From Pedobacter soli (GTDB taxonomy: Bacteria > Bacteroidota > Bacteroidia > Sphingobacteriales > Sphingobacteriaceae), in the NCBI RefSeq assembly GCF_900101435.1, contig NZ_FMZH01000010.1, positions 62,001 to 126,000 on the forward strand: a stretch of 64,000 bases of DNA. Direction: 5' to 3'. Below, in pieces: positions 1-64,000 of this stretch. A program made the position numbers and the translations under genes. The notes below the pieces were generated by a model. It was not told the DNA's origin and searched no databases. It worked only from the letters and a program-made list of their open reading frames with translations. Within the stretch, counting starts at the first letter, position 1. Each line of letters opens with the position of its first letter.

Positions 1-171
1 TGGTTTAATTTATTCTATCAGGCTAACCAGGAAGAGATAAATAAATCTTTCCTGTCTCAAGTAGTTGTCTGTCTTTTTTGTTTCCTAAACCAGCATGTGC
101 ATATATTTGCCTGTGCGGGAATTATTTTGGCATAGTTTTTTAGGCTAAGGTGTAAATGAGCTTAGGCCAAA

Positions 172-390
172 ATGATAAAACAAATGGGGATAATAGGATG
201 TTATAGTGAAACAGAGGGTTTTGGTAAAATTAAAACTGATTTCGGAGAAGAGGTTTTGTTTTACCGCACCGGAATATTAAATGGTGCTGAGTTAAAAACG
301 GGCTTAAATGTGTCTTTCGAGTTGCATCAAACCCTATCAGTGGCCATAAACATACAAGTAATTGATCAGTCCGGTATTACTCAAAAATAG
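172..390 (+). CDS. Divergent cold-shock-domain (OB-fold) small protein
   Basis: A 72-residue protein. Its N-terminal half follows the cold-shock pattern: G-x-I near the start, then EGFGKIKTDFGEEVLFYRTGI (split as EGFGKIKTDFGE and EVLFYRTGI), which resembles the RNP1/RNP2 strands of CspA-type proteins (GFGFI and DVFFH). The later GLNVSFEL matches the usual GQxVxFE strand. Classical RNP residues are only partly kept: Tyr stands where Phe-His is usual. It is therefore a diverged member that may bind RNA or single-stranded DNA. It stands alone upstream of the AraC gene with a separate promoter between them. The fold assignment rests on pattern only. Confidence 0.6.
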   Translation: MIKQMGIIGCYSETEGFGKIKTDFGEEVLFYRTGILNGAELKTGLNVSFELHQTLSVAINIQVIDQSGITQK

Positions 391-414
391 GTATATTGGT
401 TGTTTTTTATAGTA

Positions 415-446
415 TTTGTCATACATGTTGATAAGTTTTATCTTTA
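415..446 (+). promoter_or_regulatory. Bacteroidota-type promoter for the AraC gene
   Basis: TTTG at 415-418, a 20-bp spacer, then TATCTTTA at 439-446. This matches the TTTG / TAnnTTTG consensus at all but the last base and leaves a leader of about 50 nt before the AraC start at 505. Confidence 0.5.
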
Positions 447-504
447 GCCATGTAACCAGATAATATAATGTTAGTCATACTGATGTTTATTCCATTAAGT
501 TTAT

Positions 505-1290
505 ATGATACAGCTGGAGCCCATTAGCGGGATTTTTAAGAGAGAGCGTGCGCTTTTGGCAGCATTTCCGATGCGGATGTTAATTGTTAAAGAGGGTGCA
601 GGGTTTTTATGCATGAATTCTGGCGATTACATGCTTGCAAGCGGGAGGATATTCTTTATTCCGGAAGAAGGTTTGGTTCGGCTGGAAGGCGAAATTAAAT
701 CGGGTTACTGGCTCACTTTCAGTAGCTTGTTGTATGCCGAATTTTTATTGCAACACCTCGATCCAATGGCTAAAAACTTGTTCCTCAACTTATCCTTCAG
801 AGATTTAGCACAACAAGAATCAACCAAGACTTATAGTTTGCTCGATCAGTTGCGCAGGGAAATTAATGCCCGCAACGATTTACCTTTTCTGGCTCAATAT
901 TTATCCTTGTTCTTAGGTTATACTGCAGGTTTAGATGGTTACCTGGCGGCCTTAACCCTCGATGAATTGCAGCAGGTACTTCGTTTCAGGGCCATTTTAG
1001 AACAATATTACAAGCAGGAACGCGCTATTCAGTTTTACGCCGAAGGGATGGGTATGAGTGCAAGTAAATTAAACCGTTTTCTTGATCGTGTTTTAGGGAA
1101 AAGCCTGGCTGCGCTGATTAAAGACCGCATTATGCGCGAAGCAGAGGCATTATTAACCCATAGTGATTACAGCATTGATGAAATAGCTAACCTATTGGGG
1201 TTTGAGCAAACCGCTAATTTTAACAGTAGTTTTAAGCGTTACAAAGGAATATCGGTATTTCAGTTTAGCAAGCAGGCGCTGTTGAATTGA
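505..1290 (+). CDS. AraC family transcriptional regulator
   Basis: A 261-residue protein. The first 130 residues look like a degenerate cupin-type sensing domain (for example SGDYMLASGRIFFIPEEG). The last 100 residues are the AraC double helix-turn-helix: MGMSASKLNRFLDRVLGKSL is the first HTH and YSIDEIANLLGFEQTANFNS the second, followed by the usual F-KRYKGISVFQF tail. It is a DNA-binding activator or repressor of unknown ligand. It lies 560 bp upstream of the SusC-SusD-sulfatase operon on the same strand, so it may regulate that operon, but nothing in the sequence proves it. Confidence 0.85.
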   Translation: MIQLEPISGIFKRERALLAAFPMRMLIVKEGAGFLCMNSGDYMLASGRIFFIPEEGLVRLEGEIKSGYWLTFSSLLYAEFLLQHLDPMAKNLFLNLSFRDLAQQESTKTYSLLDQLRREINARNDLPFLAQYLSLFLGYTAGLDGYLAALTLDELQQVLRFRAILEQYYKQERAIQFYAEGMGMSASKLNRFLDRVLGKSLAALIKDRIMREAEALLTHSDYSIDEIANLLGFEQTANFNSSFKRYKGISVFQFSKQALLN

Positions 1291-1439
1291 AAATTGGTGC
1301 GTCTGGCAAAGAAATGGGCATCTGTTCGATTTCATCTCTTCAAGAAAACAGGTTTTCCCGACCTCACCACATTAATTGCTATGGCGCCTAACGCGTAAGG
1401 CCTTGCTCGCTGCATCTTTAATTCAGTCGCACCAATTTT
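1290..1439. repeat. 150-bp element with imperfect terminal inverted repeats (MITE-like)
   Basis: The 16 bp at 1290-1305 (AAAATTGGTGCGTCTG) match the reverse complement of 1424-1439 at 15 positions, with weaker complementarity continuing inward (AAAGATG/CATCTTT-like). The interior has no plausible gene. The left arm starts in the stop codon of the AraC gene. A small dispersed hairpin element is the simplest reading. Confidence 0.4.
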
Positions 1440-1572
1440 ACAAGGACTAAATTATAAAATCCCGCTTTAAGAAAGAAAACATTTTTTAAACAGATATAGA
1501 ATGAGCTGTTTTATCTATTGTGTTTTTGACAGGCAAGATTCAGGGAAAAACGACTAAAAAAAGTCTAGTAAA

Positions 1573-1603
1573 TTTGTAGTCTATTTGAAAAAAATTATAT
1601 TTG
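1573..1603 (+). promoter_or_regulatory. Promoter of the SusC-SusD-sulfatase operon
   Basis: TTTG at 1573-1576, exactly 19 bp, then a perfect TAnnTTTG (TATATTTG) at 1596-1603. Transcription should start near 1610, only about 10 nt before the poly-cysteine leader frame at 1621. Two direct AGTCTA repeats (1562-1567 and 1578-1583) overlap the -33 region and could be an operator. Confidence 0.7.
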
Positions 1604-1620
1604 CCAAAAATATAATCATT

Positions 1621-1701
1621 ATGAAACAAGAATTTACAGAAACTTTAAGCCTGGCTAAGCGGCTGGTTAAAATTTTAAAAGAGATGGGTTGTTGTTGCTG
1701 A
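1621..1701 (+). CDS. 26-residue leader peptide ending Cys-Cys-Cys
   Basis: ATG at 1621, 26 codons, TGA at 1699-1701. The peptide begins MKQEFTETLSLAKRLVK and ends GCCC-stop, encoded by TGT TGT TGC directly before the stop. It is the first frame after the promoter at 1573-1603. It is separated from the susC-like gene by 150 nt containing two inverted repeats. Terminal cysteine runs are the hallmark of cysteine-responsive leader peptides described upstream of sulfur genes in mycobacteria. Here the operon carries a sulfatase, which fits a sulfur response. Too short for ordinary gene calling; translation is inferred from position and design. Confidence 0.6.
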   Translation: MKQEFTETLSLAKRLVKILKEMGCCC

Positions 1702-1749
1702 TGGTAAAGATTTTTGATTCCAATCCATAAACGGATAGGGCAAAAAAAA

Positions 1750-1772
1750 GGAAAATACAATTTGTATTTTCC
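1750..1772 (+). promoter_or_regulatory. Leader inverted repeat A
   Basis: GGAAAATACAA at 1750-1760 and TTGTATTTTCC at 1762-1772 are perfect complements around one base. On the + strand it is preceded by an A run and not followed by a T run, so it is not a simple terminator in the operon direction. On the minus strand it would look like one. Confidence 0.45.
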
Positions 1773-1787
1773 CCAGGCAAATTAACT

Positions 1788-1820
1788 GAACAGGGATTCA
1801 ATTGGCGTTGCGCCCTGTTC
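1788..1820 (+). promoter_or_regulatory. Leader inverted repeat B
   Basis: GAACAGGG at 1788-1795 pairs with CCCTGTTC at 1813-1820 across a 17-nt loop. It lies 30 nt before the susC-like start and is the most stable-looking stem in the leader. It could be the switch element controlled by ribosome position on the poly-Cys peptide. Confidence 0.45.
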
Positions 1821-1850
1821 TAATTCATTCAAATCACCTATTTCAAAGTT

Positions 1851-4800
1851 ATGCAAAATTTTGAGAAAGTCAATCCCGTTCACCGGGCTTTGGCTTTACC
1901 ATGCCTGTTATCCGGGGTTAAACTGGATATCAAGCAAATGGCGCGTGTTTTAGCACCGCTTTTATGGCTTATTGTACCGCTAGTGGTGCAAGCCCAAAAT
2001 CCTACCGAACCAACTATTAATGCCACCTTAACCGGTACCGTTATCGATTCCAAAACAAAGGAAACCTTAATCGGCGCAACTGTTAAAATACAAGGTACAA
2101 CCAACGGTGCTTCTACCGACCGCGATGGCAAGTTCAGGTTAGTTACAGGACAAAAATACCCCTTTACGTTACTTGTTAATTTTGTTGGCTACAAACAAAG
2201 CGAAATTGTGGTTACCCAGAGCCAGATAACAGTAGCGCTGGTAGAAGACAACAACCCTTTAGATGATGTTGTTGTAGTAGGTTACGGTACCCAAAAAAAG
2301 ATTAATCTTACGGGTTCCCTGGCTATTGTCGATGCCAAAACATTAGCCAACAGGCCTATAACAAATGCAACACAGGCTTTGCAAAATGTACCGGGCGTTT
2401 TTACTAACCAAACTAAGGGCAGGCCAGGGGCTGATGCTGCTACAATCCGCATTCGTGGGGCAGGCACACTGAATAACAACAATCCGCTGGTGCTGGTTGA
2501 TGGTATCGAATATCCTTTGGGCGATGTAAATCCAAATGATATTGAAAGTGTTACTGTTTTAAAAGATGCTGCCTCTGCAGCTATTTATGGTAATCGGGCA
2601 GCCAATGGCGTTATTCTGGTCAAGACAAAAACCGGTAAAAATGGAAAATTTTCTATCGATTACAATTTTTATGCTGGTTCGCAAAAGGCCACCCAGTTTC
2701 CGGATGTGGTAACCAATACGGTTGATTATATGATTGGCAAAAACAGGGCACTGGCCAACGAAGGCAAGCCTGCCGAAAGTAGTGAGGCACTGATTAATGA
2801 ATTCAGGACTGGTACCGATCCGTACATTTACCCCAATACCAACTGGTTTGATATTATGTTCCGCAATGCCGCCATTCAGGAGCATAATCTCCGCATTTCT
2901 GGAGGAACTGAAAAAACTGCTTTTTCGATCTCTTTAGGTTATCTGGATCAGGATGGGATATTAATTGCTTCTTCGGGAAAGCGCTATTCTTTAAACACAA
3001 ACGTCAGTTCAGAAATTACCAAAAGATTAAAAGTTGGCGCAAGCTTAACGGCTAATTTCTGGAATAGTAAAGAAAGCGCTTACAGTGCAGATGATGGAAA
3101 TGGTGAGGGTGGATTGATGGGGCTAACCTATCGCGGCCTGCCTTTTCAAACTGCTTACGCCCAGGATGGAACTTATGCCGATCAATGGATTCGCGTACCC
3201 GGGCACAATTTTTTTAGAAATACTGTTGCGCTGGCGAATGAGGGGTTTAATAAGAACAATCAGTACCGTACGCTGGCCAATGTATTTTTAGAATACCAGC
3301 TACCCTTTAATATCAGGTATAAAACCACTTTGGGGGCAAATCTGCTTTATGGCATCAACAAATATTCTTACCCGGCCATTAATTTAACCAATCCTAAAAC
3401 AGGGGCGATAACACCAATTGGCAATACGCCGGCCAGGGGGGTAAGACAAATTAGCCAGAACAACATCAATATTACCAATTTCCACACTTTAAACTGGGAA
3501 GGAGCTTTAAATCAACATCATTTTGGTGCTCTGGCAGGTTTTAGCCTCGAACGTTTTGATGATGGTAATTTTTCGGCTTATAACGAAGGTTATTTGGGTA
3601 ATGATTTAACCGAACTGAATGCTGGCAGCACTTCGCCACAGGTAACAGGTACAGGCGGAGCTTCCCGCTTACAATCATATTTTGGCCGTTTTAATTACAA
3701 TTACAACGAAAAATACCTTTTCGAGGCTAATTTCAGGTATGATGGCTCATCGCGCTTTGCAAAAGATAAAAGGTGGGGCTTTTTTCCTTCCTTCTCGGCC
3801 GGATGGCGGGCCAGCGAAGAAGATTTTATTAAAGACCTGAATATTTTTAGCAATTTGAAAGTACGTGCTTCATACGGCAAGCTGGGCAACCAGAATGTTT
3901 CGCTGTTTAGTTATGTAGATGCCATAGCCCTGGGCCAGAATTATAATTTTAACGGCACAATTGTAAGTGGGGCAGCCATTACCCAGCTTAGCGATCCAAA
4001 TATTACCTGGGAAACAACCACCATGAGCGATATAGGTTTAGAAGGAAGCCTTTTTAAAGGTAAGTTAACTTTCGAACTGGATTGGTTTGATAAACAGACT
4101 TCGAAAATTTTGCGGCAAATCAGTGTTCCCGGGCAGGTGGGTAATTTGGCCGGGCCGGTAAAAAACATTGGGGCAGTTAACAACAGGGGCTTCGAAGTTA
4201 CGGTAGGTTTTAAAGATGCCGTAAACGACTTCAGGTATAACTTAGATGCCAATCTCACCTATGTTAAAAACAAGGTGACCAATGTAAACGGCCAGAAATA
4301 TTATAGTGGTAACACCATTATTCAGGAAGGTTCTGCTATAGATAGTTTTTACGGATTGCAGGCCGAGGGGATTTTCCAAACGGCAGATGAAGTTAAAGCA
4401 CATGCTTTTCAAAATGCAGGTACTGTTCCGGGCGACCTGAAATATAAAGATGTAGATGGCAATGGTGTAATCGATAACAACGACCGGGTGGTAATTGGCA
4501 ACAGCATTCCAAAATTTGTATACGGTTTTTCTGGTGGTTTTGGCTACCAACGGTGGGATTTTAGCTTCATTTTTCAGGGATTACAGGACGTAGATACTTA
4601 TTTAAGCGGTAATTTGGCCCAACCTTTCAAGAACGGTGCCGGAGTAACCAAAAATTGGCTTAGCGATTCGTGGACACCAACCAATACGGGGGCAAGTTTA
4701 CCACGACTCACTACTTCGAACGGATATCCGCAGAATTTCCAGACTTCGAGTTTTTGGGTACGCGATGCTTCCTATCTGCGACTGAAAAATGTTCAGATAA

Positions 4801-4994
4801 GCTATTCATTCCCCAGTAAATGGCTAAGCAAAGCAGGAATCGATGTGTTAAAGGTTTTTGTAAATGCCCAAAACTACCTCACCTTTTCTAACTTCAAATT
4901 TAGCGACCCTGAACGCAATTTAACACGTGCTGATTTAATTGAGTATCCCAATGCCAAAACAATTAGTGCCGGACTTAATGTATCATTTAAATAA
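1851..4994 (+). CDS. SusC/RagA-family TonB-dependent outer-membrane transporter
   Basis: A 1047-residue protein. ATG at 1851 gives a long N-terminal extension. An internal ATG at 1938 (residue 30, MARVLAPLLWLIVPLVVQAQ) would give a compact signal peptide and is a plausible true start. A carboxypeptidase-regulatory-like domain follows (TGTVIDSKTKETLIGATVKI), then the TonB-box region DDVVVVGYGTQKK, the plug with LKDAASAAIYGNRAANGVI, and a C-terminal beta-barrel. It pairs with the SusD gene that starts 7 nt after its stop, and a sulfatase follows. The likely cargo is a sulfated organic compound. Family assignment is secure; cargo is inferred. Confidence 0.93.
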   Translation: MQNFEKVNPVHRALALPCLLSGVKLDIKQMARVLAPLLWLIVPLVVQAQNPTEPTINATLTGTVIDSKTKETLIGATVKIQGTTNGASTDRDGKFRLVTGQKYPFTLLVNFVGYKQSEIVVTQSQITVALVEDNNPLDDVVVVGYGTQKKINLTGSLAIVDAKTLANRPITNATQALQNVPGVFTNQTKGRPGADAATIRIRGAGTLNNNNPLVLVDGIEYPLGDVNPNDIESVTVLKDAASAAIYGNRAANGVILVKTKTGKNGKFSIDYNFYAGSQKATQFPDVVTNTVDYMIGKNRALANEGKPAESSEALINEFRTGTDPYIYPNTNWFDIMFRNAAIQEHNLRISGGTEKTAFSISLGYLDQDGILIASSGKRYSLNTNVSSEITKRLKVGASLTANFWNSKESAYSADDGNGEGGLMGLTYRGLPFQTAYAQDGTYADQWIRVPGHNFFRNTVALANEGFNKNNQYRTLANVFLEYQLPFNIRYKTTLGANLLYGINKYSYPAINLTNPKTGAITPIGNTPARGVRQISQNNINITNFHTLNWEGALNQHHFGALAGFSLERFDDGNFSAYNEGYLGNDLTELNAGSTSPQVTGTGGASRLQSYFGRFNYNYNEKYLFEANFRYDGSSRFAKDKRWGFFPSFSAGWRASEEDFIKDLNIFSNLKVRASYGKLGNQNVSLFSYVDAIALGQNYNFNGTIVSGAAITQLSDPNITWETTTMSDIGLEGSLFKGKLTFELDWFDKQTSKILRQISVPGQVGNLAGPVKNIGAVNNRGFEVTVGFKDAVNDFRYNLDANLTYVKNKVTNVNGQKYYSGNTIIQEGSAIDSFYGLQAEGIFQTADEVKAHAFQNAGTVPGDLKYKDVDGNGVIDNNDRVVIGNSIPKFVYGFSGGFGYQRWDFSFIFQGLQDVDTYLSGNLAQPFKNGAGVTKNWLSDSWTPTNTGASLPRLTTSNGYPQNFQTSSFWVRDASYLRLKNVQISYSFPSKWLSKAGIDVLKVFVNAQNYLTFSNFKFSDPERNLTRADLIEYPNAKTISAGLNVSFK

Positions 4995-5001
4995 AAAGGA
5001 A

Positions 5002-6504
5002 ATGAAAAAATATTTGCTGCTGTTAACGGTTTCGTTGCTCTTTTTCGGTTGTAAAGATTACCTTGATGTAACGCCAACTGATCGTTTTACACAAGACACC
5101 TATTGGAATACCAAAATACAGGCCGAAGCTGCTTTAAACGGAACCTATGCCGCTCTTTACTATAATGTATATGCTGCAAATTCAATTTATCTGGATGCGC
5201 TGACGCCAAATACTTACCAATACAATAACGATTACAATATCATTTCGCGGGGTTTGCACAATGCAGCTACCGGTTACTTTAACGAAACCTGGAACGGCAG
5301 CTACAAAGGAATTGGGCGTGCCAACAATGTGCTGGCCAATATCGACAAAGTAAATATGGATGCTACGCTGAAAGAAAGATATAAAGCAGAAGCAAAATAT
5401 CTGCGCGCTTTGTATTATATACCATTGTGGAATCTGTTTGGTGGTGCGCCATTAATTACCGAAGCCACCAATTACGAAACCCAGGCTACTTTGCCAAGAA
5501 ATACAGCAGATGAACTGTTGGCACAGATTTTAAAAGATCTTAACGAGGCCTCATCTGGCACGGTGCTTCCGTTGAGCTATTCGGGAGCAGACAAGGGGCG
5601 GGCTACTCGGGGTGCAGCTCTGGCTTTAAAAGCGAGGGTGTTGCTGTATGCCAAACGCTGGAAAGAAGCCGCTGAAGCGGCCAAAGCGGTTATCGATTTA
5701 AAAAACTATAGCCTCTTTCCCGATTATCGCGGTTTGTTTTACCTTGAAAATGAAGGCAATGCCGAAGTGATTTTCGATGTACAGTATAAATATCCTGAGT
5801 TTACGCACTCGCTCGATATCAGCCTGGATCAGCAATTGGGCTCGGCTCCATTACCCGATCTGGTAAATGCCTATTATGCTACAGATGGCAAGCCAATCTC
5901 CGGATCGGCTGTTTACAATGCTGCAAAACCATTCGAAAACCGCGACAGTCGCCTGCAGGCAACTGTAATTTTACCCGGCACCCAATTTAAAGGTGCTGTA
6001 GTAACCGCCATTCAGTATCCAAGTACAGGTTATGGTTTAAAAAAATACACCATTTTTAAAGATAACGAAAAACCAGTTTCGGCCCCAACCAGCGGCACTT
6101 CTGAGCTGAATCTTATTTTGTTGCGTTATGCCGATGTGCTTTTAATGTATGCAGAGGCTAAAAACGAAGATACGGGGCCCGATCAATCGGTATTTGATGC
6201 CTTAAATCTGATCCGTGCGCGGGCGAAAATGCCTAATGTTACAACTGGCTTGAACCAGGAAGATCTTCGGGCAGAGATCAGGCACGAACGGAGGATAGAA
6301 CTGGCCGGAGAGGGTTTGTATTATTACGATATACGCCGGTGGAGAATTGCAGACCAGGTGTTGAATGGAAATATAACCAATAGTGCAGGTGCGAGGATTG
6401 ATAGCCGCCTTTTTGATGCCAATAAAGATTACCTCTGGCCGGTACCTTCTATAGCTATCCAAAATAACCCCGCCCTGAAACAGAACCCTAACTACAATAA
6501 ATAA
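5002..6504 (+). CDS. SusD/RagB-family surface nutrient-binding lipoprotein
   Basis: The start at 5002 is chosen because MKKYLLLLTVSLLFFGC is a clean lipoprotein signal with its lipobox Cys. The upstream in-frame start at 4939 lies inside the SusC gene and would bury this signal. SusD hallmarks: AEAKYLRALYYIPLWNLFGG in the N-terminal TPR part, and near the C-terminus IRHERRIELAGEGLYYYDIRRW followed by YLWPVPSIAIQNNPALKQNP (each a typical SusD block). It caps the SusC-like barrel encoded immediately upstream and captures the substrate. The ligand cannot be read from sequence. Confidence 0.93.
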   Translation: MKKYLLLLTVSLLFFGCKDYLDVTPTDRFTQDTYWNTKIQAEAALNGTYAALYYNVYAANSIYLDALTPNTYQYNNDYNIISRGLHNAATGYFNETWNGSYKGIGRANNVLANIDKVNMDATLKERYKAEAKYLRALYYIPLWNLFGGAPLITEATNYETQATLPRNTADELLAQILKDLNEASSGTVLPLSYSGADKGRATRGAALALKARVLLYAKRWKEAAEAAKAVIDLKNYSLFPDYRGLFYLENEGNAEVIFDVQYKYPEFTHSLDISLDQQLGSAPLPDLVNAYYATDGKPISGSAVYNAAKPFENRDSRLQATVILPGTQFKGAVVTAIQYPSTGYGLKKYTIFKDNEKPVSAPTSGTSELNLILLRYADVLLMYAEAKNEDTGPDQSVFDALNLIRARAKMPNVTTGLNQEDLRAEIRHERRIELAGEGLYYYDIRRWRIADQVLNGNITNSAGARIDSRLFDANKDYLWPVPSIAIQNNPALKQNPNYNK

Positions 6505-6507
6505 AAT

Positions 6508-7926
6508 ATGAGACACACTTTAAAATATATGGCTTTAGCCTTACTGTTAGGCAGTGGCTACGGGGTGCAGGCGCAAAGCAAACGGAAACCCAATATTATT
6601 TTTATCCTGGCCGATGATTTAGGTTATGGCAACGTGAAAAGTTTTAATCCAAACAGCAAAATACCAACCCCAAACTTAGATCGGCTGGCAGGAGAGGGCA
6701 TTAAATTTACCCGTTTCTACTCAGGCAATACGGTTTGTGCACCTTCACGCTGCGCTTTAATGACGGGGTTTAACATGGGCCACGCCTGGGTACGCGGAAA
6801 TGCTAAAGCGAAAGATGGGCTGGCTGCTTTACGTGCACAGGATACCACTTTGGCCCAGCGTTTAAAAGGCAATGGCTATAGAACTGGTATGTTTGGAAAA
6901 TGGGGGTTAGGAGATGATGACAGTCAGGGGGCACCACATTTAAAAGGCTTTGATGCTTTTTATGGCTACCTGGATCAATCGCACGCCCATGATTATTATA
7001 CCAATCATTTATACGAAATAATTGGTGGTAAAACCGTAGAAGTACCGGTTGATACAACGCAATACACCGAAGATCTGATTGTAAATAAAGCTGTTGATTT
7101 TATTAACGCCAATAAAGACCAACCTTTCTTTCTGTATTTGCCTTTAACGGTGCCACATGCCGAATTGAAAGTGCCGGCAGCGTTGCTCAAGAAATTTCAG
7201 CATGCCGATGGCTCGAGTAAATTCCCACCCGAAACACCCTTCGAGAAAAAAGGGAATTACGATAGTCAGGCGCAGCCGCATGCAACATTTGCAGCAATGG
7301 TAAATAAGCTGGATACGGATGTAGGTACGATTGTAGCCCTTATTAAAAAACTTGGACTGGATAACGATACCTATATTTTCTTTACCAGCGATAATGGCCC
7401 GCATAAAGAAGGTGGGGCAGATCCGGTTTATTTTAACAGCGGTGGTGCATTCAGGGGGGTAAAAAGAGACTTGTACGAAGGGGGTATCCGTGTTCCGCTT
7501 ATTGTAAGGGCGCCAGGTAAAATAGCCGCAGCACAGGTAAATCCTTCTCCCTGGGCTTTTTGGGATATCTTGCCAACTTTAGGCGAGCTTACGGGCACCG
7601 CTACACCAAAAAATATCGATGGTCTTTCTTTTTCACCACTACTAAACGGTAAAAAAGCAGTAAAAGAGCACGACTATTTTTACTGGCAGTTTAATGAAAA
7701 TGGTTTAAAGGAAGCTTTAACCAAAGGAGATTGGAAACTGATTCGTTTTAAAGATAAGGGAACCGCTGAAAAGCTGGAACTGTATAACTTAAAAAGTGAT
7801 ATTAGTGAAAAACATGATATCGCTGCTAAAAATCCCGATACAGTGAAGGCTTTGTACGCATTAATGAAAAAGGCCAAAACTCCTGCCGAAAACCCAAGAT
7901 TTGATTGGTCGGAAATTGAACAATAA
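6508..7926 (+). CDS. Periplasmic arylsulfatase-family hydrolase (formylglycine type)
   Basis: A 472-residue protein with a signal peptide ending near VQAQ (residue 23). Metal-binding DD at 36-37 lies in NIIFILADDLGYG. The signature is C77-A-P-S-R81, where Cys77 is the residue converted to formylglycine, followed by ALMTG. A later FTSDNGPHKEGG supplies further metal ligands. It releases sulfate from an organic ester. The start is 3 nt after the SusD stop, so it is the third gene of one operon led by the poly-Cys leader. No sulfatase-maturating enzyme is in the window. The substrate is unknown; the architecture suits sulfate scavenging as well as glycan desulfation. Confidence 0.92.
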   Translation: MRHTLKYMALALLLGSGYGVQAQSKRKPNIIFILADDLGYGNVKSFNPNSKIPTPNLDRLAGEGIKFTRFYSGNTVCAPSRCALMTGFNMGHAWVRGNAKAKDGLAALRAQDTTLAQRLKGNGYRTGMFGKWGLGDDDSQGAPHLKGFDAFYGYLDQSHAHDYYTNHLYEIIGGKTVEVPVDTTQYTEDLIVNKAVDFINANKDQPFFLYLPLTVPHAELKVPAALLKKFQHADGSSKFPPETPFEKKGNYDSQAQPHATFAAMVNKLDTDVGTIVALIKKLGLDNDTYIFFTSDNGPHKEGGADPVYFNSGGAFRGVKRDLYEGGIRVPLIVRAPGKIAAAQVNPSPWAFWDILPTLGELTGTATPKNIDGLSFSPLLNGKKAVKEHDYFYWQFNENGLKEALTKGDWKLIRFKDKGTAEKLELYNLKSDISEKHDIAAKNPDTVKALYALMKKAKTPAENPRFDWSEIEQ

Positions 7927-7945
7927 TCCTTAAAAAAAAAAGTTT

Positions 7946-7985
7946 CACACCGCCTCATGAACTGAAATTAGTGTGAGGTGGTGTG
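7946..7985. terminator. Bidirectional terminator between convergent genes
   Basis: CACACCGCCTCA at 7946-7957 pairs with TGAGGTGGTGTG at 7974-7985 (11 of 12). An A run precedes it, serving as the U tract for the minus-strand gene. It separates the sulfatase from the convergent Hsp70-like gene. Confidence 0.7.
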
Positions 7986-7991
7986 AATTAC

Positions 7992-9260
7992 TTAATCTTC
8001 AAATAAATAACCGCTGTAGGCCAATCCTTTGGCTACACTTTTAAAGTTATCGCCCGAGTTTAGTGGAATATGCGGGAATTTATTTTTGAAAAGCTGTTGT
8101 ACAGCCGCCACCATCGATGTTCCACCGGTTAAAAACAAGCAGTCTATATCCTGAGGTGCCACTTTGTAAGTTTCCATAAACTGATCGAGGTATTTTTCAA
8201 TTTTTTGGATATCTCTTTCGATAATGTTGTTGTATTGCGCTATTGAAATATCTTCATCAATTTCGATTTCCATATTGGAATAGGCGAAGTTGGATAAAGG
8301 CTGATCTGAAAGCTCGATTTTTGTTTTTTCGATTGATCTGAACAACGAATAACCCAGGTTATTTTCGATCAGGGTAATCAGGTTTTTAAATTTAGGATCG
8401 TTGCCCGAATAGTAGTAATATTCTTCAATCTCCTTCTGGATTTTTAAACCATTAAAGAAGTTCATCTTATCCCAGGTACAAATATTAGCAAAAAGCGATT
8501 TGGGTACATTAAGCACTTTGCCAGGTGTGGCTTCGTACATGGTGTTTTTACCAAAGTAAGGCGTTCCCTTTTCCCACATAAAAGCCGAGTCGAGGCTATC
8601 GCCACCAATATAAATACCACCTGAGGCAATCATGTCGTTTTTGCGGTCTTTGCTGCCTACCTTGTCAGGATCAAGTACCAGATAAGTAAAATCGGTTGTT
8701 CCACCACCTAAATCGGCTACCAATACACGTTCCTTTTTAGTGATGGTTTTTTCGTAGGCAAAGGCCGCGCCTATGGGCTCGAACTGAAAACGTACATGGG
8801 TAAAACCTGCATTTTCGGCCGCTTTTTTTAAACGGGTTTGCGCAAGGGTATCTTTCATGGCGCTGTCATCGTCAAAGAAAACCGGACGACCAATAATGGC
8901 CCTGTGGCAATCTTCGCCAATAATTTGATCAGCTTTATCTTTTAAGTCTTTAAGAATTAAAGTAACCAGATCTGATGCTGTGTACCGTTTATTGTGGATG
9001 CGTGTTTCGGTAAAGGTTGTACGCGAAAGGATTTGTTTAATCGATTTGATAAACCTTCCTTTCATGCCATCGTTCAGGTAAGCTTCAATAGCCTTTTCGC
9101 CCACAATGTGGCTTTCGCCATCTACCATGCTTTTGGTTTCTGTAAAATAAATGAGCGAAGGAATGGAAATGGTTTCTACAATTTCTCTTTTTTCTTCATC
9201 GTAAATGGAAAGGGCCGAATTGGTTGTTCCAAAATCTATTCCGTACAAAAACTTACTCAT
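7992..9260 (-). CDS. Hsp70/DnaK-like ATPase without substrate-binding domain (YegD-like)
   Basis: A 422-residue protein. It opens with LYGIDFGTTNSALSIYD, the Hsp70/actin phosphate-1 loop. VLVADLGGGTTDFTYLVLD is the phosphate-2 motif, and DCLFLTGGTSMVAAVQQLF is the adenosine motif near residue 385. At 422 residues it ends after the nucleotide-binding domain, so the peptide-binding and lid domains of DnaK (about 640 residues) are absent, as in YegD-type proteins. It is probably an ATPase or regulatory chaperone; the client is unknown. It reads toward the sulfatase and ends at the shared terminator. The Pif1-like gene lies 75 bp upstream on the same strand. Confidence 0.85.
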   Translation of the reverse strand: MSKFLYGIDFGTTNSALSIYDEEKREIVETISIPSLIYFTETKSMVDGESHIVGEKAIEAYLNDGMKGRFIKSIKQILSRTTFTETRIHNKRYTASDLVTLILKDLKDKADQIIGEDCHRAIIGRPVFFDDDSAMKDTLAQTRLKKAAENAGFTHVRFQFEPIGAAFAYEKTITKKERVLVADLGGGTTDFTYLVLDPDKVGSKDRKNDMIASGGIYIGGDSLDSAFMWEKGTPYFGKNTMYEATPGKVLNVPKSLFANICTWDKMNFFNGLKIQKEIEEYYYYSGNDPKFKNLITLIENNLGYSLFRSIEKTKIELSDQPLSNFAYSNMEIEIDEDISIAQYNNIIERDIQKIEKYLDQFMETYKVAPQDIDCLFLTGGTSMVAAVQQLFKNKFPHIPLNSGDNFKSVAKGLAYSGYLFED

Positions 9261-9335
9261 GGGCTTGGTATAAAGTGTAGTGACTAAAATGGGGCTGCGA
9301 AAGTATTAAAAAAACAATTAGCAGGCTAAACTTTT

Positions 9336-11432
9336 TTAAAATAACTCGCTCGTGCCTAAATGGGCATTAACAATACGGGTAATTTGCTGGCCAAGTTCTT
9401 TTGCATTGCCTATACCCACGCTTTTTAATGCAGCCAGTTGATCGGTTGTGCGCGGCATCCGTTCGGCAATGGATAGCAGGGCCAGATCGGAAAGTACTGC
9501 ATGATCGGCAGTACCTCTTTGTGTTGCAATGGTTTTTCGCCACTCAACCAGGTTTTTGTACACCTGCGGATTGCTGATTTCTTTGGGCTTGATGCTCGTT
9601 TTTACCTGTTTCTTTTCTCCAGGCTGCTTGTTGCTGCTGGCATGCAGCGTATCGATATAGTTTTTAATCGAAAAAGGATTCCATGAAATATGAAATAAGG
9701 CCAGCTTGATATTCAAGGCATCTTTGCAATCTTTAAGCAGGGTTAACAGCTTATCTGAATGGGCATCGTTGTAAAAATTGATAGCCACAATTCTGTCCAT
9801 TAGGGTAATAACCTGTTGCAGTTTGGGGATGAAATAATTAGCAGCTTTTTGCAAACGCTCCATAAAAGTGCTTTCTGTAGCCGGATGGCCTGAGGTAGAA
9901 ACTTTGTCATATTCTTTTACAATGAAGCTGCGGGCCACTTTAAAAATCTCGTTTTGCAGGAGCTGATTTCCCTGTTCATATAAAGCCAGGAAAGCGTTCT
10001 TTTCGTCTTTGTCAATCAGTTTGGAACGGCCGAGTTTTTCCCAGTCTTTGGCCACCAGTGTAAAGTCGAGCAATTCGTGTATTAGTCCCCAGGCATATTG
10101 CTGGCTGCGGCGTTCTAACAGTTCGGCTGTGGGTTTTTCCTGGTGACTGGTTTTGGTGAAACTGATTACTTTGGCGTCGGTAATGATATTTGCTGCCGCC
10201 ACCGGCGATTTTAAAATCAAACCTTCCAGGCTTCGGCAACGGCTGAGGGCAACATAAGCCTGGCCATGCGTAAAAGCAGTACTTACATCGAGTATGGCCT
10301 TATCAAAAGTTAATCCCTGGCTTTTGTGTACGGTAATAGCCCAGGCGAGTTTAAAAGGGTATTGTGCAAAAGATCCGGTGCTGTTTTCGTTTATTTTGTT
10401 GTCTTCTTCGCTGAGGCTGTATTTAACATTCTGCCAGATTTCTTTTTCAACTTCAATCTCGCGACCACCAGCTGAAAAGGCAACCTTAATACTATCCTGA
10501 CTAATGGCTGTTACTTTTGCTGCCTTTCCGTTATAATATTGCTTTTTACCCGATGAGTCATTTTTGATGAAAATAACCTGTGCACCAGGTTTCAGTTGCA
10601 GTTTTTCATCGGTAGGGTAGGCATCTTTCGGAAAATCGCCGCTTACTTCTGCATCGAATTCAAATATTTCGCCATCCAGTTTTTCCAGGCAGCTTTTATT
10701 TATTTCGTTTACCAGCTGGTTGTGCGTGGTTAGGGTAATGTAGTCGTCTTTCCATTCCTGGTTAAGCGAGGCGTCGTAGCGTTCGTTCAGTTTGGCCAGC
10801 AAATCGGCGCTCAGATTATTTTCGCGCATGCCATTTAAGATATCCAGAAATACCGGGTCGCTTTGGCGGTACACTTTTTCCAGCGTAAACGTGAGCATTG
10901 GGGTCGATTTGAAAATCAGACTATCAAAGAAATAAGGGCTCTGATAATAGCTGCCCAATATGTGCCAGGCATCGTGAAAGATGGGCGAAAGCTGATATAA
11001 ATCGCCAATCATCAGTAGCTGAACACCCCCAAAGGCACGGTTAGATCCTTTTACCCTTTTTAAAGTACGATCTATAAAATCGATAATATCCACCCGCACC
11101 ATACTGATTTCATCGATAATTAAAAGATCAAGGCAACGGAGCAACCTGGTTTTCTCATCAGAATATTTAATCGGAACCTCTGTATTTTCATCAACAACCG
11201 GCACCAAAGGTCCAAAAGGAATCTGAAAAAAGGAGTGGAGTGTAACGCCGCCTGCATTTATGGCAGCAACAGCTGTGGGGGCTACCACGGCGTAGTTCTT
11301 TTTGGTTAGTTCTCTGATTTTGCGCAATAGCGTGGTTTTTCCTGTACCGGCCTTACCCGTTAAAAATACGGGTTGATTGGTTGTGGCTAGAAAATCTAAA
11401 AGGAGCTGGTTGTCCGGATCGGGCGTATTCAT
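9336..11432 (-). CDS. Pif1-like SF1 helicase with C-terminal HRDC domain
   Basis: A 698-residue protein. Walker A is GKAGTGKTTLLRKI near residue 26 and Walker B is LLIIDEISMV near 108. The SF1 C-terminal motif is AITVHKSQGLTFDKAILDV near 365, with AYVALSRCRSLEGLIL after it. The last 70 residues look like an HRDC domain (LSDLALLSIAERMPRTTDQL and the G-I-G-N helix). It is an ATP-driven 5'-3' DNA helicase of the Pif1/RecD2-like group, with HRDC likely assisting DNA binding. It starts with ATG at 11432. It looks like resident chromosome just outside the tRNA-bounded accessory region. Confidence 0.85.
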   Translation of the reverse strand: MNTPDPDNQLLLDFLATTNQPVFLTGKAGTGKTTLLRKIRELTKKNYAVVAPTAVAAINAGGVTLHSFFQIPFGPLVPVVDENTEVPIKYSDEKTRLLRCLDLLIIDEISMVRVDIIDFIDRTLKRVKGSNRAFGGVQLLMIGDLYQLSPIFHDAWHILGSYYQSPYFFDSLIFKSTPMLTFTLEKVYRQSDPVFLDILNGMRENNLSADLLAKLNERYDASLNQEWKDDYITLTTHNQLVNEINKSCLEKLDGEIFEFDAEVSGDFPKDAYPTDEKLQLKPGAQVIFIKNDSSGKKQYYNGKAAKVTAISQDSIKVAFSAGGREIEVEKEIWQNVKYSLSEEDNKINENSTGSFAQYPFKLAWAITVHKSQGLTFDKAILDVSTAFTHGQAYVALSRCRSLEGLILKSPVAAANIITDAKVISFTKTSHQEKPTAELLERRSQQYAWGLIHELLDFTLVAKDWEKLGRSKLIDKDEKNAFLALYEQGNQLLQNEIFKVARSFIVKEYDKVSTSGHPATESTFMERLQKAANYFIPKLQQVITLMDRIVAINFYNDAHSDKLLTLLKDCKDALNIKLALFHISWNPFSIKNYIDTLHASSNKQPGEKKQVKTSIKPKEISNPQVYKNLVEWRKTIATQRGTADHAVLSDLALLSIAERMPRTTDQLAALKSVGIGNAKELGQQITRIVNAHLGTSELF

Positions 11433-11653
11433 ATCTAATACAAAAATAGCCTATTCGAAACGCATTTGATAAAGGAGGGAAGACCGTTTTATCCACAAAA
11501 TAGCCTGATTTGGCTTGTAGTGCTGAATAAAATACCTGTATCTGGCTAATAAATCCATTTTAAAACTTTAAATTAAGGAGTTGAAAATGAGTTTGTAGCT
11601 GAAATAATTTGATTTTTAGTGAAAAACATTTTCGAAAATTGAATGCAAATTTG

Positions 11654-11661
11654 TAACATTG
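11654..11661 (+). promoter_or_regulatory. Possible tRNA promoter -7 element
   Basis: TAACATTG at 11654-11661 resembles TAnnTTTG and has TTCG 19 bp upstream (11631-11634). It lies 28 nt before the tRNA, at the right distance for a short leader. Confidence 0.35.
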
Positions 11662-11689
11662 CACTCGCAAAAAGCCAAGGCTTTTTTCC

Positions 11690-11763
11690 GGGCCTATAGC
11701 TCAGTCGGTTAGAGTAGAAGACTCATAATCTTTTGGTCCCTGGTTCGAGCCCAGGTGGGCCCA
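11690..11763 (+). tRNA. tRNA with CAT anticodon (Met or lysidine-type Ile)
   Basis: A full cloverleaf can be drawn. Acceptor GGGCCTA (11690-11696) pairs with TGGGCCC (11756-11762) with one G-U pair, and the discriminator is A at 11763. The D-arm contains GCTCAGTCGGTTAGAG. The anticodon loop is CTCATAA (anticodon CAT) on a GAAGA/TCTTT stem. The T-arm is CCTGG TTCGAGC CCAGG. CCA is not encoded. Met elongator versus modified Ile cannot be decided by eye. Its 3' end and terminator are partly duplicated at 61.8 kb. Confidence 0.93.
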
Positions 11764-11776
11764 CTGACAAAAAATC

Positions 11777-11806
11777 GCCCTTCAAGTTAGCTTGAAGGGC
11801 TTTTTT
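11777..11806 (+). terminator. tRNA terminator
   Basis: GCCCTTCAAG (11777-11786), loop TTAG, CTTGAAGGGC (11791-11800), then TTTTTT. It is a classical intrinsic terminator 13 nt after the tRNA. A sequence-related copy is at 61819-61848. Confidence 0.9.
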
Positions 11807-11819
11807 GTGCCGTTTGAGG

Positions 11820-12256
11820 TCATTCAATCAGACTTAAGGCATCAATTTCCGCAACCACAGCGGCCAAACCCTCACAGCGCAAAGCTTCCTCCATCACCCA
11901 CAAAGCATCCTGCTCAGCTTTCACATCCATAAAAATGATCCTTTCCGTTCCACATTAAACGACCTTAACGCAGCAGGGAAAAGCCTCCTTGAAGTACTGA
12001 TCCACACACAAGCCGCGCCATCGCGCATTAATGAAGCAAGTATCCCCGCAATAAAACCATCACTGGCAGCAGCATCTTCCGGAAAAACAGTAATGAATTC
12101 ATGGATCGCCCTTCTGGGAAATACCCCTCCAGGAAAAGCATCCTCAATCCCGCCAAGGCCAATCCGCTCTGCACATGCAGCAGAAGCAGGCTTAAAGCTC
12201 TGCCACAGCAGGATATCCTGCTGAAGTTTAGCCACCAATTCGCTTTTCGATCCCAT
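11820..12256 (-). pseudogene. imuA-like fragment, frameshifted and C-terminally truncated
   Basis: The intact N-terminal reading (12256 down to about 11936) contains LLWQSFKPASAACAERIGLG, IEDAFPGGVFPRRAIHEFI and AACVWISTSRRLFPAALRSF. This is the pattern of Bacteroidota ImuA-like, RecA-related mutagenesis proteins. That frame then stops. Shifting frame at the A/G run near 11940 restores IIFMDVKAEQDALWVMEEAL and RCEGLAAVVAEI, which is the expected continuation, until a stop at 11820-11822 next to the tRNA terminator. The rest of the family C-terminus is missing. No imuB or dnaE2 follows, so it is a dead remnant at the edge of the accessory region. Confidence 0.7.
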
Positions 12257-12445
12257 GCCTGAATACTAAAATTAACTACCAAAAAAAGACTTTAAGAATT
12301 ATATTACAAATATAATACTAAAAATATTAGCAAAAAATAAAATATTGAAAAGAAAATATTTTTGGGTGATAAAAAGCGCTAAAAGAGAAAATAGTTATTG
12401 GATATAGCCATTTGGAATATTTAACAATAAGTTAATACCCGATGG

Positions 12446-12476
12446 TTTTCAGTATCAGAATCATAAGCTAACTTTA
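12446..12476 (+). promoter_or_regulatory. Possible promoter for the lipoprotein-protease pair
   Basis: TTTT at 12446-12449, a 19-bp spacer, and TAACTTTA at 12469-12476 approximate the Bacteroidota consensus. They lie 28 nt upstream of the GTG start at 12504. Confidence 0.35.
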
Positions 12477-12503
12477 CAACATTAACCTCTTAATTTATCT
12501 ACC

Positions 12504-12917
12504 GTGAAAAACAAAACAATCGTATTCCTGTTTTCGGCCTTGGTAATCCTTTTTTCATTCGCTTGCAAAGACAATAGTCCCTTAAAATCTCCTTATGAAG
12601 GTGCAGTAGGCACAGTGATCGCAAAAGAAACCTGTAATACAGACCAAAGCAAAGACTACTGGCTGATCGAAATTTTTTCAGCCTCATCACAGCAACAACA
12701 GTTTGGGGACAAGCTCACCTTAAACGGAATCACTTACACCAATGTTATCAAAACAGCAGGTCTTCCAGAAAACTTAAAAAAAGTTGGGCAGAAGGTCGGG
12801 TTTGACTTTACGATTGCAGGCACTGCTACTTCAACACCGAATTGTAATGTTACCAGTCCTGTGATATATACCCTGAAAATCGCTGAATTCGTACATATCA
12901 CTCCAGCTGTATTTTAA
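12504..12917 (+). CDS. Small secreted lipoprotein of unknown function
   Basis: A 137-residue protein with a GTG start. The signal LFSALVILFSFAC gives a lipobox Cys near residue 21, followed by KDN. The rest is a compact beta-rich sequence with two further Cys (ETCNTD and PNCNVT) that could form a disulfide. I do not recognise the family. It is 31 nt upstream of the protease gene on the same strand and probably co-transcribed. A protease-associated or inhibitor role is possible but unsupported beyond position. Confidence 0.7.
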   Translation: MKNKTIVFLFSALVILFSFACKDNSPLKSPYEGAVGTVIAKETCNTDQSKDYWLIEIFSASSQQQQFGDKLTLNGITYTNVIKTAGLPENLKKVGQKVGFDFTIAGTATSTPNCNVTSPVIYTLKIAEFVHITPAVF

Positions 12918-12948
12918 TCCATCTCTCTTCTAAATTAACAAACCCAAC

Positions 12949-15186
12949 ATGAGAATACTTTTAGTTGTATTTTTGAGCACGCTTTTGTTTTCTGCTCATG
13001 CACAGATTTTAAGGGTAACAAGCTCCCCATTACTGATCAAAAGCCAGGTGCCAGGCTATTCAGAGCTTAAAACCATTAACACAAAAACTTTGGCTTATTC
13101 GCCAAAGCTTTCAAAAGCCAAAAACCAGCCGGTCATAGACGGTGATCCCAATACCGAAATCAATAAGATTGATCATTACGCAGACATTCTGCCGGTAAGC
13201 ATCACTATGGCCGATGGAACCATCAGCTCAACTTCAGCAGGAAAAGCCTGGGCATTGCGCATCAGCATCACCAATGCTACCAACCTCGGATTGATTTTTA
13301 ATACTTTTAAGCTTTCACCCAAAGCGGAGATGTATGTATTCAACGATGAAAAGACCGAACTGGACAGTTGTATTAAACAAGATAATTTTACGCGCTCCAG
13401 CACGCTTGCAATATCCCCATTAAAAGGCAACACCGTTATCCTTTATATTATAGAACCACTGAGTACAGCAGATTTTCAGAGCAGTATCTCTATCAACAAA
13501 ATTGAAGCCGGATTCAAAGATACTCCAGTTGCTACTTCAGCAGTCACCTCACGCGAGGCTTCCACCAATTGTAATCCAACCATTGCCTGTAGTCCATATA
13601 TGATGCCCTCAGCAAGGGCAGTAGCCAAAATAATCTCCAATGGATACATGGGGACAGGAACACTGATCAATAACGAGTTAAACAACGGTAAAGCCTACTT
13701 TTTAACTGCATTCCATGTTATAGATGCTGATGAAAACAACGTATTGGACCCTTCAGAAATAAATGCCCTTGCCAACTCCAGAATGATATTTCAGTACTGG
13801 CGCAACAACTGCAACAGCAGTGTGAATGACATGGGCATAACCTTCTACGGAGCAACACTAAAAGCCGCTTCCAAGGAAACTGATATCGTATTGCTTGAAC
13901 TCAGCAATCCACCCGGCGTAGGGGATGGGGTAAACTATGCCGGCTGGAACAGGCAGACTACACCACCAGCGGATTACAGTTCTTATATTCTGCACCATCC
14001 AAACGGAGAAGATATGCGTATCACCAGTACACGCGATGTTGCAGACTGGCTTTGGGGAAGCAAATTCTGGACCGCCCATTATAACCAAGGCGTAGTTTCG
14101 CCCGGATCCTCAGGAGCGGGCCTTTTCAACCAATACGGTCAGGTTGTCGGTCAGCTCAGGGGTGGATGGAGCAGCTGTGATTTCACCGACTTTGGCGACC
14201 GCTACGGCAAATTCTATTATTCCTGGACAGAGGCCGGCCTTCAACCCCTGCTTTCCCCTTCAGGAGTTCAGGCAGTAAACCCCCTTATTTTAAGTACAAT
14301 AACCATGAACGGTGATGAAAATATTGACTACTGCGATAACGGAAACCATACCTATTCAGTGCCCAATCTGGTGGGTTGTACCTATAGCTGGAATGTTCCT
14401 GGCACCTTAAACCTGCTCAGTGGCCAAAATACCTCAAGCATCACAGTCAACAGAAATACAGCTGTATTACCCGCTTATACTCAGCTTAGCGTCACCATCA
14501 CAGACAGCAAAGGCTACAGCCGGACCCAAACCGTTAACAAAACCATTCAGGTTGGGGTTGCAAACATTACCTTGGCCTCAGGACCACCTCCGCCTGCACC
14601 AAGATATGTTACAGTCATGTTTAAATACAATAACACCTATCCCGGGAGCTATTTTGATGTGGAAAGCGCAGACGGAAACCCCTTCATTCCCCTAAATACC
14701 CTCAATCCTGCAACCAATCTGCAAAACGTAACCGGAGTTTCTTTTGATACTAATTACGGCATGTATCGCACCATCACCGTACGCTATACCAATACCTGCG
14801 GAGTAAGTGCATGGCAGCATTTCGGAATAAATTTAGACGATTACCCGCACCTGCCTACATCTGCGGCATTTAAAGTCTATCCAAATCCGGTTAGTACAAC
14901 ACTCTTCATTGAACCGGCGACTATTACTGAAGATATTACCCCAACAACCAGTTTTTCTCCTTTAGTCACGGTAGAACCCCGTCAAGCTAGCCTGACCGTT
15001 AACACTAAAGCCAGCCAGGGATTTTCGGCGGTCTTATTGGATATCAAAAGTAAAGTGGTAGCAAGACACCCTTTTTCCAAAGAAAAAGTCACTCTTAATA
15101 TCAACAATATCCCTAACGGAACCTACTTTCTTCATATTACAAAAGATGGAAAAACAAGTAAACAGCAGATCATTATCAGTCACTGA
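12949..15186 (+). CDS. Secreted trypsin-like (lysyl-endopeptidase-like) serine protease with type IX sorting domain
   Basis: A 745-residue protein. Signal peptide MRILLVVFLSTLLFSAHAQ. The pro-region is about 190 residues. The protease domain includes TGTLINNELNNGKAYFLTAF leading into H256-V-I-D, then D312 in TDIVLLEL and S388 in PGSSGAGLF, a chymotrypsin-fold triad. Several Cys surround the domain, as in Achromobacter/Lysobacter lysyl endopeptidases. A PKD-like linker follows. The C-terminus has FKVYPNPVS and ends NIPNGTYFLHITKDGKTSKQ, the type A type IX secretion sorting signal. It should be exported to the surface or medium to digest protein; the Lys preference is only a family-based guess. 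Confidence 0.85.
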   Translation: MRILLVVFLSTLLFSAHAQILRVTSSPLLIKSQVPGYSELKTINTKTLAYSPKLSKAKNQPVIDGDPNTEINKIDHYADILPVSITMADGTISSTSAGKAWALRISITNATNLGLIFNTFKLSPKAEMYVFNDEKTELDSCIKQDNFTRSSTLAISPLKGNTVILYIIEPLSTADFQSSISINKIEAGFKDTPVATSAVTSREASTNCNPTIACSPYMMPSARAVAKIISNGYMGTGTLINNELNNGKAYFLTAFHVIDADENNVLDPSEINALANSRMIFQYWRNNCNSSVNDMGITFYGATLKAASKETDIVLLELSNPPGVGDGVNYAGWNRQTTPPADYSSYILHHPNGEDMRITSTRDVADWLWGSKFWTAHYNQGVVSPGSSGAGLFNQYGQVVGQLRGGWSSCDFTDFGDRYGKFYYSWTEAGLQPLLSPSGVQAVNPLILSTITMNGDENIDYCDNGNHTYSVPNLVGCTYSWNVPGTLNLLSGQNTSSITVNRNTAVLPAYTQLSVTITDSKGYSRTQTVNKTIQVGVANITLASGPPPPAPRYVTVMFKYNNTYPGSYFDVESADGNPFIPLNTLNPATNLQNVTGVSFDTNYGMYRTITVRYTNTCGVSAWQHFGINLDDYPHLPTSAAFKVYPNPVSTTLFIEPATITEDITPTTSFSPLVTVEPRQASLTVNTKASQGFSAVLLDIKSKVVARHPFSKEKVTLNINNIPNGTYFLHITKDGKTSKQQIIISH

Positions 15187-15453
15187 TGATCTTTACCACT
15201 TTGGCAAATGGACAGCGATGAAGTAATGAACATACAAATCTTTGTCAATGGCGGGATAAACAATGGATTTATACCGCCTCAAAATTTAAAGTAAAGAATT
15301 TGATCGCCAAAGGTGGAATCGTAATAGCGGTAAGGAATATCGGGCTAAAGCAAAAAGAGGGTACCCGGATCAAATAGAATACTGCGATATGTGAAAATTC
15401 CTTGCGGATAAAATCACCATCCTGCATGGCTTTGTTATCTCAATCAGCTTAGC

Positions 15454-15732
15454 TTAAAGTTTCCCCTTTAATCGATGATGGCTGATCTGCCAACCTGCCT
15501 CTGCAGCGCTGCTTACGAAATATATTTTCAGCTCTGCCATACCAATAGAAGTAAAAAACAGGAGTGAGGTGGCATCCTGCTGCTCTGGAGTGATATACCA
15601 TCTCGCATCTCCTGATGCGCTTCCCCAGGAAGATACCCGGTAAACCAGCAAGTCAGCCTGCACTTTTTCGGCAACTACAGCTGCCCTTATCCGTGCTTCG
15701 CCCATCGTTGAACATTGATAAATTCTCGCCAT
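15454..15732 (-). CDS. DUF6150-like (septoil-knot type) small repeat protein
   Basis: A 92-residue protein made of short units with the pattern x-A-[DE]-L-x-[IV]-Y-x-V-x-S: MARIYQCS, QADLLVYRVSSWGSASGDARW, MAELKIYFVSSAAEAGW. This resembles the small Bacteroidota proteins annotated DUF6150. No signal peptide. The function is unknown to me. It is the last gene in a minus-strand series (lipoprotein, endonuclease V, LRR-like, SUKH, this gene). Family call is from memory of the repeat pattern. Confidence 0.6.
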   Translation of the reverse strand: MARIYQCSTMGEARIRAAVVAEKVQADLLVYRVSSWGSASGDARWYITPEQQDATSLLFFTSIGMAELKIYFVSSAAEAGWQISHHRLKGKL

Positions 15733-15802
15733 CTTAAAGTTTATGTGAAAATGTATCTATAAATGAAGTTTATTGTGCCCATAAATAGCATACTGATTAA
15801 GC

Positions 15803-16642
15803 TTACATCAAAAGTTTTATTAACAACAAGACGATAATGACGGCTACCGCAACCAGTCCCCAATTAAAGGATTTTTCTACTGAATGGGAATCCTTCAGGT
15901 TAGCCAGGTCATTTAGAAACCTGTTCATAAGCTCATTTCCTTCTTCAGTCTCTGTTGGAGGGCTGCCTGATCCGGCACTGTTATTCAGCACATCAACCGC
16001 GTAGAACTCCAAAAAAATCTGATTAAGGGAGATAACAAGCGGATTGTGTATCCCAGCCCCAGCGCTACTTATCTGCTCAGCGATCCCATTAATCCCATCT
16101 TCCCATGCCTTAAACTGCATATCAATATATGCTGCCCTATCTTCTCCCTCCGGTACCCAGCCAAAAGAAGCAGGATAGCCCGAAAGGCACCGGCGGAAAA
16201 AAGAATTAATCAGTTCAGTAAAACTATTATTTCTGATGGTTAAATTCTCCCCATCCCGGCTATCCCAAAACTCGCTCATGATCCAAACCTGTGGATCATC
16301 TTCTCCCATGTGAATAAGACTAATGTATTCATACCTTCTTTCCGAAATCACCAGAAAAGGAGATTCAGGCTCCCGCGCATTTCTTTTGAAAGTCCTAAGG
16401 GCAAACTGATTGATATCTCCCAGATGATCATAGGCCATATTTTCCGCGTCCATAAAATCAAATAAGAACTTTTTGCCAATCGTCCGTAAGTAAGCTTCAT
16501 AGGTAGCCGGAAGCTCGCCTTTTTCTCTGATCAGTGAGGCAATCTCTTCATCACTGCATCCAGCTAGCCCAGTATTTTTATCAATCCCCAATAAGCTTAA
16601 ATAAGCCTTGAGCGTTTGAAAATATTCGATATAGATATTCAT
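15803..16642 (-). CDS. SMI1/KNR4 (SUKH)-like protein with C-terminal membrane anchor
   Basis: A 279-residue protein. The N-terminal 150 residues have the SUKH layout: an acidic helix start (CSDEEIASLIREKGELPATY), then YLRTIGKKFLFDFM, and aromatic/acidic strands ending ...VWIMSEFWDS with FTELINSFF. The C-terminus is a single hydrophobic segment NWGLVAVAVIIVLLLIKLLM, which is not usual for soluble SUKH immunity proteins. SUKH proteins commonly serve as immunity proteins of polymorphic toxins, but no toxin gene is adjacent here. It is 44 nt from the LRR-like gene. Confidence 0.65.
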   Translation of the reverse strand: MNIYIEYFQTLKAYLSLLGIDKNTGLAGCSDEEIASLIREKGELPATYEAYLRTIGKKFLFDFMDAENMAYDHLGDINQFALRTFKRNAREPESPFLVISERRYEYISLIHMGEDDPQVWIMSEFWDSRDGENLTIRNNSFTELINSFFRRCLSGYPASFGWVPEGEDRAAYIDMQFKAWEDGINGIAEQISSAGAGIHNPLVISLNQIFLEFYAVDVLNNSAGSGSPPTETEEGNELMNRFLNDLANLKDSHSVEKSFNWGLVAVAVIIVLLLIKLLM

Positions 16643-16685
16643 TTAGATTGTTTTAACAGGGGCTTAAAATATGAATGATCCCGCT

Positions 16686-17504
16686 TTAAGATTCGTTTAT
16701 GTCCTCCAATGAGAGTTTTTGTATTTTAGCAGAAAGCAACCTGGTTAGTCTGTCAGTTGTACCCGCTTTAAAATACCCACAGATATACAACGCATTTAAC
16801 GCCCGGAAATTTAAAAACAACTGCTCATCTAACTGATAATATTGCTTTGCCCCATCAGTATCATAGGAGTAATTGCAGATAAGATCAATTTCCAGTGTCT
16901 CCAGGCTTTCAAAGCCAGAGGATAGCAGCAGATCAAGCGTCGCCTGCGAGATAAAGCCGAGCTGCTCATCAGTTACCCAATAAGAATGAATGCCCAGTTC
17001 CACGAGCTTTGGTAAATTTACCCTACTACTAAGCGCGAACACACCATATAGCTTCAAACGCTCCAAAGCAGGCATATTTCCAAGCGCCGCAGAAACGTCT
17101 CCCAAATAGGGATAATAAGCATCCTGATTAGCTAAAAGAAATTCATCACCATATACAAAAGTTTTCAGTTTCGGGAATTCAGCCCTTGATAGCAGTTCCG
17201 ATATCCTTGCATAGTTTTTAAAACCATACTGATAACTCGAAATTTGAGAACCGATTACTAAATGCTCCAGCTGCTCATTTAAACCTCTTTCTATCAGGTT
17301 TTCAATGATCTCAAAATTCCCTTCAGCAAAGTAAGCAAACACGCTGGTTGTGCTACCGGGCAATTTATCGATTGAGGGAAGCGGGTTGTTATAATGAGGA
17401 ATTCCAAAGATGCAGGAATTACTGCGCCAGCCCTCAAAGCCAGAGCGCTCAGACTTAAAAAGCCTTTGATCTTTAGGGTATTTCTTTAAGAATGATCTGG
17501 CCAT
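16686..17504 (-). CDS. LRR-like (STM4015-type) protein
   Basis: A 272-residue protein with leucine-rich spacing: LEHLVIGSQIS, FPKLKTFVYGDEFL, MPALERLKLYGVF, LPKLVELGIHSYWV, FESLETLEIDLIC, FRALNALYICGYF, and a final IQKLSLEDI. No signal peptide. It overlaps the endonuclease V gene by 19 bp, so the two are translationally coupled. It resembles the cytoplasmic LRR proteins named after STM4015, whose role is unknown. Probably a binding or adaptor protein; a partner is not visible. Confidence 0.55.
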   Translation of the reverse strand: MARSFLKKYPKDQRLFKSERSGFEGWRSNSCIFGIPHYNNPLPSIDKLPGSTTSVFAYFAEGNFEIIENLIERGLNEQLEHLVIGSQISSYQYGFKNYARISELLSRAEFPKLKTFVYGDEFLLANQDAYYPYLGDVSAALGNMPALERLKLYGVFALSSRVNLPKLVELGIHSYWVTDEQLGFISQATLDLLLSSGFESLETLEIDLICNYSYDTDGAKQYYQLDEQLFLNFRALNALYICGYFKAGTTDRLTRLLSAKIQKLSLEDINES

Positions 17505-18001
17505 ATTTTAGTTTCAGTATCAACTCTTTTAATCAGATCAGGCAAGCGGAAATCCCCAGACATCCCCTGAACCAAACCTGATGCATCTTCTAAATCAATG
17601 CCTATAGCAGAAACATATATCCCGTTTTTACTCTGTCCACGGAAAATTTCCCTGACAAAGGCATTGTTATTGTAAAACTTTGATTTAGCCACACCTATTA
17701 CAGGTATAGCTCTACCAAGCGATTCATAAAGATAAGCACCCAGGCCTTTTTTCCCGTCATCATCCAGATAGATAAAACCGTCAATGATAATTAGTGCTAT
17801 TGCCTTCAAATCGATATCTTCCAGAAAAGCTAAAATACAAGGCAATTCCCGCTTATAAAACTCCCCGGAAATATACTCACCCACATGATCCACGAATTTT
17901 GAGCTTATCCCGAGCAGCGAACCATCATCCCAGGATTCGAAGAAACCGCCGACAACTTTTGCACGGCTTGCGCTATAAGCTACATCTATAATTAACTTCA
18001 T
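17486..18001 (-). CDS. Endonuclease V family protein, short form
   Basis: A 171-residue protein. Motifs of the deoxyinosine-specific nuclease nfi are clear: ID6-VAYS, YISGE47-FYKRELP, LIIID74-GFIYLD, then PVIGVAKSKF, RGQSKNGIYVSAIGID and MSGDFRLPDLIKRVD. It is shorter than the usual 220 or so residues. The HPRxxGLA stretch of classical EndoV is replaced by DDDGKKGLGAYL, so the conserved His is missing while the three acidic residues remain. It may still cleave near inosine or another modified base, or may have drifted. It overlaps the LRR-like gene by 19 bp and sits 44 nt after a lipoprotein gene. Confidence 0.8.
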   Translation of the reverse strand: MKLIIDVAYSASRAKVVGGFFESWDDGSLLGISSKFVDHVGEYISGEFYKRELPCILAFLEDIDLKAIALIIIDGFIYLDDDGKKGLGAYLYESLGRAIPVIGVAKSKFYNNNAFVREIFRGQSKNGIYVSAIGIDLEDASGLVQGMSGDFRLPDLIKRVDTETKIWPDHS

Positions 18002-18045
18002 TTACGCTAAATAACCAGCTCTATCTTAAGCTATACCCTTGATCA

Positions 18046-18951
18046 TCATTTAATTGCCTTGTTGCGGAATTCCTTTTGTCTTACCAGTTCCAGTACCCTG
18101 AGTAAATCCATATAGTGTTTTTCCATAACTGAGGGGCTAATATCTTTTGAGTCCATGTGGTTAAAGCCCGTAACGACATATTCATCTTCTATCTTCTTTA
18201 AAGCTATCGATACTTCTTCCTGATAGAATTTAAAACTTGCCTGGTTACCTTTGAAAGAGACATCGCCCGCAACAACATGGTGACTGTCAATTTCAGCCGT
18301 CAATAGGGGCACTCCGCTTCTGCGTTTAGCGTAATCAAAAAACTTTCGGATAAAATCAACCGTAGCCCTGTCAGATACCGACTCCAGGTATTTAAAATTA
18401 TTATCTTTAAAAGCGGGTTCAAGGCCAGGGCGAAAGATATCCATGATGCGCATTACCGAATCCCTGGCAGGTTTATCGACCAGAAAAAGCTGATACTTCC
18501 GTATTTTTTTCCGAATAGCCAAAAGCTTATCCGGGCTAGCATAAATCTCGTTCTCCCCAATTACAATCCAGCGATCACCCTTTTTGATCAGGTTTATATA
18601 ATAAAACTCATCACCGCTCATCTTACATGTTGCCCGGTTTCCATTAATAGTGACCTTCGTTGGATAAATATCCAGATTTGGTCTCATGGTCGGCGCATCC
18701 ACAACTTTGATGTACTGTTCGTTGAGCATGAATAATCTAAATAAAGAATCTTCCATAACAGACTTCAGCTTCAAAGAATCCCCATATCTCAAGGCAATTC
18801 TACCACTGATAAAAGTGCTGCAGACCTCATGAATTTTCCCCTCTTCACTTTGCTTACAGCCTAAGACCAGAGCAAACAGTAAACCAATAAGATAAAAGTT
18901 AAACGGCAGGCGGAATGCCTTTCGGGCGGAGAGCGTGTTGGTGTTGAGCAT
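18046..18951 (-). CDS. Lipoprotein of unknown function
   Basis: A 301-residue protein with signal FYLIGLLFALVLGC; the lipobox Cys is near residue 32. Two halves can be seen. The first ends in a segment with INGNRATCKMSGDEFYYINL and GDRWIVIGE, and the second has DVSFKGNQASFKFYQEEV with IEDEYVVTGF. These repeated beta-strand blocks look like NTF2/DUF-type modules in tandem. No known family recognised. It is the first gene of the minus-strand block, downstream of the TATATTTG element at 18972-18979. Confidence 0.65.
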   Translation of the reverse strand: MLNTNTLSARKAFRLPFNFYLIGLLFALVLGCKQSEEGKIHEVCSTFISGRIALRYGDSLKLKSVMEDSLFRLFMLNEQYIKVVDAPTMRPNLDIYPTKVTINGNRATCKMSGDEFYYINLIKKGDRWIVIGENEIYASPDKLLAIRKKIRKYQLFLVDKPARDSVMRIMDIFRPGLEPAFKDNNFKYLESVSDRATVDFIRKFFDYAKRRSGVPLLTAEIDSHHVVAGDVSFKGNQASFKFYQEEVSIALKKIEDEYVVTGFNHMDSKDISPSVMEKHYMDLLRVLELVRQKEFRNKAIK

Positions 18952-18971
18952 TATTGATTTTGATTAGTTAA

Positions 18972-18979
18972 CAAATATA
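18972..18979 (-). promoter_or_regulatory. -7 element for the minus-strand block
   Basis: Read on the minus strand the sequence is TATATTTG, a perfect TAnnTTTG, 21 nt upstream of the lipoprotein start. No matching TTTG at -33 was seen. Confidence 0.45.
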
Positions 18980-19067
18980 CAATAAGTATAAATATCCCGA
19001 TGAGAGAATAGCTCATCTATATTCAGGACCGCTTTCTCCGTCTCTTACTTAATTGACCTTAAGATAA

Positions 19068-19385
19068 TCAAACTTTATCGGCAGTTAAATCCAGCGTATA
19101 CCTGCAATGCGGATAATTATTACAGCCCAGAAAACGCCCTCTGGCTGACTTCCGTTCCACCAGTTTTCCATCACACTTAGGGCAGATACTGCCGGCAGCA
19201 TCCTGCCCACCCAGAGAAAACTCCGAAATAATTTCCGTTAAAAATTTACTGGGCTGCTGCGGGTTGTACATCAGGTAAACCTGATGGCGTGCCCGGGTTA
19301 AAGCCACATAAAACAGCCTGCGTTCCTCTGTATTTTCAAAGGTTTCGCCTTCATGAAGCAAATGGTTCAAAATCGGATCGTCCGC
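19068..19385 (-). pseudogene. C-terminal fragment of a DNA helicase IV-like (UvrD/HelD) protein
   Basis: Only the helicase tail remains: DDPILNHLLHEGETFENTEE followed by RRLFYVALTRARHQVYLMYN (SF1 motif VI region), then a topoisomerase-type zinc finger CPKCDGKLVERKSARG-RFLGCNNYPHC. Intact enzymes are several hundred residues longer. Upstream of about 19386 the frame turns into unrelated sequence shared with a + strand fragment, so this marks a deletion or rearrangement junction. Not expected to be functional. Confidence 0.7.
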
Positions 19386-19979
19386 CATTTGAAGAATAAA
19401 TTGGAGACTGAGGCCAGACAGCACCTTGCTAAGATTCAAGAACTAATTGATCACTATCATCAAATCCCGTTTATACAGGAATATCTAAAAAAGCCTATTA
19501 ATCCTCGAAACAACGAGGAAAATAAATGGCTTACTTTCTATAAACGGACCCTGGCCAAGCGCGATGAAATTGTCCAATACTTATTGCATGATATATTGGA
19601 ACGAGCGATCCAAAAGTCTTCATCATCTAAGTCTAGCTGGGGTGAAAATTTGGAAGACATTCAACGGGAATTTCAGCGTGCAGATGATTTTCCATATTTG
19701 GAAATGCCCTATGGATGGTCCATTCATTTCATCCTGAACATGGAAAAATTAGATTACCGGATGATAAACCCGCTTTTGAACAAAGTTGGCTGGTTCGATG
19801 TTGATAAACTGTATGGGATTGATTATACAGATCAGATCAATAAAACAATTCAGTTTCGTGTCAGTAAAAGTCGTTTTTTTGAAACCTTGATCTCGGAGTT
19901 AAGACAGATTCCAGTGGTACGTGAGAGAGAAGATATTTTTAATCAGATGTCAGAACTTTTCAATACGTCTATTTTTTAA
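19386..19979 (+). pseudogene. Orphan C-terminal fragment, unknown family
   Basis: An open + strand frame whose coding-like sequence starts at the junction with the helicase fragment (an ATG at 19353 lies inside the helicase sequence). It is charged and helical (LAKIQELIDHYHQIPFIQEY, KNEENKW-like stretches) and ends ...DIFNQMSELFNTSIF. I do not recognise it. It may be the 3' part of a longer protein whose beginning was lost. It could be translated from 19353 as a 208-residue protein, but the fused N-terminus argues against it. Confidence 0.4.
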
Positions 19980-20135
19980 GAAATCACCAAAAGATTCTGG
20001 AAACGGTAATAAATTCAATGGTATGTATGTCAACATCTTCAAATCATTTAAGAGCAGTTTTGGATCAATGTTCTCGCTGAGTCCCTTATTCCATTATCAA
20101 AAAGGCCGCAAACAATGCGCGGGGATTCAGGAAAC
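19980..20135. other. Intergenic sequence with no recognisable content
   Basis: No coding pattern, repeat or strong promoter was seen between the orphan fragment and the fossil copy at 20136-20285. Confidence 0.5.
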
Positions 20136-20285
20136 GCCCTCTATTTTATACTGTTTTTATTAAGCCAGCCCCACCTTTCCCCAAAACCTGAATAACCCGC
20201 ATGCACTCAAAGGAAAGTCAAATACTACCGCACCAATAAGGTTTCACCAGATAACCCTAAACAAAAGCACAGATTAATTGACTGC
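20136..20285 (+). pseudogene. Fossil copy of the 5' end of the gene at 22245
   Basis: This stretch aligns with the first 150 bases of the YD-like gene at 22245. Shared blocks include GCCCTCTAT-TTAT-CTGTTT, TTAAGCCAG, AAAGGAAA-GTCAAAT, GGTTTCACCAGATAACCC and TTAATTGAC. Small deletions and frameshifts interrupt it. It is a decayed partial duplication in the same orientation, 2.1 kb upstream of the parent. Confidence 0.7.
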
Positions 20286-20347
20286 CCTACTTTCGCTCAG
20301 CAAAATAATCATCCCCAAAATAAAGGAAATTAACAACTAAGACCATT

Positions 20348-21742
20348 TTATTCCATAGCAGACATGGCACTTTTTGAGACAGGATAATAGATTTTTTTAT
20401 TCTTGATGACCACAGGAGAGTTGACTACTTCGTAGTCAGTGTTGATATCCTTGACTATTTTACCTGTTGCAGTATCATAAACAATTGTATGGGTAAGGAA
20501 GGTCCCCACAGGCGAGTAAATCCTGTCGCTCGCAAGGGTGAAGAACCGGTTGAACTTAGTCGCCACAGACCAAATGACACTGCCATTGTTCCTGTCGAGT
20601 CTGGTCAGCTGGGCTAAAGTGCAGAAATAAACTCCATTCTGATCTGCCTGGATAGAACTGACATCTTCATAACTAGCAATAGCTTTTCTCCAGACCAGTG
20701 TACCCGTAGCCACATCCACCGCGTGCAGGTTATGCTGCTCATATAGACTTGTAACACTATTATATACAGGAATATAAATCCTGTTGCCATAGATCGCGGG
20801 AGCTGATGCCCCTTCCAAATAGAGCGAAGCGCCAGTAAAGGTGTACCGCCACTTAATCGCACCGCTTTTGGCATCAAATGCGTAGAGTGATCCCGGCTTA
20901 TCACCGCCACTGCTGCTCAAGGCATAGACTACGCCGTTTCTGGCCACCAAAGAAGAGAATAATCCTTCTGTCGTGGTGGCCGCCCATTTCTGCGTGCCGT
21001 TCTTGATATCAATAGCTAATAGTTTCTGCGCTGAAGCGATATAGGCTATCCCTTGAGATACGATTACTTCCCTGGCCACAAAGGTATAAGGAATTGTCCA
21101 CAGCAAGTTGCCGTTTCTGGAATCGACCGCATTAATTTTGAGGTACGTGCTGAAAATTAGCATACCACTGGCATAGGTAATTCCTTTGCCTTCATTGACT
21201 ACATAAGCGTAGTTCTCCCACAGTTTCCTGCCATCTTTAAGTGAGCGTGCATAAAGGGTGCTGCCGTCATTTACAAAAACTGTATCATTGCTTACTGCCG
21301 GTGTAACCGGCATTTCCGGCAAAGCTTTCCACGCCCGTTGTCCCTCTACGTTATAACTGGCAAAACCCAAAGTCCTTCCAAACATCAATAGCTGCTCCTG
21401 AACGGGGAAGATAGTAAAGTTCACTGGCCTTTGAGCTCCTTTGGGATCAGTGGCGATCACTTTACCTTGATAGCTTTCCGTTGCAATCAGGCCGTTAATG
21501 GTAAAATTGGTTTGGGTGATATCCCTGGCAACAATACTTCCATTCAGCTCCACCGTATAGCTTACCACATCTCCATCAGGATCGATAGACGATTGCCAGG
21601 TCAGTTCAGCAGTTGTTTCGCCACGATAAGTGATACTTGCCTCGAACTCACCGGGAGTCAGGTTCAGTTTATCATCAAGTTTTTTACAGGATAACATACC
21701 AGCCACCAATAGGCAGAGTAAAAGAGCGAAAGGGAATTTCAT
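20348..21742 (-). CDS. PQQ-like beta-propeller lipoprotein with fibronectin type III domain
   Basis: A 464-residue protein. Signal FALLLCLLVAGMLSC-KK gives a lipobox Cys near residue 19. Residues 30-110 form a fibronectin type III-like domain (TAELTWQSSIDPDGDVVSYT, VELNGSIVARDI, GLIATESYQGKVIATD). The rest is a PQQ_2-type propeller with repeated units such as LYARSLKDGRKLWENY, INAVDSRNGNLLWTIPY, LLAIDIKNGTQKWAA, LYAFDAKSGAIKWRY and LHAVDVATGTLVWRK. It sits in the outer membrane or periplasm; probably a binding scaffold, not an enzyme. It is monocistronic. Confidence 0.85.
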   Translation of the reverse strand: MKFPFALLLCLLVAGMLSCKKLDDKLNLTPGEFEASITYRGETTAELTWQSSIDPDGDVVSYTVELNGSIVARDITQTNFTINGLIATESYQGKVIATDPKGAQRPVNFTIFPVQEQLLMFGRTLGFASYNVEGQRAWKALPEMPVTPAVSNDTVFVNDGSTLYARSLKDGRKLWENYAYVVNEGKGITYASGMLIFSTYLKINAVDSRNGNLLWTIPYTFVAREVIVSQGIAYIASAQKLLAIDIKNGTQKWAATTTEGLFSSLVARNGVVYALSSSGGDKPGSLYAFDAKSGAIKWRYTFTGASLYLEGASAPAIYGNRIYIPVYNSVTSLYEQHNLHAVDVATGTLVWRKAIASYEDVSSIQADQNGVYFCTLAQLTRLDRNNGSVIWSVATKFNRFFTLASDRIYSPVGTFLTHTIVYDTATGKIVKDINTDYEVVNSPVVIKNKKIYYPVSKSAMSAME

Positions 21743-22244
21743 TAATTAAGATTTCCATAAAGGTAATATATTCTGGGAATAAACTACCGTTAGTGACCTC
21801 TAGGAAAGAGAATAATCGCTTAACAGCGAAACAAAGCAATCAGAAAAGTAAATGTGCTCCCCGCCGGGCGAAAGCCGGCAGGTCAATAGGAGCGAAGGCG
21901 TTTCCTGTCCCAGCTCCAATACGCCAAAAGCTCAGCCTCCAAACCAAGAACCACCAAACCCAACCCAAATAAACCTGGTAGGAGCGGGCACCGAGCGTAG
22001 CGAGGTAAAGCGGATAACAGGACTGCAGCAACCCAAGCACCACCGAAACCTGTTTTCCAAAAAAATAAAAATATACTAACAAAACCATCAAATCACTTAG
22101 CACCTAAGCAGGTAAATCTTTTAGCTATCAACACCCAAACAATCTACCTGATTTATTTATCTTTGATCTCCAGAGACAAAAAAGATCCCCACATTACTTA
22201 AAATCTTTTTACCTACGGAACCTAACACCTGAACACGACCTCTC
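21743..22244. other. 500-bp gap without a supported gene
   Basis: The stretch contains C/A-rich sequence with GGAGCG-type motifs (around 21890 and 21980) that recall fragments of other genes or repeats, but no consistent frame. It serves as the shared upstream region of the two divergent genes at 21742 (minus) and 22245 (plus). No clear promoter was found. Confidence 0.4.
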
Positions 22245-23342
22245 ATGAAAAAAAATGCCCTCTATCTTATCCTGTTTCTTTTAAGCCAGTCCGCCTTTTC
22301 CCAAAAAGTACTCGAGCCCAGTCAGCTTAAAGGAAAAGTCAAATCCTATAGCAGCTATGAGGTTTCACCAGATAACCCAAAACAAAAACTCCGGTTAATT
22401 GACAGCGTAACCTATGACAAACAGCAAAACATAAGCACTGCTTTTTATTTCCGCCGTATTGGGAACAAAATCCAAAGGGAGAAACATATCCACAAAGGAG
22501 ATACCCTCATTGTCTATAGCTGTTCCTGCAGCCAGATTACAGCATTGGATCAGCTTGAAAAAGACTTCAAAATACAAGACAACAAAACATTCCAAAACCA
22601 GCCCCAGCGCTACACTACACGCCAGCCAACCCAATTTGTAGATTATACCGTTTTTGACAAACAAAAACGTGTTACCCTAACAATAGCCTATTCCGCAAGC
22701 GGATACAAAAGGAAAGAAACAAAATACACCTATAACCATTCAGGCAAAGTCATTCAGGAAGAAAGCAGGAACGGGGAAGGAAAACTTATCCAAAAAATCA
22801 CTAACCGCTATGACCAAAAAGGAAACTTAGTCGAAATCAACGACAGCACGCTCAGGTCAGTAAACATCCCCATTCCAACGATTGAAAAAAGCACCTTCCA
22901 ATATGATAGTAAAGGCAGGCTAATGCGGGAAAGCAGGTATAGAGATTTCGTTTTATATGCCGACTACCAGTATTCCATCCAGGAGGATAAAAACAGCCAA
23001 AGTTTCATCTGCCTGGATAAAATCAGCAATACCAGCAGCATAGACAGCACCATATATTACGGCTTAAACCGGACCAGATTAAAAAAAGTAAAACAAAACA
23101 TCGAAGGAATTGATGAAATCATCACATTTGATTACTATTCGGATGGACTGCTAAAAACCGAGTCTCACTTTGACAAAGCGGATAATCTGAACAGTAAAAC
23201 TTTTTTTACCAGCGACAAGCACAATAACCCATACAGAAAGCAGGTATATCAAACCGTTATGCATTACAATAGCAGTAACGTCCTGGAAAAGACTGAACGC
23301 AAATTGAGCGAATATCAAATACAAATTGAGTATTACCGTTAA
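22245..23342 (+). CDS. Secreted YD/RHS-repeat-like protein
   Basis: A 365-residue protein with signal MKKNALYLILFLLSQSAFSQ. The body has loosely repeated units of the form Y-D-x-x-G-x-L-x-[EK]: TKYTYNHSGKVIQEESRNGE, NRYDQKGNLVEINDST, FQYDSKGRLMRESRYRD, FDYYSDGLLKTESHFD, FTSDKHNNPYRKQVY. This is the YD-repeat style of RHS proteins, but without a toxin tip or core associated domain, so it is probably a small periplasmic or surface beta-repeat protein. A fossil of its 5' end lies at 20136-20285. A degraded mobile element starts 18 nt after its stop. Confidence 0.6.
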   Translation: MKKNALYLILFLLSQSAFSQKVLEPSQLKGKVKSYSSYEVSPDNPKQKLRLIDSVTYDKQQNISTAFYFRRIGNKIQREKHIHKGDTLIVYSCSCSQITALDQLEKDFKIQDNKTFQNQPQRYTTRQPTQFVDYTVFDKQKRVTLTIAYSASGYKRKETKYTYNHSGKVIQEESRNGEGKLIQKITNRYDQKGNLVEINDSTLRSVNIPIPTIEKSTFQYDSKGRLMRESRYRDFVLYADYQYSIQEDKNSQSFICLDKISNTSSIDSTIYYGLNRTRLKKVKQNIEGIDEIITFDYYSDGLLKTESHFDKADNLNSKTFFTSDKHNNPYRKQVYQTVMHYNSSNVLEKTERKLSEYQIQIEYYR

Positions 23343-23359
23343 ACAGCAGCAATTGCCAT

Positions 23360-23912
23360 TGCGTATTTCGATGAAACTGTACAGTCCATTTCGGACCAAA
23401 CTGTACGCGAATTTGGCTGCCGGGAGGTTGCCTAAATTGTCCCTTTCCCTCTGAACAAAATCAAGTCTCGACCTCCAATTTCCTTCTTCCTGGAAACACC
23501 TTGATTTATCAAGTTCACGGTTCAGCCTCATCCCTTTTTCTGGATCAACAAAGGATCCTTCTCCAAATTAAAGCTTAATCCCATCAAAAAAGGTGCACTG
23601 AAGCGCTCAAATCCAGTTCGACAGGTCCAAGACTGTATCAAGGAGAATCCAAACGACTGGCGCCTTTATTTGGCCTGAACTTAAAAAATTAAAAAGAATT
23701 GCTAAGTGAAGAATTTCTGATCCGAAGATCAGCGCCGTCAGTTTGGCCCGAAATAGCCTGTCAGTTTGCAGCGAAACAGGGTGTCAGTTTAAACGCGAAA
23801 CGCGTGTACACTTTTGCCGAAATACCCACTTATTTGGCCTGAACTCAAATTGGAGCGAAAAAGCGTGTCAGCATAAATACGAAACGCGCGTACACTTTTG
23901 CCAAAATACCCA
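23360..23912 (+). mobile_element. Non-autonomous IS21-like element, copy 1
   Basis: The left end TGCGTATTTCGATGAAACTG (23360) is an imperfect inverse of the right end, which read backwards from 23912 is TGGGTATTTTGGCAAAAGTG; both have the TG...CA termini of IS21-type elements. Inside each end are several TGTCAGTTT/TGTACAGTTT plus CGAAA repeats, as in IS21 multiple transposase sites. A second right-end-like copy ends at about 23829, suggesting nested ends. No intact transposase. About 400 bp of it aligns with 61240-61645. IS21 assignment is from terminal pattern only. Confidence 0.6.
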
Positions 23913-24206
23913 CTATACCCTTTTCAGCATTAAAAGCATCCATTCAAAAAGAAAACCTGCTGGAATTTTATTCAACGAAGTTGCCTTGAAAAATGCTGAC
24001 GACAAGGATAGTTCGGAAGCTGCTGAAGTTGAAGAAAAAAAATGCTTACACTCTAATCAATATTTTATTTTCTGAGGTGATCAAAAAAAATGTTCAAAAA
24101 TGGCCTTTTGTGTACAAAAGCAAACCATTTCCGTACAAAAACAAACCCTCCCAATTGGTGTTTCACGCTAGTTTTGTCTTAGCCAGATATAACAAAAAAA
24201 CAAACA

Positions 24207-24374
24207 ATGAAAACTTCCCAAGTGATTATTTCTGATTTTCATGCCGAACTGAATATCTCTGAAACTAAAGTTTTACGAACCGCCGCACAAAAATCAGAAA
24301 AGAAAATAGAAACAAGAGGTAACCTTATATTACTTGCTTTAGCAAATACAAAAATTAATGCTTCAATAACTTAG
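24207..24374 (+). CDS. Possible 55-residue protein upstream of susC
   Basis: ATG at 24207, TAG at 24372-24374. The product starts MKTSQVIISDFHAELNISET and continues K/E-rich, then GNLILLALANTKINASIT. No family recognised. It lies between the mobile element and the module A susC-like gene, followed 36 nt later by a strong inverted repeat. It may be a real small gene or a leader frame; evidence is limited to an open frame in otherwise poorly open sequence. Confidence 0.3.
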   Translation: MKTSQVIISDFHAELNISETKVLRTAAQKSEKKIETRGNLILLALANTKINASIT

Positions 24375-24410
24375 TTTTCTGATTACTCCTCGCCGAGAAT
24401 CATTAAAGCA

Positions 24411-24445
24411 TTGATAATTCTTGCTCTTCAGCTGAGAATTATCAA
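24411..24445 (+). terminator. Strong hairpin between the small frame and susC
   Basis: TTGATAATTCT (24411-24421) and AGAATTATCAA (24435-24445) are perfect 11-bp complements around a 13-nt loop. There is no T run after it, so it may be a regulatory or processing hairpin, not a terminator. Confidence 0.4.
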
Positions 24446-24633
24446 TCCATACTACAAAAATGGCATTTCAGCTTTGCTCAATTGTTGAAAAAATCCTTGA
24501 TGATAATGAAACAAGTTTAACACTTAAATAAAACGCCTATAGAAAAACAGAACCTATAAACCATCTTCATTTTCTAAAATGAGCTTGAAGACGAAGAAAA
24601 AACAAACTAAATACTAACCATATATAAATCTAA

Positions 24634-27627
24634 ATGATAAAAGAAATACACATCAAGCTTAAAGGCTACATCATGGCTTTTGTCCTGCTTTTTCTTGCAG
24701 CAAGCATGAGTTATGCACAAGAACTTATTAAAATTAAAGGAACTGTTACCGATGAAAAAGGAGATGTAATGGTGGGCGTTTCCGTTCGTGTAAAAGGAAA
24801 TACTACCGGTACTTCGACAGATGGTGATGGAAATTATACCTTACAGGCAGCTCCCACGGCATTACTGATTTTTTCTTATGTGGGCTTTAATAATCAAGAG
24901 GTTAGAGTAAACAGCTCTGGGACTGTAAATGTTAAGATGGCAGGCGATAAGCAGCTAGACGAAGTTGTGGTGGTGGGATATGGTACCGCCAGGAAAAAAG
25001 ATTTAACCGGAGGTTTGGCCGTAGTTGGAAAAGATCAAATAAACATGGTTTCTACCCCTAACTTAATGGATCGTTTGGTTGGGCAGGTTGCGGGTTTTAA
25101 CATTACCACAGGCAATGCTGCTCCTGGCCAGGACCAAAGCTTGCTTATTCGTGGAGAAAATTCCCTATCCGCCAATAACTCGCCTTTAATTGTTTTAGAT
25201 GGAATTCCATATAGCGGTTCACTGGTTGACCTGGATCCCAATAACATCGAAAACCTAACCATTTTGAAAGATGCCTCAGCGGTTGCTATTTATGGCTCAC
25301 GTGGCTCAAACGGGGTAATTCTCATTCAAACTAAAAGAGGGATGTTGGGAAAAGCACAGGTTGCATACAAAGGCCAGATTGGCTTTGCAGAGCCTATGCA
25401 GCGTATCGATGTAATGGGGCCTAATGAGTTTATCAAATTTAAACAAGATATTGGTCGTTTGAGATTAGGGTATACAGGTGAGCAGCTCGATCCAATAGCG
25501 GGGAATATCATCAGTGTTACCGAACGCGAAAATTACAAAAATGGTGTTACCAATAACTGGCAGGATTATATCTTTCAGAGAGGTATTACCATGGATCATC
25601 AGATAAGCATAAATGGGGGTACGGAGAGCACGAAATATATGGCAGCTGCATCTTCACTCCAACAAGATGGTGTGGTTTATAATTCTAAACTTTCCAGGTT
25701 AAATATTACCGCCAATATCGATCAAACGTTCAACAATTGGTTAACCATTGGTATTGGAACACAATTCTCTCAAAGAAGTGATGGCGGGGTAACACCCAAT
25801 ATCGAACATGCCATTAAGCAGAGCCCGTACGGGAAATATAAAGATGCGGCTGGTTATTATGTTCCGGAGCCAATGGAATATTCGCTTATCGTAAACCCAA
25901 TGCGTAACGTAAACGCCGATCAGGATCGAATTAACCGCAATTTCTTCCTTACCGGATATGCAGATATTAAGCTGCCACTTAAAGGCCTGTCGCTAAGATC
26001 TAATTTCGGTTATAACTACAGAAGTAGCTTTACCGGCACATATTATAGTCGCGATACTTTTGATGGCAGAGAGCAGGCAGGTTTAGTAGGTGGAAAAGCC
26101 AGCATCAATAATGGACATTATAATGATTATACCTGGGAAAATGTGCTTAAATACGAAAAAACAATTAGCAATCATCGTTTTGATGCCACAGGATTATTCA
26201 GCATGCAGCAAACCAAAAGTGTTGGTGCATCTCAAAGTGGTGAGGGATTTGTGACCGATAATACCAGCTACAATATGATGAGTACTGCTGCCCGTAACCT
26301 TTCCATGTCTTCGAGTTTATCAGAAACAGCACTTTTGTCTTATATGGGGCGTTTTAATTATTCTTATAAGGGGAAATATATCGCTACCATTACTGGCAGG
26401 TCGGATGGAGCCTCAGTGTTTGGAGAAAATAACAAATATGCTTTTTTTCCATCAGCAGCTGTGGCCTGGAATATTGGTGAAGAAAATTTCCTAAAAGATA
26501 ATTTAAAATGGATTGATTTACTGAAACTTAGGGTTTCGTATGGTGCGAACGGTAACCAGGCCATTACCGCTTACCGCACGCTCGATCGCCTTTATTCAAA
26601 TGTAAAATATATTTGGGGCGATGGAGGAACAGCAGTTAATACAGCCTATTTGGCAGGCGATGGTATTGGCAATCCAAACCTGAAATGGGAAACCACTTAC
26701 ACCAAAAATATTGGAATTGATTTTCAATTATTTAAAAATCGGTTAAATGGATCAATAGATGCATACTTATCTAAAACCAAAGATCTGTTGATGATTCGTA
26801 CAGTGCCCATTATGAATGGCTATAACCGAATTTGGGATAACATTGGGCAAACCCAAAATAAAGGTTTTGAGGTAACCGTAAATTCGATCAATGTAGACTC
26901 AAAAAACTTTAAATGGAACTCTACCGCGGTGTTTTCTTTAGATCGTGATAAGATTGTTGAATTGAGAGGAGATGGGTTGGATGACGTAAACAACAATTGG
27001 TTTATCGGAAAACCATTAAGGGTTTTTTATGACTACAACATGATTGGTATCTGGCAAAAAGGAGAAAACTATACCGGACAATCTGGAGCAGCCGCAGGGG
27101 CGGCAAAGCTGGAGGATGTTGATGGAAACGGCCTGATCGATTCTAAAGATAGAAAAGTAATCGGCTCGAAAATGCCAAGATATACCGCATCATTAAGCAA
27201 CAGGCTTAGCTATAAAAATTTCTATATGTCGGCCTTGTTAACCGGAGTATTTGGCGTTTGGCGCGATGATAACATGGCCAATATTGGCTCATGGACCTTT
27301 GGTATTACCAACTACGTTCATGGCGCAGATTACTGGACACCTGAAAATCCTGATGCCACAATCGTTTCTCCAGGATACACCAATAGTTTCGGGCATGGCT
27401 ACTATAAAAAGGTTTCTTTCGTACAGGTAAAGAATATTACCCTTGGCTATAGAATCGGGCAACAACTCGCTAAAAAAATTGGCGTAAGCGGCATTGATGT
27501 AAACGTTAGTGTAAACAATTTGGATACGTTCTCCAATATCAGACAGGTACTTAATTACGACAATACCTGGATGGCATCTTACCCAACTGCCCGTTCTTAT
27601 ATGTTCGGTTTAAACGTAAACTTCTAA
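24634..27627 (+). CDS. SusC/RagA-family TonB-dependent transporter (module A)
   Basis: A 997-residue protein with signal segment LKGYIMAFVLLFLAASMSYA. The carboxypeptidase-regulatory-like domain is IKGTVTDEKGDVMVGVSVRV with STDGDGNYTL. The TonB-box/plug junction is LDEVVVVGYGTARKKDLTGG, and the plug has LKDASAVAIYGSRGSNGVIL. The barrel ends in YMFGLNVNF, with a terminal aromatic. It imports the oligosaccharide bound by the SusD homologue starting 14 nt later. No LacI-type palindrome precedes it, unlike the module B operons, so it is probably under the hybrid regulator encoded at 33615. Confidence 0.93.
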   Translation: MIKEIHIKLKGYIMAFVLLFLAASMSYAQELIKIKGTVTDEKGDVMVGVSVRVKGNTTGTSTDGDGNYTLQAAPTALLIFSYVGFNNQEVRVNSSGTVNVKMAGDKQLDEVVVVGYGTARKKDLTGGLAVVGKDQINMVSTPNLMDRLVGQVAGFNITTGNAAPGQDQSLLIRGENSLSANNSPLIVLDGIPYSGSLVDLDPNNIENLTILKDASAVAIYGSRGSNGVILIQTKRGMLGKAQVAYKGQIGFAEPMQRIDVMGPNEFIKFKQDIGRLRLGYTGEQLDPIAGNIISVTERENYKNGVTNNWQDYIFQRGITMDHQISINGGTESTKYMAAASSLQQDGVVYNSKLSRLNITANIDQTFNNWLTIGIGTQFSQRSDGGVTPNIEHAIKQSPYGKYKDAAGYYVPEPMEYSLIVNPMRNVNADQDRINRNFFLTGYADIKLPLKGLSLRSNFGYNYRSSFTGTYYSRDTFDGREQAGLVGGKASINNGHYNDYTWENVLKYEKTISNHRFDATGLFSMQQTKSVGASQSGEGFVTDNTSYNMMSTAARNLSMSSSLSETALLSYMGRFNYSYKGKYIATITGRSDGASVFGENNKYAFFPSAAVAWNIGEENFLKDNLKWIDLLKLRVSYGANGNQAITAYRTLDRLYSNVKYIWGDGGTAVNTAYLAGDGIGNPNLKWETTYTKNIGIDFQLFKNRLNGSIDAYLSKTKDLLMIRTVPIMNGYNRIWDNIGQTQNKGFEVTVNSINVDSKNFKWNSTAVFSLDRDKIVELRGDGLDDVNNNWFIGKPLRVFYDYNMIGIWQKGENYTGQSGAAAGAAKLEDVDGNGLIDSKDRKVIGSKMPRYTASLSNRLSYKNFYMSALLTGVFGVWRDDNMANIGSWTFGITNYVHGADYWTPENPDATIVSPGYTNSFGHGYYKKVSFVQVKNITLGYRIGQQLAKKIGVSGIDVNVSVNNLDTFSNIRQVLNYDNTWMASYPTARSYMFGLNVNF

Positions 27628-27641
27628 CCAAAAACGACAAG

Positions 27642-29288
27642 ATGAAAAAAATGATAAAAACGGGAGTGGTACTAATGCTTTTAATTTCAATGAGCGGCTG
27701 TAAAAAGTTTCTTGTAGAAGATTTAAAAACAGAATTGGCACCAACAAATACTTATACCAGTACCTATGGTTTTGAAGTTGGCAGTGCAGGTTTGTATGCA
27801 CTTACCCGCTCAGAATACAATACTTTTGGAGAGGGTGGCGCCTATATTCACAATGGTGCCTGTCCTTACGAGGCGCTACAGGCTGCAACCGATATTGCAG
27901 ATGTAATTAACAGCGATGCATCATTACTTCCTTTTGCCAATTTAACACTTACCTCTTCAGAGAGATTTGTAAATAGTTATTGGAACTGGGCATACAGCGT
28001 AATTTCATCAGCCAATTTAATGCTTATTTATGCCGAAAAAAATACCAATTGGGACAGCCCCACAGATAAAGAGCGTTTTCAGGCAGAGGCCCGTTTCTTT
28101 AGGGCTTATGCTTACCGTACTTTGGTCTATTTATTTGGTGATGTTCCCTATGTAGAAACCATTCTATACGATTTTAAACTCAACTTTACCCGTACGCCAA
28201 AGGCAGAGGTGCTTGGGCATATCATTGATGATTTAAAATTTGCCAGCCAATATTTGCCGGCAAACCCCGATCAGGTTAAAGATGGAAAGTTGACGAAATG
28301 GGCAGCATACCATCTTTTAAGCGAAATGTATCTGTTAAATAAAGAATATCAACCAGCAGAACAGGCGGCATTGGCGGTAATCAACAGTGGCTATTACAGT
28401 TTAATGAAAACACGCTTTGGTGTAAATAAAGATAAACCTGGAGATGTGTTTAGCGACATGTTTGTTGAAAACAACCAAAACAGGCTTAAAAATGCCAACA
28501 AAGAAAGTATTTGGGTATTACAGTTTGAATTTAATACCATAGGCGGCGGTACCAATTCTGATGATTGGACCCGTAGGGCATGGATTCCGAACTATTCTGG
28601 CATTACTGGATTTGTTTTGGCCGATAGTTTAGGCGGACGCGGTTTAGCTCAGCTCACTCCCATGAAATGGTGGATTGGTACCACTGGTACCAGTGCTACA
28701 GGAAACGTGAATGGCATCTTTGAAGGTACCGATATCCGCAACTCAAATTATAACATTAAGCGAAACTGGTACTATAATAACCCGGCTGAAACTTCCTTGT
28801 TTGGTAAAAAAGCCAATATAACAGAGCAAACCTGGTTCTCTACCAAGACCTTAAATCCGGCCATTACCAAATTTTTCTATGGTCGGGCAGAAAACTTAAG
28901 CCTTACCGGAAGTTACAAAGACCGAATGAAATTTCGCTTGGCAGAAACCTACCTGCTGCTTGCTGAGGCTTATTTAGGAGAAGGAAACACCAGCAAAGCG
29001 GCTGATGCGGTAAACGAAGTACGTAAACGTGCAGGGGCATCGGTAATCACCGCCAGCCAAATGACCATAGATTTTCTGCTTGATGAGCGCATTCGCGAAT
29101 TGGTTGGTGAAGAAACCCGTCGTTTTACCCTAATACGCACCAATAAATTAGTCGATCGGGTAAAAATGTATAACACAGCCATAAAGGATAAGATTATGGA
29201 TTTTCACACGCTTTGGCCAATTCCTCAGGCCATTATCGATGCAAACCGCGATGCTGTGTTTCCACAAAATCCGGGCTATGGGAAATAA
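27642..29288 (+). CDS. SusD/RagB-family lipoprotein (module A)
   Basis: A 548-residue protein with lipobox signal GVVLMLLISMSGC-KK. SusD landmarks: RFQAEARFFRAYAYRTLVYL with FGDVPYVE, then KFRLAETYLLLAEAYLGEG, IRELVGEETRRFTLIRTN near the C-terminus, and HTLWPIPQAIIDANRD ending in NPGYGK. It is the surface glycan-capturing partner of the preceding SusC homologue. Confidence 0.93.
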   Translation: MKKMIKTGVVLMLLISMSGCKKFLVEDLKTELAPTNTYTSTYGFEVGSAGLYALTRSEYNTFGEGGAYIHNGACPYEALQAATDIADVINSDASLLPFANLTLTSSERFVNSYWNWAYSVISSANLMLIYAEKNTNWDSPTDKERFQAEARFFRAYAYRTLVYLFGDVPYVETILYDFKLNFTRTPKAEVLGHIIDDLKFASQYLPANPDQVKDGKLTKWAAYHLLSEMYLLNKEYQPAEQAALAVINSGYYSLMKTRFGVNKDKPGDVFSDMFVENNQNRLKNANKESIWVLQFEFNTIGGGTNSDDWTRRAWIPNYSGITGFVLADSLGGRGLAQLTPMKWWIGTTGTSATGNVNGIFEGTDIRNSNYNIKRNWYYNNPAETSLFGKKANITEQTWFSTKTLNPAITKFFYGRAENLSLTGSYKDRMKFRLAETYLLLAEAYLGEGNTSKAADAVNEVRKRAGASVITASQMTIDFLLDERIRELVGEETRRFTLIRTNKLVDRVKMYNTAIKDKIMDFHTLWPIPQAIIDANRDAVFPQNPGYGK

Positions 29289-29348
29289 TAAAAATGGCTT
29301 TTTGATCTTAACCGATCAAGGTGCTGCTTACTTCAGATTAGAAACAAC

Positions 29349-30575
29349 ATGATGAAAAAAATAAAATTTTTATATAAAACATGGTCTTTACTATTTCTCC
29401 TAATTGGTTTTTCTGCCTGCAAAAAGGGAATTAACGATATTAAAAAAGTACAGGAACAATTGGAACTGAATATTTCATCGGCAAGTATTGCGCTTGATGA
29501 AAACAACCCTGCAAAGGATATTGTAACCTTTAGCTGGAAAGCAGCAAGACCACAATCTGATGATCACCTGGTTTCCTATACCACCAAACTGGATGTGGTA
29601 GGAAATAACTTCGGTTCATCTACAGCAATTATGAATTATGAGGATGATGGCACATTCAGCAGAAGTTTTACTTCAGAACAACTACAAAACTGGGCAAATC
29701 AAAAATGGGGGATACCTGCCAATAAATCTTTTACACTAGAATTCAGGGTAGTAGCCCAATGGGAAGGAGGTACTACATTTGAAGCGCCCGAGGTTAGAAC
29801 TGTCAGGGTAAATGTAACACCAATAAAAACCGTTGTATTTGATGCAGATAAAGTATTTTTAGGGGGGAGTGCCGTGCCGGGATTAAGCAAGGTTGAAATG
29901 TCTAAAACCTTGGAAAATCTCAATCAATATGCTTATTTACTTAACCTGCAACCTGGTGAACTGCAAATCCCGGTAGAATATAGCGGCGCTACCAATTACA
30001 TTGCATCTGCCGATGCCAGCACTGCCTTAAAAGATGGCACAGCTATAGGCATCAAGATGAGAGACAATGCTTTTTCATGGAAAATAGAAACTGCCGGACA
30101 ATATCGCGTGGTGGTAAATATGCAAAAGGCTACCGCTACAATTTATTCCCCTGAGCAGGCACTTACTCCAAAAGTGGTAACCTGGAATGGAGATGGAGGT
30201 GTTGCACAAACTACTACCGTAAGCGAACTGTGGATGCATGGTGCGATAAACAGTTTTGGTACGCCGGTTAAAATGGATTGTAAAGTAAGCTTAGCCGACC
30301 CACAAATTCTGGTTTATACCGGGGGTAAAGTGGGTAAAACTAAGTTTATCGTGTACGGTGGAGCCGATAATAATAAAAACCTGGCTTACGCATTTAGCTG
30401 TCCATTAACCGCTACGGGAGCATTACAGGAACTTACGCTTGTACAGGGTACTGTTGCCAGTTTATCGGGAGGCTCAACGAGTGCACAGCGCAATTCTTAT
30501 TACACCATTCCTGCAGGTACGAACACACTCATATTCGATTTGCGAAATATGACCATTCTGGCCGAAAAAAGGTAA
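29349..30575 (+). CDS. SusE/SusF-like surface glycan-binding lipoprotein
   Basis: A 408-residue protein with lipobox signal SLLFLLIGFSAC-KK near residue 25. The N-terminal SusE-type domain has ELNISSASIALDENNPAKDI and VTFSWKAA, the usual Ig-like opening, followed by two beta-rich modules with W-rich stretches (DNAFSWKIETAGQYRVVVNM; VSELWMHGAINSFGTPVKM). It most likely holds the target glycan at the cell surface. It lies 60 nt after susD in the same operon. Confidence 0.75.
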   Translation: MMKKIKFLYKTWSLLFLLIGFSACKKGINDIKKVQEQLELNISSASIALDENNPAKDIVTFSWKAARPQSDDHLVSYTTKLDVVGNNFGSSTAIMNYEDDGTFSRSFTSEQLQNWANQKWGIPANKSFTLEFRVVAQWEGGTTFEAPEVRTVRVNVTPIKTVVFDADKVFLGGSAVPGLSKVEMSKTLENLNQYAYLLNLQPGELQIPVEYSGATNYIASADASTALKDGTAIGIKMRDNAFSWKIETAGQYRVVVNMQKATATIYSPEQALTPKVVTWNGDGGVAQTTTVSELWMHGAINSFGTPVKMDCKVSLADPQILVYTGGKVGKTKFIVYGGADNNKNLAYAFSCPLTATGALQELTLVQGTVASLSGGSTSAQRNSYYTIPAGTNTLIFDLRNMTILAEKR

Positions 30576-30613
30576 AATAATTTAACACCAGTTAATTTTA
30601 AGAATTTCTCACA

Positions 30614-32176
30614 ATGAAAAAAATGAATTATAAGACATTAGCCTCTCAGACATTGATGGCAATTTTGTGTGTGATGGTTTTTGCCTGTAAAAAAAATAAT
30701 GATGAAGACACTCCTCAAGCTGAGGGCACTCTCGTGAAACCAAAATACAACAGAAGCACCGTGTTCCGCAACCCTCTAAATGGTTGGGTAATGTATGGTT
30801 CGGGCTCTGGGAATGAAACTTATTGGGATACAGAATATTATGTGCCCGATTTGGGAAAGAAAGTGAAGGCAATAGATTACGCATCAGCTTGCTACATACG
30901 CACCAGCTGGGCAACATTTAATCCGGCAGATGGAGTTTACGCCTGGAGAAATCCAAACTCTGCAATTTATAAAATGATTAAAGGCGCCGAAAGCAGGGGG
31001 GTACCCATTGCATTCCGATTTGTAGCAGACGGACAGGATCAAGGCTTGAACACCCCGCAGTTTGTAATTGATGCAGGTGCCAAATATTATATAGTAGATA
31101 GTAAATTTCCAGACCGGAAATCTCCTTATCCACAAGATCCTATTTTCCAACAATACTACGCCAAATTTATTCAGGCTCTGGCAGAAGATTTTAATGACCC
31201 AAAGCGCACGGCATTTATTGATGGTTATGGTCTTGGGAAATGGGGAGAAGGGCATGGTGTGATATATGAAGATCCATCCAAAGCAACAGTTGCCAGTACC
31301 GAAAAGTATAAAGCAGAGGTAATGGATTGGATAACTACTCTGTATACGAAGTACTTTACAAAAGTGCCTTTAATGATGACATATCATCGTTTAATTGCTG
31401 ATCCTGCCAGCGGCGGTAGTGTTAATGCTAACAGTACGCGTTTATTAGAAATGGCTATTAATAAAGGGTATAGCCTTCGGCAGGATGCATTTGGGATGAC
31501 CGATTACTATCAAAGTTGGGAAAAGAACTTTGCTAAAACCTGGAATTTTAAACGCCCGATTGTTATGGAAGGAGGTTGGATTACAAGTGGTACACACCGG
31601 TATTGGATCGATCCCAGTGGAAAATATAGAGAGGGGCATCCCGAAGATGTTCGTCAGGGGGAATTTGATTCTTCGGCAGAAGCCGCAGTTAATATGATGG
31701 ATTTTCGCGTGGGCGATATTGAAACCTGGTTTACCAAATCTTTTAACTTATGTCAACGATTCATTTCTGAAGGTGGTTATCGTTTATATCCAGATCAGGT
31801 TTACCTGCCAGAAAATGTTAACAGTGGTACTGAAACTACCATCACGCACCGTTGGCGAAATATGGGGTGGGGATATTTCCCAAATAATATTCCACAATGG
31901 AACTATAAATATAAAGTTGCCTTTGCACTTCTTGATGGTAGCAATGCCGTTAAAAAACTTTTTGTAGATAATGCCAGTGAACCGTCAACATGGCTTAAAA
32001 ATCAACCATCAACATACCAGTTAAAAGCAAATGTTAATGTTGCTGCGGGAACTTACACCTGGGCGGTGGCTATAATAGATACTACCAAAGATAATCTGCC
32101 AGGAATAAAACTTGCGGTTAATGGAGATCTTACCACAGATGGGTGGTTAAAGTTAATGAACGTAACTGTAAAATAA
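30614..32176 (+). CDS. DUF4832-like lipoprotein, putative TIM-barrel glycoside hydrolase
   Basis: A 520-residue protein with lipobox signal LMAILCVMVFAC-KK. FRNPLNGWVMYGSGSGNETY at the start of the mature part, then SACYIRTSWATFNPADGVYA and GVPIAFRFVADGQD, are the pattern of the NPxRGW / DUF4832-DUF4874 group. That group has a (beta/alpha)8 barrel plus C-terminal beta-sandwich and resembles GH42/GH5-type folds. KWGEGHG in mid-protein carries a candidate acidic residue. Enzyme activity is inferred. It closes the susCDE operon, with a terminator 18 nt downstream. Confidence 0.6.
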   Translation: MKKMNYKTLASQTLMAILCVMVFACKKNNDEDTPQAEGTLVKPKYNRSTVFRNPLNGWVMYGSGSGNETYWDTEYYVPDLGKKVKAIDYASACYIRTSWATFNPADGVYAWRNPNSAIYKMIKGAESRGVPIAFRFVADGQDQGLNTPQFVIDAGAKYYIVDSKFPDRKSPYPQDPIFQQYYAKFIQALAEDFNDPKRTAFIDGYGLGKWGEGHGVIYEDPSKATVASTEKYKAEVMDWITTLYTKYFTKVPLMMTYHRLIADPASGGSVNANSTRLLEMAINKGYSLRQDAFGMTDYYQSWEKNFAKTWNFKRPIVMEGGWITSGTHRYWIDPSGKYREGHPEDVRQGEFDSSAEAAVNMMDFRVGDIETWFTKSFNLCQRFISEGGYRLYPDQVYLPENVNSGTETTITHRWRNMGWGYFPNNIPQWNYKYKVAFALLDGSNAVKKLFVDNASEPSTWLKNQPSTYQLKANVNVAAGTYTWAVAIIDTTKDNLPGIKLAVNGDLTTDGWLKLMNVTVK

Positions 32177-32193
32177 ACGAAGCAAAATTGTTG

Positions 32194-32238
32194 AAGCTAT
32201 TGTCTGTTTGCTTACAGGCAATGGCTTTGACTTTTTTA
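32194..32238 (+). terminator. Terminator after the module A susCDE operon
   Basis: AAGCTATTGTCTGT (32194-32207) pairs with ACAGGCAATGGCTT (32214-32227) with two G-U pairs, followed by a T run at 32232-32237. The CE15 gene at 32300 therefore probably has its own promoter. Confidence 0.65.
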
Positions 32239-32299
32239 CTCAGCACACTTATTTGTCTAAAATTATAGAATAAGATAAATTGCAATTTAAATCAATGCT

Positions 32300-33523
32300 A
32301 TGGGAAAAATAACTTTGGTAACCTTTATGCTGTTGGGAAAGCTAATCTCCTTTCAAGCCCATGCTCAAATAAAAACGGATAAATTTATGGGGGAGATTGT
32401 AAATTATGATGAAACTAAGGTTCCCGCCTATACCTTACCCGGCATATTACAGAAAGCCGATGGTCAGTTGGTGAAAAACAAAAAGTCCTGGGAAGAAGAC
32501 CGAAAGCCTGAAATCATCTCCTTGTTCAAAAAAAATATTTATGGGCAGATGCCCACCACATTTGATAGCATCAAATTTGAGCTTACCCGAAAGGTTACTG
32601 ATGCTATGGATGGCCGCGCCTGTTTAAAGGAGGTAAACATTAACATCTGGAACAAAGGTAAAAATGTGGTGATCCCAATTGTGCTTTTTATCCCCAATAA
32701 AAGGGAAAAGCCAGTACCTGTTTTCTTACTCATTAATAATCGCAGTAAGCGAAATACAGATCCAAACCGCAACGTAAAAAGTACATTTTGGCCAGCAGAA
32801 ATGATTATTGATAAAGGCTATGCCATAGCTAGTTTCCATGTGGCCGATGCTGCCCCAGATAAAAAGGACTCCTATCAACATGGCGTAATTGATCAACTCT
32901 ATCCAGAACAATTGAATAGTGATGATGGAATGAAAGCCATTGGTGCCTGGACCTGGACAGCCAGCCGCGTAATGGATTATTTTGAAACCGACCAGAACCT
33001 TGATGCCCAAAAAGTAGCTATTGTGGGGCATTCAAGAGGAGGCAAAACATCTTTGTGGGCTGGAGCCTTAGATCAACGTTTTGCTTTAGTATTTAGCAGC
33101 TGTTCCGGAAATAGTGGTGCATCGCTTGCCCGAAGGCAATATGGCGAAACCATTAGCTTAATTAATAAACAATTTGGGTATTGGTTTGCTAATCGTTACA
33201 AAACATACAGTAACCGGGTTAATGAACTACCTGTTGATCAGCATATGCTGATTGCCTTAATGGCACCCAGACCAGTATATACCACTAACGCTGTAGAAGA
33301 CCGGTGGGCAGATCCGCGAGGTTCTTATTTATCGCTGACAAACGCAGTTCCGGTGTATAATTTGTATGGAAAGAAATCTGCGCTGGGCCCGGAACCGCCT
33401 GCCGTTAATTCACCAATTATTAATTCATCAATCGGGTATCACCTGCGTGAGGGCATACACGATCTAAATGTTTACGATTGGGAGAATTTTATTCGTTTCG
33501 CCGATTATCATTATAAACAATAA
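32300..33523 (+). CDS. CE15 glucuronoyl esterase-like alpha/beta hydrolase
   Basis: A 407-residue protein with signal GKLISFQAHAQ. The nucleophile elbow is GH-S245-RGGKTSLWAG, the GxSRxGK form of carbohydrate esterase family 15. SSCSGNSGASLARRQYGE follows at the expected place, and the catalytic His is in LREGIHDLNVYDWENF near the end. MAPRPVYTTNAVEDRWADPR carries the alternative acidic residue of bacterial CE15. It cleaves ester bonds between glucuronic acid residues and alcohols, as in lignin-carbohydrate links. It sits between the susCDE operon and the hybrid regulator. Confidence 0.85.
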   Translation: MGKITLVTFMLLGKLISFQAHAQIKTDKFMGEIVNYDETKVPAYTLPGILQKADGQLVKNKKSWEEDRKPEIISLFKKNIYGQMPTTFDSIKFELTRKVTDAMDGRACLKEVNINIWNKGKNVVIPIVLFIPNKREKPVPVFLLINNRSKRNTDPNRNVKSTFWPAEMIIDKGYAIASFHVADAAPDKKDSYQHGVIDQLYPEQLNSDDGMKAIGAWTWTASRVMDYFETDQNLDAQKVAIVGHSRGGKTSLWAGALDQRFALVFSSCSGNSGASLARRQYGETISLINKQFGYWFANRYKTYSNRVNELPVDQHMLIALMAPRPVYTTNAVEDRWADPRGSYLSLTNAVPVYNLYGKKSALGPEPPAVNSPIINSSIGYHLREGIHDLNVYDWENFIRFADYHYKQ

Positions 33524-33614
33524 CGTTTTTATCGACAGGTAAAACTAAAGAAAACCAATAATTATAGTAATTTCAAGCCAGGAGGCTTTAACATGCTTCT
33601 ACTCATTTAGGTTT

Positions 33615-36600
33615 ATGATGTTCCGCAAATTCTTTCTTTTGCTTTTTTGCCTGAGTATCTTACTCATTAAGGGAGCCTTTGCTATTGATATTTCAAGATA
33701 TAGGTTCCATGTAATGCCTGATAATTCTTATTATGGAGGGATACAAAGCATTACTAAAGATAGTTTAGGCCGAATTTGGTACACTGGTCCGGATGCAGTT
33801 TACATGTATGATGGAAATAGCTTTTATCAACTCAATGATGTTGTTTCTGCCGGTAATCCAAAGGTAAAATGGGCCTATGGCACGCTGATTACCGATAAAC
33901 AAGGACGATTGTTTTTAGCCACGAACCAGGGTTTACTTAAATTTAATTACGAACACTTTTCTTTCGAATTAATTATGCCGGGTAGAATCCGGTCGCTGTG
34001 TTTAGGTGACGATGGTAATTTGTATATGCTCTCGGGTGAGCGTTTATTTTGGTACAACCCTAAAAAAAAAATAACCCAACAGTTGCCACTGCCTACCAAT
34101 AGATATTTCAATAATGTACTCAGCTTAAAAGGAAATATCTACGTTGCCCAGGAGAATTTGCTTTATAAAATAGATACCCAAAAGAAGGCTTTTATTTTAT
34201 ACGCTGATTTTGGTTCGCTATCTAACATAACAATTGATGCGATTGAATTTAATGGGGCCTATTATTTTCTTACCCAGCGGGGAGGAATTTACATTACTGA
34301 TCCTGCAGGAGAGATTAAAAAAAATATTACTATAGCGGCTAATAAAGGCCAACCCATAATGTCTAAGAAATTGTTTTTAGATCAGAATGGGATGATCTGG
34401 GTGGCAACACAAGCAGGGCTCTTTCTTTATGATCCGGTTAAGGAAAGCAGCAGCCTGTTAAAAATGAATTTAAACGATGCCTTTTCTTTGCCAAACAATT
34501 CTATATGGACCATTTATCGCGATCCAGATCAAGGGGTCTGGATCGGGACCTATGGAGGGAAAATTGCTTATTGTTCTTTGTATGATGCTTATGTTCGCTA
34601 TTTCAACCCTAGCCCCGGTGGACTTAACCACCCTGTTGTAAGTAGTTTTCAGGAAGATGAATTGGGCAATATCTGGATTGGAACCGAGGGCGTTGGACTT
34701 AATTACTGGAATAGATCGGATGATTCTTTTAAATATTTTCCCAAGCGAAACAGCAATTCGCTAAACTCTAATTTGGTTAAACGCATGCGTTTTGATGAAG
34801 GCAAAAAACAACTTTTTGTCTCAACTTTTAACGGAGGAATTTCTGCCTATGATGTTGCTCAGCAAACTTTTAGCGATCTGGGTTTTCTTTCTCCAATTAG
34901 CAAACAGCAGTTGGCAATTTATGATTTTGTGCGGGATGATCAGGGTACCTGGTGGATGACAGATCCGGATAAACCTTTTTTCTATAAACGAAAAAATCAG
35001 GCAGAAACAGAGATCGTTCGAATCGTTGGATCAGACAATAAACCAATGGATGTAGAAATCGAGGCTTTGTATATTGATCAGGCAGGACATCTTAGATTAA
35101 TCACCCATCAGGGATTATTCGTAGTCGAGAGGAATAATCTAAAAGTATTGAAACACTATTTTATCAGGAATGGCCCTTATGCGGTTAACCATTTGTGTTG
35201 CTATTACCTGGCTGCAAATGGCGATTTATGGCTCGGAACTTCCGGAAGAGGAGTAAATGTGCTAAAAAAGGATGGTCAGTATATCAATTATAACAGTGAA
35301 AACGGCTTTTTACCCAGAATGGTATTCGCCATTTTGGAAGATGATGTATCAAAAAATATTTGGTTTAGTACAAATGATGGCCTTTATCATTACGATCAGA
35401 AATTAGGTAAGTTTGAGAAAGCGAAATTTTACAAAGAAAACAGCTGTGGCTCTTTTTACATCAGGTCGGCTTTTAAAACGAAAAAAGGAGAAATACTATT
35501 CGGGGGTACAAATGGTTTTATTCTGTTTGATCCCGGATTTCTGAATAAAAATCCCCAAAAACCAAAAGTATTTTTTACCGGCTTTTCCATCAATAACAAT
35601 CGCGTAACAGCAAATAGTCAAGATTCGCCATTGTCAAAAGACATTTCAATTTTAGCTGGGCAAGAACAAGACAAAATTCATCTCTCAAGCGAGCAATCAA
35701 ATATAGAGATTCGGTTTTCCTCAAACAGTTACCTATCGGCAGATAAGAACCAGTTTGCTTACCGTATGGTAGGCCTAAGCGAAAAATGGCTGCCTGTTAA
35801 CTCCAACCAAAGATCGGTACACTTTTTTAACCTCCCTAGTGGGAATTATACTTTTGAATTAAAAGCTGCCAATAACGATGGTTTATGGGGTAACGAGGTA
35901 TCTAGATTGTACTTACATGTCGATCCCCCATTTTTCCTTTCCTGGTGGGCCTATCTTATTTATACGCTGATTGTTTTGGCGCTATTATACTTCATTGCGC
36001 GGTATTATACCAATAAAAAAGTTTTTAAAGAACGGCTTGCGCTCGAATCGTTAAAAGAACAGAATATGCGTGATTTGAATCAGGCCAGAACAGATTTTTT
36101 CACCAATATTTCTCATGATTTAAAAACGCCGCTCACTTTGGTGCTCGAACCGCTTAAACAATTGAAAGAAACAATGGCGCATAGTGACCACAAAGTAGTA
36201 AGCCACATGCAATTGATTGAAAAAAATGTAGCTCGGATACAACGTACCATCAGTCAGTTGCTGCGCTTTAGGCAGATAGAGAGCCAAAAGATTACCCTAA
36301 GCCCGCAAGTTGGCGACTTTATAGGCTTTGTGCGTGATGTATTTGGCCTGTTTGAATTATATGCGAACAGAAAGGAAATTGAAACCAGTATAACCGCTTT
36401 TACCGATCATTTAAACATAGCTTTTGATTACGATGTTATTGAGAAAATATTAACCAATCTGTTCTCTAATGCCTTAAAATATACCACAAATAAGGGCTAT
36501 GTTGGGGTGCGCATTTATGAATCGACCGACGAGGAAAAGCAAAAAATATCCGATAAACTGGATCAGGAAAGAACCTACATTTCTATTGAGGTATTAAATA

Positions 36601-37694
36601 CCGGAGCTGGGTTTTCTGAACTTCAGATTGAAAACCTTTTTACCTCTTTTAACCATTTATCTTCATTTCGGCCAACTTTTGAAGAAAGCTCTGGCCTTGG
36701 CCTTGCCATTGTTAAAGAGTTGGTAGAAGTAATTGATGGTGAAATTTGGATGGTCAATAAAACCAACAAAATATCTTTCACCATTATGCTACCACTCAGA
36801 AAAGAGGCAAGCCCGGCTGATCTGCAAGAGAGTGTTTATGATTATACGATTTCGGAAATTGACGATATCCTGTTAGAGCCAGTCGAAACGGATTTTGCCA
36901 TCAAAAACGCCCGAAAATCGACTAGTCTTTTGCTTATAGAAGATGATTCGACCATGAGGGGGTATTTAGAGCATCGGTTAGCTGAAAAATACAATGTTTA
37001 TGCCGCAAGCAATGGTGTTGAGGGGATTATCAAAGCCGAAAAAATTAATCCTCAACTGGTGATTACCGATTTAATGATGCCTAACGCCAATGGATTTGAG
37101 GTTTGTAGCCGTTTGCGCCAGAATTTTAAAACCAGCCATATTCCGGTTATTATGATATCTGGAGCGGGTGACGAAAATCAGCATAAAATAAAAGCGCTTG
37201 AACACGGTGCAACCGTATTTATTGATAAACCCTTCGAGGTAGAATACCTGTTACAGCAGATTGATACTATACTTAAGAACAGGCAGGAGCTGAAAGAAAT
37301 GTATAGCAAAAGGTTGGTTGTCGATCCCTCAAATGTAACCATTACCTCGATGGATGAAGAGCTTTTAGTTAAGGCGATGAAATTCATAGAACTTAATATG
37401 GCCAATACCGATTATTCAGTTGATGCTTTTGTTTCGGATATGAACACCGGCAGGACGATTTTATATCAGAAAATTCATGATATAGTGGGCATGTCTATCA
37501 AAGAATTTATTCTCAATATCAGGCTAAAAAGAAGTGTCTATTTGCTCGAACATTCTGATTTGACGGTAGCTGAAATCGCCTATCAAACAGGTTTTAACAA
37601 TGCAAAATATTTTAGCGTGTGTTTTAGAAAACAGTTTGAATTAAGCCCCTCGGAGTTCAAAAAGAAAAATGCTTCTGAAGCTGGCCTGAAGTAA
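33615..37694 (+). CDS. Hybrid two-component system regulator (one-protein sensor to AraC output)
   Basis: A 1359-residue protein. Signal peptide FLLLFCLSILLIKGAFA. Residues 30-690 are repeated two-component propeller (Reg_prop) blades such as DSLGRIWYTGPDAVYMYDGN and QDELGNIWIGTEGVGLNYW-like units. A Y_Y_Y domain (about 700-775) follows, then a transmembrane segment WWAYLIYTLIVLALLYFIA. HisKA has the phospho-acceptor His834 in NISHDLKTPLTL. The HATPase has SNALKYTT and SGLGLAIVKE. The receiver has IEDDSTMRG with phospho-Asp near 1151 in VITDLMMP. The C-terminal AraC HTH is the output. It senses glycan fragments in the periplasm and most likely activates module A. Confidence 0.93.
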   Translation: MMFRKFFLLLFCLSILLIKGAFAIDISRYRFHVMPDNSYYGGIQSITKDSLGRIWYTGPDAVYMYDGNSFYQLNDVVSAGNPKVKWAYGTLITDKQGRLFLATNQGLLKFNYEHFSFELIMPGRIRSLCLGDDGNLYMLSGERLFWYNPKKKITQQLPLPTNRYFNNVLSLKGNIYVAQENLLYKIDTQKKAFILYADFGSLSNITIDAIEFNGAYYFLTQRGGIYITDPAGEIKKNITIAANKGQPIMSKKLFLDQNGMIWVATQAGLFLYDPVKESSSLLKMNLNDAFSLPNNSIWTIYRDPDQGVWIGTYGGKIAYCSLYDAYVRYFNPSPGGLNHPVVSSFQEDELGNIWIGTEGVGLNYWNRSDDSFKYFPKRNSNSLNSNLVKRMRFDEGKKQLFVSTFNGGISAYDVAQQTFSDLGFLSPISKQQLAIYDFVRDDQGTWWMTDPDKPFFYKRKNQAETEIVRIVGSDNKPMDVEIEALYIDQAGHLRLITHQGLFVVERNNLKVLKHYFIRNGPYAVNHLCCYYLAANGDLWLGTSGRGVNVLKKDGQYINYNSENGFLPRMVFAILEDDVSKNIWFSTNDGLYHYDQKLGKFEKAKFYKENSCGSFYIRSAFKTKKGEILFGGTNGFILFDPGFLNKNPQKPKVFFTGFSINNNRVTANSQDSPLSKDISILAGQEQDKIHLSSEQSNIEIRFSSNSYLSADKNQFAYRMVGLSEKWLPVNSNQRSVHFFNLPSGNYTFELKAANNDGLWGNEVSRLYLHVDPPFFLSWWAYLIYTLIVLALLYFIARYYTNKKVFKERLALESLKEQNMRDLNQARTDFFTNISHDLKTPLTLVLEPLKQLKETMAHSDHKVVSHMQLIEKNVARIQRTISQLLRFRQIESQKITLSPQVGDFIGFVRDVFGLFELYANRKEIETSITAFTDHLNIAFDYDVIEKILTNLFSNALKYTTNKGYVGVRIYESTDEEKQKISDKLDQERTYISIEVLNTGAGFSELQIENLFTSFNHLSSFRPTFEESSGLGLAIVKELVEVIDGEIWMVNKTNKISFTIMLPLRKEASPADLQESVYDYTISEIDDILLEPVETDFAIKNARKSTSLLLIEDDSTMRGYLEHRLAEKYNVYAASNGVEGIIKAEKINPQLVITDLMMPNANGFEVCSRLRQNFKTSHIPVIMISGAGDENQHKIKALEHGATVFIDKPFEVEYLLQQIDTILKNRQELKEMYSKRLVVDPSNVTITSMDEELLVKAMKFIELNMANTDYSVDAFVSDMNTGRTILYQKIHDIVGMSIKEFILNIRLKRSVYLLEHSDLTVAEIAYQTGFNNAKYFSVCFRKQFELSPSEFKKKNASEAGLK

Positions 37695-37800
37695 ACGTAA
37701 CAATATTAAGGTTATTTAATTATTTACCAGTAATCGTCAAAGGTATTTGACCCGCGGCTTTGATCTTTAATTAAAATTAACTTACTTGTGGCTATATACA

Positions 37801-37825
37801 TTACTAGTCACTCCACTGCTAGTAA
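37801..37825. promoter_or_regulatory. Inverted repeat just upstream of the LacI gene
   Basis: TTACTAG (37801-37807) and CTAGTAA (37819-37825) are perfect complements 11 bp apart, ending 3 bp before the first possible ATG. Possible autoregulatory site or translation-blocking hairpin; different in sequence from the GGGAACGTTCCC sites. Confidence 0.35.
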
Positions 37826-37855
37826 ATTATGCGGTATTTTTATCGTGAACCAGAT

Positions 37856-38881
37856 ATGAAAAGTAATCAAACCACCATAGTTGATATTGCTAACGAACTT
37901 AAAATTTCGAAGTCGACTGTTTCCAGGGCACTTACCGGGCATCCCTCTGTAAAAACCGAAACCAGGGCAAGAGTTTTGGAACTGGCAGAAAAATTAGATT
38001 ATCAGCGCAATATGCTTTCCATTAGTTTGATAACCAATAAAACAAAGACCATTGGTATCGTACTGCCCGAATTTATCACATCCTTTTTTCCGCAGGTAGT
38101 AGTGGGCGCCCAGGAAGAGGCTGCAAGACAGGGTTATAGCGTATTGATCTCTCAGTGTAACGAAAGTTACGAAACCGAAGTTGCCAACTCAAAAGTGATG
38201 CTGGCCAATCGGGTTGATGGCGTGATGGTATCGCTTACCAAAGAAACCCTAAACTACGATCATTGGAAAGCATTTATCCGTAAAGGTATTCCGGTAGTGT
38301 TTTTTAATCGGGTTTGTGAAGAAATGATGGTTCCAAAAGTAGTGGTTAATGATTACGATGCTGCATTTAAAGCTGTAGAGCATTTGATTAGTATCGGTAA
38401 ACGTAGAATAGCACATTTGGCTGGACCAAGTTCGCTGGTTATCACGCGTAAAAGAACGAATGGTTATCTGGATGCGCTTAAAAAACACAATATTCCTGTG
38501 GATGAGGAACTGATTATTGGCTACGATTTAACTTTGAATAAAGTAAAAATGTATGTCAAACATTTGGTTGAGCTGGACAATCCTGCTGATGCTCTATTTG
38601 CAGTAAATGACCCGACTGCAATTGAGGCTATACAGGTTTTGAAGCAATTGGGAAAGCGAATTCCCGAAGATGTAGCGGTAGTGGGTTTTAGTGATAATTA
38701 TGGGTCAAACTTTATCGAACCCAGCCTTACCACCGTGGCTCAGCCCGTTCGAGAAATTGGCAGAAACGCAATGGAACTGCTTTTGGGCTTAATGGATAAA
38801 GATATCTCGGAATGGAAGCCCTTAATCAGAACGCTTGATGCTGAGCTGATCGTTCGCAATTCTACTGTGAAGGGGAGTTAA
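37856..38881 (+). CDS. LacI family transcriptional regulator
   Basis: ATG at 37856 is preferred because TTIVDIANELKISKSTVSRA, the canonical LacI helix-turn-helix, then follows at residue 5. The in-frame ATG at 37829 would add nine residues. The rest is the periplasmic-binding-like sensing domain: KTIGIVLPEFITSFFPQVVV, RVDGVMVSLTKE, GKRRIAHLAGPSS, PADALFAVNDPTAIEAIQVL and VAVVGFSDNYGSNFIEPSLT, and it ends ELIVRNSTVKGS. It is the obvious binder of the CG-centred palindromes 5' of the operons at 39118, 44915 and 54601. The ligand is unknown, probably a sugar from the degraded glycan. Confidence 0.93.
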   Translation: MKSNQTTIVDIANELKISKSTVSRALTGHPSVKTETRARVLELAEKLDYQRNMLSISLITNKTKTIGIVLPEFITSFFPQVVVGAQEEAARQGYSVLISQCNESYETEVANSKVMLANRVDGVMVSLTKETLNYDHWKAFIRKGIPVVFFNRVCEEMMVPKVVVNDYDAAFKAVEHLISIGKRRIAHLAGPSSLVITRKRTNGYLDALKKHNIPVDEELIIGYDLTLNKVKMYVKHLVELDNPADALFAVNDPTAIEAIQVLKQLGKRIPEDVAVVGFSDNYGSNFIEPSLTTVAQPVREIGRNAMELLLGLMDKDISEWKPLIRTLDAELIVRNSTVKGS

Positions 38882-38959
38882 CCTGTAATTTCCGGAAATC
38901 AGCGTAATAGTTTAAACAATGTTAACAAAGAAAATGGGACAAAAATCAACCCGAATAAA

Positions 38960-38990
38960 GGGAACGTTCCCAAATTTCGGGAGCGTTCCC
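38960..38990. promoter_or_regulatory. Paired LacI-type operators, site 1
   Basis: GGGAACGTTCCC at 38960-38971 and GGGAGCGTTCCC at 38979-38990, centres 19 bp apart. The second box starts 59 bp upstream of the TATCTTCG element at 39038. Same arrangement as the two other sites in the window. Confidence 0.85.
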
Positions 38991-39037
38991 ACAACATTTT
39001 AGCGCTTTTCATCACTGTCGTCCACTTAAAATATAAA

Positions 39038-39045
39038 TATCTTCG
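39038..39045 (+). promoter_or_regulatory. -7 element of the FAD oxidoreductase operon
   Basis: TATCTTCG matches TAnnTTTG at 7 of 8 positions. No TTTG lies at the expected -33 position, which fits an activator-dependent promoter. Confidence 0.5.
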
Positions 39046-39117
39046 AAATCAATTAAAAATCAAGCGTAGGTTGCTGCCTAACCAAATACAGTTTCCTACC
39101 TATTCGAAAGATATTTC

Positions 39118-41412
39118 ATGAAAAGAGAAGAACCATCTTTAAAAAGAGATTTAAATCAGGTTAATTTATCCGCTGACTTGATTATTGCCGGCGGAGGTTT
39201 ATCTGGTGTTTGCACTGCCATTACCGCGGCCAGGCAAGGAATTAAGGTGCTTTTAGTTCAGGACCGGCCGGTACTCGGCGGTAATTCATCAAGCGAGGTG
39301 CGTCTTTGGATTTTAGGGGCCACATCGCACATGGGCAACAATAATCGTTGGGCACGTGAAGGTGGGGTAATCGACGAACTTTTGGTAGAAAATACCTTCC
39401 GTAACCCAGAGGGAAACCCAATGATTTTGGATATGATCTTGCTGGACAAGGTGGTGCAAGAGCCAAATATTCAGCTGTTGCTTAATACGGCCGTTTATGA
39501 GATAACCAAAAAAGACAATGATACGATAGAATCTGTTCAGGCGTTTTGCAGTCAGAATTCTACGCAATACAATTTATCTGCCCAGTTATTTTGCGATGCT
39601 ACCGGTGATGGGATTATGGGATTCTTATCGGGAGCTGCTTTTAGAATGGGCGCAGAGCCCAAAGAAGAATTTGATGAAGGCATGGCGCCAACTGAGGAGT
39701 ACGGCGAGCTTTTAGGGCATTCGCTTTATTTTTACAGCAAGGATACCGGTAAACCGGTGAAATTTATCCCGCCATCCTTTGCGCTGAATGATATTACTGA
39801 AATTCCGCGTTTCCGTAACTTTAATGCCAATGAATTTGGTTGCAAATTGTGGTGGGTAGAATTTGGCGGAAGATTAGATACCGTTCATGATACCGAAAAA
39901 ATTAAGTGGGAACTTTGGAAAGTTGTTTATGGCGTTTGGAACCACATTAAAAATTCTGGCAATTTTCCAGAGGCTGAAAATCTGACCTTAGAATGGGTTG
40001 GAACCATCCCCGGGAAGAGAGAAAGCCGCAGGTTTGAGGGAGACTATATCATGACTCAGCATGATTTGGTAGAGCAGCATAAACACCATGATGCAATTGC
40101 ATTTGGTGGATGGTCAATTGATTTGCACCCAGCCGATGGCGTTTACAGCGAACGCCCGGGTTGTAACCAATGGCATAGCAAAGGGATTTTTCAAATTCCA
40201 TACCGTTCAATTTATAGTAAGAATATCAAAAATTTATTTTTGGCGGGGCGTATCATCAGTGTTAGTCATGTTGCTTTTGGCGCTACCCGAGTAATGGCTA
40301 CCTGCGGCTACATTGGTCAGGCTGTAGGGATGGCTGCTGCAATTTGTATTAAAAACGGGCTTCAGCCCAAGGCTTTACTCGCAGCAGAAAATCTGAAGAA
40401 CTTGCAGCAGAATTTAATCAGAGAGGGGCAATTTATACCCGAATTTGCATTAAGGGATGAAACTGACCTGGCACAAAAAGCAAAATTAACTGCATCAAGC
40501 GAATACCAGTTTAGGGGGTTTGATCAGGTTGATCTGTGGAAATCGCTGGCGGTTCCATCCGCTCAAATGTTTCCTCTTAAGGTGGGTAAATTACCAGTTT
40601 TTGCGATTCAGCTCAACGTTTTGATTGATACTGAAATTGATGTAGAACTCAGAATTTCTGATAAAAAAGGAAATTTTACACCCGATAAAACATTAGGCCT
40701 AAAGAAAATAGCCGTTAAAAAAGGAAAACAGACTATTGAAATTGATTTTGGTATTGAAATAGAAACTGACGATTACGTTTACCTGATGTTTGCCGGTAAT
40801 CCTGATGTTGAAATCGGATTCACCGAAAGCCGGTTAACAGGGGTTTTGTCGGTGTTTAATTCTAAAAATAAAGCGGTTTCGAACAATGGGAAGCAGGTTC
40901 CTCCAGTCGGAACTGGTGTTGACGAGTTTGAATTCTGGTGTCCTCAACGTCGTCCAAACGGGCAGAATCTGGCGGTTAATATTTCCGGGGTACAAAGTGT
41001 TTTTAGGGTAGAAAATCTATTAAACGGTATCGATAGACCCGTTTCACAACCTAATGCCTGGGCTGCAGAGCTAAAAGATCCAAAACCATCCGTTAATTTG
41101 TTATGGAAAACGGCACAAGTCATCAAAAAAATTGATCTTTGGTTCGACAGCGATTTTGATCATCCCATGGAATCTGTTTTAATGACGCATCCGGAAAATG
41201 TAATGCCTTTTTGTGTGAGAAACTATATCATTAAAAATGATGCAAATGAAATCATTTTTGAGCAAAAAAATAATTATCAAACGCGTAATCAGGTTGTTTT
41301 TGAAAAAGAAATCGTAACTAAAAATTTAACTATTGAGCTCCAGCATCCCTCAGGAAATATTCCCGCAGCATTATTCGCTGTTCGTTGCTATGCCGATCAA
41401 AAAGAACAATAA
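39118..41412 (+). CDS. FAD-dependent oxidoreductase
   Basis: A 764-residue protein. The dinucleotide-binding motif is LIIAGGGLSGVCTAITAARQ near residue 22, with VLLVQDRPVLGGNSSSEVRL as the second strand and loop. CDATGDGIMGFLSGA and NLFLAGRIISVSHVAFGATR complete the FAD-dependent (PF12831-like) fold. The C-terminal 300 residues are beta-rich and unusual for a simple dehydrogenase, possibly a carbohydrate-binding appendage. No signal peptide. Oxidation of a sugar derivative taken up by the adjacent symporter is a reasonable guess. Its stop overlaps the symporter start (TAATG), so the two are translationally coupled. Confidence 0.85.
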   Translation: MKREEPSLKRDLNQVNLSADLIIAGGGLSGVCTAITAARQGIKVLLVQDRPVLGGNSSSEVRLWILGATSHMGNNNRWAREGGVIDELLVENTFRNPEGNPMILDMILLDKVVQEPNIQLLLNTAVYEITKKDNDTIESVQAFCSQNSTQYNLSAQLFCDATGDGIMGFLSGAAFRMGAEPKEEFDEGMAPTEEYGELLGHSLYFYSKDTGKPVKFIPPSFALNDITEIPRFRNFNANEFGCKLWWVEFGGRLDTVHDTEKIKWELWKVVYGVWNHIKNSGNFPEAENLTLEWVGTIPGKRESRRFEGDYIMTQHDLVEQHKHHDAIAFGGWSIDLHPADGVYSERPGCNQWHSKGIFQIPYRSIYSKNIKNLFLAGRIISVSHVAFGATRVMATCGYIGQAVGMAAAICIKNGLQPKALLAAENLKNLQQNLIREGQFIPEFALRDETDLAQKAKLTASSEYQFRGFDQVDLWKSLAVPSAQMFPLKVGKLPVFAIQLNVLIDTEIDVELRISDKKGNFTPDKTLGLKKIAVKKGKQTIEIDFGIEIETDDYVYLMFAGNPDVEIGFTESRLTGVLSVFNSKNKAVSNNGKQVPPVGTGVDEFEFWCPQRRPNGQNLAVNISGVQSVFRVENLLNGIDRPVSQPNAWAAELKDPKPSVNLLWKTAQVIKKIDLWFDSDFDHPMESVLMTHPENVMPFCVRNYIIKNDANEIIFEQKNNYQTRNQVVFEKEIVTKNLTIELQHPSGNIPAALFAVRCYADQKEQ

Positions 41413-43103
41413 TGGTAAGACTGGATTTTATAGTTATGGGCATTTTTGCCCTGTTAATTTTCGCCATTGGGCTAACTTTTACCCGTGTTGGCAGTAAAAA
41501 CGGTCAGGCGTTTTTCGAAGCAGGAGGCGAAACACCCTGGTGGATAAACGGACTTTCGTTATTCATTAGCTATTTTTCTGCAGGTACTTTTGTGGTTTGG
41601 GGATCTATCGCGTATAAATATGGCGTAGTGGCCAATGCCATACAGTTAACCATGGCTATAAGTGGTCTAATTGTAATGCTTTTTATCGCCGCCAGATGGA
41701 AAAAAACAGGTGTTGCTACTGCTGCCGAGTTCATCGGGAAGCGTTTTGGAGATAAGGAGAAGCAGTTTTATACTTACATGACATTGCTTTTAAGCCTTTT
41801 TACAACAGCTGCGGTACTTTATCCGGTTGGCAAAATGGTTCATGTGGCTACAGATTTACCGGTAAATACCTGTATTCTAATCATTGGGCTAATCATCGTT
41901 CTCTACACCGCAGCTGGTGGACTTTGGGCTGTTCTGGTTACAGATGTAGTTCAGTTTGTAATCCTCTCTGCTGCTGTTGTTATTGTTATTCCCATTGCAT
42001 TTGCACAAATAGGCGGTTTCGACAATCTGCTTTCAAATGCACCGGCACATTTCTTCGAACCGTTTAACGAAGATTATACTTACGGATTTATGCTTGCCTT
42101 TATTGTTTATCAAACATTTTATATTGGCGGAAACTGGTCTTACGTTCAGCGTTACACCAGTGTTAAAGATGAAAAGAATTCGAAAAAAGTAGCAGGAATT
42201 TTCACCATTCTTTATTTTGTAAGTCCTGTAATCTGGATGCTGCCACCGATGATTTACCGCATTATCAATCCTAATTTGCAGGGCCTGGAAACAGAAGACG
42301 CCTACATGATGCTCATTCAGAAAGTAATGCCTGCAGGTTTAATCGGATTAGTTTTGGCAGGTATGGTTTCGGCAACTTCGAGTAAGGCAAATACGACCAT
42401 TAACATGGCTGCAACGGTTTTTGCGCAAGATATTTATAAAAATCTGATGCGCCCTTCGGCCTCAGAAAAGCAGGTAATCTGGATGGCGCGTTTATTTACC
42501 TTAATATTTGGGGTACTGACAATTTTGGTGGCCATGTGGATTCCAAGTGCTGGTGGAATTGTTGAGGTGGTTTTAAGTACTGCCTCAATTGCCGGGGGAG
42601 CTTTGTTTGCGCCCATCATCTGGACACTTTTTTCGAAAAGACAAACGGGCTTATCTGTAGTAACTGTAACCATCAGTTCGCTAGTAATTAATCTGTTTTT
42701 CAAAGTGATTTCTCCTTCATTGCTTGATTTAAAACTAAGCCGAACAATGGAAACGGTTTTAGGCATGGGCATTCCGATTACTTTGCTTTTGATTTTTGAA
42801 TTCTACTACTTAAACCGTGGTTTTATCTCTTCAAAAGCAATTAAAATGGAGGAAGATAAATCCTTGATACGGGAAGCACATTTGCCAAAAAACACAGAAG
42901 TGCATTTCGCAGCAGAAAAGCAGAATATTTTTGGCATTCGGGTAATTGCGATATCAATGGCTATCGTTGGATTGGGGATCGTGTGCCTTGGTATTTTAGC
43001 AAAAGGCCATTCAAATGTGATTATTGTAGTGGGTACAGTTATTTTTGCCGCTGCCCTAGCCATTTACAAAGCAACCCTAAATAAGAGCACCATTAAAGTT
43101 TGA
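41412..43103 (+). CDS. Sodium:solute symporter (SSS family)
   Basis: The start at 41412 overlaps the preceding stop by one base (TAATG); a nominal earlier start at 41385 lies inside the FAD gene. About 563 residues and 13-14 hydrophobic segments, for example FIVMGIFALLIFAIGLTFT, LSLFISYFSAGTFVVWGSIA, LLLSLFTTAAVLYPVGKM and VPIAFAQIGGFD-type loops, with GLVLAGMVSATSSKANTTIN carrying the SSS Na+-site region. An inner-membrane Na+-driven importer of a sugar, uronate or similar. With the FAD enzyme and the esterase it forms the intracellular arm of the LacI regulon. Confidence 0.88.
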   Translation: MVRLDFIVMGIFALLIFAIGLTFTRVGSKNGQAFFEAGGETPWWINGLSLFISYFSAGTFVVWGSIAYKYGVVANAIQLTMAISGLIVMLFIAARWKKTGVATAAEFIGKRFGDKEKQFYTYMTLLLSLFTTAAVLYPVGKMVHVATDLPVNTCILIIGLIIVLYTAAGGLWAVLVTDVVQFVILSAAVVIVIPIAFAQIGGFDNLLSNAPAHFFEPFNEDYTYGFMLAFIVYQTFYIGGNWSYVQRYTSVKDEKNSKKVAGIFTILYFVSPVIWMLPPMIYRIINPNLQGLETEDAYMMLIQKVMPAGLIGLVLAGMVSATSSKANTTINMAATVFAQDIYKNLMRPSASEKQVIWMARLFTLIFGVLTILVAMWIPSAGGIVEVVLSTASIAGGALFAPIIWTLFSKRQTGLSVVTVTISSLVINLFFKVISPSLLDLKLSRTMETVLGMGIPITLLLIFEFYYLNRGFISSKAIKMEEDKSLIREAHLPKNTEVHFAAEKQNIFGIRVIAISMAIVGLGIVCLGILAKGHSNVIIVVGTVIFAAALAIYKATLNKSTIKV

Positions 43104-43105
43104 TT

Positions 43106-44509
43106 ATGAAATTACTAAAGAGTATATTATTTGTATGGCTAGCCTGGGCATTTAGTGCCCGGGCAGAGGTTAAGCTTCCTGCATTATTTGCTGATGGGAT
43201 GGTGCTGCAACAAAAAACAGCTGCAAAAATATGGGGTTTTTCAAGTGGTAAAAAATCAATCCGCATCAAAACCTCATGGGATAATAAAACTTACAAAGTT
43301 AAACCCCAGGTAAATGGCGAGTGGCAAGCCTTACTGGCAACGCCTGGTGCTGGTGGACCTTATAGCATTGACATTGAACAAGAAAACAAGATCGTTTTAA
43401 ACAATGTATTAATTGGTGAGGTTTGGGTTTGTTCGGGTCAGTCGAATATGGATATGCCGATGAAAGGATACGGTGGTTCACCAATTGTGGGTTCAATGGA
43501 TATATTATTGGATGCACCTAATCCAAATTTAAGGCTGTTCCATCTTGAAAAAATATTCTCAACAACGCCAAAAAACGATGTTAAAGGAACCTGGGCAGAG
43601 GCGGATGCGGGTTCTGCAAGTAGTTTTAGTGCGGTCGGTTACCAATTTGCCAGTTTTTTACAAAAGCATTTAGGTGTTCCGGTTGGCATTATCCAAACCA
43701 CCTGGGGTGGTTCGCCAATTGAAGCATGGACAGATAAAACTGTTATCGAAAATCTTCTGGGAGATCGGTTGGCTACTGATAAGGCGATAACGAAAGCACA
43801 CTATCAAATACCTGGGAATTTATATAATGGAATGGTTAAACCTTTAGTTGGCTACAATATTGCAGGCGTAATTTGGTATCAGGGAGAACAAAACAGGCAT
43901 AACAATCAAGATTACCTGGCCTTACAAATGGCGATGGTAAAACTTTGGCGAAAGGAGTGGGGCATAGGCGAATGGCCTTTTTATGGCGTACAATTAGCCC
44001 CCATGTATTATGGTAAAGAATCTGGTCTTTCGGTTCCCTTGCTAAGGGAGGCGCAGTTAAAATTAACCGATACCTTGGTCAATTCCGGCATGGCCATTTC
44101 AATTGATGCCGGTGAAGAACATAATATCCATCCTGCAAATAAAACTATTGTGGCAAAACGATTGGCATATCTGGCACTGGCCAAAACATACCATAAGCAG
44201 GGAATTGCCTTTAGTGGCCCCAGGTATCAATCGATGCAAATTAAGCATGATACCGTAGTCGTTAAGTTTTCTGAAACTCCATTGGGAATGACCAGTTATG
44301 GTAAAAAGCTAACGCAATTTGAAGTCGCTGGTCGCGATAAAGTTTTCCATCAGGCACTTGCTAGGATAAAAGACGATAAGGTTATTATAATCAGTGCAGA
44401 GGTTAGCCAACCAGTGGCGGTTAGGTACGCATTTAAAGATTGGTGTGTGGGCGAGCTTTATAATGTGGAAGGATTGCCAGCTTCACCTTTCCGAACAGAT
44501 AATTGGTAG
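43106..44509 (+). CDS. Sialate O-acetylesterase-like SGNH esterase
   Basis: The start at 43106 (MKLLKSILFVWLAWAFSARA, a signal peptide) is used because a nominal upstream start is TTG overlapping the previous stop. About 467 residues. GEVWVCSGQSNMDMPM holds the nucleophile Ser in GQSN, GVIWYQGEQNRHN is block III, and ISIDAGEEHNIHPANK carries the catalytic Asp-His pair. ADGMVLQQK near residue 25 is the usual family opening. It removes O-acetyl groups from glycans; in Bacteroidota many members act on acetylated plant polysaccharides, not sialic acid. Third gene of the LacI-controlled operon, followed by a terminator. Confidence 0.9.
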   Translation: MKLLKSILFVWLAWAFSARAEVKLPALFADGMVLQQKTAAKIWGFSSGKKSIRIKTSWDNKTYKVKPQVNGEWQALLATPGAGGPYSIDIEQENKIVLNNVLIGEVWVCSGQSNMDMPMKGYGGSPIVGSMDILLDAPNPNLRLFHLEKIFSTTPKNDVKGTWAEADAGSASSFSAVGYQFASFLQKHLGVPVGIIQTTWGGSPIEAWTDKTVIENLLGDRLATDKAITKAHYQIPGNLYNGMVKPLVGYNIAGVIWYQGEQNRHNNQDYLALQMAMVKLWRKEWGIGEWPFYGVQLAPMYYGKESGLSVPLLREAQLKLTDTLVNSGMAISIDAGEEHNIHPANKTIVAKRLAYLALAKTYHKQGIAFSGPRYQSMQIKHDTVVVKFSETPLGMTSYGKKLTQFEVAGRDKVFHQALARIKDDKVIIISAEVSQPVAVRYAFKDWCVGELYNVEGLPASPFRTDNW

Positions 44510-44525
44510 TCGTTATATTTGGTTT

Positions 44526-44559
44526 AATCCCTTGTATAAAAGTGCAAGGGATTTTTTTT
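44526..44559 (+). terminator. Terminator after the acetylesterase gene
   Basis: AATCCCTTG (44526-44534) and CAAGGGATT (44545-44553) form a 9-bp stem followed by a run of eight T. Strong intrinsic terminator. Confidence 0.88.
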
Positions 44560-44652
44560 GATCAAAATTCCCATTCTAACGAAGATTTATAGCAATTTTT
44601 ATAATCTGTTTTTATGATTTTGTATTGATTTTCAGTGTTTTGTGTTATTTAT

Positions 44653-44683
44653 GAGAACGTTCCCAAAAAATGGGAACGTTCTC
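44653..44683. promoter_or_regulatory. Paired LacI-type operators, site 2
   Basis: GAGAACGTTCCC (44653-44664) and GGGAACGTTCTC (44672-44683), centres 19 bp apart. The whole 44651-44685 block is a perfect 15-5-15 inverted repeat. The second box starts 58 bp upstream of the TATCTTTG at 44730. Confidence 0.9.
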
Positions 44684-44729
44684 ATAAAATTTAGTCAACA
44701 GATCATAATATCAAAAATTAAAAGCTGAA

Positions 44730-44737
44730 TATCTTTG
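44730..44737 (+). promoter_or_regulatory. -7 element of the double SusCD operon
   Basis: TATCTTTG is a perfect TAnnTTTG; no TTTG at -33. It lies 40 nt before the small frame at 44777. Confidence 0.55.
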
Positions 44738-44776
44738 GTAAACAGATTTTAACCAAATCAAATTAACCAAATAATT

Positions 44777-44836
44777 ATGAGAGAATTTTACTATCACAAG
44801 TTACCAGCTTTAGCTTACTTTCCCGCCAAAATTTAG
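44777..44836 (+). CDS. Possible 19-residue leader peptide
   Basis: ATG at 44777 to TAG at 44834-44836 encodes MREFYYHKLPALAYFPAKI. It is the first ATG after the promoter and precedes the SusC-like gene by 78 nt, with a small CCGAT/ATCGG stem between. Reported as a possible upstream frame only; it has no recognisable family and could be chance. Confidence 0.3.
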   Translation: MREFYYHKLPALAYFPAKI

Positions 44837-44914
44837 GTGCTGGTAGTCCGATTATTCGAGATCGGCAAACTAATCAAAGCATCAATCTTTTAACTCTTAA
44901 AAATTAAACTAACC

Positions 44915-47749
44915 ATGTCGATTTTTATAAAACCATTTATGGTATTGCTGTGCTGTCTTTTTATTTTCATAGACGGGACAGGTGCGCAGGAGGTTACGGT
45001 AATCAGGCCCTACAATCAACTTAGGAACGATTCTTTATTAACTGATTCCTTAAAGAATTTAAAACAGCTGATCTATTTCAATACACCTAAAAGATTATCA
45101 ACCACCTCATCTGCAATGGTGCTGGGTAAAGAATTTAATACTACACCTGTAGTTGCTTATCCCTTGGCACTTGCCGGCCGCTTAGCAGGATTATCGGTTT
45201 CGCAAGGCAACGGAGAACCGTTAAATGAAGGCTTTTCCTATCGTTTGAGGGGGCAAAGCCCGTTAATTTTTATCGATGGTATTCCCCGCTCGGTAACCGA
45301 AATCAGTATGGAGGAAATTGAATCTGTTACGGTATTAAAAGATGCTGTATCCCTTGCCATGTTGGGCGTTAGGGGATCTGGAGGAGCAATTTCAATCGTA
45401 ACTAAAAAAGGAAGTCCGGGTAAACAACAAATTAGTTTTACCGGCCAGTGGGGTACCCAAAGGCCTTTACAGAATCTAATTTCCCATTCGCTTGATGCCT
45501 ATAATTACGCTCAGCTTTATAACGAGGCCCTGGTTAACGATGGACTATCGGTTGCCGGTAACGGATTTAGTCAGGTAGCTTTAAATGGTTTTCAAACGGG
45601 CAATAATCCATATTTGTATCCAAATGTTGATTGGCGGGATCAGGTGCTAAAAAACTCGGCAACAATTGCCCGTTACAACCTCAATACCAGTGGAGGCAAT
45701 AACTACGTGAAATACTTCATTAATCTGGAACACATTAATCAGAATGGATTTTTTAAGGAGAGCGATATTAATACTAACTACAGCACCAATGCTGGCGCAA
45801 AGGGGTACTTTATCCGCTCTAATGTAGACGTAAATCTTACCGATAAAATTACTGCTGGAATTTACATCCAGGGCAGGATTTTAAATAAAAATAATCCGGG
45901 TAATGCAGCAGCAGATAACATTTTTTCATCTTTATTGGCAACTCCAAACAGCGCTTACCCCGTGTATAATGCCAATGGAAGTTATGGAGGCTCATCTCAG
46001 TTTACCAACAATATTTTAGCCCAAAGCATTAATTCTGGCTACTCGCTGAGCAATACCAGAACAGTTTTAACCGATGTTTATTTGAAACACACACTTGATG
46101 ATTTAAGCAAAGGTTTATGGGTTAAAGTTCGCGCATCTTTTTTTAGCAATCTGAACGAAAATTTGGTCAGGGTTAAATCTTTTGCCGTTTTTGAGCCAAA
46201 TGGTGTTTCTGGTACGGGCGAAACTACTTATCGCCAGTTTGGTACCAATAGCGAACAAGGGAATACCAATTCTATCGGTTTTCAAAACCGTTCTGATTTT
46301 CAGGAACTTTCTATAGGTTATAACCGTACTTTCAGCAAGCATGGTTTCGATGCGGTAATTCTTGCCAATCGGGATAATCTGGTAAATGGTACAAATTTGC
46401 CTTATACAATTCAAGGTATCTCTGGTCATGTAGCTTATAATTATGATGAAAAGTATTTAGCAGAATTGTCTTTTGCTCAAAACGGGGCTAATCGTTATCC
46501 TAACAATGGTGGTTTTAAATACGGTTTTTTTCCTGCTGCTGGTTTAGGCTGGAATATCAATAAAGAATCGTTTTTAAAAGATGTGAGCTGGTTAAATAAT
46601 TTGAAGCTTTATACTTCATATGGTAAGAGTGGTAAAAATAACACTGCTTATTATACTTACATGCAGGTTTATAATGCTTCGCCCACTGCTTATTTTGGAT
46701 CGAGCGCTGCGGCCGGAACCACGGTTGGCGAATCCTATCTGGCTAATCCAAACATCACCTGGGAGAAAGCCAAAATTTTCAATGCAGGGGTGGATGGAAC
46801 TCTATTCAAAAACCAGCTCTCATTTAATGTTGAATATTACTCGAATGTGTATAGCGATTTGAGCATCGTTCGCGGTAACAATTCAGGTTTACTTGGAATC
46901 TCATATCCCGAAGAAAACATTGGAAAACAACGTTATTACGGATGGGATGCGCAAATAAACTGGGCGCAAAGGTTTAACGATTTCGGTTATTTCATCAGTG
47001 CGAATGCCAGCTTGCAAAATTCAAAATTAATTTATTCGGCCGAGGCCAACCAACGGTATGAGTGGATGTACAGAACTGGTCACCCCGTAGGGCAGAACTA
47101 TGGTTACCTTGCCGAAGGTTTGTTTCAAAATCAACAGGAAATTACAGGTTATCCAACAATTGAAGGTTACAGCCCTCAACCTGGCGATATCAAATACCGC
47201 GATTTAAATGGCGATGGGGTAATTAACCAATACGATCAAACCACATTTGGATCTGAGAAAGCAACAGTTTTTCTGGGTTCAAGAATTGGTTTTAGTTTTA
47301 AAGGAATCGATTTTAGTGCCTTGTTTCAGGGCGTATTAAATCAACAGGTTTACTTGTCGGGAAATTCATACCGTGAGTTTCAAAGCGGAACAGCTCAGGC
47401 ATACGAAATACAGCTAGGTAGATGGACTCCGGCAACTGCCACTACAGCAACCTATCCCAGATTAACAACAAGCTCGGGCCCGAGAAATGGCGCGCAAAAT
47501 AATTTTGTAAGTTCTTCTTACTGGTTAAGAAGCGGAAATTATGTGCGCTTAAAAACCATCGAATTGGGATATACCATTCCCGGAAAACTCACCAAAAAGA
47601 TCGGACTGCAATCCACGCGGATATTCTTAAACGGATTGAACCTTTACACCTGGAGTTCAGATACATTTAACGGTGCCGATCCGGAAAATTATACTGGCGG
47701 TTATCCGATTGGAAAAGTATTTAATGTGGGCCTAAACATTCAATTATAG
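44915..47749 (+). CDS. SusC-like TonB-dependent transporter lacking the N-terminal regulatory domain
   Basis: A 944-residue protein with signal FMVLLCCLFIFIDGTGAQ. After the signal it goes almost directly into the plug (NTTPVVAYPLALAGRLAGLS, then LIFIDGIPRSVTEISMEEIE and VLKDAVSLAMLGVRGSGGAI). The carboxypeptidase-regulatory-like domain and the usual DEVVVVGYG segment of other SusC proteins here are missing. The barrel is full length and ends VFNVGLNIQL. It pairs with SusD 2 nt downstream. It is likely still a glycan importer, perhaps with a different TonB interaction. Confidence 0.88.
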   Translation: MSIFIKPFMVLLCCLFIFIDGTGAQEVTVIRPYNQLRNDSLLTDSLKNLKQLIYFNTPKRLSTTSSAMVLGKEFNTTPVVAYPLALAGRLAGLSVSQGNGEPLNEGFSYRLRGQSPLIFIDGIPRSVTEISMEEIESVTVLKDAVSLAMLGVRGSGGAISIVTKKGSPGKQQISFTGQWGTQRPLQNLISHSLDAYNYAQLYNEALVNDGLSVAGNGFSQVALNGFQTGNNPYLYPNVDWRDQVLKNSATIARYNLNTSGGNNYVKYFINLEHINQNGFFKESDINTNYSTNAGAKGYFIRSNVDVNLTDKITAGIYIQGRILNKNNPGNAAADNIFSSLLATPNSAYPVYNANGSYGGSSQFTNNILAQSINSGYSLSNTRTVLTDVYLKHTLDDLSKGLWVKVRASFFSNLNENLVRVKSFAVFEPNGVSGTGETTYRQFGTNSEQGNTNSIGFQNRSDFQELSIGYNRTFSKHGFDAVILANRDNLVNGTNLPYTIQGISGHVAYNYDEKYLAELSFAQNGANRYPNNGGFKYGFFPAAGLGWNINKESFLKDVSWLNNLKLYTSYGKSGKNNTAYYTYMQVYNASPTAYFGSSAAAGTTVGESYLANPNITWEKAKIFNAGVDGTLFKNQLSFNVEYYSNVYSDLSIVRGNNSGLLGISYPEENIGKQRYYGWDAQINWAQRFNDFGYFISANASLQNSKLIYSAEANQRYEWMYRTGHPVGQNYGYLAEGLFQNQQEITGYPTIEGYSPQPGDIKYRDLNGDGVINQYDQTTFGSEKATVFLGSRIGFSFKGIDFSALFQGVLNQQVYLSGNSYREFQSGTAQAYEIQLGRWTPATATTATYPRLTTSSGPRNGAQNNFVSSSYWLRSGNYVRLKTIELGYTIPGKLTKKIGLQSTRIFLNGLNLYTWSSDTFNGADPENYTGGYPIGKVFNVGLNIQL

Positions 47750-47751
47750 TT

Positions 47752-49440
47752 ATGAAAAAGATATTAAGCTTATTAATCATAGCGCTGACGATGATATCGT
47801 CATCATGCAAGAAATTTGAAAATGAACCTGAAGAGCGCACAACAGAAACAGATGTATTTGATCCCACGGATAAAACCGGAACACTTTCTACTGCTTATTT
47901 ATTAGGAATTTATTCTTTTTTACCAGCTGGATTTAATAGAATTGATGGTGATTTCTTAGATGCGGCAACTGATGATGCTGTGCCGTCTTCGAACCGATCG
48001 GGCATTAGTTTGTTTACCAACGGACAGTTGACGGCAGTTAATTATCCGGACAATAATTGGAACAATAGCTACACGATCATTCGCCGCTGCAATGTATTTT
48101 TGAAAAATATTGGTATTGTGCCTATTGCTGATGCAATCAGGCAAAGACAGGTTGCCGAGGCTCGTTTTTTGCGTGCTTTTGCATACTTTGAACTCTTAAA
48201 ACGTTACGGTGGTATTCCGCTGGTTGGCGATAAAGTATTTGCATTAGAAGAGGATCTAAATGTTCCCCGAAATACATTTGCCGAGTGTGTAGATTATATT
48301 TCAAATGAATGCGATTATACAGCAGCAAATCTGCCCAATGGATCTGCAGTTATTGCTGCAGAGTTTGGCAGAGTGCCATCAGAGGCAGCTTTGGCTTTAA
48401 AATGCAGGTTGTATTTATATGCCGCAAGCCCTTTATTTAACGGTGGAGGTATTGAATCAAACAATGCACTAAAATCCTTAACGGGTTATTTAACTGCTGA
48501 TCAAAACAGATGGTTGCCAGTAATCAGCGCTGCAGAGGCTATTATTGCCAAAAATTATTATAAGCTGCCAACCGGAACCGGAACTACAGCTTATTCAGCG
48601 GTTTTCACTACAAAAATTAATACCGATATTATTTTTTCCAAACAATCGGCGAACTCTACTGTAATCGAAAATGCGAATGCGCCAGTGGGTTATGTAGCAC
48701 CAACTACCAGTAACGGGCGTACCAGTCCGACGCAGAATTTAGTTAATGCCTTCCCAAATTTGAACGGTTCGGCATACACAGGTACACAAACTGAAGCAAC
48801 ACAATATGATAATCGCGACCCAAGATTAAAATCAATACTATTTTATAATACGGTTGCCTGGTTGGGCAGACCGGTACAAACTTTCGAGGGTGGTTTGGAT
48901 AAACCTAATCAGGCCTTTAAAACACAGACCCGAACGGCTTATTATTTAAGGAAATTTATGGCCGATTTCTCTACCTCCACAACTTATTCTAACCAAAGCC
49001 ACAACTTCCCTTATTTCAGGTTTGCAGAGGTTTTATTGAACTATGCCGAGGCCTTAAATGAGGTTAACCGTGTTGAAGATGCCGTTAAGCAGATTATTTT
49101 AATCAGGGCACGGGCAGGAATTACCGCCGGCACTGGTAACCGTTATGGCATTAGTGTGGGCATTACGCAAACTCAGCTACGTGATTTAATTAGAAATGAA
49201 CGCAGAATTGAGCTTTGTTTTGAAGAACATCGTTTCTTCGATGTTCGTCGCTGGAAGTTAGGATCATTATTGGCCGGCAGTTTTCAGGGCTTAAAAATTA
49301 CGCAAAATGGAACGGCTTTCAGTTACGAATTGCAAAACGTAACCGATAATGTTTTCAACGATAAATACTATCACATGCCAATTCCATACGCTGAGCTTAC
49401 CAGGAACACGAGCTTGCTACAAAACCAGGGTTATTATTGA
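47752..49440 (+). CDS. SusD/RagB-family lipoprotein (module B, first pair)
   Basis: A 562-residue protein with lipobox signal LLIIALTMISSSC-KK. RQVAEARFLRAFAYFELLKR with YGGIPLVGDKVF, ALALKCRLYLYAASPLFNGG, ILIRARAGI and LIRNERRIELCFEEHRFFDV then RRWKLGSLL are SusD blocks, ending YHMPIPYAELTRNTSLLQNQ. It starts 2 nt after its SusC partner. The LFNGGG / ASPLFNGG form is that of the larger SusD subgroup with RagB-like character. Confidence 0.93.
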   Translation: MKKILSLLIIALTMISSSCKKFENEPEERTTETDVFDPTDKTGTLSTAYLLGIYSFLPAGFNRIDGDFLDAATDDAVPSSNRSGISLFTNGQLTAVNYPDNNWNNSYTIIRRCNVFLKNIGIVPIADAIRQRQVAEARFLRAFAYFELLKRYGGIPLVGDKVFALEEDLNVPRNTFAECVDYISNECDYTAANLPNGSAVIAAEFGRVPSEAALALKCRLYLYAASPLFNGGGIESNNALKSLTGYLTADQNRWLPVISAAEAIIAKNYYKLPTGTGTTAYSAVFTTKINTDIIFSKQSANSTVIENANAPVGYVAPTTSNGRTSPTQNLVNAFPNLNGSAYTGTQTEATQYDNRDPRLKSILFYNTVAWLGRPVQTFEGGLDKPNQAFKTQTRTAYYLRKFMADFSTSTTYSNQSHNFPYFRFAEVLLNYAEALNEVNRVEDAVKQIILIRARAGITAGTGNRYGISVGITQTQLRDLIRNERRIELCFEEHRFFDVRRWKLGSLLAGSFQGLKITQNGTAFSYELQNVTDNVFNDKYYHMPIPYAELTRNTSLLQNQGYY

Positions 49441-49474
49441 TGCACTGTATGGTTTAATTTTTTAAAAGAACGAA

Positions 49475-52400
49475 ATGAGAAAATATATATACATTTTAAG
49501 TGTGTTTCTTTTTGTGCTCAGTTTTTCTGCAATGGCACAGAGAAGAGAAATTACCGGCCAGGTTAGCGATAAGGATGGCGGTTTGCCAGGTGTTAGCGTT
49601 ATCGATAAAACAAATCCTAAAAACGGAACATTAACAGATGCAAACGGAAAATTCAGATTGTTTGTTGATGGCAATGTGATTACCCTTAAAATGGTTGGTT
49701 ACACCACCAAAGATGTTTCAGTACAAGGTATAAGTAATATTAAGGTAACTTTAACCGAAAATCAGACAGATTTAGATGAAGTAGTAGTTGTTGGTTTCGG
49801 AGAGAAGAAGAAAATAACTTTAACCGGTGCAGTAAGTGCCATAAGTGGTAAGGATATCAAACAAAGTCCATCGCCAAGTTTGCAAAACACGCTGGCTGGC
49901 AGGGTAACGGGTTTTAGCAGTCAGCAACGTTCTGGCCAACCTGGCAGAGATGGGGCAAGTTTTAATGTCCGTGGTGTAGGTTCTTATGTAGGAAATAATA
50001 ATCCATTGATTTTAGTTGATGATATTGAGTTTACTTATGATCAGTTTTCATCCCTTAACGCCAATGAAGTAGAATCAGTTAGTATTTTGAAAGATGCCTC
50101 TACTACATCAATTTATGGTATAAAGGGCGCGAATGGTGTAATTTTGGTTACTACCGTACGTGGTAAGGTGGGTAAACCGCAAATTACTTTCCAGGCAGAA
50201 TATGGTTTAAACCAGTTAACCAGAAGGCCAGAATATTTAGATGCTTATCAATCTGCATCGATCATCAATCAGGGCGAAGTGAATACGAATGCGCTTAACC
50301 CTAATCCGAGTTTTGTGCGTACATTTTCTGATCAGGATTTAGAACTCTACAAAAATGGCACAGATCCTTATGGTCACCCCAACAACGACTGGACGGACAT
50401 TTTACTCAAGAAATTTGCGCCACAGCTTCGTGGTAATTTTGACATCACCGGAGGTACAGAGAAAGCTAAATACTTCGTTTCTGTTGGTTACCTCAACCAA
50501 GGTGGTCAGTTAAAAGATTACAGTGCAGATTTAAACAGTGAGTTTTACTACAAACGTTATAATTACCGTTCGAATGTTGATGTTAAATTAACCAAAACAC
50601 TCGATGTAAAATTCGATCTGTTTGGTAATGTTGATGAATTGAATACCAACAATGCCAGTGCCAATAGTTTATTTAGCGATTTAGGCCGCACGGCAGAAAC
50701 GGCTCCTTTTAACTATCCAATTTATAATCCGGATGGAAGTTTGGGTTACAGCTTGTGGCAGAGAAATTCATCTGGAAGAAATAACAATAACCTGATCGGC
50801 CGGTTGATGTACAATGGCTATTCCCGTACTTATTCAAACAATGTTAATTTAGCCACATCGGCGGTACAGAAGCTGGATTTCATTACCAAAGGTTTATCTG
50901 TAAAGGGAACTTTGGCTTACCGCAACCTTTATGCTTACAGCCGTAACCTGCAACGCCCAACAAGTGGTACTGGTTTCATTTCTTATATATATGATCCGGC
51001 AACTGATGCTTATAATTTCGGGCAGCGAGATAACGTGTATCGCATCAGTATTCCAGCGCTTAGCTCTCCTGCCAGTAGTACCAATAGCTCGCTTACCTTG
51101 CAGGCCATTTTAAATTATAACCGTTCATTTGGCAATCACAACGTTACAGGCTTGGTTTTGTATAATCAAAATAGCAAGACATTTCAGAACAATGCAGATG
51201 GAAATCGCTACAACTTTATTCCCGAAAATTTTAGAGGTTACACCGCCAGATTGGGCTACGATTATAAGCAGAAATATATTGTTGAAGCCAGTGGTGCCTA
51301 TAATGGTACCGATCGTTTTGCAGTCGGAAAAAGACTGGGTTTCTTCCCCGCAGGATCGGTAGGGTGGAACATTGCCGAAGAGAAAATCTTTAAAGATAAC
51401 CTGAAGTTTATCGATCTGTTTAAAGCGCGTGCATCTTACGGTTTAGTTGGTGCAGATGGAACAGGAGGCACCTATGCTTACCTGCAATCTTATACCGCAG
51501 GTTCAGGAACCGGGCTTTTTGGCTTAGCTACCAATAATCCCTATGGTACGGCAGTTGAAGGTACTTTAGGTAACGATCAGGTAACCTGGGAGAAAGAAAA
51601 GAAACTGGATATTGGCCTTGATATCGCTTTGTTCAAGCGTAAATTCACCGCTTCATTCGATTATTTTAACAATAACCGATACGATATTTTAACTACCAGG
51701 GGGACGGTTTCGGCAGTTTTTGGACAAAATTTGCCACCAGTTAATTTGGGTAAAGTAAACAATAAGGGTTTCGAGGTAGAATTTGGATTCAATAATTCCA
51801 TCGGTACAGATTGGAGATATTCGGTACGTGGCACATATTCATTGGCTAAAAATAAAATTGTTTTCGCCGATGAGGCTATTCAAACCTATGATTATCAGAC
51901 GCTGACGGGTCAGTCAATTGGTTCGGTTCTAAAGTACAATTGGACGGGTGAGTTCTACAGCGTTGCAGATATTGCAGATCCTGCCGTTCCAAAACCTATT
52001 ATTGGTGGTCGCCCAGGCGATTTAAAATATAAAGACTTAAACGCTGACGGAGTAATTGATGCTAGCGACCGGTCGTATTTTGGTTATACCAATTTACCAA
52101 ATACCACTTTGGGTTTAACCTTAAGTGCAGCCTACAAAAATTTCAGTTTAACGGTATTATTTCAGGGAGCAACGAATTTTGTGGCCAGCGCTCAAGGGGC
52201 AGTGATTCATCACAATGCAAGTAAGGCTTTGCCCATTCACTTAGAGCACTGGACGCCGGAATTAGGGAACAATGCAAAATACCCTCAGTTGTACACAACT
52301 GCATTAAGTCAAAGTCCGAGAGATTTTTACTCTGATTTTTGGGCAATCCCAGCCGATTATGTCCGGTTAAAGACAGCTGAAATCAGTTATACTGCCGGGC

Positions 52401-52582
52401 CGAAGTTGTTGAGTAAACTAAGATTAAAAGGTTTAAGGCTTTATACAAATGGCTATAATTTGTTCACCTGGACCAAACTCGACAAGCTTTACAACTTAGA
52501 TCCGGAGGTATTAGAATCAATAGCGGATTTGCCGTATCCGCCAACAAGAATTTTGAACTTTGGTATTAACGTTACTTTTTAA
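49475..52582 (+). CDS. SusC/RagA-family TonB-dependent transporter (module B, second pair)
   Basis: A 1035-residue protein with signal MRKYIYILSVFLFVLSFSAMA. It has the complete N-terminal regulatory-like domain (EITGQVSDKDGGLPGVSVID), DLDEVVVVGFGEKKKITLTG, the plug sequence ILKDASTTSIYGIKGANGVI and a barrel ending ILNFGINVTF. It is the second transporter in the operon and, unlike its neighbour at 44915, complete. Two transporters in tandem suggest two oligosaccharide species or a redundant pair. Confidence 0.93.
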   Translation: MRKYIYILSVFLFVLSFSAMAQRREITGQVSDKDGGLPGVSVIDKTNPKNGTLTDANGKFRLFVDGNVITLKMVGYTTKDVSVQGISNIKVTLTENQTDLDEVVVVGFGEKKKITLTGAVSAISGKDIKQSPSPSLQNTLAGRVTGFSSQQRSGQPGRDGASFNVRGVGSYVGNNNPLILVDDIEFTYDQFSSLNANEVESVSILKDASTTSIYGIKGANGVILVTTVRGKVGKPQITFQAEYGLNQLTRRPEYLDAYQSASIINQGEVNTNALNPNPSFVRTFSDQDLELYKNGTDPYGHPNNDWTDILLKKFAPQLRGNFDITGGTEKAKYFVSVGYLNQGGQLKDYSADLNSEFYYKRYNYRSNVDVKLTKTLDVKFDLFGNVDELNTNNASANSLFSDLGRTAETAPFNYPIYNPDGSLGYSLWQRNSSGRNNNNLIGRLMYNGYSRTYSNNVNLATSAVQKLDFITKGLSVKGTLAYRNLYAYSRNLQRPTSGTGFISYIYDPATDAYNFGQRDNVYRISIPALSSPASSTNSSLTLQAILNYNRSFGNHNVTGLVLYNQNSKTFQNNADGNRYNFIPENFRGYTARLGYDYKQKYIVEASGAYNGTDRFAVGKRLGFFPAGSVGWNIAEEKIFKDNLKFIDLFKARASYGLVGADGTGGTYAYLQSYTAGSGTGLFGLATNNPYGTAVEGTLGNDQVTWEKEKKLDIGLDIALFKRKFTASFDYFNNNRYDILTTRGTVSAVFGQNLPPVNLGKVNNKGFEVEFGFNNSIGTDWRYSVRGTYSLAKNKIVFADEAIQTYDYQTLTGQSIGSVLKYNWTGEFYSVADIADPAVPKPIIGGRPGDLKYKDLNADGVIDASDRSYFGYTNLPNTTLGLTLSAAYKNFSLTVLFQGATNFVASAQGAVIHHNASKALPIHLEHWTPELGNNAKYPQLYTTALSQSPRDFYSDFWAIPADYVRLKTAEISYTAGPKLLSKLRLKGLRLYTNGYNLFTWTKLDKLYNLDPEVLESIADLPYPPTRILNFGINVTF

Positions 52583-52591
52583 CTGAGTGAT

Positions 52592-54343
52592 ATGAAAAAG
52601 ATAATTACAATATTGCTACTTGCAGCAGTTCTGTTTTCGTGTAAAAAATCTGGTTTTTTGGATGATAAAACCAATGGATTGGATGAAAATGCCGTTTTTA
52701 CCGACAGTATTCAAACCATTAATTTTTTAAACCGAATTTATGTTGATGCAGGTTATAGCTTTGGGCCATCGCGTTTTAACTCCGCCGGAGGAACGGGTAA
52801 TACAGAGCTTGCAACTGATAACGCTGAAGGTAACAACAATCTTTCGGTATGGGCAGATTCTTATGTCCAGGGGATAATTGGACCAAATAACGTTTCTACT
52901 AATTTTGCAACCGATAAGGATTTTTGGACGGCACCTTATAAAAATATCCGCCGGATTAATCTGCTGCTTTCCAAATTGCCCGATGCACCTTTAAGTGCGG
53001 CAATGAAGAACAGAATGCGTGGAGAGGCCCGTTTTTTAAGGGCATATTTTTATCATTACATGGTTGTTGCCTTTGGCGGTGTTCCGGTGATTGAAGATCA
53101 GGTTTTCGGTATTAACGATATCATTAATCTACCACGAAACAATTTTGCCGATTGTGTAAACTACATCACCTCAGAGCTTGATGCTGCTGCAGCAGAATTA
53201 TCGACGGTTGTTTATAAAGATATCGATTACGGAAGAATAACACGCGGCGCTTGTTTGGCGCTAAAATCCAGGGTGTTGCTGTATGCAGCGAGTCCTTTAT
53301 TTAATGGTGGGGCAATTACAAGCAGTGCGCCTTTGGTTTCTTTAATCAGTTATCCAACTGCCGATAATAACCGTTGGATGGCTGCAGCAAATGCTGCTGA
53401 AGCTGTAATTAATACAGGCTTATATTCACTTAATGTAGACAATACCACCAGGCCTGGAAATGGTTTCTACCAGCTGTTTTTAAAAAGGGTAAACAGTGAG
53501 TATATTTTTGCCTACAATAGGCCGGCGCAAAAAGAATTTGAAACTTTTTATTTACCCCCAACAAGATCGGGTAGCAGTGTGATGAAACCTACGCAGAGTT
53601 TGGCAGAGGCTTTCCCGATGCGGGATGGAAAATCCATTAAGGAGAGCACGAGCTACAATGCAAACGATCCTTACCTAAACCGCGATCCTCGCTTCGAATT
53701 CTCGATGATTTACAATGGTTTGTCTTATATCAGCAATACGGGTGTAAAAACGCAGGTGTTTACCTACACAAGTACTGGTTCTACAATTCTTAATACAACC
53801 TCTGATGCCTATACGCCACAAAATAAGTTTACCGGATATTTTTCACGGAAAATGCTCGATGAAAATTTAACTAACACCAGTTCTGGTACAACCGAACGAG
53901 CCTGGCCATTAATTCGATATGCCGAAATTTTGTTGAACTATGCTGAAGCAATCACCGAGGCCGGTCAGCCGGAAAAAGCTTATGATAAATTAAAACTTTT
54001 ACGTGAGCGTGCCGGCATTTTACCCGGAACTGATGGTCTATATGGCTTGAAAGCCAATATGACTGTTGCCGAAATGCGTGAAGTAGTGCGTAACGAACGC
54101 CGTATTGAGCTGGCTTTTGAGGATCATCGCTGGAACGATATCAGAAGGTGGAAGATCGCCTCAACCGTTTTGAAAGGTTTTAACAGTGTGGATATTATTA
54201 CCAGGAGTGCTACTAATACTTATAAACATACCATTGGAACTGCACCCCGGCCGTTAAATTTTAGAGATGCCATGTATTTATTGCCTTTGCCGCTGGCAGA
54301 GATACAAAAAATGCCTTTGATGTTGCAGAACCCAGGTTATTAG
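52592..54343 (+). CDS. SusD/RagB-family lipoprotein (module B, second pair)
   Basis: A 583-residue protein with lipobox signal ITILLLAAVLFSC-KK. RMRGEARFLRAYFYHYMVVA with FGGVPVIED, LALKSRVLLYAASPLFNGGA, VRNERRIELAFEDHRWNDIR and RRWKIAS, and YLLPLPLAEIQKMPLMLQNP are family landmarks. It is clearly paralogous to the SusD at 47752. It ends the operon; a terminator follows. Confidence 0.93.
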   Translation: MKKIITILLLAAVLFSCKKSGFLDDKTNGLDENAVFTDSIQTINFLNRIYVDAGYSFGPSRFNSAGGTGNTELATDNAEGNNNLSVWADSYVQGIIGPNNVSTNFATDKDFWTAPYKNIRRINLLLSKLPDAPLSAAMKNRMRGEARFLRAYFYHYMVVAFGGVPVIEDQVFGINDIINLPRNNFADCVNYITSELDAAAAELSTVVYKDIDYGRITRGACLALKSRVLLYAASPLFNGGAITSSAPLVSLISYPTADNNRWMAAANAAEAVINTGLYSLNVDNTTRPGNGFYQLFLKRVNSEYIFAYNRPAQKEFETFYLPPTRSGSSVMKPTQSLAEAFPMRDGKSIKESTSYNANDPYLNRDPRFEFSMIYNGLSYISNTGVKTQVFTYTSTGSTILNTTSDAYTPQNKFTGYFSRKMLDENLTNTSSGTTERAWPLIRYAEILLNYAEAITEAGQPEKAYDKLKLLRERAGILPGTDGLYGLKANMTVAEMREVVRNERRIELAFEDHRWNDIRRWKIASTVLKGFNSVDIITRSATNTYKHTIGTAPRPLNFRDAMYLLPLPLAEIQKMPLMLQNPGY

Positions 54344-54363
54344 TAACGCTTATCATTTAATTT

Positions 54364-54396
54364 AGCCCGTTGGTTGTTAAACTAACGGGCTTTTTA
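54364..54396 (+). terminator. Terminator after the double SusCD operon
   Basis: AGCCCGTT (54364-54371) pairs with AACGGGCT (54384-54391), extended by GT/AC beyond a mismatch, then TTTTT. Confidence 0.8.
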
Positions 54397-54427
54397 CATG
54401 TTTGTTGAGGCTCATTTTACCTTTTTT

Positions 54428-54458
54428 GGAAACGTTCCCATTTTTTGGGAACGTTTCC
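54428..54458. promoter_or_regulatory. Paired LacI-type operators, site 3
   Basis: GGAAACGTTCCC (54428-54439) and GGGAACGTTTCC (54447-54458), centres 19 bp apart, forming a 14-5-14 inverted repeat. The second box starts 58 bp upstream of TATCTTCG at 54505. Confidence 0.9.
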
Positions 54459-54504
54459 ATCTAATATTGTGCCTGCAGGGCGAAGTATTTTAAAACATAG
54501 ACTT

Positions 54505-54512
54505 TATCTTCG
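54505..54512 (+). promoter_or_regulatory. -7 element of the lyase-glycosidase operon
   Basis: TATCTTCG, identical to the element at 39038. No TTTG at -33. About 80 nt of leader before the start at 54601. Confidence 0.5.
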
Positions 54513-54600
54513 AAACATCGATTGGGAATTAAACTACAGATCTGTTTCGGTCTCTAGAACTGCACTTGTCCTAAGTCGCTTTTAACCAGATAGTAATACA

Positions 54601-55716
54601 ATGAACAAACTTAAACGAAAACTTATTCTTTACACCGTCCTGTGCCTGATCTTCTGGCTGGGCTATCAAAATAAAATATACGCCAGTGATCAACCCGGAG
54701 GCATGCACCCGCAAAGGCAAATCGACTTTGTTAAAGCACAGATCAGGAATAAAAAAGAACCCTATTTTACTGCTTTTAAAGCCTTAATAATCAAAGCCGA
54801 TTCTGGCTTGCTGATTAACCAACATGCTGTTGAAGATTTTAGTATTCCGGGTTTTTATGCTGATAAAGAGGGGCATCGCAGAACTTCATTGGCCTTACAG
54901 GTTGATGGTTTTTCGGCTTATAGCTGTGCCCTGGCTTACCAGCTTACAGGTCAGGCCAAATATGCGCTCAAGGCTATTTATTTTTTAAATTCATGGGCAG
55001 CAACAAATAAGAAATATTCCCAATTGGACGGTTCTTTGGTGATGTCGTATTCAGGCACAACCATGATGATGGCTGCAGAACTGTTAAAAAATAACAAGAG
55101 TTGGAAAGCGAAAGATCAGCAGCAATTTATCTGGTGGACAAAAAATGTTTTTCGCCAGGCTGCCAACAGCATTCGCTACCGAAATAATAATTCAGGCGAT
55201 TGGTCGAGGTTTGCCTCTTTATTAGCCGATGTTTATTTAAATGATCAGGAAGATTTTCAAAAGAATGTTGAAATGATCAAAAATGAACTTTTTAAACAAA
55301 TCGCTCCTGATGGGCATATGGTTGAAGAAGTTAAACGTCAGGGTAATGGTATCTGGTACACTTATTTTTCGCTGGCTCCCATCTCTGCCTCATTCTGGGT
55401 CGTTTATAATCAAACAAGCGAAAATTTATTCAGTCTGGAACAGAATGGAACATCCTTAAAAAAGGCCTTAGATTATCTTTTATACCACAATCAGCATCCT
55501 GAAGAATGGACATGGTTCAAAAAACCGGTAACCGGAAATAAAGATACCGCAACCGGTTTTTGGCCAGCAAATTTATTAGAGGCATTGAATGGAATTTACC
55601 ACAGCAAAGATTTCGATGATTTTGTCGCGCCTTATCGCCCAATTGTTTACCCGCGCCATGATTATGCATGGACCTACCCAACCTTATTTCCCTTAAGTTT
55701 AACGCAATACCGATAG
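54601..55716 (+). CDS. Alginate_lyase-fold (PL5/PL38-like) polysaccharide lyase
   Basis: A 371-residue protein with a signal segment LILYTVLCLIFWLGYQNKIY. It has the alpha/alpha-toroid pattern of the Alginate_lyase family: AYSCALAYQLTGQAKYALKA, IYFLNSWAATNKKYSQLDGS, then RYRNNNSGDWSRFASLLADV and DGHMVEEVKRQGNGIWYTYF where catalytic residues lie. The NNH triplet of PL5 alginate lyases is replaced by NNNSGDW, pointing to PL38-like glucuronan or another uronan substrate. It cleaves uronic acid linkages by beta-elimination and feeds the GH105 enzyme in this operon. Confidence 0.7.
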   Translation: MNKLKRKLILYTVLCLIFWLGYQNKIYASDQPGGMHPQRQIDFVKAQIRNKKEPYFTAFKALIIKADSGLLINQHAVEDFSIPGFYADKEGHRRTSLALQVDGFSAYSCALAYQLTGQAKYALKAIYFLNSWAATNKKYSQLDGSLVMSYSGTTMMMAAELLKNNKSWKAKDQQQFIWWTKNVFRQAANSIRYRNNNSGDWSRFASLLADVYLNDQEDFQKNVEMIKNELFKQIAPDGHMVEEVKRQGNGIWYTYFSLAPISASFWVVYNQTSENLFSLEQNGTSLKKALDYLLYHNQHPEEWTWFKKPVTGNKDTATGFWPANLLEALNGIYHSKDFDDFVAPYRPIVYPRHDYAWTYPTLFPLSLTQYR

Positions 55717-55765
55717 GCTAATCAAATTTAGCCACAGTTGAGGCTTTTAACCCCAATAAATCAAT

Positions 55766-56629
55766 ATGAAAAAATATTTTTTGAAATATCTGCTGATTGC
55801 TTGTTACCTGCCTGTATCGATTTCGCTATTTGCACAACAAAGCGAGAATGCAAAACCTCCCAAATTAGAAAGTGATGGATATAAACTGGTTTGGAAAGAG
55901 GAATTTAATTACAGCGGAGCACCCGATAGAACCAAATGGAAATATGAAAATGGCTTTGAACGAAATGAAGAATTTCAATGGTATCAGCAAGATAATGCCT
56001 GGTGCGAAAACGGAAGGCTAATTTTAGAGGCGAGGAGGGAAAGCAAAACGAATCCGAATTTTGTTGAGGGAAGTGACGATTGGAAAAGAAACAGAAAGCA
56101 GGCAGATTACACTTCTTCGAGTATCAAAACACAAGGTTTGCACAGCTGGCTTTATGGCCGTTTCGTAATGCGTGGCAAAATTGATACCCGCGATGGAATA
56201 TGGCCGGCATGGTGGACTTTAGGTATAAAAGGCACCTGGCCAGCTACTGGTGAAATTGATATTATGGAATACTACCGCAAAAAACTTTTAGCCAATATTG
56301 CTTACATGGGCGCGGATAAAAAAGACGCCTGGTTTAGCGTCGAAAAAAATATCGATTCATTGGGTAGCCAGGCCTGGGCCAATAAATTTCATATTTGGCG
56401 TATGGATTGGGATGAAAAAAGTATTGCGCTTTATGTAGATGATCAATTGCTGAATAAGCTCGAGATGGATAAATTAATTAATCAGGATGGAACAGGCAAT
56501 AACCCATTTAAACAACCTCATTACATGCTTCTTGATTTGGCTATTGGCGGAAAACAAGGTGGCGATCCATCGAAAACTAGCTTTCCTGCCCGATTTGAGA
56601 TAGATTATCTGAGGGTTTATCAAAAATAA
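55766..56629 (+). CDS. GH16 family endo-beta-glucanase-like enzyme
   Basis: A 287-residue protein with signal LIACYLPVSISLFAQ. The GH16 signature is GE163-ID165-IME168, with Glu163 nucleophile and Glu168 acid/base. GYKLVWKEEFNYSGAPDRTK is the typical opening, SSSIKTQGLHSWLYGRFVMR and GIWPAWWTLG give the concave-face strands, and it ends ARFEIDYLRVYQK. It hydrolyses internal beta-1,3, beta-1,4 or related galactan/glucan links; the specificity cannot be read. It lies 50 nt from the lyase gene. Confidence 0.9.
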   Translation: MKKYFLKYLLIACYLPVSISLFAQQSENAKPPKLESDGYKLVWKEEFNYSGAPDRTKWKYENGFERNEEFQWYQQDNAWCENGRLILEARRESKTNPNFVEGSDDWKRNRKQADYTSSSIKTQGLHSWLYGRFVMRGKIDTRDGIWPAWWTLGIKGTWPATGEIDIMEYYRKKLLANIAYMGADKKDAWFSVEKNIDSLGSQAWANKFHIWRMDWDEKSIALYVDDQLLNKLEMDKLINQDGTGNNPFKQPHYMLLDLAIGGKQGGDPSKTSFPARFEIDYLRVYQK

Positions 56630-56644
56630 AAATGTTAAGCAAAA

Positions 56645-58849
56645 ATGATGAGCAACTCCATATTAAATTTCCAAAAACTAATTGTCGTTCTGCTAACGGT
56701 ATTTATTGCTTTTGGTGCTAGTGCGCAAACAATTTTAATCCCAGTTGAAAGCAAAAATAATGCAATAGTCTTAAGAACTGATAAGGGCGGTGTGCCAAAG
56801 ATTGTATATTTCGGGAAGAAACTCAGCAACAAAGAAGAGTACAATAAAATTGCAGGTCTATATCAGCAAGGCGATGATTATTCAGGAATTTTGAATGCTG
56901 CTTACACCGCCTCAGGGTCTCAAAATCTGGTCGAGCCTGCCATGGCTGTTGTTCATGCCGACGGAAATACCTCGCTTGATTTGCACTATGTTAGTCATGA
57001 AGCTAAGATGCTGGAAAACAACGTTTTTTTAACTACTGTACTGTTAAAGGATCCGGTTTATCCATTTGAGGTAACGCTGAACTATAAAGTTTATGCGAAC
57101 GAAGATGTAGTGGAGCAATGGACAAATATAAAGCATAACGAAAAAAAAGCCGTTAGGTTGGATAAATACGCTTCGGCAAATCTTTATCTCAAAGCAAATG
57201 GTTTTTGGCTAAAGCAATATCATGGCGATTGGGCCAGGGAAATGCAGCCAGAAGAATCTAAACTTACGCATGGATATAGGGTATTAGATAGCAAACTGGG
57301 TACAAGGGCGCATCTCTATCAACCACCAACTTTCATGATTTCGTTAAATGCACCTGCAGAAGAAGATCATGGCGAGGTGCTTTACGGTAGCATGGAATGG
57401 TCGGGGAATTTCAGGATCGATTTAGAACTAGATCCTTTGAATAATCTACGTATTATCGCAGGGGTAAATAATCATGCTTCAGCCTACGAGCTAAAACCAA
57501 ATACTAATTTTACCACGCCTGCATTTCTCTTTACTTTTTCCAGTTTAGGTAAAGGCGATGCCAGCAGAAAGCTCCAAAATTGGGCCAGAAATTACCGCAT
57601 TTTAGAGGGTAATGGTTCTCGTTTAACCTTGTTAAATAATTGGGAAGCTACTTTTTTTAATTTCGACAAGCAAAAACTGGCGCGGCTACTAAGTGATACA
57701 AAAAAATTAGGTGTAGATCTTTTTTTACTTGATGATGGTTGGTTTGGCAAAAAATATCCCCGGAACAGCGATAACGCTGCCTTAGGCGATTGGCAGGAAA
57801 ACAAGAAAAAGCTTCCTAACGGGATAAGTTCATTAGTGAAAGAGGCCGATGCCAGGGGCGTAAAATTTGGTATCTGGCTGGAGCCTGAAATGGTTAGTCC
57901 TAAGAGTGAACTTTATGAAAAACATCCCGACTGGATAATCAAGCAGCCCAAGCGGCCTGAAAAATTGTATCGAAACCAATTGGTTTTAGATTTGAGCAAT
58001 CCTAAAGTACAAGATTTTGTTTACAAAATTGTTGATGGTCTTTTAACTAAAAATCCAAAGCTGGCATACATTAAATGGGATTGTAATGCGGTAATCTACA
58101 ATGCTTACTCAAGCCATTTAAGCAATCAAACGCATCTCTATTTGGAATATGTTAAAGGTTTATATCAGGTTTTGGAAAAAATCAGGGCAAAATATCCACA
58201 GGTTCCCATGATGTTGTGTTCAGGTGGCGGCGGTAGGGTAGATTATGCTGCTTTAAAATATTTTACAGAATTCTGGCCGAGCGATAACACCGATCCATTG
58301 GAAAGAATTTTTATCCAGTGGGAATATTCTTATTTCTTTCCCTCAATTGCAACTTCCAATCATGTTACCGATTGGGGCAGGCAAAACCTGAAATTTAAAA
58401 CTGATGTTGCGATGATGGGCAAACTGGGTTTCGATATCGATATGGCTAAGCTTGATGAGAAAGAACTTAAATTTTGCCAGCAAACAGTAACAGCTTACAA
58501 CGAAATAAAAGACATTGTCTGGCATGGCGATCAATACCGCCTGTCCGATCCATGGCAACGTGATGTGGCTTCAATCATGTACATTAGCGCCGATAAATCC
58601 AGTGGCGTGGTGTTTAACTATCTTGTAAATAACCGTTATGAGAAAGGCTCGAAAGAGCCTATTAAATTAAAAGGTTTAGATGCCAAAAAGCAATATAAAC
58701 TTTCCGAAATTAACCTTTACCCAGATACCAAAAGCAATATTAATGCTGAAACCGTTTACTCGGGTGAGTTTTTGATGACGATTGGTTTTAATCCCAAAGT
58801 AAACTCAAACCGCAAAAGTGTTGTTCTAAAAATTGAAGAAGTAAAATAA
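56645..58849 (+). CDS. GH36 alpha-galactosidase
   Basis: A 734-residue protein with signal FQKLIVVLLTVFIAFGASAQ. LFLLDDGWFGKKYPRNSDNA, GVKFGIWLEPEMVSPKSELY and AYIKWD479-CNAVIYN (nucleophile), then MLCSGGGGRVDYAALKYFTE and WPSD547-NTDPLERIFIQ (acid/base) are the GH36 hallmarks. The length fits the family. The Asn-Arg after the nucleophile Asp seen in many GH36 enzymes is CN here. It removes terminal alpha-galactose from the glycan. The start is 16 nt after the GH16 stop. Confidence 0.9.
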   Translation: MMSNSILNFQKLIVVLLTVFIAFGASAQTILIPVESKNNAIVLRTDKGGVPKIVYFGKKLSNKEEYNKIAGLYQQGDDYSGILNAAYTASGSQNLVEPAMAVVHADGNTSLDLHYVSHEAKMLENNVFLTTVLLKDPVYPFEVTLNYKVYANEDVVEQWTNIKHNEKKAVRLDKYASANLYLKANGFWLKQYHGDWAREMQPEESKLTHGYRVLDSKLGTRAHLYQPPTFMISLNAPAEEDHGEVLYGSMEWSGNFRIDLELDPLNNLRIIAGVNNHASAYELKPNTNFTTPAFLFTFSSLGKGDASRKLQNWARNYRILEGNGSRLTLLNNWEATFFNFDKQKLARLLSDTKKLGVDLFLLDDGWFGKKYPRNSDNAALGDWQENKKKLPNGISSLVKEADARGVKFGIWLEPEMVSPKSELYEKHPDWIIKQPKRPEKLYRNQLVLDLSNPKVQDFVYKIVDGLLTKNPKLAYIKWDCNAVIYNAYSSHLSNQTHLYLEYVKGLYQVLEKIRAKYPQVPMMLCSGGGGRVDYAALKYFTEFWPSDNTDPLERIFIQWEYSYFFPSIATSNHVTDWGRQNLKFKTDVAMMGKLGFDIDMAKLDEKELKFCQQTVTAYNEIKDIVWHGDQYRLSDPWQRDVASIMYISADKSSGVVFNYLVNNRYEKGSKEPIKLKGLDAKKQYKLSEINLYPDTKSNINAETVYSGEFLMTIGFNPKVNSNRKSVVLKIEEVK

Positions 58850-58853
58850 TAAA

Positions 58854-60017
58854 ATGATGATTACACAAATGAATTATTTCAAAATAAAGCTGATGTTTTT
58901 CTCGATAGCCATGTTATGTAGTACTTGGTTTACTGGCTTTGCCAACGTTGCAGATAGCAGAGATTCATCCTTTAAAACCGAAGACATTGCTAAGATAATG
59001 AAGCGCGTGGCCGATTGGCAATTTAATACCTGGCATACCAAAGGTTTTAATCATCGCAAGGCAGATTGGACCAATGGCGCTTGTTACACCGGGATTTTCG
59101 CTTTAGGAAATATGAAAGGCAATGAAAAATACCTCAAAGCCTTGGTTGATATCGGAAATGATGTAGGGTGGAATACCGGACACATTCGTTTTTATGCTGA
59201 TGATTATTGTGTAGGACAAACGTATGCACAGCTATACAGCAAATACAGAGAGCAGAAAATGATTACACCTTTCACACTTTTAGCCGATAGTATTGTCGCA
59301 GCTCCCCATGATGAGCCATTAAACTGGCGAAACAATATTCAGAAACGGGAGTGGGCATGGTGCGATGCGCTTTTTATGGCACCACCATCTTTGGCGTATT
59401 TGAGTACAGCAACGGGTAATCAAAAATACCTGGATATGGCCAGTAAACTTTGGTGGAAAACCACCGATTTCTTGTACGATCCGGCTGAGCGTTTATATTT
59501 CAGAGATGAAAGTTATTTCAATAAAAAAGAGAAGAATGGAGCTAAAGTATTTTGGTCGCGAGGCAATGGATGGGTACTCGGAGGCCTGGTACGGGTATTA
59601 GAAAATATGCCTGAAAACCATCACGATCGGGAAAGATTTATAAAACTATATAAAGATATGCTGGCCAGAATTGTTAGATTACAGCAGCCTGATGGCAGTT
59701 GGCATGCCTCTTTGTTAGATCCGGCTAGCTTTCCAGTTAAAGAAATGAGCGGAACGGGATTCTTCTGTTATGCAATGGCCTGGGGATTAAATAAGGGATT
59801 ATTAGATGAAAAAACTTACTTGCCCGTTGTTAAAAAATCGTGGGTGGCATTAACTTCTGCAGTTCATCCGGACGGTAAGTTAGGCTATGTTCAGCCAATT
59901 GGTGCCAGCCCAGATAAAGTAGATGCAAATAGTACAGAGGTGTATGGAGTGGGTGCATTCTTACTTTCCGGAGTAGAAATCTACAAATACATGAAAGCCC
60001 ATCCAAAAGCGAGGTAG
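58854..60017 (+). CDS. GH105/GH88-like unsaturated glucuronyl or galacturonyl hydrolase
   Basis: A 387-residue protein. Starts at 58854 or 58869 are possible; a signal segment MLCSTWFTGFANV follows. The alpha/alpha-barrel markers are ADWTNGACYTGIFALGNMKG, ADDYCVGQTYAQLYSKYRE, REWAWCDALFMAPPSLAYLS with the catalytic Asp in WCDALFM, and VFWSRGNGWVLGGLVRVLEN. It acts by hydrating the unsaturated uronic acid left at the non-reducing end by a lyase, which fits the PL gene four places upstream. It lies 4 nt after the GH36 stop. Confidence 0.9.
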   Translation: MMITQMNYFKIKLMFFSIAMLCSTWFTGFANVADSRDSSFKTEDIAKIMKRVADWQFNTWHTKGFNHRKADWTNGACYTGIFALGNMKGNEKYLKALVDIGNDVGWNTGHIRFYADDYCVGQTYAQLYSKYREQKMITPFTLLADSIVAAPHDEPLNWRNNIQKREWAWCDALFMAPPSLAYLSTATGNQKYLDMASKLWWKTTDFLYDPAERLYFRDESYFNKKEKNGAKVFWSRGNGWVLGGLVRVLENMPENHHDRERFIKLYKDMLARIVRLQQPDGSWHASLLDPASFPVKEMSGTGFFCYAMAWGLNKGLLDEKTYLPVVKKSWVALTSAVHPDGKLGYVQPIGASPDKVDANSTEVYGVGAFLLSGVEIYKYMKAHPKAR

Positions 60018-60035
60018 AAATAAAAATACATTTAA

Positions 60036-60959
60036 ATGAAATCAAATTTTTTAAAATTTAAAGGCAGCAGTATACTGTTTTTTTTGCTGGTTTTTAGCTT
60101 TAATGCTTTCAGCCAAACCGGCAATAACACCTTACGCTTGTTTGTAATCGGAAATAGTTTTTCGCAAAATGCAACAACTTTTCTTCCTCAAATAGCCAAA
60201 GAAAAAGGTAAAACATTAATTATTGGCAGGGCAGAGCTTGGTGGACATTCTTTGGAGCAGCATTGGAGCTATGTAGAAAAATTTGAAAAGGATTCAACCG
60301 ATACAAAAGGAAAGCCGTATGGCGGCAAATCGTTAAAAATGCTATTGTCAAAAGGTATCTGGGATGTAGTTACCATTCAGCAATATTCATACCTTTCCGG
60401 CGATTCATCAAGCTATAACCCATATGCACAAAAACTTGTTGACTATATTAAGAAACTTCAGCCTAATGCTGAAATTGTAATTCATCAAACCTGGGCTTAT
60501 CGCACTGATGCAAAGAAGTTTGGGAGAATAGACAAAACTCAATCAGCTAAAAATCAAAAGGAAATGTGGCAAAGATCGCAGGCGGCCTATCATAAATTAG
60601 CAAAACAATTTAATGCCAGAATTTTGCCTGTTGGCGATGCGTTTGAGGAAGTAGCCACCAGTAAAAAGTATGGGTATAAAAAAGATGCAGATTTCGATTT
60701 CGAACATCTGTTAGCACCAAATCTTCCAGATCAAACCAATTCTATTAATGTAGGCTATTTCTGGAATAAACAGGAGTTAGCTTTCGATCCCAATCATGCC
60801 AACGATGCCGGAAAATATTTGGGCGGACTAATTTGGTACGGTTTACTTTTTAAAGAACCAGTTAAGCAAATAGCGTTTAAACCAGAGACTGTTTCAGGTG
60901 ATTTTAAAAATTATATGATTAAAGTTGCCGCTCACCTCGTAAAGATTAATACAAAATAA
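60036..60959 (+). CDS. SGNH-type DUF4886 protein, putative esterase
   Basis: A 307-residue protein with signal ILFFLLVFSFNAFSQ. FVIGNSFSQNATTFLPQIAK is the SGNH block I with a candidate Ser, WDVVTIQQYSYLSGDSSSYN and EIVIHQTWAYRTDAKKFGR lie in mid-protein, and DPNHANDAGKYLGGLIWYG supplies the D-x-x-H dyad. It probably de-esterifies the same glycan. It is the last gene of the LacI-controlled operon; no clear terminator was found in the next 200 bp. Confidence 0.8.
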   Translation: MKSNFLKFKGSSILFFLLVFSFNAFSQTGNNTLRLFVIGNSFSQNATTFLPQIAKEKGKTLIIGRAELGGHSLEQHWSYVEKFEKDSTDTKGKPYGGKSLKMLLSKGIWDVVTIQQYSYLSGDSSSYNPYAQKLVDYIKKLQPNAEIVIHQTWAYRTDAKKFGRIDKTQSAKNQKEMWQRSQAAYHKLAKQFNARILPVGDAFEEVATSKKYGYKKDADFDFEHLLAPNLPDQTNSINVGYFWNKQELAFDPNHANDAGKYLGGLIWYGLLFKEPVKQIAFKPETVSGDFKNYMIKVAAHLVKINTK

Positions 60960-61239
60960 TTTCTGGCAATATTCTTCTAATTCAACATATTTTACATTCA
61001 ATCTTGAAATGATATAACAATCAAAGCACTATCGTTATCAACTTTTATACTCGCATAGTTTTTGGTTAAGTACAATAGTAAATTAACCCGATTGGTATCA
61101 GCAGGTTTTTTATGGAATTTCTGCGAAAAAATTCTTATGACTTCTATCTAATTTCGCTTCCGCTGAAGTTTGAACCGTACTGAACAGCCGTATAGAAAAA
61201 AGCATTTGGTTCTTTATCCGTCTAAATTACCAACTATAC
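60960..61239. other. AT-rich intergenic stretch
   Basis: No coding pattern or convincing terminator between the SGNH gene and the mobile-element copy. Confidence 0.5.
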
Positions 61240-61645
61240 TGCATATTTCACTAAAACTGTACAGTCCGTTTCGGGCCAAACTGTATACGAATCTGGCCGC
61301 CGGGAGTCGCCTAAATTGTCCCTTTCCCTCTGAACAAAAACAGGCCTCGACCACAAATTTTCTTCCACCAGGAAGCATTCCCAATCATCCGGTCAGATGG
61401 TGATAGCTCATGCTTTTCTACAGATCGGCAAAGCATAATCTAAAGAGCAAAGCTAAATATCGCCCCCGCCAAAAAAAAGAAGCCCCGAAACGCTCAAATC
61501 CCATCCGACGGATCCAAGATCACATCAAGTAGCATTTAAACTGATGAGCCCTTTATCTGGCCTGAACTTAAAAAATTAAAAGGAATTGCTGAGCGAAGAA
61601 ATATTGATCCAAAGATCAGCGCCTACACTTTTGCCGAAATACCCA
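61240..61645 (+). mobile_element. Non-autonomous IS21-like element, copy 2
   Basis: The left end TGCATATTTCACTAAAACTG (61240) is the imperfect inverse of the right end, which read back from 61645 is TGGGTATTTCGGCAAAAGTG. It matches copy 1 through most of its length, including TAAATTGTCCCTTTCCCTCT, TGGCCTGAACTTAAAAAATT and GATCAGCGCC, in the same orientation. It lacks the extra tandem right end of copy 1 and has no coding capacity. Confidence 0.65.
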
Positions 61646-61791
61646 GTCTGTTAAAAAGCTAAGATTATATTGTTAAACTTAGAAGCAAGTTAATCCAAAA
61701 ATTAAACATTCTGCTATTTATCTACATCTGAAATATTTTTAGCCAAATCTGCGATTAAACGTAAATCAGATAGGAAGTGGTGTGTCAAACA

Positions 61792-61848
61792 CCCAGCTAG
61801 GCCCACTGACAAAAAATCGCCCTTCAGGATAACCTGAAGGGCTTTTTT
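61792..61848 (+). repeat. Partial copy of the tRNA 3' end and terminator (possible att or tRNA remnant)
   Basis: 61800-61826 is identical to 11758-11784 (27 bp: the last acceptor bases, discriminator and downstream spacer), preceded by CCCAGCTAGG resembling the T-arm CCCAGGTGGG. A compensated hairpin GCCCTTCAGG/CCTGAAGGGC with ATAA loop (61819-61842) and TTTTTTGTGCC follows, like the tRNA terminator. The tRNA 5' part is absent. Confidence 0.75.
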
Positions 61849-62172
61849 GTGCCTTTTAAGACCGTTTTTTTAGGTTTTACAATCAATTTGTGTTCATTTT
61901 CACAGTTCATTTCAACAGCAACTTTTAATTAATTTAGAACAAAATGTTCAATGATTTTGGCAGAAACGATTTGGTACTTAAGAAATATTTAAAGAAAACC
62001 GAAACAAAAATTAATCCCTAACCAATATTTATGTTTAGCGCGTGTCGTTCTGAAGGAGATTGCGAATCTCGCGCGTGAAAACGTATGTTTTAAGTTTCTA
62101 GTATGATTGAAGAGACAACAGGTGCGATTAAGTTATTCGCTGCGGCGCTTGTAAACCTTAAACTTATCGAGG
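61849..62172. other. Intergenic stretch upstream of the peptide cluster
   Basis: AT-rich, no gene seen. It runs into the structured leader that begins at about 62173. Confidence 0.5.
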
Positions 62173-62247
62173 CTTGCGGCCGTTGTTATAGTGAGTCCGC
62201 AAGGATGGAATAAAAGGAGTCGCCGAAAACCTCAAACAGAGTAGGCA
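62173..62247 (+). promoter_or_regulatory. Structured 5' leader of precursor peptide 1
   Basis: CTTGCGG (62173-62179) pairs with CCGCAAG (62197-62203). GCCGAAAACCT begins at 62222 and GAGTAGGCA ends at 62247. The GCCGAAAACCT ... AGAGTAGGCA block recurs before precursor 2, so it is probably a functional RNA or regulatory element. Confidence 0.5.
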
Positions 62248-62267
62248 TTATTAAAATTAGAAACGTT

Positions 62268-62501
62268 ATGAAACTTCAAGAGTTAAATTTAAACGAAATG
62301 AAAGAAATCAACGGTGGTGGTTTATTAGGTGGTAATGATTCGTCAAATTCGGGCGGTCTTTTGGGATCGATCGGCATTGGTAACTTGTTATCATTTTCAA
62401 ACGAAACGCACGACGGTGATGAATCGAGTAAAACCTCGTTCTCTTTGGGGAATAACATCGGTGGAAGCTTGGAAGGATTATTCAAAAGCTTAACCAGCTA
62501 A
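62268..62501 (+). CDS. Double-glycine-leader precursor peptide 1
   Basis: A 77-residue protein. Leader MKLQELNLNEMKEINGG, with the L/M-x-E-I-x-GG pattern cut by C39 peptidase-ABC exporters. The core is about 60 residues, Gly/Ser-rich and without Cys: SNSGGLLGSIGIGNLL, then DGDESSKTSFSLGNNIGG and LEGLFKSLTS. It is 71 percent or so identical by eye to the peptide at 62760. A bacteriocin-like or signalling secreted peptide is likely. The terminator at 62531 ends its transcript. Confidence 0.8.
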   Translation: MKLQELNLNEMKEINGGGLLGGNDSSNSGGLLGSIGIGNLLSFSNETHDGDESSKTSFSLGNNIGGSLEGLFKSLTS

Positions 62502-62530
62502 TTTGACGTAAAAACTCAATTTTATAAAAA

Positions 62531-62554
62531 GGACTTCTTCGGAAGTCCTTTTTT
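62531..62554 (+). terminator. Terminator after precursor 1
   Basis: GGACTTC, loop TTCG, GAAGTCC (62531-62548) then TTTTTT. A UUCG tetraloop hairpin. Confidence 0.9.
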
Positions 62555-62717
62555 ATGCGCTCGTTTTTAGCCACTTGTGCGCATTAACACCTCGTAGCGG
62601 TTAATTGTTTTAATTTATCGACAACCACTATGGTTAATGTACGCTGAGTCGTTGTTGAAAACAGGCTTTTAGGCACATCCGTATTTGTAAAAGATGCGTT
62701 TGTTATAATAAGGGGAA

Positions 62718-62741
62718 GCCGAAAACCTTTAAGAGTAGGCA
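62718..62741 (+). promoter_or_regulatory. Structured 5' leader of precursor peptide 2
   Basis: GCCGAAAACCTTTAAGAGTA then GGC at 62718-62740; the same block as at 62222-62247 with a 3-nt shorter loop, again about 20 nt before the ATG. Confidence 0.5.
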
Positions 62742-62759
62742 AAATTAAATCTATTTATT

Positions 62760-62993
62760 ATGAAAATGCAGGAATTGAATTTAACAGAAATGAAAGAGAT
62801 TAATGGTGGCGGCCTGTTTGGAAACAATGATTCTTCAAATTCAGGCGGTTTATTGGGATCGATCGGTATCGGCAATTTATTGTCATTCCAGACCGAAAGC
62901 AGGGATGGTGATGAATCAAGTGCCAGCTCCTTTTCTATCGGGAACAACATCGGTGGTAGTTTAAAAGGCCTGTTCGAATCATTAAGCAGATAA
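62760..62993 (+). CDS. Double-glycine-leader precursor peptide 2
   Basis: A 77-residue paralogue of precursor 1. Leader MKMQELNLTEMKEINGG, core NNDSSNSGGLLGSIGIGNLL with DGDESSASSFSIGNNIGG and LKGLFESLSR. Most differences are conservative, so both copies appear to be under selection. It has its own leader block and a terminator, so it is an independent transcription unit. Confidence 0.8.
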   Translation: MKMQELNLTEMKEINGGGLFGNNDSSNSGGLLGSIGIGNLLSFQTESRDGDESSASSFSIGNNIGGSLKGLFESLSR

Positions 62994-63015
62994 TTACCAG
63001 TTCATACTAGATTTA

Positions 63016-63043
63016 GGGGGGTAAATTTTTTATCCTCCTTTTT
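63016..63043 (+). terminator. Terminator after precursor 2
   Basis: GGGGGGTA (63016-63023) pairs with TATCCTCC (63031-63038) using two G-U pairs, then TTTTT. Confidence 0.65.
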
Positions 63044-63065
63044 CTTTTTTAATAAATATGACCTT

Positions 63066-63272
63066 ATGGAAAACCTAACAGAAAAAGAATTAACCCAGAT
63101 TAGTGGTGGCGCTTTACAAAGCGGGAATGCGGCGGGTTTTGGCATTTTGCTCAGTGCAGGTGCCGATAGTTTGTTGAGTATCACTTTTAAGAATGCTTAT
63201 GGGGACCATCAGAGCAGTACAACGCTTTCCATTGGAAAGGATATCGATCTGGGGCTGGGATGGTTTGGCTAA
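63066..63272 (+). CDS. Double-glycine-leader precursor peptide 3 (divergent)
   Basis: A 68-residue protein. Leader MENLTEKELTQISGG is the short ELTQISGG type of bacteriocin leaders. The core differs from peptides 1 and 2 at its start but keeps their C-terminal pattern: LLSITFKNAYGDHQSSTTLS then IGKDIDLGLGWFG, compare SFSLGNNIGGSLEGLF. No Cys. It lies 92 nt before the HlyD-like gene and may share its transcript. Confidence 0.7.
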   Translation: MENLTEKELTQISGGALQSGNAAGFGILLSAGADSLLSITFKNAYGDHQSSTTLSIGKDIDLGLGWFG

Positions 63273-63363
63273 AACAATAAAATGACAATCCTGTTAAGAT
63301 AGGGCTTGCCGGCTGTCACCGGTTTCAAGGCGATAGCTATGGATTGGCAATTGAAATTAATTT

Positions 63364-64000
63364 ATGGACAGCGATAAATACATATTCCCGAAAGAGGTTA
63401 TTGAAAATACGGCCGAATACCATTTTCATACCCATAATTCCTACACCAAGGTGATCTATCAGGTGATGCTCGCCGTTTTGATCGCAGCTTTTCTGGCCAT
63501 GTTCCTGATCCGGGTAGATGTGAATGTAAAAAGTACAGGGCTGTTTAGGCCCGCTGCTGAGCGCAATGAGATCAAGCCTCTGGTAGCTGGTAGGATCGAT
63601 TCGCTTTTTATCGAGGAAAATATGCATGTCAGGGCAGGGCAGGTGCTGCTGACCATTAAAAAAGAGAATATCGAAAGTCAGGGCGAACTTAATGAGTTCC
63701 AGCAGCAAGATGTCGAAGATCAGCTGTATGACCTGGGCTTGCTAATTAATGCTTACCGCAGAAATGACTGGTCTAAGAAACTGCCGCTTAAATCAGGGGT
63801 TTACGGTCAGCAGTACAGCCTTTTTATGCAGCGGGTTACCGAGGCAAAAGCCCGTTATCAACTGGCCTATAAAAATTATGACCGCTATGCTTATCTCTAC
63901 AAAAGAAAGGCCGTTTCTGCGCTGGAATACGATGAGGTAAAACTTAAAAAAGACAATGTGTTTAATGAACTCTCGCTGATCGGGGAAGAGCAGGGAAGTA
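63364..64000 (+). CDS. HlyD-family secretion adaptor (partial, runs off the window)
   Basis: ATG at 63364 and open to the window edge (212 codons so far). An N-terminal cytoplasmic tail is followed by a single membrane segment VMLAVLIAAFLAMFLIRVDV, then NVKSTGLFRPAAERNEIKPL and VAGRIDSLFIEENMHVRAGQ, VLLTIKKENIE, the lipoyl-like half of an HlyD/MFP adaptor. A coiled-coil stretch with KARYQLAYKNYDRYAYLYKR and SALEYDEVKLKKDN follows. It links an inner-membrane ABC exporter to an outer-membrane channel. Next to GG-leader peptides, a C39-peptidase ABC gene is expected downstream. Confidence 0.88.
   Translation, partial: MDSDKYIFPKEVIENTAEYHFHTHNSYTKVIYQVMLAVLIAAFLAMFLIRVDVNVKSTGLFRPAAERNEIKPLVAGRIDSLFIEENMHVRAGQVLLTIKKENIESQGELNEFQQQDVEDQLYDLGLLINAYRRNDWSKKLPLKSGVYGQQYSLFMQRVTEAKARYQLAYKNYDRYAYLYKRKAVSALEYDEVKLKKDNVFNELSLIGEEQGS

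Follow-up and report, generated by a model that had tools for sequence, protein, structure and literature searches.

A leader ORF ending in cysteine codons and a conserved hairpin precede mostly sulfur-linked SusCD operons in Pedobacter and related Sphingobacteriaceae

Does a short reading frame that ends in three cysteine codons, located ahead of a SusC-SusD-sulfatase operon of Pedobacter soli, encode a leader peptide through which the operon reads the cysteine supply? The window analysed here comprises 64,000 nucleotides of a genome of ~6.0 Mb in 30 contigs. The leader ORF is found at 1621–1701 of the forward strand (coding part 1621–1698, stop 1699–1701) and encodes the 26 residues MKQEFTETLSLAKRLVKILKEMGCCC. 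Its terminal codons TGT TGT TGC (1690–1698) directly precede TGA, exactly as the sequence-only reading had described. On the same strand, a promoter of the form TTTG-N19-TATATTTG occupies 1573–1603 (TTTG at 1573–1576, a gap of 19 nt, TATATTTG at 1596–1603). The promoter consensus of Bacteroidota is TTTG/TANNTTTG. Judged by the position of these boxes, transcription would start ~11 nt 5' of the leader ATG, which agrees with the earlier placement of a promoter shortly before this codon. Shine-Dalgarno sites are little used in Bacteroidota.

The leader lies downstream of a gene for an AraC-type regulator (505–1290, forward strand, Pfam HTH_18). The three genes that follow it, also on the forward strand, were confirmed by Pfam in the functions originally given to them. 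They encode a SusC/RagA TonB-dependent transporter (1851–4994; Plug and TonB_dep_Rec_b-barrel, TIGR04056), a SusD lipoprotein (5002–6504; SusD_RagB on 4999–6504) and a sulfatase (6508–7926; Sulfatase, 4.4e-56) with a C-x-P-S-R motif read from the sequence. The SusD ORF as listed begins at TTG 4939 and an ATG is present at 5002. The distance from the end of the leader ORF to the start of SusC is 149 nt.

Among the 56 SusC genes of the genome, this one alone is preceded, in the 500 nt upstream, by a uORF that starts with ATG and has Cys-Cys at its end. There are two looser cases, one ending 563 nt upstream and the other starting with GTG and ending in CCKN. The genome contains 67 occurrences of the pattern TGYTGYTGYTRA, compared to 17 of the reversed pattern, and none of the 30 sites fetched from these 67 (the window's own site excluded) showed an intergenic ATG-started ORF.

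The search for SusC orthologs covered 145 genomes of the genus and 399 of the family. Pedobacter kyungheensis has a SusC with 99% identity to that of the window. Seven distinct leaders were obtained at orthologs of at least 87% identity (window, P. kyungheensis, P. frigidisoli, P. panaciterrae and three other genomes of the genus) and all of them carry a uORF of 25–26 codons at the same place. Directly before the stop, these uORFs end in ..KEMGCCC (two leaders), ..RSCYCCS, ..NRRCCC, ..NRMYCCW, ..NRMYCCC and ..NRRYCCS. The only residues invariant in all seven are M1, T6, C24 and C25, and the middles have diverged. Conservation of the Cys codons and the stop among Pedobacter leaders, which the sequence-only reading had put forward as a check, is thus seen in close orthologs as a Cys-Cys pair with a nearby stop in 7/7. 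At 79% SusC identity (L113), Cys-Cys is located at codons 23–24 and followed by five more codons. L114 (76%), L096 (75%, with an identical leader in L135), L136 (70%) and L138 and L139 (both ~62%) have no Cys run, and the uORF of L137 (63%) ends in ..FCLCYRMRMS. The hairpin described below is kept in L113, L114 and L096. It is also present in L124 and L125, which have no Cys uORF 3' of the promoter. As Cys is kept in close orthologs and conservation fades further away, the Cys codons appear to be under selection with turnover of the peptide around them. By these sequence comparisons, the leader ORF is not a product of chance.

A peptide-pattern search over one genome per GTDB species yielded 15 loci. 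In a peptide search of 201 genomes, only the window scored well; there were four other weak matches, three of them with an internal stop. This poor yield results from the unconserved middle of the leader peptide, and the view that the peptide itself is conserved for its function was therefore rejected.

An alignment of ten leaders contains two hairpins between uORF and SusC, the second with a nearly invariant loop. Hairpin 2 spans 1788–1820, with the loop core CAATTGGCGTTG at 1799–1810. The hairpin is covarying and its loop reads CAAT-TGGC-GTTG. A 15-nt form of it has an exact match before other genes in genus g15, where SusC follows a gene for a MetQ-type lipoprotein in one case (L146, uORF end ..NTCRCW) and a sulfatase is present in the other (L147, uORF MTRACVPTCGMRINHY). 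A 28-nt covariance model of hairpin 2, named R1 (window match 1790–1818), has matches in 175 of the 399 family genomes and in 12 of 25 genera (E 0.02 or better), with a single match in this genome. In a sample of the phylum it matched 6/395 at 0.001. Two of these six are family members and four look like chance (two inside long ORFs, one without a neighbouring long ORF and one without the core by pattern). L229, L230 and L261 from the family sample look like chance, too.

Pairing was evaluated on 84 R1 matches (59 distinct). In this alignment, which is fitted to the model and thereby favours pairing, and which includes the chance rows L137:3171, L229 and L230, pairing holds in 95.7% of the pair cells. 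Each of the five outer pairs has changed on both sides, and double-change cells number 50, compared to 9.2 in shuffles; in slid versions, pairing does not exceed 48%. In 52 of the 62 non-redundant leaders measured, the core and the first long ORF are 44–54 nt apart, with the core upstream. No Rfam 15 covariance match was found in the leader (window 1–8000, with three chance matches elsewhere), and the only one in 16 related loci is a tRNA in L263. The loop as a motif spread over the genome was rejected (22 matches with up to two mismatches, 26 for the control). No consensus pairing of the Cys codons with the later leader or a downstream stem was found.

Further folds were observed in these regions. 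Three of 67 leaders (L202, L210 and L239) carry a second copy of CAATTGGCGTTG at the inferred 5' end of the transcript, before the uORF. A consensus fold of eight Pedobacter leaders places the SusC start codon in a hairpin loop (~1838–1872 of the window). By eye, an inverted repeat is visible ~20–45 nt inside several SusC genes of the hairpin group.

Leaders from other genera were taken from 60 fetched hairpin loci and the 30 best loci of the family-wide R1 search. The usable loci number 86 (six added by hand), corresponding to 67 non-redundant leaders, and represent best-scoring loci spread by hand and not a random sample. The combination of a Cys-rich uORF with a sulfur-scavenging SusCD operon, noted earlier for the single locus, extends to other genera, in which different uORFs recur. 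Before the stop they end in ..KKQYCCCC, ..AGYCCCC, MRMANMCCC, ..CCMCCCC, ..MSYCCCY, ..RMCVSCCC, ..CCRCWCCCRM, ..PGCCC, ..SLCCC or ..NSCCCRD. Those of genus g16 have ~32 codons and end in RMRMC plus one residue, some with Arg replacing Cys. At least three Cys among the last six residues are found in 17 of the 67 leaders (mean 0.17 and maximum 2 in 300 dinucleotide shuffles), at least two in 24 (mean 2.7, s.d. 1.7, maximum 9) and at least one in 49 (29.5, maximum 42). The shuffles are conservative, because one filter used on the real leaders is absent from them. The corresponding numbers for the 55 other SusC genes of the genome, which served as control, are 0, 2 and 21.

The reading frame of the Cys codons is likewise preserved. 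In 17 of the 18 runs with at least three TGY codons, an ATG uORF is in the frame that translates them as Cys (3 and 2 for the other frames). The stop comes 0–5 codons after the run, and the runs contain both TGT (54) and TGC (19). The distance from uORF to gene varies widely between species. In 42 leaders, the 300 nt upstream contain no end of an ORF that has the same orientation and 100 codons or more; a uORF rich in Cys or Cys/Met is missing from 15 of these. Cys-containing ORFs of the MKTTEDSGMEHLGFRCV... class were rejected as leader peptides, as they are the C-terminus of the upstream gene in 7/8 loci. In the eighth (L223, counted in the tally for at least one Cys and absent from those for at least two) the upstream frame is interrupted. 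The upstream gene of this class is an FGE-sulfatase gene by Pfam in the two that were scanned. Taken together, these comparisons indicate that the uORF with its terminal Cys codons is under selection, that the frame matters and that the leaders belong to mostly sulfur-linked SusCD operons of Sphingobacteriaceae.

The sulfur link was assessed on the 60 fetched loci, 57 of which show the hairpin core by pattern. A SusC-sized ORF (at least 800 residues) starts within 260 nt downstream in 48 of these 57. Within the fetched stretch, a sulfatase follows on the same strand in 26 of the 48 SusC loci and none is present in the other 22. The scan of 90 operon genes, out of 122 listed, identified 36 sulfatases, 8 thioredoxins, 6 rhodaneses and 3 proteins of the YeiH type. 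Eight loci are located directly behind a sulfatase-activating (FGE) gene, one of which is interrupted. Fifteen distinct proteins of sulfatase-less operons were scanned singly; the matches were a thioredoxin-like protein, an amidohydrolase and an S51 peptidase, and the other 12 had no match in the libraries scanned. The link of the hairpin-led operons to sulfur scavenging is thus strong without being universal.

Several neighbouring arrangements were noted. In L178 (G073:C12), a hairpin-led SusCD operon is flanked by a gene for a MetQ/NlpA-type lipoprotein and by genes of the cytochrome c and sulfite-oxidase types, the latter being a molybdopterin enzyme. The neighbours of MetQ look like MetN and MetI by eye. 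L263 has a tRNA-Cys (GCA) gene inside the leader (8660–8731, minus strand of the locus and sense to the operon), between a uORF ending in CCC and the conserved hairpin. No other leader of the 90 loci scanned, some of which represent the same site, contains a tRNA; a tRNA-Leu of L229 is far from the hairpin. In the P. soli genome itself (L294:12083–14033, G000:C7), near-matches to the palindrome described below and a TATATTTG box are located upstream of a tRNA-Cys gene, after which come a hairpin resembling a terminator (by eye) and the gene of a 550-residue sulfatase. At L294:5100–5263, a palindrome TCTATAGATTTAGTAGT and a short ORF with the end ..MRMCCCCA precede the gene of a PhyH-family dioxygenase; this is possibly a second Cys leader of the genome, without the hairpin.

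Two further elements, a likely antisense RNA and a palindrome, were, like the conserved hairpin, not part of the sequence-only reading. On the reverse strand, an intrinsic terminator is located at 1742–1774 (stem 1748–1774 by scan, with the T tract read as A8 at 1742–1749); on the forward strand the same stretch appears as an A tract and hairpin 1. Antisense-strand terminators are present in 43 of the 67 leaders and sense terminators in eight, with 0.65 expected from 20 mononucleotide shuffles. The scan found none on the antisense strand in the other 24. In each leader with an antisense terminator, the first such T tract begins 42–55 nt ahead of the hairpin core. Among the 55 control SusC genes of the genome, nine have antisense and three have sense terminators. 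A weak candidate for the -7 box of an antisense promoter, TAACTTTG, is found at 1844–1851 of the reverse strand; near the SusC start, the best antisense box does not score clearly higher than in control SusC genes. The fixed distance of the terminators points to an antisense RNA of ~100 nt resembling DonS, which is predicted and likely acts on the leader. DonS RNAs of Bacteroides are a family of 78–128-nt antisense RNAs divergent to susC homologs (PMC7366714). In the present loci, an antisense terminator is located ~100 nt from the SusC start. In contrast, the RNA proposed here is predicted from sequence and is associated with sulfur operons, a loop near-invariant across genera and a Cys-coding uORF. 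In its available passages, the DonS paper also mentions that long 5' UTRs in B. thetaiotaomicron hold short ORFs reminiscent of leader peptides, and does not name cysteine (PMC7366714).

An operator-like palindrome, TCTA-N9-TAGT, is present at 1564–1580 and overlaps the -33 box. CTA-N9-TAG occurs in 41 of the 67 non-redundant leaders, compared to 2, 3, 6 and 2 for spacers of 7, 8, 10 and 11. In 20 of the 30 leaders with a TANNTTTG box within 60 nt downstream, this box follows CTA by 31–35 nt, which indicates that the palindrome covers the -33 region. Probably, a regulator of this repressor-like box also acts on the leader. A genome-wide regulon was rejected: with up to two mismatches, the 17-nt form occurs 45 times per strand and the reversed pattern 55 times, which is no enrichment, and the numbers for the 19-nt and 23-nt forms are 5 (control 14) and 1 (control 1). 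The neighbours of single palindromes are leads only. One of them, L295:2066–2399 in the same genome, combines a palindrome ACTACTAAATCTATAGA and a TATATTTG box with a small ORF and a tRNA-Met ~260 nt on, and may be chance.

We consider it quite probable that the ORF is a true leader peptide, whose job would be to be translated and whose Cys run would sense supply in an operon for the import and desulfation of a sulfate ester. Cysteine-responsive control is the likeliest reading and is a prediction. When cysteine is short, ribosomes would slow or stop at the Cys codons. This would alter the folding of the leader or the access of the antisense RNA and switch SusC on; with plentiful cysteine the leader would be shut. 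The uORF would read charged Cys-tRNA, and ends such as RMRMC in g16 suggest that Met may be read, too. The attenuation of sulfate scavenging by cysteine, as originally proposed, is supported by the conserved Cys codons and the sulfur-linked operons, but a classical attenuator is not what the locus resembles. The recurrent terminator is antisense, and 149 nt to SusC is too far for simple translational coupling. No intrinsic terminator was found on the sense strand in 1400–2000, nor any conserved alternative pairing, so control would rather proceed via mRNA folding, Rho-dependent termination or antisense pairing.

Other readings of the leader share parts of this evidence. That the uORF is untranslated, TGTTGTTG being kept as a motif of the DNA or the RNA and its frame arising as a by-product, is very improbable: nucleotides around the promoter, the ATG and the hairpins are indeed conserved among close relatives as well, but the frame test (17/18), the use of both Cys codons and the different peptides per genus argue against it. 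An end of Arg, Met or Tyr followed by Cys-Cys might also arrest the nascent chain in the exit tunnel, with a thiol, a metal or a redox change as the signal and not a lack of charged Cys-tRNA. Arg or Met often precedes Cys (NRRYCCS, NRMYCCC, RMRMC, FRC) and the g16 leaders L241 and L270 keep RMR or RMRM without Cys. However, the residues before Cys vary (KEMGCCC, KKQYCCCC, LSLCCC, SYCCCY), the common factor being the number of Cys codons, and arrest peptides usually keep a longer motif. Arrest is thus considered unlikely. Similarly doubtful is a uORF that serves only to load ribosomes, or as the target of an antisense block of translation as in plasmid replication control, with the Cys codons setting the speed. 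The UUGGCG loop fits the YUNR kissing-loop rule and is presumably the hexamer of the IncI/IncFII plasmid antisense RNAs, which are likewise assumed to work with a leader ORF. Against this stand the hexamer itself, which was not found printed in the literature among the matches listed, and the region near SusC, where reading the window by eye gave no CGCCAA pseudoknot partner.

The hairpin, too, has an alternative reading. It may work within the sense mRNA, where a protein or a trans-acting RNA would bind it, and no antisense RNA would then exist; we regard this as possible, though not the better account. The loop is conserved far beyond what a pair acting purely in cis would require, the second loop copy of three leaders lies at the transcript 5' end, and the antisense side offers an unconvincing promoter and, in 24/67 leaders, no terminator by scan. 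On the other hand, 43 antisense terminators at one fixed position, compared to eight on the sense strand, are hard to explain otherwise. With the antisense RNA retained, three controls would be stacked: the repressor-like palindrome at -33, the uORF and the DonS-like RNA, which would start near the SusC start, end ~40 nt after the uORF and pair with the mRNA via the invariant UUGGCG loop. The complete scheme is put forward tentatively. It describes a three-layer sulfur switch of repressor box, Cys (or Cys/Met) leader peptide and cis-antisense RNA with a plasmid-like loop, in which stalled ribosomes would decide on the antisense shut-off of SusC. It would have arisen independently of the mycobacterial and plasmid systems, and one lineage would have taken a tRNA-Cys gene into the leader.

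Leader-peptide attenuators for amino acids also include those of trp and his. Polycysteine uORFs of mycobacteria were reportedly described by Canestrari et al. in 2020. Mycobacterial Cys uORFs are short ORFs at the transcript start before cysteine genes, according to the available part of one report (PMC13236596). As far as that part goes, they share with the present leaders a Cys run in a short ORF at the start of the transcript. They differ in phylum, and the leader of P. soli is probably not strictly leaderless (~11 nt, from the promoter position), is separated from the first gene by 149 nt, precedes genes for outer-membrane import and a sulfatase, and is accompanied by a hairpin and a likely antisense RNA. 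Amino-acid attenuators such as ilvB1 resemble it in the codons for the end product within a short leader ORF (PMC13236596, in the part available). Here, a short ORF near the transcript start has clustered Cys codons, and the genes downstream would supply the element, with a sulfatase both at this locus and in 26/48 related operons. In contrast to those attenuators, no sense terminator/antiterminator pair was found in the window. The leader peptides tap and repY with the antisense RNAs of IncFII/IncI plasmids, which we take to be alike in leader ORF and UUGGCG-type loop, differ from this chromosomal nutrient operon with its Cys codons, and there is no evidence of homology. Among the matches listed, judged by titles and abstract openings, no Bacteroidota case of SusCD control by a Cys leader was found. 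Cys-coding leader ORFs as such are already known from mycobacteria.

SusCD systems are usually read as carbon foragers that are switched on by glycans. The design of hairpin plus Cys uORF is found repeatedly ahead of sulfur-scavenging operons across the family, and this recurrence is the reason for proposing cysteine reading: the leader probably lets the bacteria read the cysteine supply while the mRNA is being made. If this is true, a large set of SusCD-sulfatase operons would be governed by the supply of sulfur amino acids via a leader peptide. The arrangement would also supply a signature by which transporters that scavenge sulfur can be recognised in sequence, and a model for asking how, in Bacteroidota, the stalling of a ribosome might act on the expression of a gene further downstream.
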